Shown: positions 1 through 46,946 of the stretch, piece by piece
How positions within the stretch are numbered: position 1 is the first letter of the stretch
Layout: the number at the start of each line of letters is the position of its first letter
Assembly (NCBI GenBank): GCA_020350445.1
Contig: CP070717.1
Location: 4,144,902-4,191,847, forward strand
Direction: 5' to 3'
DNA length: 46,946 nt
Source: Acidobacteriota bacterium
Lineage (GTDB): Bacteria > Acidobacteriota > UBA6911 > RPQK01 > JAPXNP01
Program-made: the position numbers and the translations under genes
The notes under the pieces: model-generated
Database searches by the model: none
What the model saw: only the letters and a program-made list of their open reading frames with translations
What the model was told of the DNA's origin: nothing

Positions 1-1140
1 ATGCGGATCGCCCAGGGTGATGCCGGTCAACTGAGCCTCGACATCCGGGGATATGACTTGACCGAGAGTTATAGGGTAGCAGTCGAACTGAAGCGGGTCA
101 TGGAGACAACCGAGGGGATCTCGGATGCTCAGATTGACCGCACAACGGGACGTCCGGAAAGCCGGATCTTCATCGATCGTGAGAAAGTTGCTTCGATGGG
201 ACTTTCGGTGTCAGAGATTGCAACAACGATCCGGACAGCGCTGGGAGGAACGACGGCCAGTTACTTCAGGGAAAAGGGAGACGAGTACGACATTCGGGTC
301 CGTTTTCAAGAGAATGACCGGCTGGCTTCAAACGACGTCCTGGCAATCCCCGTGCAGACTCCGGGCGGACAGGTAGTGCCTTTGCAGGCACTGGTGCACT
401 TCACTCGGAGCGAGGGCCCCACGGCGATCACTCGGAGGGATCAGCAGAGGATCGTGACGGTCTCCGGAAACCTGACCGGTTCACGGGATATGGGTTCAAT
501 CGTCAATGATCTGCAGGGGCGCATTCGGGACATCGAGCTTCCGGCCGAGACAGCGATCATCTTTTCTGGCGACTGGGAAGATCAGCAGGAGGCCTTCCTG
601 TTCCTCAGGTTGGGATTCGTGCTGGCAATTGCGCTGGTTTACCTGGTGATGGCGGCCCAGTTCGAATCATTCAAGTACCCGTTCCTGATCATGTTCTCCC
701 TTCCGCTGGCTTCGGTTGGAGTAATCGTCGCTCTCTTCGTGACCCATACGACTTTCAATATGCAGGCCTTTATCGGCGTCATCATGCTCGTCGGTATTGC
801 CGTCAACAACGCCATCGTCCTGGTGGATTACGTCTTGCAGCTATACCGGTTGCACGGATTGAGTCTCGTCGATTCCCTCATCACAGGTGGACGGCGGCGT
901 CTTCGTCCGATCCTGATGACTACCTTGACAACTGTTCTCGGCCTCCTTCCGATGGCTCTGGGAATTGGAGAGGGTGCTGAACTGCAGTCCCCAATGGCTC
1001 GAGTGCTGATTGGCGGGCTGATCTCATCTACCTTCATCACTCTGTTCTTGATCCCCACCCTTTTCTACATGATGGAGGCAAAGAGGGTCCGGGAATCACA
1101 AGCGGAACTCGCCGCACAGGTAGAACCGGCACTCGGTTAG
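1..1140 (+). CDS. RND (HAE1-type) efflux permease, C-terminal part
   Basis: This is the 3' portion of an inner-membrane RND drug/solute efflux permease of the AcrB/MexB type. It uses the proton gradient to push substrates out through a periplasmic adaptor and an outer-membrane channel. The 379 visible residues cover the second periplasmic porter region (about 1-195) and the last block of membrane helices (about 198-365). Family signatures include VMAAQFESF, the GIAVNNAIVLVDY stretch and RLRPILMTTLTT. A full-length member has about 1,040 residues, so roughly 660 are missing beyond the left edge. The ATG at base 1 is an internal Met, not a start. Adaptor and channel genes would be expected further left. 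It converges on the large subtilase gene across a hairpin. Confidence 0.93.
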   Translation: MRIAQGDAGQLSLDIRGYDLTESYRVAVELKRVMETTEGISDAQIDRTTGRPESRIFIDREKVASMGLSVSEIATTIRTALGGTTASYFREKGDEYDIRVRFQENDRLASNDVLAIPVQTPGGQVVPLQALVHFTRSEGPTAITRRDQQRIVTVSGNLTGSRDMGSIVNDLQGRIRDIELPAETAIIFSGDWEDQQEAFLFLRLGFVLAIALVYLVMAAQFESFKYPFLIMFSLPLASVGVIVALFVTHTTFNMQAFIGVIMLVGIAVNNAIVLVDYVLQLYRLHGLSLVDSLITGGRRRLRPILMTTLTTVLGLLPMALGIGEGAELQSPMARVLIGGLISSTFITLFLIPTLFYMMEAKRVRESQAELAAQVEPALG

Positions 1141-1146
1141 GGATTC

Positions 1147-1179
1147 GGGCCTTCGACCCCCCCCCCGGTTCGAAGGCCC
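1147..1179. terminator. Hairpin between convergent genes
   Basis: A perfect 10-bp inverted repeat, GGGCCTTCGA (1147-1156) with TCGAAGGCCC (1170-1179), encloses a 13-nt loop that starts with ten C residues. It starts 6 bp after the RND stop and lies before the end of the opposing protease gene, the usual place for a shared terminator. The T-run is weak on both sides. The C10 homopolymer could be an assembly weak point but lies outside genes. Confidence 0.55.
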
Positions 1180-1220
1180 TTCCATCCTGGACTCGCCTGA
1201 TGTCAGGCAATCCTCGGCGC

Positions 1221-4200
1221 CTACTGGCCTCGTTTCCTCGAAAACAGAGTCGAGAGCCATTCAAGATCGACGGTTTCCCGTTGAATTTTGAAACTGTGGC
1301 GGCGTTCTGAAGATGCCACTGACTGGGAGCCTGACGTCAATAATCCGATGGAGAAGTTGACGGGGTTCCTGTCTTTGCTTGCCTCTATCCGTAGTAGTTC
1401 CGGATCAGAAAAGAGAGGGAAGAACCCGCAGTAGTCATCGATATCGCAGATGTAACCATCCTGGTTACTGTCCGTTCCAGCAATGACTACATACTCTCCC
1501 GTCGGAGTCGGAGGCATCTCATAGACGAGGTCGTTGGAGGTTGTTGTCGTTGCCTGTGTCAGAACGTCAATGGTCCTGGGATCGACCGAAAAAACGAAAA
1601 CAGTGCCGATATCCACCTCTTCAGGAGTCCCAACCTTCATCAGCACGACGATCTGAGTATTCCCACCATTCGAGGTAATTCCGATCGTTCCCCGATAATC
1701 CCCGTCGGGCAGGCCCTGTCGGTTGACTTCGACCAGCAGCGTCGTCGATCCCGAGAACTGAGGAATCAGCCATCCACCATCGTCGGTTGTGTCATAGGTG
1801 ATGGGGTCAATCCAGAGAGTTCCGCCTCCGCCGTTGGAAAGCGTGACAGTCATGCGGGTTGTCTCGAGGCCGAAGTTGAGCTGTTCTGTTGAAATGACCA
1901 GTTTCGGGGCTTGCGCCCCCTGCCCTCCGACTGCCTTCAGGGCGGCGACGGGATCGACCAGCCCATAGCCGAACTGATCGTCGCGTCCGGGATCTCCCAG
2001 GTCCAGTGCCGTTGTCCTGAGGATGTTGACAACTTGGGCGGGCGTTAAACCCGGTTGGATCGAGAGCATGAGCGAGACGATCCCCGCAACATGGGGGCTG
2101 GCCATGGATGTCCCGTTGAGGAACCGAAAGTTCGGCTCATTGTTCGCTTCATTCCAAGAGAGGCTGAGAACTCCATCCGAGTAGGTGTCCCCGTTGAGAT
2201 CCTGCATGACATCTCCTCCCGGGGCGACAACATCGATCCTGGCGCCATAATTCGAGTACCGGGCGAGTTGTCCAGCGAGGTCAATCGCTCCGACCTTGAT
2301 CACACCGGGGAATTCAGCCGGGTAGTTGGGCTCGTCGGATGAATTGTTCCCGGCTGATGCAACGACGATTGTGTTCTGTGCCAGAGCGGCAGAGACGGCT
2401 TCGTGCTCGACCTGACTGGGCTGAGGAGCTCCCAGGCTCAGATTGATCACACGGGCAGGCCGCGAAGGTAGACGCCCACTGCTGTTCGGCAGTCCCGCGG
2501 CATAGTAGATCGCCTGGGCAATATCGAAACTGCCCCCTCGGCCGTTTGCCCCAAGAACCCGGAGAGCCATGATCCTGCAGTTCCAGTCGATACCTGCGAC
2601 CCCTCCGCGGTTGTTGGTGACTGCGCCGATCGTGCCAGCAACGTGAGTTCCATGGAAGGAGCTGGTCTTCTTCTCGGGGTCCGTTCCCGGATCGTGTGGA
2701 TTTGGATCGATGCCGTTTCCGTCGAGGGCCCGCTGAGGATCGGAGATGAAGTCGTAGCCGTCATTGCTCAGTCTGGACGCAAGGTCGGGGTGATCTGTCC
2801 GGACGCCTGTATCGATTACTGCAACCGTGATTCCAGCTGAGCCTGTCGTAATATCCCAGGCTTCTTCCATCTTGATCGTCTTGTAGTGCCACTGGAGGTC
2901 GAGGTAGGGGTCATCTGGAGCAGCATCGGCGTGAACGACATAGTTGGGTTCAGCGTAAAGGACTTCCGAACGCCGGTTCAGTGCCTCGATGAGAGCGAGT
3001 GTGCGCTGTTTTAGTACAAGGCCATCTGAAGGTCCCCCGGAGTCCAATGGGGCGGCGCCGGAGTCCTTGCCTGCCTCCATGAGAAAAAGACCCGCTGGTG
3101 CTGAAACGAGAGGATCAAGCTCAAGACTTTGAGCCACATCCATTGCCTGTTTCGAACTTGTCTGGGGATGAAACTGGACGACGATTTCACCCGGAAAAAA
3201 CGCGCTTTCGATTTTGAGGTCAATACCCTTCGCTCTGCTTGCCGGAAAAACGTTCGAGGCTGCCGAAGGCAAAGCAAAGTTGCTTCCACTGACGCTGAGC
3301 TTTCCAGAAAAGGTCCCATTCCCCCGTTGAGGAGGCACTGCCGCCAGGGCCAGGACTTCACCCTTCGGCGCATAACCGAAGAGTTCGAATGTGAATATCC
3401 CGATGTCCGATTTGACGAGGACGAACCCTCCAACCTGGGGATCCAAATCGGGAATGATCTGGGACAGGACCTGTGGCCTGTGTTCAAACGGTTCGAGGGT
3501 GAACGAGGCGGAACCCGTCTTGGTTCCCGTGATTCCGTAGACCTCAATCTGAACATTCGCGGTATCGTTTGAGATGTTGACAAAGGTCAGTCCCGTGAAA
3601 TAGCCGAATCCATCGGCGACATGAGAGAAGACCACGTCGGTCACGGGAGACTTCTGCAGTTCGACCGACGATAGATAGGTCCCGGAAAGTCCGCCGAAGG
3701 AAATCGTCCCGAGAATTCCTGTGATGCTGCTGTCGACACGCAGCCAGCCAACAAAGTCGGTCGGAAGGTCCAGGAGCGATCCAGCACTCTCCTTTAGCAG
3801 GGTATTCGAGCGCAGCTGCAAATCCTTCTCGGCAGTGATGACCGATTTGCCTGCGACCATTCGGTAGGCGGTAAGTTTGACGGAGGCCGGACTGCTGGTT
3901 GGATTCAGGAGGGTGACTTCTGACGTCATCCCGAAACCCTCAACCAACTGGGGGCCAAAAAGCGAGAAGACCAGGTCCCGCGCCGTTGAAGTGAATGGGA
4001 TTGCGTTCCGGCTCGCAGTGTACTGTGCATTTCCAAACGATTCGTAGCCGACCAGTCCCCTCGTTGCCGTTGCCTTGATGAAGCTCTTGGCGGGGATGCC
4101 TGAGCCGAAAAGCTCCTCGACTCGTGCGGAGTAGCGTCCCCCGTCTGGCGGGATGAAAACCGTTCTCGTGGAAAGAGGAGCACCGCCCGCCGGGCCGTAC

Positions 4201-4769
4201 AGCTCGAGCTGTACGGGAACCGGGGAATCGTGGAAGGCAACCAGTTGGATAGTGGTGTATTCTCCCGGACCGGTCAGGATTTCGGGGAAGAGGACGCTTC
4301 CTGAAAAGGCCGGACCGACAACTGCTGCCTCGGCACCATCGATTCCGTCAATCCTCCTCAGTCCCGGTGTCCCCGTGAGGCTCAGGAAGAAGCCAACAAC
4401 GCTGATATTGGAGCTCTCGAGAAAGATCCACGCATCCACTTCGTCAGCACTGGAGAAATAACTCGGGAAGAGTTCCGTCAAGTTTCTGGCAAGTTGACTG
4501 TACGGTGCAATCGGGAGCTCCCTGGCGTCAAGAATCGTACCGTCATCTGCTACCAGGTAGAGGATTGTCTGGGCTGGATCGGAAGTTGGGTTCGCGACTG
4601 CAACCCCTGTTAACTCAGAAGTTCCCTGAACGACCTTGGGGAATACGAGATAGAGAGGAGAAGCTGCATTGAGTAGCCCACCGCAGCAGCAAAGAACCAG
4701 TAAGAGGGTGGTGAGCCGCTGAGCGATACGACCGAGGCACGAAGTGGCGGGATGTGCGATAGAAGACAT
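1221..4769 (-). CDS. Secreted subtilisin-like (S8) serine protease with four N-terminal repeats
   Basis: Large exported serine endopeptidase of 1182 residues. A signal peptide spans about 1-36 (hydrophobic LLLVLCCCGGLL). Residues 47-465 hold four repeats of roughly 85 residues (47-130, 166-246, 275-359, 384-465). Residues about 525-620 resemble an I9-like propeptide and end in AEPNYVVHAD. The S8 catalytic domain (about 630-960) carries Asp653 (VIDTG), His706 (HGTHVAGT) and Ser888 (GTSMASPH). A beta-rich C-terminal region (about 975-1182) includes an Asp-rich loop, DSNQDGYICDIDDYC, that may bind calcium. The start is supported by AAAGGGAG about 10 nt upstream. The catalytic domain shares an unusual insert with the smaller subtilase at 18104. 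The family assignment is firm; the substrate is unknown. Confidence 0.93.
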   Translation of the reverse strand: MSSIAHPATSCLGRIAQRLTTLLLVLCCCGGLLNAASPLYLVFPKVVQGTSELTGVAVANPTSDPAQTILYLVADDGTILDARELPIAPYSQLARNLTELFPSYFSSADEVDAWIFLESSNISVVGFFLSLTGTPGLRRIDGIDGAEAAVVGPAFSGSVLFPEILTGPGEYTTIQLVAFHDSPVPVQLELYGPAGGAPLSTRTVFIPPDGGRYSARVEELFGSGIPAKSFIKATATRGLVGYESFGNAQYTASRNAIPFTSTARDLVFSLFGPQLVEGFGMTSEVTLLNPTSSPASVKLTAYRMVAGKSVITAEKDLQLRSNTLLKESAGSLLDLPTDFVGWLRVDSSITGILGTISFGGLSGTYLSSVELQKSPVTDVVFSHVADGFGYFTGLTFVNISNDTANVQIEVYGITGTKTGSASFTLEPFEHRPQVLSQIIPDLDPQVGGFVLVKSDIGIFTFELFGYAPKGEVLALAAVPPQRGNGTFSGKLSVSGSNFALPSAASNVFPASRAKGIDLKIESAFFPGEIVVQFHPQTSSKQAMDVAQSLELDPLVSAPAGLFLMEAGKDSGAAPLDSGGPSDGLVLKQRTLALIEALNRRSEVLYAEPNYVVHADAAPDDPYLDLQWHYKTIKMEEAWDITTGSAGITVAVIDTGVRTDHPDLASRLSNDGYDFISDPQRALDGNGIDPNPHDPGTDPEKKTSSFHGTHVAGTIGAVTNNRGGVAGIDWNCRIMALRVLGANGRGGSFDIAQAIYYAAGLPNSSGRLPSRPARVINLSLGAPQPSQVEHEAVSAALAQNTIVVASAGNNSSDEPNYPAEFPGVIKVGAIDLAGQLARYSNYGARIDVVAPGGDVMQDLNGDTYSDGVLSLSWNEANNEPNFRFLNGTSMASPHVAGIVSLMLSIQPGLTPAQVVNILRTTALDLGDPGRDDQFGYGLVDPVAALKAVGGQGAQAPKLVISTEQLNFGLETTRMTVTLSNGGGGTLWIDPITYDTTDDGGWLIPQFSGSTTLLVEVNRQGLPDGDYRGTIGITSNGGNTQIVVLMKVGTPEEVDIGTVFVFSVDPRTIDVLTQATTTTSNDLVYEMPPTPTGEYVVIAGTDSNQDGYICDIDDYCGFFPLFSDPELLRIEASKDRNPVNFSIGLLTSGSQSVASSERRHSFKIQRETVDLEWLSTLFSRKRGQ

Positions 4770-4979
4770 CAGCTGAACTCCCTTTTGGCTCAGAAAACGG
4801 CCGTTAAGAGGCCAATTCTTGACGGCAAAAAGCCAACATCCTTGCTCTTGCGAGTGTACGAGCTGCCTGAATGAATCGCAATACGTGGAATCAGTCGGTT
4901 ACGGATATTTCGTTGGCTGAACTTGAATCTCCCGCCTTTCCACTGCCTGCAGAGGTGTATGTTGTAATGACAGAAAGCA

Positions 4980-5429
4980 ATGGGCAAACAGGTGCAGGTT
5001 GTCGATGCCAGTTCGAAGTTGCGGTGGCTTGTTGCCGCCCTGATGCTGGTGCTCGTGGGTTTGGGGATTTGGGCCTCTCTGTACGTTGCAGCCGAAGTTG
5101 CCAAATTGGAGGGGCTGGCGGTCGATGAGCCAGAACGGGCGGTTCAGGAGATGGAGAGACTCCTGCGACTCGTCGGTCTTGCCCTCCTGATGACGACAGT
5201 TGTCCTGGCGGCGATTCTGGCTTATATCGCGTTTCGAACCCACAGGGCAGGGCAGTATCCGCCTCCTGGCGCCCTGGTTGTCAGGACCGTTACGGTGATC
5301 CGGGGAAGGAAGGCGACGCTCAGAGCATGGATCGGATACCTGTTGGCCGTATTGTTGTTGTCTTCAGGGGTCTTTCTGGCCTGGTTCTGCTTTAACCTGA
5401 TCGATTTTCTCGAGAGCGGGGGATGCTGA
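4980..5429 (+). CDS. Small predicted inner-membrane protein
   Basis: Not recognised as a named family. The 149-residue product has three likely membrane helices, at about 15-38, 62-86 and 116-141. The first two are joined by an acidic stretch (about 39-60) and the second and third by a basic loop (about 87-115). There is no cleavable signal peptide and no enzyme motif. It is divergent from the large protease gene, with a 210-bp gap holding no obvious strong promoter, and convergent with sodC. The ribosome-binding site is poor (GAAAG before ATG), so the start is tentative. The helix pattern supports a real gene. Confidence 0.65.
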   Translation: MGKQVQVVDASSKLRWLVAALMLVLVGLGIWASLYVAAEVAKLEGLAVDEPERAVQEMERLLRLVGLALLMTTVVLAAILAYIAFRTHRAGQYPPPGALVVRTVTVIRGRKATLRAWIGYLLAVLLLSSGVFLAWFCFNLIDFLESGGC

Positions 5430-5462
5430 ACAGCCAGTGTTTTGGCGAGGCTTCCTCTGGTC

Positions 5463-5504
5463 CTGTCCGAACACCTGGTCTCCTGGAGATCGATGCCCGG
5501 ACAG
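5463..5504. terminator. Possible hairpin between convergent genes
   Basis: CTGTCCG (5463-5469) and CGGACAG (5498-5504) form a perfect 7-bp dyad with a 28-nt loop. It lies between the ends of the membrane-protein gene and sodC. There is no clear T-run, so it is a weak candidate. Confidence 0.3.
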
Positions 5505-5526
5505 TACAGAATTCATACGAATGTGT

Positions 5527-6090
5527 TTACTCGATCACACCACAGGCGAGACGAGCACCAGCCGCTCCGGTCGGCTGTGACGTCAGGTCATCCTCGCTCG
5601 CATGGATAATGACCCCCCGTCCAACGATGTAGTTCGGATCTCCCTCGTTCAGGCTGAGGTAGTCCAGCATTGCATGGTATTCGGCAGTCCCGTCGTCTCC
5701 CGCGACCAGGTTGCCCAGATCGCCCACATGTTTGACTTCAGATCCAGGTCCTCCATGGTCGACCCCGGCCGGGTTGAAGTGTCCGCCGGCACTGGTTCCA
5801 TCGGGAGCACTGCAGTCACCATTTTCATGGATATGAAAGCCGTGACTGCCCGGCGTAAGTCCGGTGATCGAAGCCGAAACATGAATTCCGCCCTCCATTT
5901 GTTCAAAGGTCACGGTTCCTTCAACGCTGTTCCCTTCGGTGGGCGCCATTTGGGCAACAGCCTTTACCGGTTCAGGAGCCGGGGGCGCGGCCACCTCTTC
6001 GGCTGCTGGAGCCGCTTCTTCAGCTCCGCCGGCGCAAGCGATGAGAAGACTGATCAAAAGCAGAATAGATAAGTACGCGAATTTCTTCAT
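5527..6090 (-). CDS. sodC: Cu/Zn superoxide dismutase, lipoprotein
   Basis: Periplasmic, lipid-anchored enzyme that converts superoxide to oxygen and hydrogen peroxide. The N-terminus is a lipoprotein signal with lipobox LIAC and Cys19. An Ala/Glu/Pro-rich linker (about 20-47) precedes the SodC fold. All metal ligands can be placed: His86 and His88 (GFHIHENGDC), bridging His104 (GGHFNP), His112, His121, Asp124 (GDLGN) and His163 (VIIHASEDD). Cys93 and Cys183 (ARLACGVIE) form the expected disulfide, and Arg180 is the active-site arginine. GGGAGG lies upstream of the ATG. The gene appears monocistronic. The complete ligand set suggests an active enzyme protecting the envelope from extracytoplasmic superoxide. 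Confidence 0.95.
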   Translation of the reverse strand: MKKFAYLSILLLISLLIACAGGAEEAAPAAEEVAAPPAPEPVKAVAQMAPTEGNSVEGTVTFEQMEGGIHVSASITGLTPGSHGFHIHENGDCSAPDGTSAGGHFNPAGVDHGGPGSEVKHVGDLGNLVAGDDGTAEYHAMLDYLSLNEGDPNYIVGRGVIIHASEDDLTSQPTGAAGARLACGVIE

Positions 6091-6343
6091 CAGTGTTAAA
6101 CCCTCCCTTTCATAGACGCTTTATCTGTCGGGTGCAATCGGCTTTGAAGACTACGACCCGAGTGTCGAACTTGCCTTCATGTTAGCGGACATTACCTTTT
6201 AGATCGAGAGTATCTTGTCGAAAGGTTAGAAAGCTCCGCAGCGCTCAAACTGAATGACGGAAGGTGTTTAGGCGTAATTGACTCCAGGAGTTTAATAATG
6301 CAGGCTGCCTAAAAAGTCCGCATTCTAGACAAAAGGAGGGGAC

Positions 6344-7006
6344 ATGGAATATGAAATTGAAGGGAAGTTCGCGCAGATAGTACGTCTCGGTTTTTCGAAA
6401 GCCGACGAATGCTGGGCGAGTAAGGGCTCACTGACTGCTTATGATCCTGCGGTGAACTGGGAACTGAAGGTCCCGGGAGGGGTTGGAGGTGCGGCAAGAC
6501 GGGTCCTTTCGGGTGAAGGAGTCACCTTGACGCGGGTCCGGACAGTCGCGGATAACAGTGAGGCCATCCTGGCATCCAATGAACCGGGGAAGATTATTGA
6601 CTGGAATCTCGATGCAGGCCCTGTTCTCACGACCCGTGGATCGTTCGTCGGAGCCTACGGGCCAGCCGTCGATATCGATGTTATTGTTACCCGCCGAGCT
6701 GGGGCCGCCTTTTTTGGCGGAGCCGGCCTCTTCCTGCAGAAGATCTCAGGCCAGGGAGTTGTCTTCATTCACGGCGCCGGTGACTTCATTGAGTATGAGT
6801 TGGATCGTGGGCAGTCGATTATGGTGAGTACCGGCAATCTCGCGGCTTTTGCCGACTCCGTTGACTACGATATCCAGCGCGTAGGTGGAGTGCGGAGAGC
6901 CCTGTTCGGAGGAGAAGGTCTCTTCATGACGAAACTGACCGGACCCGGACGCGTTCTCCTCCAGTCGCTCAAGCGGATGAGCGGCTCTTCTGGACAGGCG
7001 ACATAA
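6344..7006 (+). CDS. AIM24 / TIGR00266 family protein
   Basis: A 220-residue protein of the AIM24 (DUF124) family, a beta-rich fold related to tryptophan RNA-binding attenuator-like domains. Its biochemical role in bacteria is not settled. The glycine-rich family pattern is visible: GGVGGAARRVLSGEG (about 45-59), RRAGAAFFGGAGLFLQKI (about 116-133), GVVFIHGAGDFIEYEL, and GGVRRALFGGEGLFMTK near the end. There is no signal peptide, so it is probably cytoplasmic. A strong Shine-Dalgarno (AAAGGAGGGG) precedes the ATG. A DUF4097-type gene follows 69 bp downstream on the same strand, possibly co-transcribed. The 253-bp gap upstream, toward sodC, shows no clear promoter. Confidence 0.88.
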   Translation: MEYEIEGKFAQIVRLGFSKADECWASKGSLTAYDPAVNWELKVPGGVGGAARRVLSGEGVTLTRVRTVADNSEAILASNEPGKIIDWNLDAGPVLTTRGSFVGAYGPAVDIDVIVTRRAGAAFFGGAGLFLQKISGQGVVFIHGAGDFIEYELDRGQSIMVSTGNLAAFADSVDYDIQRVGGVRRALFGGEGLFMTKLTGPGRVLLQSLKRMSGSSGQAT

Positions 7007-7075
7007 TCGGGTCCGAATTTGGATAAACCTTGTGACTTTCAATGGGGTCTTACCTGGAATAAAGGAGAAGATTCC

Positions 7076-7855
7076 ATGAAGAAGTTATCGAGAGTTGTTT
7101 TTCTTCTGGTCGCTGCGGTTCTGATCGCAGGCACCGCCTGGGGTGCTACTGAGGAGTTCAACTGGGAAGGTCAGATTATCCCGGGGCAGGCCATCGAGAT
7201 TAAGGGTGTCAATGGAGCGGTTCAGGCTTTCCCCAGTCAGACAGGCCAGGTTGAGGTTACAGCCGTGAAGACGGGAAGGAGTGACGATCCGGAGTCGGTA
7301 CGGATAGAGGTCGTTCCGCATGGGGAAGGCGTCACCATCTGTGCGGTCTATCCTGGCTCTCGGAACCGGTGCGAACCCGGAAATGGCGGGAACCTTGGGG
7401 CGAAGAGCAACGACGTGGAAGTGGATTTCACGGTGAAGGTTCCGTCCGGAGTGAACTTCATCGGCCGGACCGTAAACGGCAATGTCTCCGCGAGTGAGTT
7501 GGATGCCGATGGGACAGGGTATACGGTCAACGGCAATGTGGAGATATCGTGCAATGGCTTTGCCCGGGCCCGGACGGTGAACGGATCTGTATTCGCCTCG
7601 ATGAACTCAATGGATTGGGAAGACCAGCTCGAACTGGAAACGGTAAATGGCTCGGTCTCGGTGACTCTCCCCGCCGATGCGAGTGCGAACCTGAAGGCGA
7701 ATCTCCTGAACGGTGAGATTGATTCGGAGTTTCCCCTGACCGTCGAGGGAAAGTGGGGGCCGAAACACGCTGTAGCGACCCTGGGCTCAGGTGGTCCCGA
7801 ATTGGCCATCAAAACAGTCAACGGCAACATCAAACTGGTCAAGATGGCTCAGTGA
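7076..7855 (+). CDS. Exported DUF4097-type beta-solenoid protein
   Basis: Secreted or periplasmic protein of 259 residues with a DUF4097 (putative adhesin)-like parallel beta architecture. A signal peptide covers about 1-23 (VVFLLVAAVLIAGTAWGA). The start at 7076 is chosen because AAAGGAG lies 8-10 nt upstream and the signal peptide begins there; an in-frame start at 7019 would spoil it. The motif (T)VNG recurs at residues 45-47, 133-135, 151-153, 168-170, 190-192 and 248-250, with LNG at 211-213. The spacing of about 17-22 residues in the middle is consistent with solenoid rungs. Two cysteines (about 89 and 99) may pair. The function is unknown; it could be a surface structure or an envelope-stress partner. 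Confidence 0.8.
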   Translation: MKKLSRVVFLLVAAVLIAGTAWGATEEFNWEGQIIPGQAIEIKGVNGAVQAFPSQTGQVEVTAVKTGRSDDPESVRIEVVPHGEGVTICAVYPGSRNRCEPGNGGNLGAKSNDVEVDFTVKVPSGVNFIGRTVNGNVSASELDADGTGYTVNGNVEISCNGFARARTVNGSVFASMNSMDWEDQLELETVNGSVSVTLPADASANLKANLLNGEIDSEFPLTVEGKWGPKHAVATLGSGGPELAIKTVNGNIKLVKMAQ

Positions 7856-7873
7856 GATCGACTTGTCCTTCGA

Positions 7874-8323
7874 CTATGGATTGCGATCTGCTCGGATTGC
7901 TTCACAGGCATCTTTCACTGCGTTTCCAAGAGATGCAGTCGATCCCGAGTAGATCGCATCGCCGTCGTTGTCGAAGACAACAACCTTGTGATCCTTTCGA
8001 AAGAAGCTCTTCCCGCCTTCATGGTCCAGCATCAGGATAAAGTCGGCCCGATCCTTCTTCATCGTTACCGTGAACTCGGGACATCGCTCGTTGATCGTCT
8101 TGATGATCTCGGCTGTCTGCGGCCGGGCCCCTCCTGAAGTTCCGCCAAAGACGATGTCCTCTCCCCCGGCAAAGCCTCCGGACGTACTCCAGGAGTCGCT
8201 GTCGGTCACATAGATCCGGACTTCGTCTGCCTGCGGTGCGGAGAAGCCAGAGGCCAGTAAGAGCAGAGCCGCGGCGGCAGCCAGGTATCGACATGTTCTC
8301 CCTGGAGTTTCGATTGTCTTCAT
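7874..8323 (-). CDS. Small secreted protein of unknown function
   Basis: Not recognised. From the chosen ATG at 8323 the product has 149 residues with a signal peptide (CRYLAAAAALLLLASGFSA, about 10-28). The mature domain includes a Gly/Ser-rich segment, an alternating KKDRADFILMLDHEGG strand and KVVVFDNDGDAIYSGS. The pattern is compatible with a small alpha/beta domain. A GTG start at 8359 would add 12 residues before the signal peptide; neither start has a good ribosome-binding site. It converges on the DUF4097-type gene and is divergent from the cytochrome c gene. The shared 244-bp region contains a TGTTAC dyad. Confidence 0.65.
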   Translation of the reverse strand: MKTIETPGRTCRYLAAAAALLLLASGFSAPQADEVRIYVTDSDSWSTSGGFAGGEDIVFGGTSGGARPQTAEIIKTINERCPEFTVTMKKDRADFILMLDHEGGKSFFRKDHKVVVFDNDGDAIYSGSTASLGNAVKDACEAIRADRNP

Positions 8324-8464
8324 AAATAGTTGGACGGATGTGTGAATTGATTGGGTCACTCAGGTAAACTGTCTTTTGATATTTGAGGTGGCAATCAGCC
8401 AAGTTGAAGAGGTTTAACGGGTATTCCGAAATGGAGTGCCATAAGCCTGTGTATCTGTAATCGG

Positions 8465-8491
8465 ATGTTACTGAAATCAATTCTGTAACAT
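8465..8491. promoter_or_regulatory. 7-bp dyad, possible operator
   Basis: ATGTTAC (8465-8471) and GTAACAT (8485-8491) form a perfect inverted repeat with a 13-bp spacer. It sits in the divergent region between the small secreted protein gene and the cytochrome c gene and abuts a TTGACG hexamer (8492-8497). The geometry suits a dimeric regulator. The regulator is not identifiable. Confidence 0.4.
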
Positions 8492-8567
8492 TTGACGGAT
8501 ATAGCCATCTAACAAGTTGAGGACGTGATCGAGGTCGGTCCGATTCTCAAAAGAAGGAGAGGAATCA

Positions 8568-8942
8568 ATGAAACGAGTTTTGACAATTATCGGCTCCGCT
8601 GCCGTAGTTCTGGTAGTTCTGAGCCTGGTCTGGTCATTCCCAACTGCCAACCCTGTCGCAGCCCGCGAGGGGAGTGGAAGTGCAGATGCCGGCAAACAGG
8701 TTTTCCTGGATCAGAAATGTGACCTTTGCCACGACGTGTCGACGGCTGGTATCACCGCCAAGACGAAGTCTGCCGCAATGAAGGGCCCTGATCTGGTCAA
8801 CATCGCGACTGACGAAGCCGCCATAGCTGCCTACTTGAAGCAGGAATCCGAAATGAACGGGAAGAAGCACAAGAAGGCGATCAAGGGAAGCGACGATGAA
8901 ATCGCTTCGGTGGTTGCCTTTATCAAGGCTCAAACCAAGTAG
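8568..8942 (+). CDS. Class I cytochrome c, membrane-anchored or periplasmic
   Basis: Small monoheme cytochrome c of 124 residues, an electron carrier on the outer face of the inner membrane. The N-terminal hydrophobic segment (about 5-24) is a signal peptide or anchor. The heme-binding motif CDLCH is at residues 51-55. Met95 in QESEMNGKKHKKA is the likely distal ligand. The C-terminal helix DDEIASVVAFIKAQTK matches the family ending. The lysine-rich stretch near the distal ligand could serve partner docking. AGAAGGAGAGG lies just upstream of the ATG. No oxidase or reductase gene is nearby, so the redox partner is unknown. Confidence 0.9.
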   Translation: MKRVLTIIGSAAVVLVVLSLVWSFPTANPVAAREGSGSADAGKQVFLDQKCDLCHDVSTAGITAKTKSAAMKGPDLVNIATDEAAIAAYLKQESEMNGKKHKKAIKGSDDEIASVVAFIKAQTK

Positions 8943-8950
8943 ATTCTTTT

Positions 8951-8983
8951 GAGGCCTGCTCGTCTGTACGATGGGCAGGCCTC
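8951..8983. terminator. Hairpin between convergent genes
   Basis: GAGGCCTGC (8951-8959) pairs perfectly with GCAGGCCTC (8975-8983). The 15-nt loop has an inner TCGT/ACGA stem. It starts 8 nt after the cytochrome stop and faces the end of the minus-strand lipoprotein gene. The following TTCATCT is only moderately T-rich. Confidence 0.55.
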
Positions 8984-9018
8984 TTCATCTCCCGCCTGAC
9001 CTCGAAGTCAAACGGGGT

Positions 9019-9585
9019 CTATTCTCCGTTCCTTATCAGAACAGCCTCGTCTGAAAACCCACCTGAATCAACTGCTTTGAGCGCCATTCGCTGGAGGGCC
9101 TCTGTCGGAGAAGTGATCAGGAGCAGATTCTTGTTGATTTGGTGGAAATCGATCTCCACCTCTCTCTTCCGAAGGGCCTCTTCAAGCCAGTTGAGATCCA
9201 ACCCGCTCAGGATCAATCGGTCCCGCTCGACGCCTAGCCGGTAGAACGTATGGGTCGGTACGAAATGGCCGCGGTAGAACTCGGAACCGGAATCCTCGAG
9301 CGGGAAGGGTTCGAGGTCAAGGAACTTAATGCCGTCCAGAACAAGTACACGTGCATTGAAGTGGGACTGCTCCCCATCCTCGTACACGGTCAAAACGAGG
9401 TCATCCCTGGCTTGACCGGTGAAGCTCCAATAGTCATCACCGGGCTCGTCCTCTCCCTTCCATTTCCCCGCAATTCCGGGCTCGTAAACGAGATCAGCTG
9501 GTTGATACAGTGGATAAAGGGTCGGGACACAGGCGGAGCAAAGTCCGAGTAACAGGGTCAGAAGTGTGCTGCGTGTTGGTGACAT
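9019..9585 (-). CDS. Predicted lipoprotein, last gene of the BASS/deoC operon
   Basis: Not recognised. The product has 188 residues. The N-terminus (STLLTLLLGLCSACVPTLYP) looks like a lipoprotein signal with Cys19, although Cys rather than Leu at -3 is atypical. The mature part resembles a lipocalin-like beta sheet domain: GIAGKWKGEDEPGDDYWSF, then alternating strands. The C-terminus has helical NWLEEALRKREVEIDF. The start at 9585 is preferred over an upstream in-frame GTG because AAGGAGG lies before it and the signal peptide begins there. It is 76 bp downstream of deoC on the same strand, so it is probably in that operon; its role there is unclear. Confidence 0.7.
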   Translation of the reverse strand: MSPTRSTLLTLLLGLCSACVPTLYPLYQPADLVYEPGIAGKWKGEDEPGDDYWSFTGQARDDLVLTVYEDGEQSHFNARVLVLDGIKFLDLEPFPLEDSGSEFYRGHFVPTHTFYRLGVERDRLILSGLDLNWLEEALRKREVEIDFHQINKNLLLITSPTEALQRMALKAVDSGGFSDEAVLIRNGE

Positions 9586-9661
9586 TTCTACCTCCTTGGG
9601 TCGCGTTTCCAAACCAAAATGGGAGTACCCAAAGGGGATATAAAGCGATTCGGGAACAAGG

Positions 9662-10348
9662 TTACACGTTCTCGATCCGACGCCGGCATTCGTCGAGGAT
9701 TGTGACCGTTGCACTGGCGCCGATACGACTGACCCCGAGATTGCGGACTTCGAGCAGCTTTTCGAGGTCACGAACTCCTCCAGCTGCTTTGACCTGAACG
9801 TGTTCCGGAGACCGGGCGCGCATGAGCTTGAGGTCAGCTATAGTAGCTCCTCCCGTGCCGTAGCCTGTCGATGTCTTGACCCAGTCAGCGTTGACTTCTC
9901 CGCAGATCTCACAGAGCCTTATCTTGTGATCGTCCTCGAGGTAGCAGTTCTCAAAGATCACTTTGACTTTCTGACCTTCGGCGTGGGTGACCTCGACGAT
10001 CTCTCTGATTTCGTCTCTGACGTAACCCCAGTCGCCACTGAGAACCTTGCTGATGTTGACGACCATATCCAGTTCCTCGCCGCCATCCCGAAGGGCCTGG
10101 ACCGCTTCGGCCACCTTGATCGAAGTGGTGTGACCGCCGTGCGGGAATCCCACTGTCGTACTGGTCTTGACGGTACTTCCTGCCAGAATCTCGGCGCATT
10201 CACGAAGCCGGTATGGAAGTATGCAGACACTGGCGACGTCATAGTCCACCGCCAGTTGACATCCCGCATCCAGTTCCTTCGCCGTTAGTGTTGGCTTGAG
10301 TAGGGAATGATCGATCATCTTGGCTATATCCAGGTATGTGTAGCTCAT
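9662..10348 (-). CDS. deoC: Deoxyribose-phosphate aldolase
   Basis: Class I aldolase that reversibly cleaves 2-deoxy-D-ribose 5-phosphate to glyceraldehyde 3-phosphate and acetaldehyde. The 228 residues match the usual 220-260. The Schiff-base lysine is Lys158 (ADWVKTSTGYGTGG), the second active-site lysine is Lys187 (VQVKAAGGVRD), and Asp94 (EELDMVVN) lies at the proton-relay position. The N-terminal IDHSLLKPTLT is a family signature. AGGAG precedes the ATG by 9 nt. It follows the ROK kinase gene by 22 bp, so the two products may act in sequence. DeoC could instead act on another 2-deoxy sugar phosphate. Confidence 0.95.
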   Translation of the reverse strand: MSYTYLDIAKMIDHSLLKPTLTAKELDAGCQLAVDYDVASVCILPYRLRECAEILAGSTVKTSTTVGFPHGGHTTSIKVAEAVQALRDGGEELDMVVNISKVLSGDWGYVRDEIREIVEVTHAEGQKVKVIFENCYLEDDHKIRLCEICGEVNADWVKTSTGYGTGGATIADLKLMRARSPEHVQVKAAGGVRDLEKLLEVRNLGVSRIGASATVTILDECRRRIENV

Positions 10349-10370
10349 GGTCCAAGTCTCCTGTTGTCTC

Positions 10371-11348
10371 TTAGCGTCTTGCCTCCGCCAGAAGGCCGCC
10401 CTTCATTGCCAGGGCAATTCCCCCGAGTGTTCCAGCCAGGGGTCCCAGCTTGGATGGTTTAATGGCGATGTCTTCGGTCGGTACCATCCGTACTCGTTCT
10501 TCCAGCACTTTGCGAATCTGCACGAACAGCACTTCCCCCATTTGTGCGACACCACCTCCCAGCACAATCAGGTCAGGGTGGAGGGTTGTGACCATGTTGG
10601 CGATTCCTATTCCTATGTAGTCGGCGGCCTTTGTCACCACGGCGCGGACTGAGGCCTCACCCATTCTGACTGCCTCCGCCATCGTTTCAGTCGTGACCTT
10701 TGCGACATCGCCTCCTGTGATCTCATGCAGAACAGGAGCCTGCCCACCGAGCAGGAGACGGACGCCGGCTCCCGTAATTGCGGGTCCACTGGCCAATGCT
10801 TCAACGCAGCCGCGATTTCCGCACCCACACAGGGGACCATCGGGAAGCACCGTTTGATGGCCGATCTCGGCCGCGGCACCATTGGGACCCAGTCTCAACC
10901 TTCCTTCGATGACGAGCCCACCACCGATACCGGTTCCGAGGGCAAGAAAGACCATCGTTGAGGATTCTCGCCCATGCCCATAGGTGAGTTCGCCGAGGGT
11001 CGCCATCCGAACATCATTCAAGAGGTAGACCGGGCAACCCAACTTCGGCTCGAGTGTCTCTCTTACCGGGATACCATTCCAGTCGGTGGGGAAGTTGGGA
11101 AGAAACTTCGTAATGCCCTGGTGCAAGTCGATGACCCCGGGAATCCCGATCCCAACTGCATGGGGATGTTCCCCGACGTGCTGGGCGGTATCCGTAATCA
11201 GGCCCGCCATCCGCTCGAGGACCTTGATTGCGCCCTCATGGGACTTTGTGGGAACCGACTCGGATCGTTTAATATTTCCCTCAGCATCGGCAAAGGCACA
11301 CTTGATGTAGGTGCCTCCAAGGTCCACGCTGGCGAAAAGTCTGGTCAT
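10371..11348 (-). CDS. ROK-family sugar kinase
   Basis: Cytoplasmic ATP-dependent sugar kinase (ROK family: glucokinase, N-acetylmannosamine kinase and similar). Of 325 residues, the N-terminal phosphate loop is DLGGT (9-13) and the catalytic Asp is Asp112 (LLNDVR). The ATP-binding ALGTGIGGG is near 136-144. The ROK zinc signature is complete: His164 (EIGHQTV) followed by Cys174, Cys176 and Cys181 (CGCGNRGC). There is no N-terminal helix-turn-helix, so this is a kinase rather than a ROK repressor. It begins only 7 bp after the Gfo/Idh gene, with AGGAG directly against the ATG. The substrate cannot be read from sequence; in this operon it may make the phosphate used by DeoC. Confidence 0.9.
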   Translation of the reverse strand: MTRLFASVDLGGTYIKCAFADAEGNIKRSESVPTKSHEGAIKVLERMAGLITDTAQHVGEHPHAVGIGIPGVIDLHQGITKFLPNFPTDWNGIPVRETLEPKLGCPVYLLNDVRMATLGELTYGHGRESSTMVFLALGTGIGGGLVIEGRLRLGPNGAAAEIGHQTVLPDGPLCGCGNRGCVEALASGPAITGAGVRLLLGGQAPVLHEITGGDVAKVTTETMAEAVRMGEASVRAVVTKAADYIGIGIANMVTTLHPDLIVLGGGVAQMGEVLFVQIRKVLEERVRMVPTEDIAIKPSKLGPLAGTLGGIALAMKGGLLAEARR

Positions 11349-11355
11349 CTCCTGT

Positions 11356-12510
11356 CTACTCCTCGAAACCGACCCATCTCTCTTCTCGGTGGCTTTTCAG
11401 AATCATCTCGCAGAGGACGACCTCACGATGACCGGCCGAGAAGGTTGGGAAGCTGGGCTGCCGCTCATAATCACCCCGCTCGATGTACTCGTAGAAGGAA
11501 CGGAAACACTGTTTGAATGTGTCCGGGAACCCTTCATTGTGTCCGCCGGGGTAGTTCGTGTAGTGCCGGGTGGATTCGTGCATCAGTGCAGGATCCCGAA
11601 TCAACGTTTCATTTGGGCGATCCCTGTAGCCTCTCCAGAGCGTATTCGGTTCTTCACTGTTCCAGGCCAGCGCGCTTTCCGAGCCTGAAATCTCGTAGCG
11701 CAAGCAGTTTTTTCTGCCGGCGGTCACCTGGGAAACGCAAAGGCTTCCCTTTGCTCCGTTTGAAAGACGGAGGAGGATGTTCCCGTAGTCTTCAGTGGTA
11801 ATCGGCACAGCTTCCCGGGCCACCGGCTCGGTCGATTTCCCCGTAAAGGTTTCGACTTCCCCCTTTGGACGCTTGCGGACGGGATGGACCGTTCTGAGGT
11901 CGGCACAGACTGCCGTTATCTTTAGCCCGGTTATCGATGTGACGAGATCCATCCAGTGGGTGCCGATATCGGACACGGCTCGAAGCTCTCCCCCCTGTTC
12001 CGCCAGAACTCTCCAATTGTAGTCGGTGTCGTAGAGGAGCCAGTCCTGCACGTAACTGCCGTTAATGGCGTGGATCTCCCCGATCGCACCTTCTGAAATC
12101 AGTCGACTGACCTCGAGATTGAGCGGGTAGAATCGAATGTTGTAGCAGACCCCCGCCGCGAGTTGCCTTGTCCTGGCCAACTCGACCAGTTCCGCAGTTT
12201 CAGCCGAGTTCATCGCGAGAGGCTTCTCGCACATCACGTGCTTTCCCGCTAGAAGGGCTGCCCGGGCCATCTCGAAGTGCAGGACGTTCGGTACCGCAAG
12301 ATGCACTGAATCGACGCGCTCGTCATCCAATACTTCATCGAAGCTGGAATAAGCCTTCGGAAGTCCCAAACTCTCCCGTGCATCCTGCGATTCACCAATG
12401 TCACATCCGAGAATGCCTGTGATCGAAATTCCGAGTCGTCGAAGTCCCTCAACGTGGACAGGCCCGATGAACCCGGCTCCAACAACGGCTGCATTGCTAC
12501 TGAGCGACAT
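11356..12510 (-). CDS. Gfo/Idh/MocA-family oxidoreductase (cytoplasmic)
   Basis: NAD(P)-dependent sugar or polyol dehydrogenase of 384 residues. The N-terminal Rossmann fold has GAGFIG (11-16). The EKP motif of the family is at 95-97 ([10 protein letters not shown]). The C-terminal alpha/beta domain holds DIGTHWMDL with the likely catalytic Asp/His. There is no signal peptide, unlike the family member at 21308. A strong GAGGAGGAG precedes the ATG. It lies 99 bp after the BASS transporter gene and 7 bp before the ROK kinase gene, so it probably oxidises or isomerises the imported compound before phosphorylation. The substrate is unknown. Confidence 0.9.
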
Positions 12511-12609
12511 CTCGACTCCTCCTCGTTCTTGGCGCGGCAGGCAGGTTACTGCGTGTGCGTCTCCGGTTCGAACAATATCTGAAACCCTGTTGATCCTGTC
12601 AAGGAAGGG

Positions 12610-13728
12610 TCATTTCTGGGTCGGAGGGCGACCTTTCCACCAGGAGGCCAGCATAGCTCCCGACATATTCATCCAGGGGCCAAATATGGCGGGTGGAATA
12701 GCGGCCAACTCACTCTTGAGAACCTCGATGGCGAGGCCCGAAGCCATTCCTCCATTCTGGAGCCCGACTTCGATGGCGACAGTCCTGGCATCGGTCTCGC
12801 TAAGCCTGAAGAGACGTGCACCCCAATAACCGAGCAGGTAGCCGATGGCGTTATGAAACACGACAGCGACCATGATCGCGATCACAAATCCACCCATCAG
12901 GAGAGCGTCCCTGGAGAGACTCGTGATGATCGCAATGATGAAGCAGATTGAAAACATCGAGACAAAAGGCAAGCCCTTCATGATCGAAGTGGAGATCTTT
13001 GACAGGCCGGGATGCGCCTTTCCCGAACGGGTTAGGATCATGTTGACAACCAGTCCGCCCACAATTGGCACGATAATCATCTTGATGATCGCAATCATCA
13101 TCGCCCAGAACTTGACTTCCACGTAGGTTCCGGCGAGCAGGCTCGTCATCAGCGGCGTCATCAACGGGGCAATCAGGGTCGAACAGGCGGTCATCGTTAC
13201 AGAAAGAGCGACATTCCCACCGGCCAGGTAGGCCATCACGTTCGATGCTACTCCTCCGGGGCAGGAGCCGACGAGGACCATCCCGGCGGCTATCTCCGGG
13301 TCGCTCGTTGCTGTCATGGCCAGCGCCTTGCCGACGAAGGGCATGATGGCGAACTGGAGGACAATCCCGATCAGGACCGCCCGGGGCATCGTGAAAACTC
13401 TTTTGAAATCGCCAAGGGTCAACTGGGTTCCCATCCCGAACATGATGATCTGGATGAGGGGTACGATTAGCGACTTGAGTTCGAATCCGAACCAGACCAG
13501 GAACGCCGTGGGGAAGAACATCGCGGCTGCGACGAATGCCGCAACCCAGACGGTGAAAGCGAAAGCCGAGTACTTTTTGCTGCCTCCCAGGTAGACACCG
13601 AAGCAGGCGAACGTCAGGATGAGGAAGGCTCCCGCACCCGGTACACTTCCCGAGATCCATCCGATTAGGGCAAGAATCAGTGCAAGAACGCCGAGCCCGG
13701 GCAGATACTTTCGATATGTTCCTCTCAT
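12610..13728 (-). CDS. BASS-family (bile acid:Na+ symporter type) transporter
   Basis: Inner-membrane secondary transporter of 372 residues with about ten hydrophobic helices. Family signatures include GMGTQLTLGDF (about 98-108), the core SCPGGVASNVMAYLAGGN (about 154-171) where sodium-binding residues lie, and EVGLQNGGMASGLA near the end. Bacterial BASS proteins usually carry organic anions rather than bile acids. It is the first gene of a minus-strand operon with Gfo/Idh, ROK kinase, deoC and a lipoprotein, so it probably imports that pathway's substrate. The ribosome-binding site AAGGAAGGA lies inside a perfect 13-bp inverted repeat (see 13732-13816), suggesting translational control. Confidence 0.9.
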   Translation of the reverse strand: MRGTYRKYLPGLGVLALILALIGWISGSVPGAGAFLILTFACFGVYLGGSKKYSAFAFTVWVAAFVAAAMFFPTAFLVWFGFELKSLIVPLIQIIMFGMGTQLTLGDFKRVFTMPRAVLIGIVLQFAIMPFVGKALAMTATSDPEIAAGMVLVGSCPGGVASNVMAYLAGGNVALSVTMTACSTLIAPLMTPLMTSLLAGTYVEVKFWAMMIAIIKMIIVPIVGGLVVNMILTRSGKAHPGLSKISTSIMKGLPFVSMFSICFIIAIITSLSRDALLMGGFVIAIMVAVVFHNAIGYLLGYWGARLFRLSETDARTVAIEVGLQNGGMASGLAIEVLKSELAAIPPAIFGPWMNMSGAMLASWWKGRPPTQK

Positions 13729-13731
13729 TCA

Positions 13732-13816
13732 GGTCCTTCCTTTTGTTCTCCACAAAAAGGCGATCGTCAAACTTGGGAAAGGATTATCTGCAATCAAAAC
13801 CCTAAAAGGAAGGACC
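13732..13816 (-). promoter_or_regulatory. Leader RNA with SD-sequestering inverted repeat
   Basis: The 13-mer GGTCCTTCCTTTT (plus 13732-13744) is perfectly complementary to AAAAGGAAGGACC (plus 13804-13816), 59 bp away. In the minus-strand mRNA the downstream arm contains the transporter's Shine-Dalgarno, AAGGAAGGA, ending just before the ATG at 13728. Pairing would hide it. A competing stem, CCTTTTGT (13739-13746) with ACAAAAAGG (13752-13760, one bulged A), uses part of the same arm and leaves the GGACC end free. Such mutually exclusive stems resemble a riboswitch or thermosensor platform. A DNA operator is the other reading. No ligand class is recognised. Confidence 0.55.
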
Positions 13817-13849
13817 GACCTTCACGAACCCGCCTCCCATCGCACCCCC

Positions 13850-15604
13850 CTAGACCCAACGGAGAATGTGGGCGAGTCGATGCGACTCGATGGTACGGCG
13901 GGCAGAGAGCCTGACCACGACATTACGATTCTGAGAGACCAGTCGCTTCAACTCCGTCGTGAGAACGCAGAGCCGGTCATAGGTCTGTAGATCGAAATCA
14001 TCCTGTCGCTGGAGGGTTAGCTTGTCTGCTCCGGCTGGAATGGGGATCGTGCTGCCCATTTCAATTGATGAACGGTCGGCAAGTTGTCCGCCTTCCACTC
14101 GAATGACATGGACGTGTCGGGCCTTCTTGCTTCGTGATTCCCAGCAGATCGTACTTTCGGATAAAAGGCAGAGCCAGTTGGAGCGGCGCCTGAGGTGGCT
14201 GCCGCGAGTCAGGACACTTTCCATCGCCCGGGCAACTCGTTTTGGAGTCCATTCCCAGGGCGTCCGTGCCTTCTTGTTCTTCTTTTTTTCTTCCTCGCTG
14301 CTCTTCGCCGCGGCTTCTTCCCTCCGCCGGAGATGCTCGCGCCAGAGGTGTGCATTGATCCTGGCAACCCCCCGGCCGGGTGGTTGACGTTTCATCAGTG
14401 AGCCGTGCCGATCGAGGAAGCTCCGTATTCCGGTCTGGAAGACATCCTCATCGGGGATCTGCTCCTCCGAAAAGTCCAGCAGGTCGGAGGGGAACAACTC
14501 TGCAAGGTCTTGAACCGGATCTTCAAGGAGGCGAACGAGATTTGCGTACACGTCGAAAGGCTTGATCGATGGAAAAGGCCCCAGGATGTGGATCGAATCC
14601 GGGCTGGCCTTTGCAGAGGAGAGGTCCTCCGAAAGGAACACGATTTTGCGTTCACCCGTTCTGAGCGCCACGTTGTATGGTGGGCTCAGAATCTTGATCT
14701 CATCGGATTCAAGGAGGGCTGCCTCGACGGCCGATGCCGTAGGTGACACGGTTATGCTTTGCGCCTGGGTCAGCATCTCGAGGATGTGATCTGGATGGCG
14801 AGATTGTTTCTGAAAGTAGCTGTTGACTCTGCGTTTGAGTGAGGTCGCCTTCCCGACGTACAGAATGTCTCCATTCGATCGCAGCATTCGGTAAACACCC
14901 GGGCGTTCAGGAAGGTTTAAGCGAAGCTCGGAGTCCATGGGATAGACCTTTCGAGTTGATCGCTTCTTAAAGGGCACTTGCAGCCAGTCCTGAAGCTCTT
15001 TGAGGGTGCTGATCCCCTCCTCGTCTCCGAGCATTTCGACGCATGTCCGCCAGACCGATGCCGTTGCCTTGACGTGATGGTAGGCTCTCCTCATTTCAGG
15101 GACTGAATAGCCGAGATATCCCGCGATAGCACGAAGACCGCGGCGAGGAAGGTGGGGGAGCAGGCGTCGAGAGATCTCCCAGGTGCAGAGGATGTTAAGG
15201 GGAAACGGGGACTGGTCACGGCTGGAGAGATGCAGGTAGCGGAGGTAAGGCTCCTCGTACCGGGCAAAGTGGATCACCGTCGGCATTCGCTCGTCCCGAT
15301 CGGTGGATCTGAGTCCAAGGTCGGTTTCGAGTAGTCCCCAGACTTGATTCTGCGCGATTCCCTTTGCCAGGGCCGAAGAGGAGATTCCCGTTACCCGTTG
15401 CACAGCGGCCGGGACCTTGATGTTCTCGGGTACAGCGATGCGCATTGCCCGAATGGGGAAGTCCTCGGACGTTTCATCATCGGTCAAGCTAAATTTTCCC
15501 CAACCGATTTCGAGCAGGTGGCTCTTTTCCGGGTGGGGTCCTGTCGCCTGGCAGTCAATGATCAGGACTTCGATATCTCTGAGGGCCACCGGGCTGATAC
15601 TCAT
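13850..15604 (-). CDS. DEDD-exonuclease-like / GIY-YIG nuclease fusion
   Basis: Predicted DNA-processing protein of 584 residues. Residues about 10-195 have the shape of a DnaQ-like 3'-5' exonuclease, but key acids are changed. Motif I is D17-C-Q-A-T-G (Q where the family has E), motif II is HFARYEEP (Glu for the usual Asp), and motif III has HHVKATAS without the final Asp. Residues about 230-315 form a UvrC/Cho-like GIY-YIG domain: GVY (236-238), YVG (249-251), Arg258, Glu299 and Asn311 (ESDEIKILSPPYNV). The remaining 270 residues are not recognised. Its ATG overlaps the helicase stop (ATGA, 15601-15604), so the two are translationally coupled. Similar exonuclease-UvrC-like fusions are known in actinobacteria; the decayed exonuclease is the odd point. 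Confidence 0.85.
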   Translation of the reverse strand: MSISPVALRDIEVLIIDCQATGPHPEKSHLLEIGWGKFSLTDDETSEDFPIRAMRIAVPENIKVPAAVQRVTGISSSALAKGIAQNQVWGLLETDLGLRSTDRDERMPTVIHFARYEEPYLRYLHLSSRDQSPFPLNILCTWEISRRLLPHLPRRGLRAIAGYLGYSVPEMRRAYHHVKATASVWRTCVEMLGDEEGISTLKELQDWLQVPFKKRSTRKVYPMDSELRLNLPERPGVYRMLRSNGDILYVGKATSLKRRVNSYFQKQSRHPDHILEMLTQAQSITVSPTASAVEAALLESDEIKILSPPYNVALRTGERKIVFLSEDLSSAKASPDSIHILGPFPSIKPFDVYANLVRLLEDPVQDLAELFPSDLLDFSEEQIPDEDVFQTGIRSFLDRHGSLMKRQPPGRGVARINAHLWREHLRRREEAAAKSSEEEKKKNKKARTPWEWTPKRVARAMESVLTRGSHLRRRSNWLCLLSESTICWESRSKKARHVHVIRVEGGQLADRSSIEMGSTIPIPAGADKLTLQRQDDFDLQTYDRLCVLTTELKRLVSQNRNVVVRLSARRTIESHRLAHILRWV

Positions 15605-17979
15605 GGGAATCTTTCAGCCATTGTATGACTTTTCCAGAATCGCTGGACAACGGCCTTGAGCTGTTCAGGGCCCCTGACGTGAACGGGCTTCCATTCCCGG
15701 GGGAAGAGGCTCCGATAGCGGTAGCTGCCAAACCGTTCGTCGATAAGCAAGACGACTCCTCGATCGTGTTCGGAGCGGATGACTCTTCCGGCTGCCTGCA
15801 AGACACGGTTGAATCCGGGGTAGGTGTAGGAAAAGTCAAATCCAGACGTTTCCTGACGGTCAAAGTACTCGCGGATCAGCTGTCTTTCAGCACAGATTGC
15901 AGGTAATCCGACCGAGACAATTACTGCTCCGGTCAGGCACTCGCCCACAAGGTCGATCCCTTCACCAAAAATGCCTCCCATCACAGCCAACCCGATGACC
16001 GAATGATCGGAGGACTGCTGGAATGCCTCGAGAAAGATCGCCCGCTCGGTTTCATCCATCGCTGGACTCTGGGCCAGCATTTCGAGATGAGGAAAGTCCC
16101 GGTTAAGGCTTGTTTCCACCATGTTGAGATACTCGTAGGAAGGGAAGAACAGGAGATAGTTCCCGGTTCGAGCCTCCACGAAGGCCGCGATGTTTCGAGC
16201 GACATCGTCGACGGTACTCTCCCGCCGCGCATAAGTCGTTGCCACGGAGTTAGCGATCAGCAGGCACAGGTTTTCGGGTGGAAATGGAGAGGGAAGCCGC
16301 ACCTTATCCGATTCTTCCTCGAGCCCGAGCACCTGGGTGAAATACTGGGCCGGTGAAAGAGTAGCCGAAAAGAGTACGGTGGAACGGGCTTGTCGAAGGG
16401 CGGCGTTGAGTTGAGGGGACGCGTCGGTGCAGAAGAGCCGGATCTTGAGGTCTTTACCACCGCGTGTATAGATGGTGGAGTAGGTCTCGTTGTATTCGTC
16501 CGCCACCCGCAGGAATCGATTGACGGTGAAAACAAGCTCTCTCAAGGCTTCTCGGAACGGAAACTCACGACTGGCTTTGAAAGGGAGCCAGGGTTCGGCG
16601 GCATGAATGAACTTCCGAAGCGAAGGAAGTAAATGATCGGGTTGGGAGGTCTGGGTGATCGTCGTCTCTGATCCTTCCAGTGTGCGCTGGATTTTCAGCA
16701 GCTGAGTGTTGATGGCGGAGAGCTTCCTGGCGAGACCCGGGAGCTGCTTGCGCAGTTGTCGGCGTAGCCCGAGAAACTGGCTCTTCTCGATCTCGGCCGA
16801 GAACATCTCTCGGGAGCGGTCGACCAGGTTGTGTGCTTCGTCGATGAGGAAGGTGAACTGGCGGTTTTCTTCGAGCAAAAGACGCCGAAGTGTCACTCGT
16901 GGGTCGAAGGCATAGTTGTAGTCCCCGACTACGGCATCGGCAATCAACGTTCCTTCCAGAGAGAGCTCGAATGGACAGACCGTGTTCTTCTGAGCGATCG
17001 TTTCGATTGTCTCGCGGTTCAGTGCCTCAACTTCGAGAAGTTGATCGATTGCTGCATCAACCCGATCGTAGTATCCCCTGGCGAACCCACAGTCTTCGCC
17101 GTTACAGGCCTTCTCAGGATTGAAGCAGATCTTGTCCTTAGCGGTGAGTTCGAGATGGCGGATATGGATTCCCTTCTCTCGGAAGGTCCGGAACGTTTCT
17201 GAAGCGGTGATCCTTCCTGTATTGCGTGCCGTCAGGTAGAGGAGGCCCTCCGTCGAACCTTCAGCAAGGGCCTTCAGGGCGGGGAACAGTACGGCCATCG
17301 TCTTGCCGATACCAGTGGGGGCTTGAGCGAGCAGCTGTTTCCCGTCACGCAAAGTCCGGTAGACTGCGACCGCCATCTCGCGCTGGCCCTTTCGGAAAGC
17401 GCCGAACGGGAATCCGGCCGAGATAATGCTGTCGTTTCTGAGCGTGGCCCATCTTCCGAGCTGCTGTTCCTGCAGAATGTATCGATCGATCAGAGCGTTG
17501 AAGAAGACTTCCAGTTCCGACGCTTCGAAGCAGCGTTTAAGCGTCAATGCCTTCCGTGAATCGAGCTGATAGTAGGTCAGGTGCGTCTCCACGGGAACAA
17601 TGTCAAAACAAAGGTTGTACAGGTGGGAATAGACCTGGGACTGCCCCCAATGGCGAATGTTGTCCCGCTCCTTCATTTCGGAGAGGTCTTGGCGTGTCGT
17701 CTTGATTTCCTCAATGATTACCCGATCAGAGTCCCTGTAAACTCCATCGATACGGCCTCCAATCTCCAGGTGACAACCTTGTCTGTCGAGTTCGATCGCG
17801 ATAGGGACCTCGGCGGTATATTCCGGCGGACGGCTCTTCTGGATCTTCTGGTGTGCACGGATCGCTGCAATGGGATGTGTGGAGTCCCAGACATCGATAA
17901 CCAGGTCGCCTGATCGTAGGAATCGTTCGACCAGGGCACGAACCGATATCTTCAACGATCGGGACGCGGAGGACTCCAT
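15601..17979 (-). CDS. PD-(D/E)XK nuclease fused to DinG/XPD-like Fe-S helicase
   Basis: Predicted 792-residue superfamily 2 DNA helicase. An N-terminal RecB/Cas4-like nuclease domain (about 50-140) shows GRIDG (Asp78), EEIK (Glu91, Lys93) and QSQVY (Gln113, Tyr117). The helicase core has Walker A APTGIGKT (220-227), four cysteines that could hold an iron-sulfur cluster (285, 292, 297, 335), DEAH (380-383) and motif VI QAAGRVIRSEHDRG near the end. The ATG at 17979 is chosen: no Shine-Dalgarno is present, but an extended -10 box (TGCCATAAT) lies 9 nt upstream, suggesting a leaderless mRNA. A TTG start at 18057 is less likely. It is coupled to the downstream exonuclease/GIY-YIG gene by ATGA overlap. 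The likely role is repair of structured or damaged DNA. Confidence 0.9.
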   Translation of the reverse strand: MESSASRSLKISVRALVERFLRSGDLVIDVWDSTHPIAAIRAHQKIQKSRPPEYTAEVPIAIELDRQGCHLEIGGRIDGVYRDSDRVIIEEIKTTRQDLSEMKERDNIRHWGQSQVYSHLYNLCFDIVPVETHLTYYQLDSRKALTLKRCFEASELEVFFNALIDRYILQEQQLGRWATLRNDSIISAGFPFGAFRKGQREMAVAVYRTLRDGKQLLAQAPTGIGKTMAVLFPALKALAEGSTEGLLYLTARNTGRITASETFRTFREKGIHIRHLELTAKDKICFNPEKACNGEDCGFARGYYDRVDAAIDQLLEVEALNRETIETIAQKNTVCPFELSLEGTLIADAVVGDYNYAFDPRVTLRRLLLEENRQFTFLIDEAHNLVDRSREMFSAEIEKSQFLGLRRQLRKQLPGLARKLSAINTQLLKIQRTLEGSETTITQTSQPDHLLPSLRKFIHAAEPWLPFKASREFPFREALRELVFTVNRFLRVADEYNETYSTIYTRGGKDLKIRLFCTDASPQLNAALRQARSTVLFSATLSPAQYFTQVLGLEEESDKVRLPSPFPPENLCLLIANSVATTYARRESTVDDVARNIAAFVEARTGNYLLFFPSYEYLNMVETSLNRDFPHLEMLAQSPAMDETERAIFLEAFQQSSDHSVIGLAVMGGIFGEGIDLVGECLTGAVIVSVGLPAICAERQLIREYFDRQETSGFDFSYTYPGFNRVLQAAGRVIRSEHDRGVVLLIDERFGSYRYRSLFPREWKPVHVRGPEQLKAVVQRFWKSHTMAERFP

Positions 17980-17988
17980 AGAAATCGG

Positions 17989-17997
17989 ATTATGGCA
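17989..17997 (-). promoter_or_regulatory. Extended -10 promoter, likely leaderless
   Basis: On the minus strand, TGC followed by CATAAT (5 of 6 to consensus) ends 9 nt before the helicase ATG. No good -35 is visible, which the TG extension can compensate. Transcription would begin within a few bases of the start codon. Confidence 0.45.
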
Positions 17998-18034
17998 GTT
18001 TTCTCTGTCTAGTGTGCTCCGGCAGCACTTGTTA

Positions 18035-18063
18035 TTGAACTTGACTGAATCGACCAATAAGAT
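18035..18063 (+). promoter_or_regulatory. Possible sigma70 promoter for the subtilase gene
   Basis: TTGAAC (18035-18040) and TAAGAT (18058-18063) are spaced by 17 bp upstream of the subtilase start at 18104. Each matches 4 of 6 consensus positions. The predicted leader is about 33 nt and includes AAGGGG. Confidence 0.4.
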
Positions 18064-18103
18064 CTAACGTATTGCCAAATTCACTAAGAAGGGGATCCTC
18101 CTC

Positions 18104-19483
18104 ATGAAAGTTCGATTCAGATTACTCTTCCTGTTGACGGTTACGCTCCTTTTGAGCGGCCTTATCTTTGGGCACCCGAGCGGCGGCCCGCCATTCAGGA
18201 GTGGTGAAGTCGCGGTTTACGCAGACCCAGCCGAACTTCAGGACTATACCGTCAGCAAGTTTCTTCCCTTTTCCGGGATCAGTATCGTCCAGGTCGAATC
18301 CGGCCGAGAGTGGGGGGAGGTCCAGAGCCTTCAGCGTCGCGGTTTCAAAGCCGGCCTCAATCGCAAGGCGATAGCCTTTGCCACGGCTAACGATGCCTTT
18401 TATCAGCCTTATCAGTGGCATCTCACCGCGGTACAAGCTGAAGAAGCCTGGGACGTTACCCGCGGGCTGGGTGTGACAGTGGCCGTATTGGACACAGGAT
18501 TGAGACTGGGAGGACCGGATGGGGTTTTCAGCATCGTCTCACCTTACGATGCAGTCGATGGCGATTCGGATCCAACGGATGTCGATGGGCATGGAACCCA
18601 TGTTTCCGGCACGATCGCTCAAACAACGAATAACGGGATCGGAGTTGCTGGACTGGCCTATGAGGCTTCGATCATGCCGGTCAAGGTCTTGGATGATTCG
18701 GGTTCAGGCAGCTTTGCGGATATCAGTGAAGGGATCTACTACGCTGTCGCAAACGGTGCCTCTGTGATCAATATGAGCCTCGGTACGAACGCCCGCTTCG
18801 CTCTGACCAGTGACCCGGTTATGGATCCGGCCCTGGAGCATGCCTATAACAGTAACGTCACCGTAGTCTGTGCATCGGGCAATGATGGAAGTCGGAACAA
18901 TGTCAGCTATCCTGCCATCCATCCGCTGACGATTGCCGTCGGAGCGACCGATTACAGGAACAGCGTGGTCCGCTATTCGAATCGGGGGCAGGGACTTGAT
19001 CTTGTGGCACCGGGTGGTGATACATCGAAAGATCTGAATGGCGATGGATATGGTGACGGGGTGTTGCAGGAGACCTTTGGTGGTTCTCCCCCGAGTTGGG
19101 GGTATTACTTCTACCAGGGAACTTCAATGGCCAGCCCTCATGTCGCAGCTGCGGCTGCTCTTCTGTACTCCTATGGCGTGACCTCGGCCGAGGAGGTCAG
19201 GACACAACTCCTGGAATCAGCTCTGGATGTCGGTGACGCCGGTGTGGACTCGACTTCGGGTCACGGACTGCTACAAGCACACAGCGCTCTCACCTGGACG
19301 TCAGATCCAGGCGGAGGTGGAGGAGGCGGTGGTGGTTGCACCGACAATGACGGGGATGGATTCTGCGTCCCGGACGACTGCAATGACAACAACGCGAGTG
19401 TATTCCCTGGCGCCAATGACACTAAGGGCAGACCAGGTCGTGACGGGATCGACAATGACTGCAACGGCACTCCTGATGCTTAG
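18104..19483 (+). CDS. Secreted subtilisin-like (S8) protease with MopE-like C-terminal motif
   Basis: Exported serine protease of 459 residues. A signal peptide covers about 1-23, a short pro-region about 30-95, and the S8 domain about 105-398. The catalytic residues are Asp130 (VLDTG), His163 (HGTHVSGT) and Ser341 (GTSMASPH), with Asn260 as the oxyanion-hole residue (CASGND). Nine glycines (403-411) link to a Cys- and Asp-rich tail (412-459) with CTDNDGDGFCVPDDCNDNN and DGIDNDCNG, the pattern of the MopE-type putative metal-binding motif. The tail could bind calcium or copper or tether the enzyme at the surface. The start has AAGGGG about 11 nt upstream. It is divergent from the helicase operon and about 110 bp before the next plus-strand gene. 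Confidence 0.93.
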   Translation: MKVRFRLLFLLTVTLLLSGLIFGHPSGGPPFRSGEVAVYADPAELQDYTVSKFLPFSGISIVQVESGREWGEVQSLQRRGFKAGLNRKAIAFATANDAFYQPYQWHLTAVQAEEAWDVTRGLGVTVAVLDTGLRLGGPDGVFSIVSPYDAVDGDSDPTDVDGHGTHVSGTIAQTTNNGIGVAGLAYEASIMPVKVLDDSGSGSFADISEGIYYAVANGASVINMSLGTNARFALTSDPVMDPALEHAYNSNVTVVCASGNDGSRNNVSYPAIHPLTIAVGATDYRNSVVRYSNRGQGLDLVAPGGDTSKDLNGDGYGDGVLQETFGGSPPSWGYYFYQGTSMASPHVAAAAALLYSYGVTSAEEVRTQLLESALDVGDAGVDSTSGHGLLQAHSALTWTSDPGGGGGGGGGCTDNDGDGFCVPDDCNDNNASVFPGANDTKGRPGRDGIDNDCNGTPDA

Positions 19484-19591
19484 TTCTTGATTCTTGCCAG
19501 CGTTCGAATGGGGAAGTTTGGGTGGGCAGCCTCTCCGGGATCCAGTGTCTCCGCGATGGATTAATCCCGAAGATGCCAGTATGCTCTCCCG

Positions 19592-21193
19592 ATGAGGAGA
19601 ATTTCCCCGTGGGTGTTCTGGCTGCTTCTGGTTTCTTGTTCGAGTGTACCCGAGTATCCGGAGGCTCCTTTCCAGGAAGCTGAGTCCAAGTCCCATTTCG
19701 TCAGGGAAGGGCTGAGCCGCTGCCAACGGTTTGTGGAAGGGTGGTTGGCCGAGTCAGATCCGGGCACAGGGCTGATCCCCAGAAATCTCGAGCGCGATCG
19801 CGATCTCTGGGTTCCCAACGACTCCGCTGCCGACAACTATCCCTTCATGGTACTGACCACCTTCTACACCGATGAGGCTCTTTTCCGGGGCCGGATGGTT
19901 GACATCCTGGAGACTGAGCAGAAACTGACGAATCGGCTGGGTCCGCTTCCAGATACGTATCGTTTCTCCGAAGGGGAATTCCGTTACGAACAAATGGATC
20001 TTGATCGGATCACCTTCGGCGCGTCAGAGTACGTCAAGGACGGCTTGCTGCCTGTCACCGAACTGCTCGGCCCCACACCCTGGTCGAAGCGTTTGCTTGA
20101 AATGCTCGATGAAATCTGGGCGCAGGCTTCCTTTGATACGCCTTATGGGCCGATCGTTTCGGAAAGCGCAGAGGTGAACGGTGAGATGCTTCAGACCCTG
20201 TCGAGGATCTACTGGATGACCGGGGACGAGAAGTATCTCGAATGGGCGCTCCGTCTCGGAGATTATTACCTGTTGGGAAATCATCATCCAACCCGCGATT
20301 TCGAAAGCTTGAGGCTGAGGGACCATGGTTGTGAAGTGGTTTCGGGATTGTGCGAACTCTATGCCACACTAAGCGTGGCAAACCCGGAGAAACAGGAGGA
20401 ATACAAGCCCCTTCTTCACGAAATGCTCGATCGGATTCTCGAAGTGGGACGCAACTCGGACGGGCTCTTCTACAACGTCATCGATCCGCGCGATGGCACC
20501 ATTCTGAACGAGGCTCTGGCCGATACCTTTGGCTATACGCTCAACGGGTACTACACCGTGTATCTGGTCGATCATGTGGAACGTTACCGGGCGGCAGTGA
20601 TTCAAGTCCTCGAAGCCCTCGAGATGGGGTATCCGGACTACAGCTGGGAAGAGGGGAGTGCCGATGGGGATGCCGATGCCATTGAAAGTGCGCTGAATCT
20701 CTACAACCGTGAACCCATCGATTCCTCAGCCCACTGGATTGACCGGCAGATCCAGACCATGTGGTCGAAGCAGCAGCCGAGCGGCGTGATTGAAGGGTGG
20801 CACGGCGATGGCAATTTCGCGAGAACGACGCTGATGTATGTTCTTTGGAAGAGTGCCGGGGTCTACCTGAAGCCTTGGCGCGATGATCTGAGCTGGGGCG
20901 CCACGATTCAGGATGGAACTCTGTTTCTCAGTTTCGCGGCGGAGGGGCCTTGGAAAGGGCGGGTGTTTTTCGATTTTGATCGCCACCGAACGGGTATGAA
21001 GTTGCCCTTTGACTGGCCGAGAATCAACCAGTTTCCCGAGTGGTATCCGGTGAAGAAGGATCAGGACTACTCCCTTCATCTCATGGGTGAAGATCGTATC
21101 CGGATCGTAACTGGGAGTGAACTGATCGATGGTATCGATCTGGAACTTCAACCGGGTGAGCGCCGCCTGGTGGTCTCAGGTCCGAAAGGCTAG
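19592..21193 (+). CDS. Lipoprotein with predicted alpha/alpha-barrel (glycosidase-like) domain
   Basis: Not recognised as a named family. The 533-residue product has a lipoprotein signal (FWLLLVSCSS, Cys16). The body is rich in paired helices with Trp, Tyr, Asp and His, as in six-hairpin glycosidases and related enzymes: SAADNYPFMVLTTFYTDEA (about 74-92), ARLL-type helices through the middle, and SSAHWIDRQIQTMWSKQQ (about 381-398). The last 110 residues look like a beta-sandwich (GATIQDGTLFLSFAAEG and following strands). This architecture would suit a carbohydrate-active enzyme at the outer membrane or periplasm, but no catalytic pair was identified. It may be co-transcribed with the preceding subtilase. 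It converges on a Gfo/Idh gene across a long hairpin. Confidence 0.75.
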   Translation: MRRISPWVFWLLLVSCSSVPEYPEAPFQEAESKSHFVREGLSRCQRFVEGWLAESDPGTGLIPRNLERDRDLWVPNDSAADNYPFMVLTTFYTDEALFRGRMVDILETEQKLTNRLGPLPDTYRFSEGEFRYEQMDLDRITFGASEYVKDGLLPVTELLGPTPWSKRLLEMLDEIWAQASFDTPYGPIVSESAEVNGEMLQTLSRIYWMTGDEKYLEWALRLGDYYLLGNHHPTRDFESLRLRDHGCEVVSGLCELYATLSVANPEKQEEYKPLLHEMLDRILEVGRNSDGLFYNVIDPRDGTILNEALADTFGYTLNGYYTVYLVDHVERYRAAVIQVLEALEMGYPDYSWEEGSADGDADAIESALNLYNREPIDSSAHWIDRQIQTMWSKQQPSGVIEGWHGDGNFARTTLMYVLWKSAGVYLKPWRDDLSWGATIQDGTLFLSFAAEGPWKGRVFFDFDRHRTGMKLPFDWPRINQFPEWYPVKKDQDYSLHLMGEDRIRIVTGSELIDGIDLELQPGERRLVVSGPKG

Positions 21194-21210
21194 GTTCCCT
21201 TGAGGCAGCG

Positions 21211-21283
21211 CCCACAGAACCCACAGAATGTTTGGCCATGTCCTTCGACGCGGAAGGACCAATGCTTCTGTGGAGTCTGTGGG
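21211..21283. terminator. Long imperfect hairpin between convergent genes
   Basis: CCCACAGAACCCACAGAA (21211-21228) pairs with TTCTGTGGAGTCTGTGGG (21266-21283) with two mismatches. An inner stem GTCCTTC/GAAGGAC sits in the loop. The left arm is itself two tandem copies of the 9-mer CCCACAGAA. Position suggests a bidirectional terminator, without a U-run. Confidence 0.5.
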
Positions 21284-21307
21284 CTGTTCTAGTGGTCCAC
21301 AGCTTTC

Positions 21308-22564
21308 TTAAGCTCGTTCGACTGACTCGGTATCCTTGTTCCACTTCAGGTAGGCGCGATCGCGGAAAGAATCGACACCCATCATGGTGACGACCACGCC
21401 GTAGTATCCAAGCGAGGCATCACAGCGCAGTTCCTCGCCCGAGCGGATTGCCTGCTGCAGGTTGCGGTGATGCAGGGTGACGTCCTCGGCGCCCTTCTTC
21501 TTGTATTTGATGATCTCTCCTCCGGCGGCACCGGTAGCCGGGTTGATCACGTCGGCGCTGGTGGCCCGCTGAGGACTGATTTCGAAGCCTTCCCGAGTGA
21601 ACTCGAGGGTCGCTTTGTGGCCCCGGATGACGTGGCGAATCGGTGTGTCGTTAGCCATCGAAGCAATCAACACAACTGTCGGACCACCTGGATAGTCGGC
21701 CATGATGTTAAAGGTCTCGGGAATCTCCGCAACACTGTTCGGGAAATTGTAGGTTCCGCCGCTTCCCACTGTGTAATCGGGGAACTTGAGGTCGGCTGCC
21801 TTCAGGATTCGCGTGACTCGATGGATGAACAGGTCGGTTGCCACGCCACCCGAGTAGTCCCAGTAGCGTCTCCACTGGAAGAATCGGCGCGGATCCCAGG
21901 GGCGCTTCGGTGCCGGACCAAGCCAGGCATCCCAGTCGAGATTGACACCCGGTTTTGCATCAAGATCGATATCGTAGGCCCAGAAATCGCCGACGTAATT
22001 CCTGGAATAGTCGATCTGAGCCTGCACAACCTTTCCGAGAGCATCCTTCTTGATGTAGTCGCGGGCTACCTCGTAGGACTCGTCCGACATCCCCTGGACT
22101 CCAACCTGCAGCTTCAACCCCGTTTCCTTGACCTTCTTGACGACTTCCTTGGACTGTTCAATCGTATGGGTCATCGGCTTCTCGACGTATACGTGCTTGC
22201 CGGCATCGAGGGCGTCGAGGCACATCCGGTGGTGCCAGTGTTCCGGTGTCGCGATCAAGACATAGTCGACATCTTTGCGGGCGAGAACGTCCTTGTAATT
22301 CTTGTGGGGTTCACCACCCGTCTTGGCGGCAGCGGCGTCCAGTCGCTTCTGATAAATATCGCAGACAGCAACAATCTCGCAGTTGTCACTGTCCTTCATT
22401 TCGAGGAGTGCATCCATATGGGCATTGGACATTCCACCACAGCCGATAACTCCGATGCGCAGCTTCTCATTTGCACCCAGGACGGTTGATATTCTGGAGG
22501 AGCCCAGGCTTGCGGCAATCCCGGCACCCACTCCCACTTTGTTGATGAAATCTCGTCGGTTCAT
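21308..22564 (-). CDS. Gfo/Idh/MocA-family oxidoreductase with Tat signal
   Basis: NAD(P)-binding oxidoreductase of 418 residues. The N-terminus [19 protein letters not shown] has the twin-arginine pattern followed by a weakly hydrophobic helix, so it is probably exported folded, with cofactor bound. The Rossmann loop is GCGGMS (41-46). The EKP motif is at 128-130 ([10 protein letters not shown]). The C-terminal domain includes the [18 protein letters not shown] region (about 227-244), typical of the exported subgroup. Many such proteins act on glycosides or amino sugars; the substrate here is unknown. GAGGAGA precedes the ATG. It is divergent from glnS across 190 bp. Confidence 0.9.
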
Positions 22565-22740
22565 ATTCTTCTCCTCAGAAAACTCGGAATTCGCTGTACC
22601 GAAAATCTCAATGTAGACAATGAACGGATCGCATGCAAATTGGGAAAAGGAACGATCAAGGATTAATCTTGAAGGTGACGAGCGTGTAAGATGTTGCCTT
22701 GCGTCTAACGATTGAAGTATTCATGATCGGAGTAATAAGC

Positions 22741-22758
22741 ATGGGAGTAGTAGGATGA
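22741..22758 (+). other. Five-codon upstream reading frame overlapping the glnS start
   Basis: ATG GGA GTA GTA GGA TGA (MGVVG) has its own GGAG 8-9 nt upstream. Its TGA overlaps the glnS ATG as ATGA (22755-22758). This could couple glnS translation to the leader peptide. It may be coincidence, since the GTAGTAGGA run also serves as the glnS ribosome-binding region. Confidence 0.3.
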
Positions 22759-24446
22759 GTTCGAATGACCTGGCTCCAGGAAAAGACTTTATTCGAACGA
22801 TTGTTGATGCTGACATCGCGAAGGGGAAGAACGGGGGCAGGGTCCATACCCGGTTCCCTCCGGAGCCAAACGGTTATCTCCACATCGGCCACGCAAAATC
22901 AATCTGTCTGAACTTTGGACTCGCCGAAGAGTATGGCGGACTCTGTAATCTCAGGTTCGACGACACGAATCCGGTGAAGGAAGAGCAGGAATACGTCGAC
23001 TCGATAATCGCCGATCTGGAGTGGCTCGGTTTCGATTGGGAAGATCGACTTTTCTTCGCATCCGATTATTTTGACCAACTGCATGAATGGGCGGTCAAGT
23101 TGATCAGGGATGGGTAGGCCTATGTCGATAGCCTGAATGCCGATCAGATTCGTGAGTATCGGGGCACCCTGACCGAACCGGGAAAGAACAGCCCCTATCG
23201 GGAGCGCACGGCTGAAGAGAACCTCGAGCTTTTTGAAAAGATGCGGCGGGGAGAGTTCCCGGATGGATCCCATGTGTTGCGCGCCAAGATCGATATGGCC
23301 TCGCCAAACTTGAACATGAGGGATCCGGCGCTCTATCGGATCAAGCATGCCAGCCATCATCGGACGGGTGATAAGTGGTGTATCTACCCGATGTACGATT
23401 TTGCCCATGGACAGAGTGATTCAATCGAAAGGATTACGCATTCGATCTGTACCCTGGAGTTTGAAGATCACCGTCCACTTTACGACTGGTTCATCGAGCA
23501 TTTGGAGATCTTTGCTCCCCAGCAGATTGAGTTTGCTCGTCTGAATCTGACCTACACGGTCCTGAGTAAGCGAAAGCTCCTCGAACTGGTACAGGGCGGG
23601 TTTGTGTCCGGATGGGATGATCCGAGAATGCCGACGTTGAGTGGTCTCCGGCGGCGTGGCTACCCCCCGGCTTCGATCAGGCGTTTCTGTGATCGAATCG
23701 GTGTTGCCAAGCGCGATAGTGTTGTCGATATAGCACTTCTGGAACACACCATCCGGGAAGATATGAATAGGACGGCTCCGAGATTCATGGGGGTTGTCAA
23801 CCCGCTGCGGGTCGTGATCGAGAACTATCCGGAAGGCCAGGAGGAAGAACTCGACGCGGTCAACAACCCGGAGGATCCTGAGGCTGGAACGCGGAAGGTA
23901 CCCTTTTCCCGGGTCATATACATCGAAAGAGAGGACTTCAGAGAGGACCCGCCGAAGAAGTTCTTCCGTTTGGGTCCGGGCCGGGAAGTCCGTCTCAGAT
24001 ATGCGTACTTCATCACCTGTACCGGTTTCGAGAAGGATGAGAACGGGGAAATCGTTGAACTTCGCTGCCAGTACGATCCGGCAACGCGGGGAGGAGACGC
24101 TCCCGATGGTCGGAAGGTCAAGGGAACGATTCACTGGGTTTCGGCGACCCATGCCGTCGATGCCGAGGTCCGGCTCTATGATCGCCTGTTCTCGGTTGAA
24201 AACCCCTCCTCTGAGGACAATGACTTCAAGGAGTACCTGAATCCAAATTCTCTCGAGGTGTTGCCGGACTGCAAGCTGGAACCCGCGCTGGCTGAAATCG
24301 AGCCGGGGACGGAGGTCCAGTTTGAGAGGCGGGGCTATTTCTGCGTCGACTCAAAGGATTCCAAACCGGGACAGCTGGTCTTCAATAGGATCGTCGCTCT
24401 TCGAGACAGCTGGAAGAAGATCGAGCAGCAGAATCAGGGTCGCTAG
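22755..24446 (+). pseudogene. glnS: Glutaminyl-tRNA synthetase interrupted by one in-frame amber codon
   Basis: Class I synthetase that charges tRNA-Gln with glutamine. The frame runs 563 codons plus stop, close to the roughly 554 of E. coli GlnRS, and is intact except for TAG at codon 121 (23115-23117). Conserved features on both sides include [16 protein letters not shown] (HIGH 43-46), [18 protein letters not shown] (about 135-152), [13 protein letters not shown] and the KMSKS-type loop VLSKR (269-273). The stop replaces the variable residue before AYV in the G-x-AYVD motif, where relatives usually have Leu or Lys; TTG or AAG to TAG is one base change. Termination there would leave 120 residues without the anticodon-binding half. 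The last codon is also TAG, sharing the CTAG palindrome with kdsB. It is called a pseudogene for caution; sequencing error or readthrough remain possible. Confidence 0.9.
23115..23117 (+). other. In-frame amber codon within glnS
   Basis: The reading is GAT GGG TAG GCC TAT GTC GAT. The frame is open and conserved on both sides, so no frameshift is involved. The next in-frame ATG (23241) lacks a Shine-Dalgarno. Confidence 0.9.
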
Positions 24447-25180
24447 GTCCTTTCGACTCGCAGGATCGCCTCGACACGAAGGAGATCCTCTTCGGTGTCG
24501 ACTCCTACTGTATCGAATGCGGTTTCGGCGACCTGGATTGCGATTCCGTTTTCCAGGAACCGAAGTTGTTCGAGGCGCTCCCTGACTTCGAGCGAGGACT
24601 GCGGAAGTGAGTGAAACCGTTCCAGTGCCTGTCTTCTGAACGCGTAGAGCCCGAGGTGTTTGAAGTACTGCCTTTCCTCGTCGGGTTCGCGATGATAGGG
24701 GATCGGACAGCGCGAGAAGTAGAGTGCACGGCCTGATGTATCCGTTACCACCTTGACGACGTTCGGATTCTGAGCTGTCTCGGGGCTGATGGCAACCTTC
24801 AGCGTGCTGACCTCTATTTCAGGTTTCTCGAAGGGAGCGACGAGCAGGTCGATATGCTCCGGACGAACCATCGGTTCGTCGCCCTGGATGTTTACATAAA
24901 TCGTCGCGTCCGTCCGCTGCATCACCTCAAAAAGCCGGTCGGAGCCGGAGGGATGCTGTCCGGTCAGCATGACAGGGATCTGTCTGCTGCGACATGCTTC
25001 CTCAACCATCGAACTGTCCGTTGCAACGAGGACCTCATGAAGCAGGAGTGAGCGAGAGGCAGCTTCGTAGACGAGTTGGATCATTGGTTTCCCGGCGATC
25101 TCGCGGAGGACCTTCCCCGGTAATCGCTGCGATTCGTAGCGGGCTGGTATGACACCCAGGATCTTGTCTTCAGCTTTCAA
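24443..25180 (-). CDS. kdsB: 3-deoxy-manno-octulosonate cytidylyltransferase (CMP-KDO synthetase)
   Basis: Cytoplasmic enzyme that joins KDO and CTP into CMP-KDO for the lipopolysaccharide inner core. It implies an LPS-containing outer membrane. The 245 residues match the family. Motifs include the nucleotide loop [16 protein letters not shown] (about 9-24), TDSS (about 54-57), HPSGSDRL, the metal/sugar site VNIQGDEP (about 96-103), SRCPIPYHR and [10 protein letters not shown]. The start is a TTG at 25180 with AGGAG 7 nt upstream, a rare start that may lower expression. Its TAG stop overlaps the glnS TAG stop on the opposite strand in a shared CTAG (24443-24446). No other LPS gene is in the window. 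Confidence 0.95.
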
Positions 25181-25373
25181 TTCGATCTCCTACATCTGAT
25201 GGCCTGGTAGCTCCAGCCTGGAAACGGAGCCGGGTCCAATTGGACAAAGCACGGGAACCAGGGATCCTTTTGTGACTCTAATCCGTAGAAGTATATATCT
25301 GGGAAGTGAGAGAGGTCGACCTGTGTCCGGACCCCATTTGGCGTCGGAACACAAAGTAGGGGAATTGACAGAC

Positions 25374-26033
25374 ATGTTCAGGCCTGAGCGGTTGCTGCAA
25401 TTGTCTTTGGTAATGTTCTTTGGATTTAGCCTGCTGTCCTTTTCTGCCTGTTCTGGCGAAGTATCGACCGAACCAGAACAGAGGAGTGCAGGCGAAGGGG
25501 CAGAGGAAGAGGAAGGATCGGATGAGCAAGGGTTGGAAGAGGAAGGTGGGCCGTTGGTCGCACCATTCGACCTGATGGAGCATTTCGAACTCAGCCTTTG
25601 GGGAGAAGCAGATCGAATCAGTGTCGATCCGAACTTCTCGGGAAGACCGCGGGAAGCTGATTCGAACGGAACCTGCTTAAAGATCATCTACGAGCCCGGA
25701 GAGAAGGCGTGGGGTGCCATCTATTGGCAACCGAAACGGACTCTTGGGGTGCGCGAGACCGTCGAGGTACAGGAGGCAAAGAAGATCAGCTTCTGGGCCC
25801 GAGGGGAAACTGGTGAGGAAGTCGTCGGTTTCAGAAAGACCGGGTCTCCGGCAGTGGAACTGTTGAAGGAGGGTGAGGCGGTAACCCTCACTTCCGAGTG
25901 GAAACACTACGAACTCCTCCTCGACGAAAGCAGCCTCGGACAAGTCGCCGGTGTCTTTGGCGTCCGCTGGGAAAGCCTCCAGCCCGACGATGCCGGATTG
26001 ACGATTTACCTGGACGAGATCCGATACGAATAG
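25374..26033 (+). CDS. Lipoprotein with predicted beta-sandwich (carbohydrate-binding-like) domain
   Basis: Not recognised as a named family. The 219-residue product starts at 25374, where a lipoprotein signal begins (VMFFGFSLLSFSAC, Cys26) and AGGGG lies upstream; an upstream in-frame start at 25272 would add residues with no role. A very acidic linker (about 27-60) separates the lipid anchor from a domain of about 155 residues with alternating strands. EPGEKAWGAIYWQP, KKISFWARGETGEE and AGLTIYLDEIRYE resemble galactose-binding-like or CBM11/CIA30-type sandwiches. It may bind glycans at the cell surface. No catalytic motif is seen. It is divergent from kdsB and upstream of the K+ channel gene, probably transcribed separately. 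Confidence 0.7.
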   Translation: MFRPERLLQLSLVMFFGFSLLSFSACSGEVSTEPEQRSAGEGAEEEEGSDEQGLEEEGGPLVAPFDLMEHFELSLWGEADRISVDPNFSGRPREADSNGTCLKIIYEPGEKAWGAIYWQPKRTLGVRETVEVQEAKKISFWARGETGEEVVGFRKTGSPAVELLKEGEAVTLTSEWKHYELLLDESSLGQVAGVFGVRWESLQPDDAGLTIYLDEIRYE

Positions 26034-26090
26034 CGTTCAGTCAATGATCTGATAAAGCTGCAGTGATTCCAGCGCGTCACTTCCCCTCGG

Positions 26091-26096
26091 CATAAT
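26091..26096 (+). promoter_or_regulatory. -10-like box directly before the K+ channel start
   Basis: CATAAT (5 of 6 to consensus) ends 6 nt before the GTG start at 26103, and no Shine-Dalgarno is present. The -35 region is poor. If used, the mRNA would begin at or next to the start codon. Confidence 0.3.
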
Positions 26097-26102
26097 GGGT
26101 GC

Positions 26103-27008
26103 GTGAATGATCAGAAGCGCAGTTCCCAGAAGCCAGAGGATCCGTCGCGCCGGAAGCCGATTCTCGAGGCGCATCATTCGGCCAAAGAGGAGCGCCCGCT
26201 GCGGCCCTTCCAATTGGCCCTTTATGAGGTGATCTTCGAAGCCGATACACCGGGTGGCAAACTGTTCGATGTTGCCCTGCTCGTCGCCATTGTTCTGAGT
26301 GTACTCACGGTTATCCTCGAGAGCGTCACCGGCATCCGTGAAGACGTTGGCTCTGTCTTGTATGCGATCGAGTGGATCTTCACCCTGCTGTTCACGGTCG
26401 AATACCTACTCCGTCTCGTTAGCGTCTTGCATCCGGCAAAGTACGCTCTCAGTTTCTTCGGATTGATCGATCTGCTGGCCATTATTCCGACCTACCTGAG
26501 TTTGTTCCTGACCGGAGCACAAACTCTGCTGGTCATCCGGGTGTTTCGGCTCTTGAGACTCTTCCGGATCTTCAAGCTGACACGATACATTGGGGAGGCC
26601 CGAATCCTCCGAACTGCATTGGAGGCGAGCCGGTACAAGATCACGGTGTTTCTCCTTACGGTGATGGCTGTCGTTGTCCTGATCGGGTCACTGATGTACC
26701 TCATCGAAGGACCTACGGGAGGCTTTACGAGTATCCCCCGGGGAATCTATTGGGCGATCGTCACGATGACGACAGTGGGTTATGGAGATATCGCACCACA
26801 GACGGTCCTGGGTCAGGCGATTGCGGCGTTATTGATGATCACCGGATATGGGGTGATTGCCGTTCCGACCGGAATCGTTTCTGCGGAATTGACGCATCTT
26901 CACCGTATCCATCCCGAACCGATTGCCTGTCCCGGGTGTGGGGGCGAGGGGCACGAGTCCGATGCCCGCCATTGTAAGTATTGCGGGACCCGTCTGCTGG
27001 ACGGGTGA
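26103..27008 (+). CDS. Voltage-gated K+ channel (Kv type) with C-terminal zinc ribbon
   Basis: Inner-membrane ion channel of 301 residues. Six helices follow a charged N-terminus (about 1-50). S4 carries an arginine or lysine at every third position: Arg146, 149, 152, 155, Lys158 and Arg161 (RVFRLLRLFRIFKL), the voltage-sensor pattern. The selectivity filter is TVGYGD (224-229), specific for K+. The cytoplasmic tail ends in a zinc ribbon, Cys276-Cys279 (CPGCG) and Cys291-Cys294 (CKYCG), not part of the core channel fold. The GTG start at 26103 has no Shine-Dalgarno. A second, voltage-sensor-free channel lies 4 kb downstream. Confidence 0.92.
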   Translation: MNDQKRSSQKPEDPSRRKPILEAHHSAKEERPLRPFQLALYEVIFEADTPGGKLFDVALLVAIVLSVLTVILESVTGIREDVGSVLYAIEWIFTLLFTVEYLLRLVSVLHPAKYALSFFGLIDLLAIIPTYLSLFLTGAQTLLVIRVFRLLRLFRIFKLTRYIGEARILRTALEASRYKITVFLLTVMAVVVLIGSLMYLIEGPTGGFTSIPRGIYWAIVTMTTVGYGDIAPQTVLGQAIAALLMITGYGVIAVPTGIVSAELTHLHRIHPEPIACPGCGGEGHESDARHCKYCGTRLLDG

Positions 27009-27037
27009 GCGCAGCGGATCACGAGTGACAGCAGTCT

Positions 27038-27931
27038 CTACTCATCGAGGTCATCGTTATCTTTAGGACGACGCTTCGACCGAGTGTAGTGAATGGGGCC
27101 TTTGGGGCAGGCCACCTTGCGGGCACGAATCAGGAACCCTGTGTGCCCAACCATCCGGTGGTAGGGCCGCATGGCATTCTCTTCAACTTCCCAGCTACGC
27201 TGCAATGTTTCCCGCGTCTCGATCTCTGTCCAGCCCGGTATGGCTTTGAGGGCGAGTACCAACATGTAGACCTGGGTGACTGTTGGAAGCCAACAGAGTA
27301 GTGTTCCCCCTGCCCGTAAGGCATCAAAGGCATGGGGAAGGCAGTGATGTGGTTCCGGGACGTCGAGAAGAATCAGGTCCAGGTCGTTTTCATCAATCCC
27401 TTCGTAAACGTCCTTCTCGAATACGCTGTGGGCCGCTCCGGTATCGCCAAACCGTTCCCGGGCATCCTCGATGTTCGCGAGGGCCTGTTTGATGAATTCG
27501 GGACGGCGCTCGTAGGAGATCAACGAGCCTTTGGGCCCCAGGTGACGCAGCAGAAAGACCGAGGCAGCTCCAGAACCTATTCCAGCCTCGAGTACCCGCG
27601 CTTCCGGGTACAGGTCGCCCCGGGTTACCAGGGTCGCCAGGTCCTTGGGGTGAATGATAGAAGTCCGCCGTCGCAACTGCTTGAGGATGTAGTCTTCGAA
27701 GGTCAGTCTGAGGCAGATAACCGGCTTGTCGAGGACACTGGGCAACAGCACCCCCGGAGGCTGTCCGATGATATCGTCGTGTGCAATATGTCCGGTCCGG
27801 ATATGGTGAAACTTCTCACCTTGACGGAGCTTCACGACATGGCGTTTTCCCTCAGGTTCGATAATGACGACCGATTCTCCTTCGAAGAACGGGGCCCTAA
27901 TTATCTGGGCAGAACTGGGTTTGACCGGCAT
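27038..27931 (-). CDS. trmI: tRNA (adenine-N1)-methyltransferase, TrmI type
   Basis: SAM-dependent enzyme that makes 1-methyladenosine at position 58 (T-loop) of tRNAs. From the ATG at 27931 the product has 297 residues. An N-terminal beta domain (about 10-80) includes IRAPFFEGESVVI. The Rossmann methyltransferase domain has motif I VLEAGIGSGAASV, the acidic YERRPEF strand end, and the catalytic LDVPEPHH. A basic C-terminal tail (SKRRPK) could contact tRNA. A GTG start at 27997 would add 22 residues. ATG is preferred because a well-formed sigma70 promoter (27939-27967) ends 7 nt before it and would lie inside the longer version. It is divergent from the M28 peptidase gene. Confidence 0.9.
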   Translation of the reverse strand: MPVKPSSAQIIRAPFFEGESVVIIEPEGKRHVVKLRQGEKFHHIRTGHIAHDDIIGQPPGVLLPSVLDKPVICLRLTFEDYILKQLRRRTSIIHPKDLATLVTRGDLYPEARVLEAGIGSGAASVFLLRHLGPKGSLISYERRPEFIKQALANIEDARERFGDTGAAHSVFEKDVYEGIDENDLDLILLDVPEPHHCLPHAFDALRAGGTLLCWLPTVTQVYMLVLALKAIPGWTEIETRETLQRSWEVEENAMRPYHRMVGHTGFLIRARKVACPKGPIHYTRSKRRPKDNDDLDE

Positions 27932-27938
27932 GTGGCAG

Positions 27939-27967
27939 AGAATAGGGGCGCCTTCGTCCGAAGTCAA
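27939..27967 (-). promoter_or_regulatory. Sigma70-type promoter giving a leaderless trmI mRNA
   Basis: On the minus strand TTGACT (27967-27962, 5 of 6) and TATTCT (27944-27939, 4 of 6) are spaced by exactly 17 bp. The -10 ends 7 nt before the ATG at 27931. Initiation would fall on or next to the A of the start codon. No Shine-Dalgarno exists. Confidence 0.6.
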
Positions 27968-28054
27968 ATCAACGGAGGTAAACTTGAAATCACCCACACC
28001 GGCTGGATAATCTTTTCAAGTCTTTTCACGAATTTTGAACTCAAGAAGGTAGTC

Positions 28055-30961
28055 ATGAGGAAGCGTATGAGAGCCATTCGAGTCTTGGTTTTACTGTCGA
28101 TACTGATCTCTGCAGCGGGTCTGGTCGCAGCAGCGGAGGATGCAGCCGGCGAAGAAGCGCTGCTTTCAAACGTACGGCAGTTGACGTTTGAAGGACTGCG
28201 GGCGGGGGAAGGTTATTTCAGTGCGGATGGGACCCGGATTACCTTTCAGAGTGAGAGGGATCCCGCCAATCCCTTTTTTCAAATCTATCTGATGGATCTC
28301 GAGACTGGAGACACTCAGCGCGTCTCGCCCGGTTCGGGAAAGACGACCTGTTCCTGGGTGCATCCCGGTGGCAAGAAGGTCCTTTTTGCCTCGACTCACA
28401 AGGATCCCGATGCGTTGAAGAAGCAAAAGGACGAACTCGACTTCCGGGCTTCCGGGCAGGAGCGACGGTATTCCTGGGATTATGATGAATACTACGATCT
28501 GTTCGAGGCGGAACTCGACGGCGGTGCGATTCACCAGTTGACCACCGAGAAGGGATACGACGCTGAAGGATCCTGGTCTCCGGATGGCCGGCTGATTGCC
28601 TTTGCCTCGAATCGACATGCCTATTCCGACTCCTTGTCTGAGAAGGACGCCAGGTTGTTCGAGACCGACAAATCCTACTTCATGGAAATCTACATCATGA
28701 ATGCGGACGGATCCAATGTGCGCCGTCTGACGAATGTTCCCGGGTATGATGGCGGCCCGTTCTTCAGCGCTGATGGAGCGAAGATCTGTTGGCGACGCTT
28801 CTCGGAAGATGGGCTCACGGCCGAGATCTTTACCATGAATCTCGACGGGAGTGATCAGAAGCAACTGACGCACCTTGGTGCGATGTCCTGGGCCCCATTC
28901 TTCCATCCGTCAGGTGAATACCTGATCTTCGCAACCAACAAGCACGGGTTCGCCAACTTCGAGCTGTACATGGTCGACAGCGCCGGGCAGAAGGAACCTG
29001 TCCGGGTGACCTACACCGAAGGTTTTGACGGTCTTCCCACCTTTACGCCGGATGGGAATCGCCTGGCCTGGACCAGTAATCGGACTTCGAGCAAGCAGTC
29101 TCAAATATTCCTCGCCAACTGGAATCAAGACGCGGCCCGGGAACTGATGGGACTGGGCACGGTTCTGGCGACCGACCCGTCGGTTAGCGCTGAAGACCTC
29201 CGGACCCATGTCGCAACGCTCGCATCCGAAGAGATGGAGGGGCGGTTGACAGGAACTGAGGGTGCGAAGAAGGCTGCGGCCTATGGAATAAGGATCTTCG
29301 AGGCACTGGGTCTCGAACCGGCGGGTGAGGACAGCACGTTTCTACAGCCCTTCGAGTTTACCGCTGGGGTCAGCCTGGGGTCGGAGAACAGGCTGGCTGT
29401 CAAAGGTGAAGGTGCCGCCCCGGAAGACTGGCAGATCGATGTCGACTGGAGGCCCCTGGCCTACTCCAGAGGGGGAGATCTCGGCTCGTCTGAAGTCGTG
29501 TTCGCAGGTTACGGAATCGTGGCTCCGACCGAGGGTGATCATGAGGGTTACGATTCTTATGTCCATCTCGATGTTGAAGACAAGTGGGTGATGGTTTTCC
29601 GGTATATGCCGGAGGAGATCAGCCCAGAACGGCGGCAGCATCTGTCTCGTTATTCCGGAATCCGCTACAAGGCAATGGCCGCCCGGGAACGGGGTGCAAA
29701 AGGTCTTCTCGTCGTAAGTGGCCCGAACTCTCAGGTTGAGAATCAGCTGGTTCCCCTCTCGTTCGATGCGTCCTCGGCGACCACGAGTCTCGGAGTGCTT
29801 TCGATTAGTGACGCTCTTGCTCAGTCGTTGCTTTCGGCTGATGGGAAGGAGTTGCAGGCGTTACAGGATGAACTGGATTCCGGAGAGCTTTCGATGGGCT
29901 TTGCCATTTCGAATCGTTCGCTCGAGGTGGCCGTCGATATCGCCTATGAGACGAAGGTGGGGAACAATGTCCTGGCTCGGCTGAGAAGCGGCTCCGACGA
30001 GGCCCCTGTTGTAGTGGTGGGGGCGCATTACGATCATCTCGGTCGTGGAGTCGGGATGTCTACCCTGGCCCGGGAAGATGAGAGGGAGCAGGTTCATTAT
30101 GGGGCCGACGACAATGCATCAGGGGTTTCGGGTCTTTTGGAGATGGCCGAATACCTCGTCAGCCTGAAGGACGAAGGGCGTCTGCCTCTCAAGCGGGACA
30201 TTATCTTTGCGCTTTGGTCTGGTGAGGAGTTGGGCCTGCTCGGGTCGAATGAATTCGCCCGGAAGATTGGAAAAGAGATCGGAAACGAAGCCGATATAAG
30301 CAGCCGTGTGGCCGCTTACCTCAACATGGACATGATCGGCCGCCTGAACAACGAGTTGATCCTTCAGGGGATTGGCTCCAGTTCGGTCTGGACCTCGGAG
30401 ATCGAGAAGCGGAATGCTCCGATCGGGTTGGCGGTGGTCACCCAGAATGACAGTTACCTGCCGACCGATTCGACCTCGTTTTATCTCAAACGGGTTCCCG
30501 TGCTGGCGGCCTTCACCGGAACGCATGAGGAATACCACAGTCCGAGGGATACCGCGGACACGCTCAACTACGATGGGATGGAGAAAGTCGCCCGGCTGAT
30601 GAGCCTGATCACGCGATCGGTGGCGATTGCGGAGACGGTTCCCGATTACAAGGAGATGAAACGGCCAACTGAATCGGGAGGTCGCGCGCGGTTGAGAGCC
30701 TATCTCGGAACGATCCCCGACTATGCCCAGGGCGACGTCGTCGGCGTCAGTATCAGCGGCGTGATTGGTGGAGGCCCGGCTGAAGCGGCAGGTTTGGCCG
30801 GGGGTGATGTAATCGTCGAACTGGCGGGACGAAAGATCGAGAATATCTACGATTACACTTATGCCATCGAGGCGTTGAAGATCGGGCAGACCATCAAGAT
30901 TGTGGTTCAGAGAAACGGAGAACTGCTCACGCTCGACATCACACCGGGTTCCCGAGAGTGA
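28055..30961 (+). CDS. Exported TolB-like propeller / M28 zinc peptidase / PDZ protein
   Basis: A 968-residue exported aminopeptidase-like protein. A signal peptide covers about 1-27. Residues about 38-350 are WD40-like (PD40) repeats, as in TolB (YFSADGTRITFQSER, GSWSPDGRLIAFASNR, PTFTPDGNRLAWTSNR). Residues about 375-860 form an M28 peptidase with a protease-associated insert (about 475-600). Zinc ligands are His658 (GAHYDH), Asp685 (ADDNASG), Glu725 next to catalytic Glu724 (SGEELGLLGS), Asp759 (NMDMIGR) and His828 (EEYHSPRDT). A PDZ domain occupies about 878-965. The ATG at 28055 is chosen for the signal peptide and AAGAAGG; the frame is open further upstream only as trmI shadow. It is likely a periplasmic peptidase. 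Confidence 0.92.
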   Translation: MRKRMRAIRVLVLLSILISAAGLVAAAEDAAGEEALLSNVRQLTFEGLRAGEGYFSADGTRITFQSERDPANPFFQIYLMDLETGDTQRVSPGSGKTTCSWVHPGGKKVLFASTHKDPDALKKQKDELDFRASGQERRYSWDYDEYYDLFEAELDGGAIHQLTTEKGYDAEGSWSPDGRLIAFASNRHAYSDSLSEKDARLFETDKSYFMEIYIMNADGSNVRRLTNVPGYDGGPFFSADGAKICWRRFSEDGLTAEIFTMNLDGSDQKQLTHLGAMSWAPFFHPSGEYLIFATNKHGFANFELYMVDSAGQKEPVRVTYTEGFDGLPTFTPDGNRLAWTSNRTSSKQSQIFLANWNQDAARELMGLGTVLATDPSVSAEDLRTHVATLASEEMEGRLTGTEGAKKAAAYGIRIFEALGLEPAGEDSTFLQPFEFTAGVSLGSENRLAVKGEGAAPEDWQIDVDWRPLAYSRGGDLGSSEVVFAGYGIVAPTEGDHEGYDSYVHLDVEDKWVMVFRYMPEEISPERRQHLSRYSGIRYKAMAARERGAKGLLVVSGPNSQVENQLVPLSFDASSATTSLGVLSISDALAQSLLSADGKELQALQDELDSGELSMGFAISNRSLEVAVDIAYETKVGNNVLARLRSGSDEAPVVVVGAHYDHLGRGVGMSTLAREDEREQVHYGADDNASGVSGLLEMAEYLVSLKDEGRLPLKRDIIFALWSGEELGLLGSNEFARKIGKEIGNEADISSRVAAYLNMDMIGRLNNELILQGIGSSSVWTSEIEKRNAPIGLAVVTQNDSYLPTDSTSFYLKRVPVLAAFTGTHEEYHSPRDTADTLNYDGMEKVARLMSLITRSVAIAETVPDYKEMKRPTESGGRARLRAYLGTIPDYAQGDVVGVSISGVIGGGPAEAAGLAGGDVIVELAGRKIENIYDYTYAIEALKIGQTIKIVVQRNGELLTLDITPGSRE

Positions 30962-30989
30962 GACTTTCGAATCATGCGAAGCACCCCGC

Positions 30990-31661
30990 TCAGCGCCTGT
31001 GAGGTTCGTAGAGGCCGATCAGACGAGCGACCAGGATGGCGACGTAGAGGACCCCGGTGACGGCCTCCAGGGCGGCCAGCGAACGGGCCTGCAAGGATAC
31101 CGGCAGGATATCGCCGTAACCCAGTGTGGTCAGGGTCACGAAGCTGTAATACATGAGGTCGGGCCCCTTCGAGTCCACGGAAAGTCCTGCAAAGGAACCG
31201 GGCACGAGCGTCTCGAGCGAGAAGAAGGTCAGCGAGAAGCCGTGACCGAGCAGGAAGTAGATGCTGATCGATCCCAGGATCTGGTCAAGTGAGATCGCTT
31301 GGCTCGTGAAGATGTAGATCAGCAGGCAGACGATCGTGTAACCGAGAACCAGCAGGATGAAGAACGCCTTCGCCGCCACCAGCCAACCCACCCCGGGATA
31401 GAGGACTGTCAGCCAGCTGCAGGCCATGGCAGGGATTACGAGGGAGATGCCCTTGTAGACACGCAGACGATCGGACGAAGTGGCGTAGATTGCAGCGAGC
31501 AGGGTCAAGTTATAGAGGAGAATCGAGAACATCTCGCTGCCGAGGCGTTTGAGGATAGGGATCCCCAACCCTCCGAAGAAGTCCAGGTACGGCTGCAAGA
31601 GATATTGGGTTAGCAGGGCCGCCAGTAACCAAGCACACTTGAAGCTCGTGTTCTTCTTCAT
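30990..31661 (-). CDS. Potassium channel, voltage-sensor-free
   Basis: Integral membrane protein of 223 residues with about six to seven hydrophobic helices. The pore loop lies near the C-terminus with filter TTLGYGD (178-184) between the last two helices, as in the two-helix ion-channel domain. The preceding helices lack the regular arginines of a voltage sensor. It therefore belongs to the loosely defined potassium channel family fused to an extra membrane region. It begins 22 bp after the E2 acyltransferase gene on the same strand, so it may be transcribed with the dehydrogenase operon, with no obvious functional link. It converges on the M28 gene. Confidence 0.85.
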   Translation of the reverse strand: MKKNTSFKCAWLLAALLTQYLLQPYLDFFGGLGIPILKRLGSEMFSILLYNLTLLAAIYATSSDRLRVYKGISLVIPAMACSWLTVLYPGVGWLVAAKAFFILLVLGYTIVCLLIYIFTSQAISLDQILGSISIYFLLGHGFSLTFFSLETLVPGSFAGLSVDSKGPDLMYYSFVTLTTLGYGDILPVSLQARSLAALEAVTGVLYVAILVARLIGLYEPHRR

Positions 31662-31683
31662 CTTTCGATCTGAAATCGGTCCC

Positions 31684-32886
31684 CTATCGATGCAGCATGA
31701 GGAGTCCGGGGTTCTCGAGACAGCGGATCACGAAGTGGAGGAACTCTGCTGCTACGATCCCATCGACGACCCGATGATCCAGCGTGACTGAAAGGTTCAT
31801 GATCTGGCGGACGACGATGCGGTCATCTCGAACGACCGGACGCTTCGAGATTTTGTGGATTCCGAGGATCGCGACTTCCGGATAGTTGATGACTGGTGTC
31901 GCCATCAGTCCGCCGAGCGGTCCCAGGCTGGTAATTGTGAACGTTCCCCCCTGCAAATCCTCCAGCTTGGTCTTTCCGGCTCGAGTGTCTTCCACGAGTC
32001 GCTGGATTTCCGCCGAAAGCTCGAGAATGTCCTTCTCCTCCACGTGCTTGATTACGGGGACGACAAGCCCCTCATTGGTTGCTGCCGCCAATCCGAGGTT
32101 GTAGTACTTCTTGAGGAGGATTTGCTCCTTTTCCTCATCCAGCGTGGCGTTCAGGAGCGGGTACTTCTTGAGCCCGGCAACGACAGCCTTCATGATGAAA
32201 GGAAGGTAGGTCAGTTTCTGGTAGCCATCTTGCTCGGCAAATTCATTCTTGAGCCGAACCAGGGTGGTGACATCACATTCCTCGACGTAGGTGTAATGCA
32301 CGGCCGCCTGTTTGGCCATGATCAAGTGTTTCCCGATCTTTCGTCGCAAGCCGCGATACGGGACTGTTTCGATCTCGAGTAGAGGTTTTGCGGCGGTGCG
32401 TGCGGGGCTTTTCACTTCTTCTGCGGACGGAGTCTTCTCCAGATCTTCCGGAGTGATCCGGCCACCGCGACCCGAACCCTGGATCTTGCTCAAGTCGATC
32501 CCCTTTTCTCGGGCCAGCTTGCGAACAGCCGGAGTGGCGAGAATCCCCCGGGCTGGGGCCTCAGGCGCCTTTCTAACCGGAGGTGTGGCCGGCTCCGCCG
32601 GTTTCCCCTCTGCTGGTTTCTCAGCAGGTGCCGGAGCTTCCGTTTCGCCCTCCTGCTGGATGACGACCAGGGTCTCCCCTACGTCGACAATATCACCTTC
32701 GTCGCCCCGGCACTCCAGGACGACACCCTTGACCGGTGAGGGGATCTCGACCGTAGCCTTATCAGTCATGATCTCCACCATGGGCTGATCTTCTTCCACT
32801 TCATCGGCAGGCTTCACCAGCCAGCGGACGATTTCCCCTTCGACGACTCCTTCACCGATATCGGGAAGCTTGAACTCGAAAGCCAT
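31684..32886 (-). CDS. 2-oxoacid dehydrogenase E2 (dihydrolipoyl acyltransferase)
   Basis: Core subunit of a pyruvate or branched-chain 2-oxoacid dehydrogenase complex, moving the acyl group from lipoyl-lysine to coenzyme A. Of 400 residues, the lipoyl domain covers about 2-77 with Lys43 (MTDKATVEIP). An Ala/Pro/Glu linker follows. The E1/E3-binding domain is at about 113-148 (ATPAVRKLAREKGIDLSKI, GSGRGGRITPEDL). The catalytic domain (about 170-400) ends with His371 and Asp375 in LDHRVVDG. A single lipoyl domain is present. AGAGGT precedes the ATG. It is 25 bp after E1beta in the same operon. No E3 gene lies in the window. Confidence 0.95.
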   Translation of the reverse strand: MAFEFKLPDIGEGVVEGEIVRWLVKPADEVEEDQPMVEIMTDKATVEIPSPVKGVVLECRGDEGDIVDVGETLVVIQQEGETEAPAPAEKPAEGKPAEPATPPVRKAPEAPARGILATPAVRKLAREKGIDLSKIQGSGRGGRITPEDLEKTPSAEEVKSPARTAAKPLLEIETVPYRGLRRKIGKHLIMAKQAAVHYTYVEECDVTTLVRLKNEFAEQDGYQKLTYLPFIMKAVVAGLKKYPLLNATLDEEKEQILLKKYYNLGLAAATNEGLVVPVIKHVEEKDILELSAEIQRLVEDTRAGKTKLEDLQGGTFTITSLGPLGGLMATPVINYPEVAILGIHKISKRPVVRDDRIVVRQIMNLSVTLDHRVVDGIVAAEFLHFVIRCLENPGLLMLHR

Positions 32887-32911
32887 GGTTCACCTCTCGT
32901 TGGGTTCTTTC

Positions 32912-33889
32912 TTAGTAGTTAATCAGGTCGTTCAAGACCTTTCTAATCCGCTTCTCATTCGGCAGATACTCATGCTCCAGTGTGTATGGGAAGGGCGTGT
33001 CGAGTCCCGCCACGCGTAGAACGGGTGCCTGGAGATTCAACAGGGACTTCTCTGCAATAGTCGCAGCGATTTCCGCCCCGTATCCACAGGTCCGGGGAGC
33101 TTCATGGACGATGGCAACGCGCCCGGTCTTCTCAACTGAACTCAAGACCGTTTCTACATCCCAGGGCAGCAGGGTGCGCAGGTCGATCACTTCGACGGTG
33201 ATTCCGTCAGAGGCTGAGATCTTGTCAACTGCGTCCATGACGGTATGCACCATGGCACCATAGGTGACGATCGTTGCGTCTTCGCCTTCCACCAGCACCT
33301 TGGCTTCGCCGAGCGGAATCTGATAATCCCCGTTCGGAACCTCTCCTCGAGCAGCTCGGTAGACCCGCTTCGGCTCCAGGAAGATGACCGGATTGGGGTC
33401 CCGGATAGCCGAAATCAGCAATCCCTTGGCATCGTAGGGGGTCGATGGGATCACAACCTTCAACCCCGGTGTATGCACGAACAGCGCTTCAGGGCTTTGA
33501 GAATGGTAGTGGCCACCCCGGATTCCGCCTCCATAGGGGGTTCTGATTACCATGGGACAGGAGAGTTCAGCGCCCGACCGATAGCGCATCTTGGCCGCTT
33601 CGTTGACGATCTGGTCGAATGCTGGATAGATGAAGTCTGCAAACTGAATCTCGGAAACGGGGATCAGGCCATTGATGGCCATACCGATTGCAGCACCGAC
33701 GATCGCGGTCTCCGAAAGGGGGGTGTCGAACGAACGCTTTGTCCCAAACTCGTCTTGCAGCCCCTGGGTCGCTCGGAAGACGCCTCCAAACTTCCCCACA
33801 TCCTCACCGAAGACTACGACTCTATCATCTCGGCGCATCTCGACTCGCAGTGCGTCGTTGATCGCCTGGATAATGTTCATTTTTGGCAT
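32912..33889 (-). CDS. 2-oxoacid dehydrogenase E1 component, beta subunit
   Basis: Beta subunit of the thiamine-diphosphate-dependent E1 that decarboxylates the 2-oxoacid and passes the acyl group to E2. The 325 residues equal the usual length. Motifs include VFGEDVGKFGGVFRAT (about 26-41), DTPLSETAIVGAAIGMA, the EIQFADFIYPAFDQIVNEAA stretch and PYGGGIRGGHYHSQSPEA with the histidines near the cofactor. The C-terminus has RVAGLDTPFPYTLEHEYLPN. It begins 17 bp after E1alpha. The ribosome-binding site is weak, suggesting translation coupled to E1alpha. Sequence alone does not separate pyruvate from branched-chain specificity. Confidence 0.95.
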   Translation of the reverse strand: MPKMNIIQAINDALRVEMRRDDRVVVFGEDVGKFGGVFRATQGLQDEFGTKRSFDTPLSETAIVGAAIGMAINGLIPVSEIQFADFIYPAFDQIVNEAAKMRYRSGAELSCPMVIRTPYGGGIRGGHYHSQSPEALFVHTPGLKVVIPSTPYDAKGLLISAIRDPNPVIFLEPKRVYRAARGEVPNGDYQIPLGEAKVLVEGEDATIVTYGAMVHTVMDAVDKISASDGITVEVIDLRTLLPWDVETVLSSVEKTGRVAIVHEAPRTCGYGAEIAATIAEKSLLNLQAPVLRVAGLDTPFPYTLEHEYLPNEKRIRKVLNDLINY

Positions 33890-33906
33890 AGTGTATTTCT
33901 CGTTCG

Positions 33907-34986
33907 TTACTGATCCGAGAGGCTTTTCAACTCATCGCGCTGCTCTTCGAGGTGCCAAGGTACTTCATCGAGCACATCTTCGAACAGCGTGTCTAAATCT
34001 GGCGGTCCGATCTTCTCGACCTCTTCGATGGCGGCACGGATCTCTTCTTGGAATTCCTCTTCGAGGGCCGAATCCTGCTCTTCACTCCAGACTCCCCGTT
34101 CGATAAGGAATGTGCGGAATCGGCAGATCGGATCTTTTTCGAGCCACTGGTCGACCTCTGCGTCATCACGGTAGGCTCGTGGATCATCTGAAGTTGTGTG
34201 GGCACCCTGCCGGTAGGTCTGAGCCTCGATCAGAGTCGGACCTTCACCTCGACGGGCTTTTTCCGCAGCCTGACGGGTCGCTGCGTACATTGCCAGTACA
34301 TCGTTCCCGTCGACCCGAACGCCATCAATTGCATAGGCTTTCGCCTTCTCGGCAAGGTCCTGCTGCGCGGTCTGTGCGCCCACCGGTACCGAAATCGCCC
34401 AGTGGTTGTTCCTGCAGAGAAAGATGACTGGAGCTTTGAACACCCCGGCGAAATTGCAGGAAACATGAAAGTCTCCCGTGGATGTCGCACCATCTCCGAA
34501 AAAGGTAAGAGCGACCTCCTGGGTCCCCTTGATGCTGGCGGCCATCGCCATTCCGAGGGCGTGAGGAATCTGGGTGCCGACAGGGCTCGAAACACTTGCC
34601 AGGCGAAGCTCACGGGACGCCCAGTGGCAGGGCATCTGCCTCCCTTTGATCACATCCTGTGTGTTCCCATAAATCTGGCAGAGAAAATCGAACAAACCAT
34701 AGCCCCGTGCGAACGCGGCCCCTACCTCGCGGTAGCAGGGTACGATCCAGTCTTCCGGTTCCAGAGCAAATGCGCTGCCGATAATCGAGGCTTCTTCCCC
34801 GGTGGAGCCGACATAGAAGCCGATTCTGCCCTGGCGTTGCAGTTTTGTCATGCGCTCATCAACCCGGCGATTAAAGAGCATCAGGCGGTAGAGGCGAATA
34901 AGGTCATCTTCGCTCAAATCAGGAAGTTGGGCACCGTCGATGACCTTGCCATTCTCGTCAATAATTCTCTGGACTTGTTCCCTCAT
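33907..34986 (-). CDS. 2-oxoacid dehydrogenase E1 component, alpha subunit
   Basis: Alpha subunit of E1 in a two-chain pyruvate or branched-chain 2-oxoacid dehydrogenase. From the ATG at 34986 the product has 359 residues. The thiamine diphosphate motif is visible: FFGDGATSTGDFH, then NFAGVFKAPVIFLCRNN. Active-site histidine regions GRQMPCHWAS and YRQGAHTTSDDPRAYR, the latter the phosphorylation-loop equivalent, are also seen. An in-frame start at 35082 exists, but a TTGAGC-N18-TATAAT promoter falls between the two, and the 34986 start is only 9 nt from the -10. It leads the E1alpha-E1beta-E2 operon and is divergent from the GDPD gene. Confidence 0.95.
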   Translation of the reverse strand: MREQVQRIIDENGKVIDGAQLPDLSEDDLIRLYRLMLFNRRVDERMTKLQRQGRIGFYVGSTGEEASIIGSAFALEPEDWIVPCYREVGAAFARGYGLFDFLCQIYGNTQDVIKGRQMPCHWASRELRLASVSSPVGTQIPHALGMAMAASIKGTQEVALTFFGDGATSTGDFHVSCNFAGVFKAPVIFLCRNNHWAISVPVGAQTAQQDLAEKAKAYAIDGVRVDGNDVLAMYAATRQAAEKARRGEGPTLIEAQTYRQGAHTTSDDPRAYRDDAEVDQWLEKDPICRFRTFLIERGVWSEEQDSALEEEFQEEIRAAIEEVEKIGPPDLDTLFEDVLDEVPWHLEEQRDELKSLSDQ

Positions 34987-34995
34987 GCGGGAAGG

Positions 34996-35025
34996 ATTAT
35001 AGCTTCCGCGTGCTGACTGGCTCAA
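34996..35025 (-). promoter_or_regulatory. Sigma70-type promoter for the E1-E2 operon, likely leaderless
   Basis: On the minus strand TTGAGC (35025-35020) and a perfect TATAAT (35001-34996) are spaced by 18 bp. The ATG begins 9 nt after the -10 box and no Shine-Dalgarno is present. The mRNA leader would be 0-4 nt. Confidence 0.6.
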
Positions 35026-35147
35026 CTCCCTGGGATTGAACCGGAATGAGGGGAAGAGAGGGCAATCAGTCTTCAGGTTCAATTCTGCGGTACGATGTTC
35101 CAGAGTCTCGTCAGCCGTATTTCCCGGGTTTTGCGAGAAGGTACATT

Positions 35148-36071
35148 ATGCTGAAAGGATTTTTCCCAATGATCTTCGGTGGTTTGTTGCTGGCTTGGGC
35201 CACCAGTCCAAGCGATAAAGTACTGGTTGCCCACCGGGGGGCTTCCGCCTACAGACCGGAGCACACGTTGGTTTCCTATCAGCTGGCTATTGAACAGGGC
35301 GCTGATTTTGTTGAGCAGGATCTTCAGATTACCCGGGATGGCAAGCTGGTCTGCCTGCATGACTCGACACTCGAGAGAACGACCAACGTCGAAGAGGTCT
35401 TTCCCGATCGATTTCGTGAAGAGGTCCTCAATGGGTCGATTCATCGGCGTTGGTATGTTTCAGACTTCACTCTGGCCGAGGTCAAGCAACTGGATGCCGG
35501 TTCCTGGTTCGATGTCCGCTTCGCTGGAGAACGGGTTCCGACCTTCCGCGAGGCGATTGAGTTGGTGAAGGGAAAGGCGGGGCTCTATCCCGAGACGAAG
35601 AGTCCTGAAGACTACCGTGAAATGGGGCTTTCAATGGAAGCGCTGCTGGTCGAAGACCTGAAGGCATTCGGGCTTGACCGGGCAGAGGCCGATCCCAGTA
35701 CTCCCGTTATCGTCCAGTCATTTAGCGCCGAGAGTTTGAAGAAACTCCGGAACGAACTGCAGAGTGATCTGCCGTTGGTCTTTCTCCTTTCGAATCGGGA
35801 AGGCGCCGAATGGACCGGCTTTGAGCAACTCCGGAGAATAGCTGAGTTCGCCAGCGGCATTGGACCAGCAAAGGGGCTGATCGAAGTCGACCCAGGGTTG
35901 GTTGAGCGGGCGCATCGAGCTGGCCTGACCGTCACTCCATATACCTTTCGATCGTCATCGGTATCGGAACCCTACACCAGTGTTGCCGGCGAGATGGAGC
36001 ATTTTCTCTATAACTTTGGCGTCGATGCCGTCTTTACCGATAATCCCGATCTGTTTCCGAGGAACGAATGA
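35148..36071 (+). CDS. Glycerophosphodiester phosphodiesterase
   Basis: Hydrolyses glycerophosphodiesters (deacylated phospholipids) to glycerol 3-phosphate and an alcohol. From the ATG at 35148 the product has 307 residues. A hydrophobic N-terminus (about 3-18) suggests export or anchoring. The TIM-barrel GDPD motifs are His29-Arg30 in [13 protein letters not shown], Glu56 and Asp58 in [14 protein letters not shown], and His71 in [10 protein letters not shown]. The small GDPD insertion at about 72-110 and the C-terminal [13 protein letters not shown] are typical. GAGAAGG lies upstream; an in-frame start at 35046 would overlap the E1alpha promoter region. Its TGA overlaps the next ATG (36068-36071), so the two are co-translated. 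Confidence 0.93.
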
Positions 36072-36331
36072 ATAAGAAGAGGATTCTCCCAATTATCTTC
36101 CTGGCGTTTGTCGCCTTTGTCATCTACAGCACTATGAGCCTGGGTAAGGTGACCTGTACGGTCTGTATCGAGTATCAGGGTGCGGAGGCGTGCCGGACCG
36201 CGTCAGGAGAAGATCGCGAAAGTGCTGTGCGGACCGCCACCGAGAACGCCTGCGCTCAGGTGACATCGGGTATGAGTAATACCCGGAACTGCCTGCAGCA
36301 GCCGCCAGTCAGTGTCGAATGCGGTGACTAG
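36068..36331 (+). CDS. Small exported Cys-rich protein coupled to GDPD
   Basis: Not recognised. The 87-residue product has an N-terminal hydrophobic helix (about 6-22, [17 protein letters not shown]) that is a signal or anchor. The mature part has six cysteines (about 30, 33, 42, 62, 75, 85), starting with CTVC. The even number suggests three disulfides or a metal site in the periplasm. It contains an [13 protein letters not shown] helix resembling small conserved proteins of metagenomic acidobacteria (inference). The start overlaps the GDPD stop (ATGA). The TAG stop overlaps the TAG stop of the opposing CRTAC1 gene in CTAG (36328-36331). Confidence 0.75.
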
Positions 36332-38016
36332 GGTTCGACAAATGACAGAAACTGGTTCGGTTTCACGTCCTGTTTCTTCTCGACAAGTCCGTTCGGCCAT
36401 GTAATCTGCAGTTCCTCGACCAACTGGTCACTGCCCAGGCCGAAGTGGACGCGCTTATCCGATGCGCAACCGTACCCGACGGCGATGTTGACGTGGCCCC
36501 ACTGCGATCCTGAGGCGGTCGTGATTTTGACCTTGGTTCCGATTGCATCCCGTGTGGAAGACTTTCCGGTGAAGGAAAGTGTGAGCCAGTTGTTTGGGGT
36601 TGGAGAGACGTTGCGCCAGATTTCAACCGGGTCGCTCAGAGCTGAGACGATCGCATCCATTCTCCCGTCGTTATCGAAATCCCCAAATGCGGCTCCCCGG
36701 TGAACTGCCCGAAGAGTGTGAAACTTGTCCCCTGCCTGGGGTGCGGCGTCAGCAAACTTGCCGTTCTTGAGGTTGACGAACAGGGTGTTGGGTTGGAGTA
36801 CTCTCTCCCCGAAATTGCCTCGGGGATCCATGACATCGCCGCTCGCGATGAAGAGGTCCTTCCAGCCGTCGTTGTTGAAGTCGAAGATGCCGTTGCTCCA
36901 GCCGGTCCTGTCGCGGGTCATCATGGCCAGTTTGCTCGAAGCCGTCATCTCATCGAACATCATGTCGCCGGCGTTTTCGTAATAGGGCATCGCCTCGTTG
37001 GTCATTGCAGCGACGAAGAGATCGACTCGACCATCGTTGTTGACATCCTTCGCATCGACACCCATTCCTGAGACGGCGGCCCCTGAGTAGGTGTAGGCAG
37101 TGCCGCTTTCGAAGCCAATCTCCTGGAAGGTCCCGTCCTGCTGATTGTGAAAGAGGAACGCAGGTACCGTGTCGTTGGCTACATAGATGTCGATCCAGCC
37201 GTCATCGTCGAAATCGGCGACGCCGAGGCCCATGCCCTTTCCGATATGATCCCGGATGCCAGACTTCTTCGAAACGTCAGTGAATGTCCCGTCCCCATTG
37301 TTGTGAAACAGTGAATTCGGCAGCCCATCGTAATGCTGCGGGTGGCAATAGTCGGGAGAGTTCTGGGGCCCGCAGACCGGCTCCGTGGCCGGATCCCAGA
37401 CGCAGTAATTCGAGACGAAGAGATCGAGTAGACCGTCGTTATCATAGTCGAGAAACGCTGCCGCGACCGACCAGAGGGTGCCGTAATCGGGATCAGGGTT
37501 CCCAAAGCCCGCTTCCTTTGTAATATCCGAGAAGGTCCCGTCACCGTTGTTTCGGTAGAAGATGTTTTCCCTCAGCCCGGCTATAAAGATGTCCTGATCG
37601 CCATCGTTGTCGTAGTCGGCGACGACAGTGCCGTTGGTATAGCCGCGACCCTGTACGCCCGCCTTGGTGGTGACATCTTCGAACTTCCAGTCGCCGAGGT
37701 TGCGAAAGAGGCGGTTGGTGTGGGTGTCGAGTGTCTTCTGGAGTCCGGGCATTGTCGCCCCGCTCACGATATAGACATCGAGCAGGCCGTCGTTGTCATA
37801 ATCGAAGACAGCAATTCCCGAGATCATCGTTTCGGGCTGATGGCGTTTGTCGGTCCGGCTGGGTTCGACCACGAAACTGAGGCCGCTGTTCTCGATCAAA
37901 TCGAACATGATCGGCTGGAATTCATCGTCGTTCGCTGCCATGCCGGTGAAGGAGAGGTAGTAAAGCAGCAGAATTCCCAACAAACCAGCCCGTCTTGTGC
38001 CTGAGGATGAAAGCAT
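36328..38016 (-). CDS. CRTAC1-type FG-GAP/VCBS repeat protein with ASPIC/UnbV domain (second gene)
   Basis: Exported protein of 562 residues. A signal peptide covers about 1-28. Seven or so repeats carry calcium-binding loops of the type DYDNDGLLD (also DYDNDGDQD, DFDDDGWID, DVNNDGRVD, DFNNDGWKD, DFDNDGRMD), forming a likely beta-propeller of the integrin-alpha/FG-GAP kind. The last 75 residues form an ASPIC/UnbV domain (RDAIGTKVKI, KRVHFGLGSD, ITWPNGLVEKK). A Cys-containing insert (VCGPQNSPDYCHPQHYDG) follows the third repeat. The role is not established; such proteins are numerous in acidobacteria and planctomycetes and may bind ligands at the cell surface. It lies 13 bp downstream of a paralogue, so the two form an operon. 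Confidence 0.92.
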   Translation of the reverse strand: MLSSSGTRRAGLLGILLLYYLSFTGMAANDDEFQPIMFDLIENSGLSFVVEPSRTDKRHQPETMISGIAVFDYDNDGLLDVYIVSGATMPGLQKTLDTHTNRLFRNLGDWKFEDVTTKAGVQGRGYTNGTVVADYDNDGDQDIFIAGLRENIFYRNNGDGTFSDITKEAGFGNPDPDYGTLWSVAAAFLDYDNDGLLDLFVSNYCVWDPATEPVCGPQNSPDYCHPQHYDGLPNSLFHNNGDGTFTDVSKKSGIRDHIGKGMGLGVADFDDDGWIDIYVANDTVPAFLFHNQQDGTFQEIGFESGTAYTYSGAAVSGMGVDAKDVNNDGRVDLFVAAMTNEAMPYYENAGDMMFDEMTASSKLAMMTRDRTGWSNGIFDFNNDGWKDLFIASGDVMDPRGNFGERVLQPNTLFVNLKNGKFADAAPQAGDKFHTLRAVHRGAAFGDFDNDGRMDAIVSALSDPVEIWRNVSPTPNNWLTLSFTGKSSTRDAIGTKVKITTASGSQWGHVNIAVGYGCASDKRVHFGLGSDQLVEELQITWPNGLVEKKQDVKPNQFLSFVEP

Positions 38017-38029
38017 TTCTTTGCCAGTC

Positions 38030-39793
38030 CTATTCTTCAGGTTCCTTAATTCTCAGAATCTGATCCACTTTGACACCTTCGAGTTGCTGTTTAATTCCGG
38101 AGGGCCAGTTGATTTCAATCGACTGGATCCCGGTCTCTTTCCCCAACCCGAAGTGGACCCTTCTGTCCGACGTCGACATGAACCCGACGGAAACCGCCAT
38201 GTGATTGTGCAGCACTCTACCCGATTCCAGAGTAACCTTGATGTAGGCCCCAATCGGATCCCGGCTGCTCTTGCGGCCCTCCAGGTCCAGCATCAACCAG
38301 TGGTTGCCATTATCTCCCGAATTCATCAGAATACGCGGTTTCTGATTCAGGGAAGTGACGACGATGTCTTGAAATCCGTCGTTGTTCAGGTCCCCAAATC
38401 CCGATCCGCGCTGGTATCCTTCAAAGAGAAAGTCCTGACCCAACTTCTCAGAAACGTCTTCAAACTGGGATCCGTCGATGTTTCTCAACATGGTGTCGTG
38501 CTGGGCGGAGTCGGCTCCGAGGTAGTCGACATCGCCGTTTGCTGAATAGATGTCCTTCCAGCCGTCGTTGTCGTGGTCGATAAATCCGTTGCTCCACCCC
38601 GAGAACTGCCGGCTCAAGGTCGCTACATTCGAGGAAGGGCTGACGTAATCGAAGTACTCGCCCTCCTGATTCAAGAAGAGCGCATGGATCTGGTTCTTCA
38701 GGTTGTTGTAGAAGATGTCCGTGAAGCCGTCATTGTTGTAGTCCTTGGCATCACAGCCCATTCCCGAGACGCGCGCGGCCTCGGCGTTGTAAGCGACACC
38801 GTAGAACAGGGACACCTCGTCGAAAATGCCGTCGCCTTCATTCAGGTACAGGAAGTTCTGCACGGTGTCATTGGCAACGAATACATCGAGTCGGCCATCC
38901 CGGTTGAAGTCGGCGATCCCGATCCCCATCCCCTTTCCTAGCGCTTTGTCGAATCCCGACTCTTGGGTCACATCCTCGAATTTCCCGTTTCCGAGGTTGT
39001 GATAGAGCGTGTGGGGCACACTCACGACGGTCTGGGGATTGCAGTAGAATTCTGTGCCATCCGCCATCATGCACGGTTTGTCGGTCTGGGGATTCCAGAA
39101 CGTGTATTGGGAGACAACAAGGTCGAGCAGGCCGTCTTTGTCGTAATCGAAGAACGCCGCTGCGACGCTGAGCAGGTCCTTTGCTTTCAGGTCGAGACCG
39201 GAGTTGGCTGTTACGTCTGAAAACGTACCGTCCCCATTGTTGGCGTAAAGGGTGTTGGGTCCGGCGTTACAAACGAAAAGGTCGGTGTCCCCATCATTGT
39301 CGTAGTCACCGGCGGCAACGCCGAAAGAGAAGTCCATATGTTCTCCGGTCAGGCCCGTCTTACTGGTGACATCTTCAAACTCTCCGTTGCCGCGGTTCCG
39401 GAGGATGCAACTGTAAAACGAGGGGTCGGTCTTCTTCAGTTCGGGCAATTTCGCCCCGTTGGTGAAATAGATGTCTTGATGGCCGTCCTGGTCGTAGTCG
39501 AAGATCGCGACTCCCCCACACATGGGCTGGGGAAAATACTTGCGGCCCGAGTAATCGTTGTTCGAAACGTATTGGATGTTGGATGCCGGGGCGATATCTG
39601 TATAGCGAACCGCTCCGTAAGAAGTATCCGATTCTCCGACTGCCAGATTCTGGTGCAGAAGCAGCGCGGTCACGGCGAAGCAGAAGAACCGCCACCGTCT
39701 TTGGAGTACATGACCCCGCTGCCGCGTCTCAGCCCTATAGGAACAAAGACCGGGGGCATAGATGAAAGGGAAACTCCTCACGAACTTCCACAT
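38030..39793 (-). CDS. CRTAC1-type FG-GAP/VCBS repeat protein with ASPIC/UnbV domain (first gene)
   Basis: Paralogue of the preceding entry, 587 residues from the ATG at 39793. Another in-frame start at 39847 is possible and neither has a clear Shine-Dalgarno. The hydrophobic signal (FFCFAVTALLLHQ) begins only about 35 residues in, unusually late. Calcium loops include DYDQDGHQD, DYDNDGDTD, DYDKDGLLD, DFNRDGRLD, DYNNDGFTD, DHDNDGWKD and DLNNDGFQD. A Cys-containing insert (PCMMADGTEFYCNPQT) follows the third repeat, as in the paralogue. The ASPIC/UnbV end has RRVHFGLGKE and INWPSGIKQQ. It heads a two-gene operon and is divergent from the TPR gene at 39876 across 82 bp. Confidence 0.9.
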   Translation of the reverse strand: MWKFVRSFPFIYAPGLCSYRAETRQRGHVLQRRWRFFCFAVTALLLHQNLAVGESDTSYGAVRYTDIAPASNIQYVSNNDYSGRKYFPQPMCGGVAIFDYDQDGHQDIYFTNGAKLPELKKTDPSFYSCILRNRGNGEFEDVTSKTGLTGEHMDFSFGVAAGDYDNDGDTDLFVCNAGPNTLYANNGDGTFSDVTANSGLDLKAKDLLSVAAAFFDYDKDGLLDLVVSQYTFWNPQTDKPCMMADGTEFYCNPQTVVSVPHTLYHNLGNGKFEDVTQESGFDKALGKGMGIGIADFNRDGRLDVFVANDTVQNFLYLNEGDGIFDEVSLFYGVAYNAEAARVSGMGCDAKDYNNDGFTDIFYNNLKNQIHALFLNQEGEYFDYVSPSSNVATLSRQFSGWSNGFIDHDNDGWKDIYSANGDVDYLGADSAQHDTMLRNIDGSQFEDVSEKLGQDFLFEGYQRGSGFGDLNNDGFQDIVVTSLNQKPRILMNSGDNGNHWLMLDLEGRKSSRDPIGAYIKVTLESGRVLHNHMAVSVGFMSTSDRRVHFGLGKETGIQSIEINWPSGIKQQLEGVKVDQILRIKEPEE

Positions 39794-39857
39794 TATTCCA
39801 GGCATACCTGGGAAACTCGCTTGATTTGGGGAGGCTATTTGCCGCATTTTCGGGCCC

Positions 39858-39863
39858 TATGCT
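39858..39863 (+). promoter_or_regulatory. -10-like box before the first TPR gene
   Basis: TATGCT (4 of 6) ends 12 nt before the ATG at 39876. No Shine-Dalgarno is present and the -35 region is poor. This is a weak candidate for a very short leader. Confidence 0.25.
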
Positions 39864-39875
39864 ACCATTTTTTCG

Positions 39876-41045
39876 ATGTTTCGAAAGTGGGTGGCAACTC
39901 AGGCGGGGCCCGTTTCGGCAGCGTTCTTCCTGCTGTTGGCGGGCTTTGCTTCACTCAGCGCACAGACCGATGCTGGGGCGATTGTGGCCAGGGCAACTCA
40001 GTTGCATCAAGCCGGGAATTACGACGCCGCTGTAACTGAGTACCTTCGGTTTCTCGAGATCCATCCCAATGTGGCCGATATCCGTTCAAACCTGGGAGCC
40101 GCCTACGTCGGCCTGGGGCGGCTGGACAAGGCGATCGAGCAGTATCTCCGGGCCTTGGAACTGGGGAATGCGACGAATCCGAATGCGTTGCGCTTCAATC
40201 TGGCACTGGCCTACTACAAGACGGTTCAACTCCGGGACGCTTCCCGGGAACTCGAGAAGGTCTTAGCCGAAGATCCAGCGAACAAACAGGCTGCGCTGAT
40301 ACTGGCGGATTCCTATCTTCGGCAGGATGAATACGAGAATGTCATTCGGGTTCTTGAAGCATTCGAGGGAACCTCTCCCGATGACAAAGCGCTGGCATAC
40401 TTGTTGGGAACAGCTTTGATCCGAACCGGAGACGTGACTCGCGGGCAGGTGCTCGTCGACCGGATTCTCCGGGACGGTGAATCTGCCGAAGCCCACATGA
40501 TGATGGGTACCGCATTCATGATGGCCCGGGAGATCCCTAAGGCTCTCGAAGAGTTCGAGCGTGCTCTGTCATTGAATCCCAGGCTCCCCTCGCTGAACGC
40601 TTTCATGGGGAAGACGTTGCGGGAGATGGGACGAGTTGATGAATCGACCGAGTTCTTTCAGAGAGAGCTCGAGATCAACCCGCTTGATTTCGATTCGCTC
40701 CTGTACGTTGGGGTCTACGAATACAAGCGGCAGCAGAACTATGAAGCCGCACTGGCGCTTTTCAATAGAGCCCTTCAGATTCGTCCAGGAGCGCTCGAGG
40801 TCAGGTTTCAAATCGGATTGGTGTACGTTTTGACTGATCGGATCGATGAGGCACTCGAAATCGTCGAGAAGGTTGTTGAGGAATCTCCTGACTTCTTGGA
40901 AGGGCATGTCACCCTGACCCGACTGTACTATCGGTTGAAACGAAGGGAAGATGCCCAAAAGCATCGGGAAATTGTTGAGGAGCTGCGTGCCAAGAAGGAT
41001 GAAGCAACTGTCAAGGAAGTCGATCCCCTCGAGGAGGGTCGCTGA
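39876..41045 (+). CDS. Secreted TPR-repeat protein (first of two)
   Basis: A 389-residue exported protein. A signal peptide covers about 1-30 (AAFFLLLAGFASLSA). About ten tetratricopeptide-like helix pairs follow (ATQLHQAGNYDAAVTEYLRF, NLGAAYVGLGRLDKAIEQYL, NAFMGKTLREMGRVDESTEF and others). A charged helix and acidic tail end the protein. TPRs make protein-protein contacts, so it is probably a periplasmic or envelope scaffold. No enzyme motif is seen. It is followed after 9 bp by a second TPR gene and is divergent from the CRTAC1-type operon. TPR and CRTAC1-type proteins neighbour each other often in acidobacteria (from memory, not checked). Confidence 0.88.
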   Translation: MFRKWVATQAGPVSAAFFLLLAGFASLSAQTDAGAIVARATQLHQAGNYDAAVTEYLRFLEIHPNVADIRSNLGAAYVGLGRLDKAIEQYLRALELGNATNPNALRFNLALAYYKTVQLRDASRELEKVLAEDPANKQAALILADSYLRQDEYENVIRVLEAFEGTSPDDKALAYLLGTALIRTGDVTRGQVLVDRILRDGESAEAHMMMGTAFMMAREIPKALEEFERALSLNPRLPSLNAFMGKTLREMGRVDESTEFFQRELEINPLDFDSLLYVGVYEYKRQQNYEAALALFNRALQIRPGALEVRFQIGLVYVLTDRIDEALEIVEKVVEESPDFLEGHVTLTRLYYRLKRREDAQKHREIVEELRAKKDEATVKEVDPLEEGR

Positions 41046-41054
41046 GGATTGGGA

Positions 41055-42251
41055 ATGACGAAGAGATTCTTGAAAGGGCGGCCCCTGTTAGTCTGGCTCG
41101 TAATTGTTTTGGGCTCCAGCCCGAGTCTCATTGGAGCAGTGGGGTTCCAGAACTACTCGGGCGACCCTGTTGACGAATTGATCACTCGGGCTCAGGCTGC
41201 GCGAGATTCCGGGGATTTGAATCAGGCTGCCGAGCTGTATCAGACGATTCTGAAGGCCCGGTCGTACTGGGTGGAGGGGTGGTGGAACTTGGCTACGGTC
41301 CTGTATGACAGCGACCGTTATGATGAGGCGCGGGATGCGTTCAGACGCTTCCTGAAGCTCGAACCGGAAAACGGACCAGCCTGGGCGCTGCTTGGACTGA
41401 ACGAGTATCAGACTCGAGAATATGACAGGGCGCTATTCAGCCTGCAGAAAGGCCTGATGCTCGGACTGGGTAACCATGAGCAGTTGACGTATGTGACGCG
41501 TTACCACACGGCGCTGCTTCTGAATCGATTTGAGGAATTCGAGGCGGCGATCGTGCTACTGAACAAGATTTGTCTGAAACACGCCGACAACCCCAAGATT
41601 ATCGAAGCGATGGGCCTGAGTATTCTGAGGCTGCCCTATCTCCCTTTCGAACTGCCTCCCGATCACCGGGAACCGGTGCTGTTGGCAGGTCGGGCCGCAA
41701 CTCATTGGGCGGTGAATGATCTCGAGAAGGCCGCGGTGGGCTATGGCCAGTTGGAGGAACGCTATCCATCATTTCCGAGCGCCTATTACGCGCTCGGGGT
41801 ATTTGCACTCCAGTATGACCCTCCTTCTGCCTTGGGCAAATTCTTGAAGGAGTTGGAACTCTCTCCTGACCATGTGCCGGCGCGTCTGCAGCTTTCGTTT
41901 GAGTATCTCAAGCGGGGGGAACCAGAGAAAGGCCGGCCCTATGCCGAACGAGCGGTTGAACTCGCGCCGAGTTCGTTCGCCGCTAGGAATGCCCTGGGAA
42001 GGATCCTGTTGGAACTGGGCTTGGTTGATCAGTCGATCGAACAGTTGGAAAAGGGAGTGGAACTGGCGCCTACCAGTCCACAGATGCATTTTGCCCTTGC
42101 CCGGGCCTATACGAAGGCTGGGCGTAAGGAAGATGCGAGGCGTTCGCGGGAAGAATTCCTGAGGCTTGACGCACAGGTCCGAGAAAGAGAAGCGGAGGGT
42201 ACTCCGATGATCCCGTCGATCGATAGCGAGGAGGAGTCGCCGGGAGAGTGA
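41055..42251 (+). CDS. Secreted TPR-repeat protein (second of two)
   Basis: A 398-residue exported protein. A signal segment covers about 1-31 (PLLVWLVIVLGSSPSLIGA). TPR-like repeats run through the rest: DELITRAQAARDSGDLNQAAELYQTI, GWWNLATVLYDSDRYDEARDAF, ALLGLNEYQTREYDRALFSL, and late AARNALGRILLELGLVDQSIEQL and HFALARAYTKAGRKEDA. The ATG at 41055 with GAGG upstream is preferred over an in-frame TTG at 41049. It is 9 bp after the first TPR gene, so the two form an operon. The middle region (about 150-215) is less repeat-like. The role is probably as a scaffold or assembly partner in the envelope. Confidence 0.88.
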   Translation: MTKRFLKGRPLLVWLVIVLGSSPSLIGAVGFQNYSGDPVDELITRAQAARDSGDLNQAAELYQTILKARSYWVEGWWNLATVLYDSDRYDEARDAFRRFLKLEPENGPAWALLGLNEYQTREYDRALFSLQKGLMLGLGNHEQLTYVTRYHTALLLNRFEEFEAAIVLLNKICLKHADNPKIIEAMGLSILRLPYLPFELPPDHREPVLLAGRAATHWAVNDLEKAAVGYGQLEERYPSFPSAYYALGVFALQYDPPSALGKFLKELELSPDHVPARLQLSFEYLKRGEPEKGRPYAERAVELAPSSFAARNALGRILLELGLVDQSIEQLEKGVELAPTSPQMHFALARAYTKAGRKEDARRSREEFLRLDAQVREREAEGTPMIPSIDSEEESPGE

Positions 42252-42261
42252 TTAGCCCGGA

Positions 42262-42292
42262 TTGAGCTGATTGGGACAGGGTTGGGTATAAT
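42262..42292 (+). promoter_or_regulatory. Possible promoter for the GWxTD gene
   Basis: A perfect TATAAT (42287-42292) with TTGAGC (42262-42267) at a long 19-bp spacing. The predicted leader is about 88 nt. The -35 and spacing are weak. Confidence 0.4.
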
Positions 42293-42387
42293 CGACTACA
42301 ATGATCACTGGGAGAAAGTCTTTCGGTGGTTTTGAGTCTTTGGCGCTGATAACACGTTCAGCGCTCTGAAAGGGGACTTCAGGTCTT

Positions 42388-44016
42388 ATGAAGATGTTCC
42401 AGCGTTACATCTTGCTGGTGTTGCTTCTTTTTGCCGTTTTGTCTAACGCCGGGTTGGAAGAGGCGCTGGCACAGGATGACGATCAGCTCCGATCCGAGGA
42501 AGCCACTGATTATTTCGAGAAATGGCTCAAGGAAGATGTGGTCTACATCATCATGCCGGACGAGCGAGATGTTTTTGGAAAACTGACAACGGATGAAGAG
42601 AAGGAGCAGTTCATCGAGCAGTTCTGGTATCGGCGTGACCCCGATATGTTAACCGCTCAGAATGAGTTCAAAGAGGAACACTACAGGCGGATCGCCTATG
42701 CGAATGAGACCTTTCACAGTGGTGAGCCAGGTTGGATGACTGACCGTGGACGCGTCTACATCATTCATGGACCGCCGGATCAGATCGAGTCCCATCCCAA
42801 CGGCGGCGTCTATTACCGGAAGATGCATGAAGGTGGTGGCCAGACTTCTACCTATCCCTTTGAGGTCTGGTGGTATCGGTACATGGAAGGTGTGGGCAGT
42901 GACGTCGAGTTGGAGTTTGTGGATAGAAATGGGGGGAATCAGTACAAGCTGGCCCTGGATCCCAACTATAAGGACGCCCTGCTTCATGTCCAGGATGCCG
43001 GCCCCACTCTGGCCGAGGAGATGGGGGTCGCCAGAAAGGAGGACCGCCCGTTCTTCAGCCCCCAGAATGTCAATTACCCGCTGATGTGGAAGAGGGGGAA
43101 GGATGATCCTTTCATGCGGTATGAGACCTTCGCGGCGGTCAAACGGCCCACCGAAGTTAAGTACAAGGATTTGCAGGAGATCGTCAGCGTCAATATCGAG
43201 TACAACAATCTTCCCTTCGAAATCCGGCAGGACTTTTTCAGGTTAAACGACAAGCAGGTGTTGGTCCCAATCACCGTTGAGTGGAAGAACAAGGACCTCA
43301 CTTTTGAAGAGGACGGAAGAGGGTTTGCGTCACGGATCGGTGTCTACGGGATGGTGACGAGTCTGCAGAACAGGATCGTTTCCGAATTCGAGGACGAAGT
43401 CAGTGGTCGAGTCGACGCGCCCACATTGGAGGCTGCTCTCCTGGGGCGTTCAATGTACCAAAAGGTCCTGGTTTTGGACATGGATTTGCGCTACAAGCTC
43501 GACATTGTCGTCAAGGATTTGAGCTCGGGGCAGATCGGTGCGATTCGTCAGGCGATCATTCCACCGAAATTTGAAGCAGAGAGACTGGCGGCCAGTTCAA
43601 TGCTTCTGGCCGATTTCATCGAGAAGCTAGACGAGAGTTTCGCCAAGCAGGATCAGATGTTCGTCCTGGGTGATATCTGGATTCGCCCGAGTATGAGTAA
43701 GGCTTTCTCCGTGGACAAGTCTCTTGGGGTGTATTTCCAGCTCTACAATTTTGGGATTGATCAATCTTCATTGACACCCAGAATCACCGCGCACTTCAAG
43801 GTATCCAAGGGAAGCCGTACCGTCCTCGAACTGACGGACGATGGTGGAGAATCGGTCCACTTCTTCTCAGGGTCGCGGATCATCCTGATTCGGGATCTGC
43901 AAGTCAATCTACTCGAGCCAGGGGATTACCGGGTCGAAGTTCGGGTTGAGGATCTGATCAAGAATGAGGAGATCCTGATCTCAGACACGTTTAAGCTGAC
44001 TGCTCCAACCGGGTAG
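42388..44016 (+). CDS. GWxTD domain-containing exported protein
   Basis: Exported protein of 542 residues. A signal peptide covers about 1-29. The GWxTD domain (about 45-205) has the eponymous GWMTDRGRVYIIHGPPD near 118-134, preceded by EQFIEQFWYRRDPD and followed by the FEVWWYRY stretch. The remainder is beta-rich, with MYQKVLVLDMDLRYKLDIVV and GDYRVEVRVEDLI near the end. The function is unknown; the family is largely found in acidobacteria and relatives, which supports the taxonomic inference. It is 136 bp downstream of the TPR pair and has its own candidate promoter. The TonB-dependent receptor gene follows after a 334-bp gap. Confidence 0.93.
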   Translation: MKMFQRYILLVLLLFAVLSNAGLEEALAQDDDQLRSEEATDYFEKWLKEDVVYIIMPDERDVFGKLTTDEEKEQFIEQFWYRRDPDMLTAQNEFKEEHYRRIAYANETFHSGEPGWMTDRGRVYIIHGPPDQIESHPNGGVYYRKMHEGGGQTSTYPFEVWWYRYMEGVGSDVELEFVDRNGGNQYKLALDPNYKDALLHVQDAGPTLAEEMGVARKEDRPFFSPQNVNYPLMWKRGKDDPFMRYETFAAVKRPTEVKYKDLQEIVSVNIEYNNLPFEIRQDFFRLNDKQVLVPITVEWKNKDLTFEEDGRGFASRIGVYGMVTSLQNRIVSEFEDEVSGRVDAPTLEAALLGRSMYQKVLVLDMDLRYKLDIVVKDLSSGQIGAIRQAIIPPKFEAERLAASSMLLADFIEKLDESFAKQDQMFVLGDIWIRPSMSKAFSVDKSLGVYFQLYNFGIDQSSLTPRITAHFKVSKGSRTVLELTDDGGESVHFFSGSRIILIRDLQVNLLEPGDYRVEVRVEDLIKNEEILISDTFKLTAPTG

Positions 44017-44350
44017 CAATTCGAGCTTCTCAGAGCATTCAAAAGATTGAATCCTCCCGAAACGGCTTCCATTTTTTTGGATTTCGCTGTCTTTTCCCCT
44101 TCTCGGTTGCCGGTAAATCGGTTTTTGTAACCTGTTGCTGGATGACGAGTTGTCGGGAAGAGTATCCTGGAATCCTGTCTCCTTTGCTCGCATTGGTAAG
44201 GAAGTTGCAATAATAACCAGGTATGGTTCTCTATCTGGCGTGTACCCATCAGTCGAAAAACCCTTTGCTTTCTGCTTTTGGGTGTGCCAGAGTTGGTGCC
44301 ATATCGTCATTTCTGGGTGTTTATTCAATTCTTGAGGAGGAGGTTAATAA
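44017..44350 (+). other. 334-bp intergenic region before the TonB-dependent receptor gene
   Basis: No gene was found. A short dyad ATTCAA-N4-TTGAAT lies at about 44037-44052, without a T-run. Further on, CCG-GTAAAT-CGG followed by TTTTT (about 44111-44127) is a weak terminator-like element. No convincing -35/-10 pair was found, though A/T-rich stretches near 44200-44340 could hold a promoter. The last bases form a strong ribosome-binding site (GAGGAGGAGG). Confidence 0.5.
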
Positions 44351-46946
44351 GTGAAATTCTTGCCGAGAACTTTACTTGCATTCTTCCTTGTCGTGGTCCT
44401 CTCCGGTGGCCTTGTGCTAGGTCAGGCCGCATCGGGAACCGTTACGGGAACTGTCATGGACGAGTCCCAAGCGGTTATCCCTGGTGCTGATATTGCCTTG
44501 ACCAATGAAGGTACAGGGGATACGAGGCGGACCGTGAGTAACGACGAGGGCTTCTTCAGTCTGACCGCAATTCCTGCAGGTACTTATACCATTCAGATTG
44601 AAATGCCCGGTTTCGCGATCTGGAAGCGCACGAACATCACGCTTCGTGTTGCTGACCGGATCAATATTCCGGACATCATGTTGCAGGTTGCAACGGCAGA
44701 TGAAGAAATCACAGTCACATCGGCATCCGATACCATCGCTCCGACGGACAGTGGAGAGAAGGCTGCGATCATTACCAGCAAGGAGATCCAGAATCTTTCC
44801 ATCGTCGGTCGTAGCGCGGTCGAGTTGATGAAGATTCTGCCGGGTGTTGTCTTCACGGGTGAAGGCTTCCCTGGTGAGACTGTGCAATTTAACCAGGGCT
44901 TGGGTTCCTACCACGTCGCCGGTGGCCGTGGAGATGGTGGTGTCGCCATCCTGTCTGACGGTGCCGACGTTATCGACCCGGGTTGTGACTGCGGAGCTGC
45001 TGTCACGCCGAACGTCGACCTCGTGTCGGAAGTCAAAGTCCAGGTTGCCAGTTTTGGTGCCGATCAGGCCAAGGGTCCGACGGTTTTCCAGAGTGTTTCC
45101 AAGGCCGGAACTTCCGAGTTCCACGGCGAAGGATATGTTTACTGGAGAACGGACGCCACGAATTCACAGGACTGGCGTGCCAACCGGTTTGGAAGTCCAA
45201 AACCTGAAGAGCAGTACTACTTTCCGGGATTCAACATTGGTGGGCCGTTAACCCCTGGCCGAGACAAAGTGTTTTTCTTCGCTGGTTTCGAGTACATGGG
45301 GCAGCAGTTCACCGAAGGTGATATCCCTGCAGTCGTACCGACCCAGGCCATGCGCCAGGGTGATTTCAGTGCGGTCTGTGACGGGAGCTTGTCGCTGAAA
45401 GGCTACAACGGATGTCCTGTCAACGATTTCTGGGGCAACTGGACCGATCCTGGTTTCGAAGGACTCGATGGCGGTATCATCGATCCCGATATCATCAGTC
45501 CTGGTGGACAGGCATTGATGAATATGTATCCGCTGCCCAACAGGGATCCGGCGCTGAACGATGGTTGGAACTACACGTCCAACATCATCAAGAGCCAGAA
45601 CCGTGACCAGGAACTGGTCCGTTTGGACTGGAGCATCTCGGATAACACCAAGTTGTATACCCGGTTCAACCACGAGTTCCAGGGAACAAACTATCCCTAC
45701 ACGCTCTGGTGGACCAATGACCAGGAAGTCCCCTATCCCAGCAATCTGGACGGGAACTACAACACCTGGTCGCTGTCGACCAGCTTGGCCAATGTGTTGA
45801 GCCCGACAACAACCAATGAAGTCATTGTGGCGTACACCTATTGGAGCATGCCGCACGAATTGACCAATCCGGATGCGGTGGCCTCAAGCAATATTGGCTA
45901 CCCGCACAAGGGGCTTTTCGATAATGGCGTCGATATGATGCCCAGTCTGACTGGCTGGAGTTCGGGACTCGCAACTCTGCACCAGGCGGGCGGGTTGGTT
46001 AACCCGACCATTTATGGAAACAAGATGCTGGTCAGTATCGAAGACAACTTCAGTAAGGTTCTGGATACGCATACGTTGAAGGTCGGTGGACGTTGGGGGA
46101 TGACCACTAACGATGAGCCAACAACGAACTACGATATCGGTATCTTTACCACCTCGAGTTGGGGCGATAATGGCACCGGAAACGCGTATGCAGATCTCCT
46201 GATGGGTCGGATGTCGGATTTCAGCCAGTCGACGATTAATGTCGAGGGTCAGCTGGTAAGGCATGAATTCTCGGCATTTATCCAGGACAGCTGGAAGGCG
46301 AGTCGCCGCCTGACGTTGGATCTGGGTGCCCGGTTCGAACACAACGGGTACAACATTGACAGGTTGGGAAGGCTTGCCGGATTTGATCCGAGAACCTATA
46401 ACCCCGATGCGGCTTTGGACGAGTTCTCAGGATTAGTCGCCAACTATCTGGGACACGACGTCTCAAAGTCGGTGTGGAAGACTCCGGGGTTCTTGTTCTC
46501 TCCGCGTCTAGGTTTCGCCTATGACGTGAGCGGCAGTGGTCGAACCGTAATCCGCGGTGGTGCCGGTATTTATCGGTATCATGGTCGTGGCGCCGATTCG
46601 CTCGGAGCGATCAACAATCCTCCGCTCGCGTTTAACGTCTACCTCTGTTGCGGTTTCGACGTTGGCTGGCCCGATACGCAGGAACCTGCTTTCCAAAAGA
46701 GCAGTATCAACGTATTGGAGCCGGACAACGACGCGTATCCAGCCACATATTCGTGGAGTTTCACCGTTTCACAGCGCATCCCTTACGACATTTTTGTTGA
46801 AGGGTCATATGTGGGGAACACGTCAAGTCATCAGCTGACATCGAACAACTCAGGGAATTTGCGTCAAATCAACCTTATTCCCGAAGGGACGATGCCGGTT
46901 GGGTCCGACAATGAGGCAGACTACAGGCCGTACCACAGCTTCAATG
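44351..46946 (+). CDS. Oar-like TonB-dependent receptor, 5' part (cut by window end)
   Basis: Outer-membrane receptor that takes up large substrates with energy from TonB. The start is GTG at 44351, with GAGGAGGAGG 7 nt upstream. The frame is open for 865 codons to the window edge, so the C-terminus is missing. A signal peptide covers about 1-26. A carboxypeptidase-regulatory-like domain (about 28-115) has GTVTGTVMDESQAVIPGADI and EGFFSLTAIPAGTYTIQIE. The plug domain follows (NLSIVGRSAVELMKILPGV), then barrel strands typical of the Oar family (GPLTPGRDKVFFFAGFEYMG, DWSISDNTKLYTRFNHEFQG). The CDCG motif in DPGCDCGAA within the plug is less common. No substrate-binding partner lies in the window. 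Confidence 0.93.
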   Translation, partial: MKFLPRTLLAFFLVVVLSGGLVLGQAASGTVTGTVMDESQAVIPGADIALTNEGTGDTRRTVSNDEGFFSLTAIPAGTYTIQIEMPGFAIWKRTNITLRVADRINIPDIMLQVATADEEITVTSASDTIAPTDSGEKAAIITSKEIQNLSIVGRSAVELMKILPGVVFTGEGFPGETVQFNQGLGSYHVAGGRGDGGVAILSDGADVIDPGCDCGAAVTPNVDLVSEVKVQVASFGADQAKGPTVFQSVSKAGTSEFHGEGYVYWRTDATNSQDWRANRFGSPKPEEQYYFPGFNIGGPLTPGRDKVFFFAGFEYMGQQFTEGDIPAVVPTQAMRQGDFSAVCDGSLSLKGYNGCPVNDFWGNWTDPGFEGLDGGIIDPDIISPGGQALMNMYPLPNRDPALNDGWNYTSNIIKSQNRDQELVRLDWSISDNTKLYTRFNHEFQGTNYPYTLWWTNDQEVPYPSNLDGNYNTWSLSTSLANVLSPTTTNEVIVAYTYWSMPHELTNPDAVASSNIGYPHKGLFDNGVDMMPSLTGWSSGLATLHQAGGLVNPTIYGNKMLVSIEDNFSKVLDTHTLKVGGRWGMTTNDEPTTNYDIGIFTTSSWGDNGTGNAYADLLMGRMSDFSQSTINVEGQLVRHEFSAFIQDSWKASRRLTLDLGARFEHNGYNIDRLGRLAGFDPRTYNPDAALDEFSGLVANYLGHDVSKSVWKTPGFLFSPRLGFAYDVSGSGRTVIRGGAGIYRYHGRGADSLGAINNPPLAFNVYLCCGFDVGWPDTQEPAFQKSSINVLEPDNDAYPATYSWSFTVSQRIPYDIFVEGSYVGNTSSHQLTSNNSGNLRQINLIPEGTMPVGSDNEADYRPYHSFN

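What the first reader, a model, noticed from the sequence alone, without database searches (positions are those of the whole stretch)
13732..13816. Perfect 13-bp inverted repeat that buries the Shine-Dalgarno of the BASS operon, with a competing stem
A perfect 13-bp inverted repeat within about 120 bp is very unlikely by chance (roughly one in 10,000 by simple counting). The proximal arm is the transporter's ribosome-binding site. A second 8-bp stem shares part of that arm and frees the GGACC end. The gap between the upstream gene and the ATG is otherwise unexplained. This looks like an undescribed cis-acting RNA switch controlling uptake in a DeoC-linked pathway.
Basis: partly seen in the sequence, partly recalled or inferred. 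Interest (0 to 1): 0.7.

Follow-up and report, generated by a model that had tools for sequence, protein, structure and literature searches.

The report
Promoter flanked by ribosome-site-burying inverted repeat
A real 13-bp inverted repeat would hide the ribosome-binding site of a bacterial transporter operon, but relatives suggest that its far half is part of the operon's own promoter, so only read-through messages from the gene upstream would be silenced; the ligand-sensing RNA switch that was proposed is not supported.

Summary
The inverted repeat is real: arms 13816-13804 and 13744-13732, minus strand, 13/13 pairs, the longest in the window and unique in the genome. It is the strongest complement to a Shine-Dalgarno (SD) region among 206 sampled upstream regions. 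RNA carrying both arms buries the SD (predicted opening cost 9-11 kcal/mol, against about 4 without the distal arm). It is not astonishing genome-wide: three perfect repeats of this length and span lie in 400 kb of the same genome.

The RNA-switch reading fails its main test. The two other genomes of the family lack the proximal partner, show no compensatory change, and do not bury the SD. They do keep the outer part of the distal arm, CGGTCCTT, exactly 22 nt before ATAATC (shuffle p about 0.001), and the G001/G002 conserved block begins exactly at CGGTCC. This looks like a promoter: ATAAT as -10, the octamer at about -41 to -34.

Best reading: a promoter whose upstream part pairs with the SD only in read-through mRNA, as in phage T4 gene e. 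Whether that lock is selected or coincidental is open; the start site is not measured.

The parts
13804..13816 (-). distal arm GGTCCTTCCTTTT; its outer 7 bases belong to the conserved octamer CGGTCCTT
13810..13817 (-). conserved octamer CGGTCCTT, about -41 to -34 from the inferred start; proposed upstream promoter element
   Evidence: exact and at identical spacing to ATAATC in three genomes; 5' edge of the G001/G002 conserved block
13782..13787 (-). conserved ATAATC; GATAAT (13788-13783) is the proposed -10 element, in the loop between the arms
   Evidence: functional role inferred
13774..13778 (-). inferred transcription start region (about 13776)
   Evidence: inference from the position of the -10-like element; not mapped
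13739..13759 (-). 8-bp local stem CTTTTTGT/ACAAAAGG that overlaps the SD edge; not conserved
   Evidence: absent in L111 and L112
13732..13744 (-). proximal arm AAAAGGAAGGACC, containing the SD of the BASS gene
   Evidence: 3 nt before the ATG
12610..13728 (-). BASS-family (SBF) transporter, first gene of the operon
   Evidence: PF01758 145 bits
11356..12510 (-). Gfo/Idh/MocA oxidoreductase
10371..11348 (-). ROK-family kinase-like protein; the ROK match starts at residue 6, leaving no room for an N-terminal DNA-binding domain
9662..10348 (-). deoxyribose-phosphate aldolase DeoC
   Evidence: TIGR00126 206.9 bits, cut-off 117.3
13850..15604 (-). upstream same-strand gene: DEDD exonuclease plus GIY-YIG domain; possible source of read-through

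Best explanation
The gap before the BASS operon holds the operon's own promoter: a conserved octamer CGGTCCTT at about -41 to -34 and a -10 element (GATAAT) in the loop between the arms. Normal transcripts begin near 13776 and carry only the proximal arm, so the SD is comparatively free. RNA that reads through from the upstream exonuclease and helicase genes carries both arms and folds into a 13-bp helix that buries the SD. The transporter would then be made from its own promoter and hardly from read-through, the logic of phage T4 gene e. Shown: the repeat, the conserved block with its sharp 5' edge, and predicted burial only when the distal arm is present. Inferred: the start site, that read-through occurs, that burial lowers translation, and that the helix is selected rather than coincidental.
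For: CGGTCCTT-N22-ATAATC occurs exactly (no mismatch) once in each of the three genomes of the family, each time upstream of BASS. A two-word match of this quality at a similar distance from the ATG arises in 0.06-0.1% of shuffles. The G001/G002 BLAST block starts exactly at CGGTCC (query base 17 = L111:9514), with 92% identity from there to the ATG and 37% without gaps in the 60 nt before. No conserved promoter-like sequence is visible upstream of the octamer. SD opening cost is 9.4-11.4 kcal/mol with the distal arm, 6.3 when the RNA starts just after it, 4.0-4.6 from the inferred start. The upstream gene is on the same strand 121 nt away and no intrinsic terminator was found between. T4 gene e precedent in PMC3014915.
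Against: The complementary proximal arm is absent in G001 and G002, so a lock, if real, is specific to this genome. The -35 position (TTCCTT) is a poor match and the scan found no consensus sigma-70 site. No expression data. Even the short RNA has a partly paired SD (mean unpaired 0.2-0.45). Only three genomes exist in the family, two of them in one genus, so the conservation test rests on few independent lineages.
Confidence: 0.45

Rival explanations
1. Promoter plus coincidence: the distal arm is conserved promoter DNA, the proximal arm is an ordinary purine-rich SD, and their 13-bp match has no regulatory role.
For: The distal octamer is kept in relatives without its partner. Perfect repeats of this size are not rare in the genome (3 in 400 kb). 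A pyrimidine-rich promoter stretch and a purine-rich SD are prone to match. Leader folding energy is ordinary (z about -1).
Against: 1 in 3000 shuffles of this gap reaches 13 bp and it is the top of 206 upstream regions.
Confidence: 0.33
2. Two inverted copies of a transcription-factor site, one at the -35 region and one over the start of the gene, acting as an operator pair on DNA.
For: The outer part of one copy is conserved at a promoter-like position; poor -35 suggests a dependence on an activator. The arms are the only two exact copies in the genome.
Against: The second copy is absent in relatives. No other well-formed copies that would suggest a regulon. No regulator with a DNA-binding domain was found among the operon's genes.
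Confidence: 0.12
3. A cis-acting RNA switch: the leader starts upstream of 13816 and toggles between the 13-bp stem and the 8-bp stem in response to a signal.
For: Both stems can be drawn and the long one buries the SD.
Against: Neither stem is kept in relatives, no compensatory change, no Rfam match. The conserved ATAATC in the loop suggests that the distal arm is not in the operon's own transcript. The 8-bp stem is far weaker than the 13-bp stem.
Confidence: 0.06
4. An invertible promoter or a small mobile element bounded by the 13-bp repeats.
For: Inverted repeats flank a promoter-like segment.
Against: The outer part of the distal arm and ATAATC are in the same relative order and orientation in relatives without the repeat, so the segment is not an insertion. 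Single copy in the genome. 59 nt between the arms is short for site-specific inversion (general knowledge).
Confidence: 0.02

Closest known systems
Phage T4 gene e (also soc, 49, I-TevI) translation lock on long transcripts (PMC3014915)
   Same: Upstream-initiated RNA carries a 5' strand that pairs with the SD; a promoter lying between would give a shorter RNA without that strand.
   Different: Cellular genome and transporter operon; no measured start sites or translation here; the helix is not kept in the two known relatives.
Translational riboswitches that sequester the SD
   Same: An SD inside a helix and an alternative helix that can be drawn.
   Different: No conserved aptamer, no covariation, no Rfam match; the distal strand is probably not in the operon's own transcript.
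Ordinary bacterial housekeeping-type promoter upstream of a sugar operon
   Same: Conserved ATAAT at a plausible -10 position, conserved upstream element, SD and ATG 47-59 nt downstream of it.
   Different: Poor -35 match; an extended inverted repeat links the -35 region and the SD in this genome only.

Membership tests
T4 gene e-type lock on read-through RNA | SD paired in the RNA that includes the upstream strand | tested here: met
   Opening cost 9-11 kcal/mol, SD unpaired 0.00-0.02 (a prediction)
T4 gene e-type lock on read-through RNA | Promoter between the strands, giving RNA without the 5' strand | tested here: inconclusive
   Conserved ATAATC in the loop at fixed spacing; no start site mapped, poor -35
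T4 gene e-type lock on read-through RNA | Much lower translation from the longer RNA | not testable with these tools
   Needs a reporter or expression data
T4 gene e-type lock on read-through RNA | Helix kept in relatives (supportive, not strictly defining: some T4-related phages with gene e also lack it, PMC3014915) | tested here: not met
   G001 and G002 lack the GGACC partner and do not bury the SD
Riboswitch | Conserved aptamer or match to a known family | tested here: not met
   No Rfam match at gathering score anywhere in the window; little of the leader is shared with relatives beyond the promoter-like words and the SD
Riboswitch | Compensatory changes in the alternative stems among homologues | tested here: not met
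   Only two homologous leaders, both with one-sided loss of pairing
Riboswitch | Ligand-dependent change of structure or expression | not testable with these tools
   Needs in-line probing or reporters

The most novel reading that the evidence does not exclude
A selected cellular counterpart of the T4 gene e lock: a promoter nested inside an inverted repeat so that a metabolic operon ignores read-through from an unrelated DNA-repair neighbour. A genuine metabolite-sensing RNA at this place is not strictly excluded but is much less likely (about 0.06).
Probability: 0.25. Interest if true: 0.4.

Novelty: new member of a known kind. Interest (0 to 1): 0.22.

Why it matters
If the lock is selected, it is a cheap way to insulate an operon from its neighbour without a terminator, known mainly from phage T4, and it could be sought systematically as promoters nested in inverted repeats that reach the SD. 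If not, the case shows how a conserved promoter element and a purine-rich SD can imitate an RNA switch.

Tried and rejected
Rfam scan of the window: no match. MAFFT alignment of the three leaders put CGGTCCTT out of register; the shared block was found by eye and confirmed by pattern search and shuffles. More distant BASS relatives in the Candidatus Versatilivorator group (L026-L030) have an unrelated, roughly 90% conserved leader after a tRNA gene; it holds an imperfect repeat GGAAAGGACCGGG/CCCGGCCTTTCC that does not bury the SD, and its resemblance to the AAGGACC of this finding could not be told from chance. Mobile element: rejected, single copy and partly shared with relatives that lack the repeat. 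Regulon search with the arm and with the spaced motif: no convincing further sites. Literature searches for bacterial cases of read-through locks found none, with narrow terms.

Full report
Observation. On the minus strand, between the end of the exonuclease gene (13850) and the ATG of the BASS gene (13728), lies a perfect 13-bp inverted repeat, 13816-13804 against 13744-13732, with 59 nt between the arms. The proximal arm contains the SD and ends 3 nt before the ATG. Both arms are the only exact copies of this 13-mer in the 5.13-Mb genome.

How unusual. One of 3000 dinucleotide shuffles of the 130-nt stretch reaches 13 bp. In 400 kb sampled from the same genome there are three perfect inverted repeats of at least 13 bp and span up to 130, so repeats of this size are expected by the dozen in the genome. 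What stands out is the position: among 206 upstream regions none has a longer perfect complement to the SD region. Allowing for the number of genes in the window, I put chance at about one in a hundred (own estimate). The folding energy of the leader as a whole is ordinary (z about -1).

Surroundings. The operon is BASS transporter, Gfo/Idh oxidoreductase, ROK protein, DeoC. Upstream on the same strand are a DEDD exonuclease with a GIY-YIG domain and a DinG/Rad3-like helicase. In G001, of another genus of the same family, the order helicase, exonuclease, BASS..., ROK, DeoC is the same, with a xylose-isomerase-like protein in the place of the oxidoreductase; G002 has the same downstream order. 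Named records of apparently the same genomes are Acidobacteriota.

Comparison of leaders. The family has three held genomes. G001 and G002 have CGGTCCTTTTATTTCGGCAAAGAGTCGGCAATAATCAC and CGGTCCTTTAAATTCGTCCCAGAGTCGGCAATAATCAC; the window has CGGTCCTTCCTTTTAGGGTTTTGATTGCAGATAATCCT. CGGTCCTT and ATAATC are kept with exactly 22 nt between. The exact pattern is found once in each genome, always here. Shuffles of the window leader give as good a two-word match at a similar distance from the ATG in 0.06-0.1% of cases. Between G001 and G002 the leader is 92% identical from CGGTCC to the ATG and about chance level upstream without gaps, and the BLAST match starts exactly at that C.

The partner is not kept. 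In G001 and G002 the SD region reads GAAAGGATGATTGATGG: the AAAGGA core remains, GGACC does not. The change is on one side only, so four or more outer pairs are lost without compensation. Predicted SD opening costs there are 1.6-4.2 kcal/mol with the octamer present, against 9.4-11.4 in the window. The 8-bp alternative stem is also missing.

Interpretation. The conserved octamer has a reason to exist that is independent of pairing. ATAAT at fixed spacing downstream of it is most simply a -10 element, with the octamer at about -41 to -34 of a start near 13776. There is no recognisable -35, so the octamer may be an activator site or an unusual -35; I cannot tell. The operon's own transcript would lack the distal arm. 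Only RNA that reads through from the exonuclease gene would have both arms and bury the SD: opening cost falls from 9-11 to 6.3 and then about 4 kcal/mol as the 5' end is moved past the distal arm to the inferred start. This anatomy is that of T4 gene e, where long early transcripts are locked and a late promoter between the strands gives a translatable RNA (PMC3014915).

What is not settled. The start site is inferred, not mapped. The helix is seen in one genome, so selection on it cannot be tested here. Coincidence of a pyrimidine-rich promoter element with a purine-rich SD is almost as likely as a selected lock.

Noticed in passing
window 11356-12510 versus L111:7164-8087 and L112:3758-4582: The second gene of the operon is swapped between genera: Gfo/Idh oxidoreductase here, a xylose-isomerase-like TIM barrel protein in G001 and G002, between the same BASS and ROK-DeoC genes.
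   Followed up: partly
L026-L030, about 200 nt before the BASS gene: In Candidatus Versatilivorator-like Acidobacteriota the BASS gene follows a tRNA gene and its leader is about 90% conserved, with an imperfect inverted repeat GGAAAGGACCGGG/CCCGGCCTTTCC and a conserved CAATTGTAACCCGG; not explained.
   Followed up: partly
G000 contig 1, 536233-537063 (L021): A second, distant BASS paralogue (35% identity) elsewhere in the genome.
   Followed up: no
L128:11048-11158: A 16-bp perfect inverted repeat (GGGTTTGGACCCGGGG, 79 nt apart) in the same genome, longer than the one of this finding.
   Followed up: no
window 18104-19483: Subtilase-family protease with a C-terminal MopE-like copper-binding motif, divergent from the helicase gene.
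   Followed up: no
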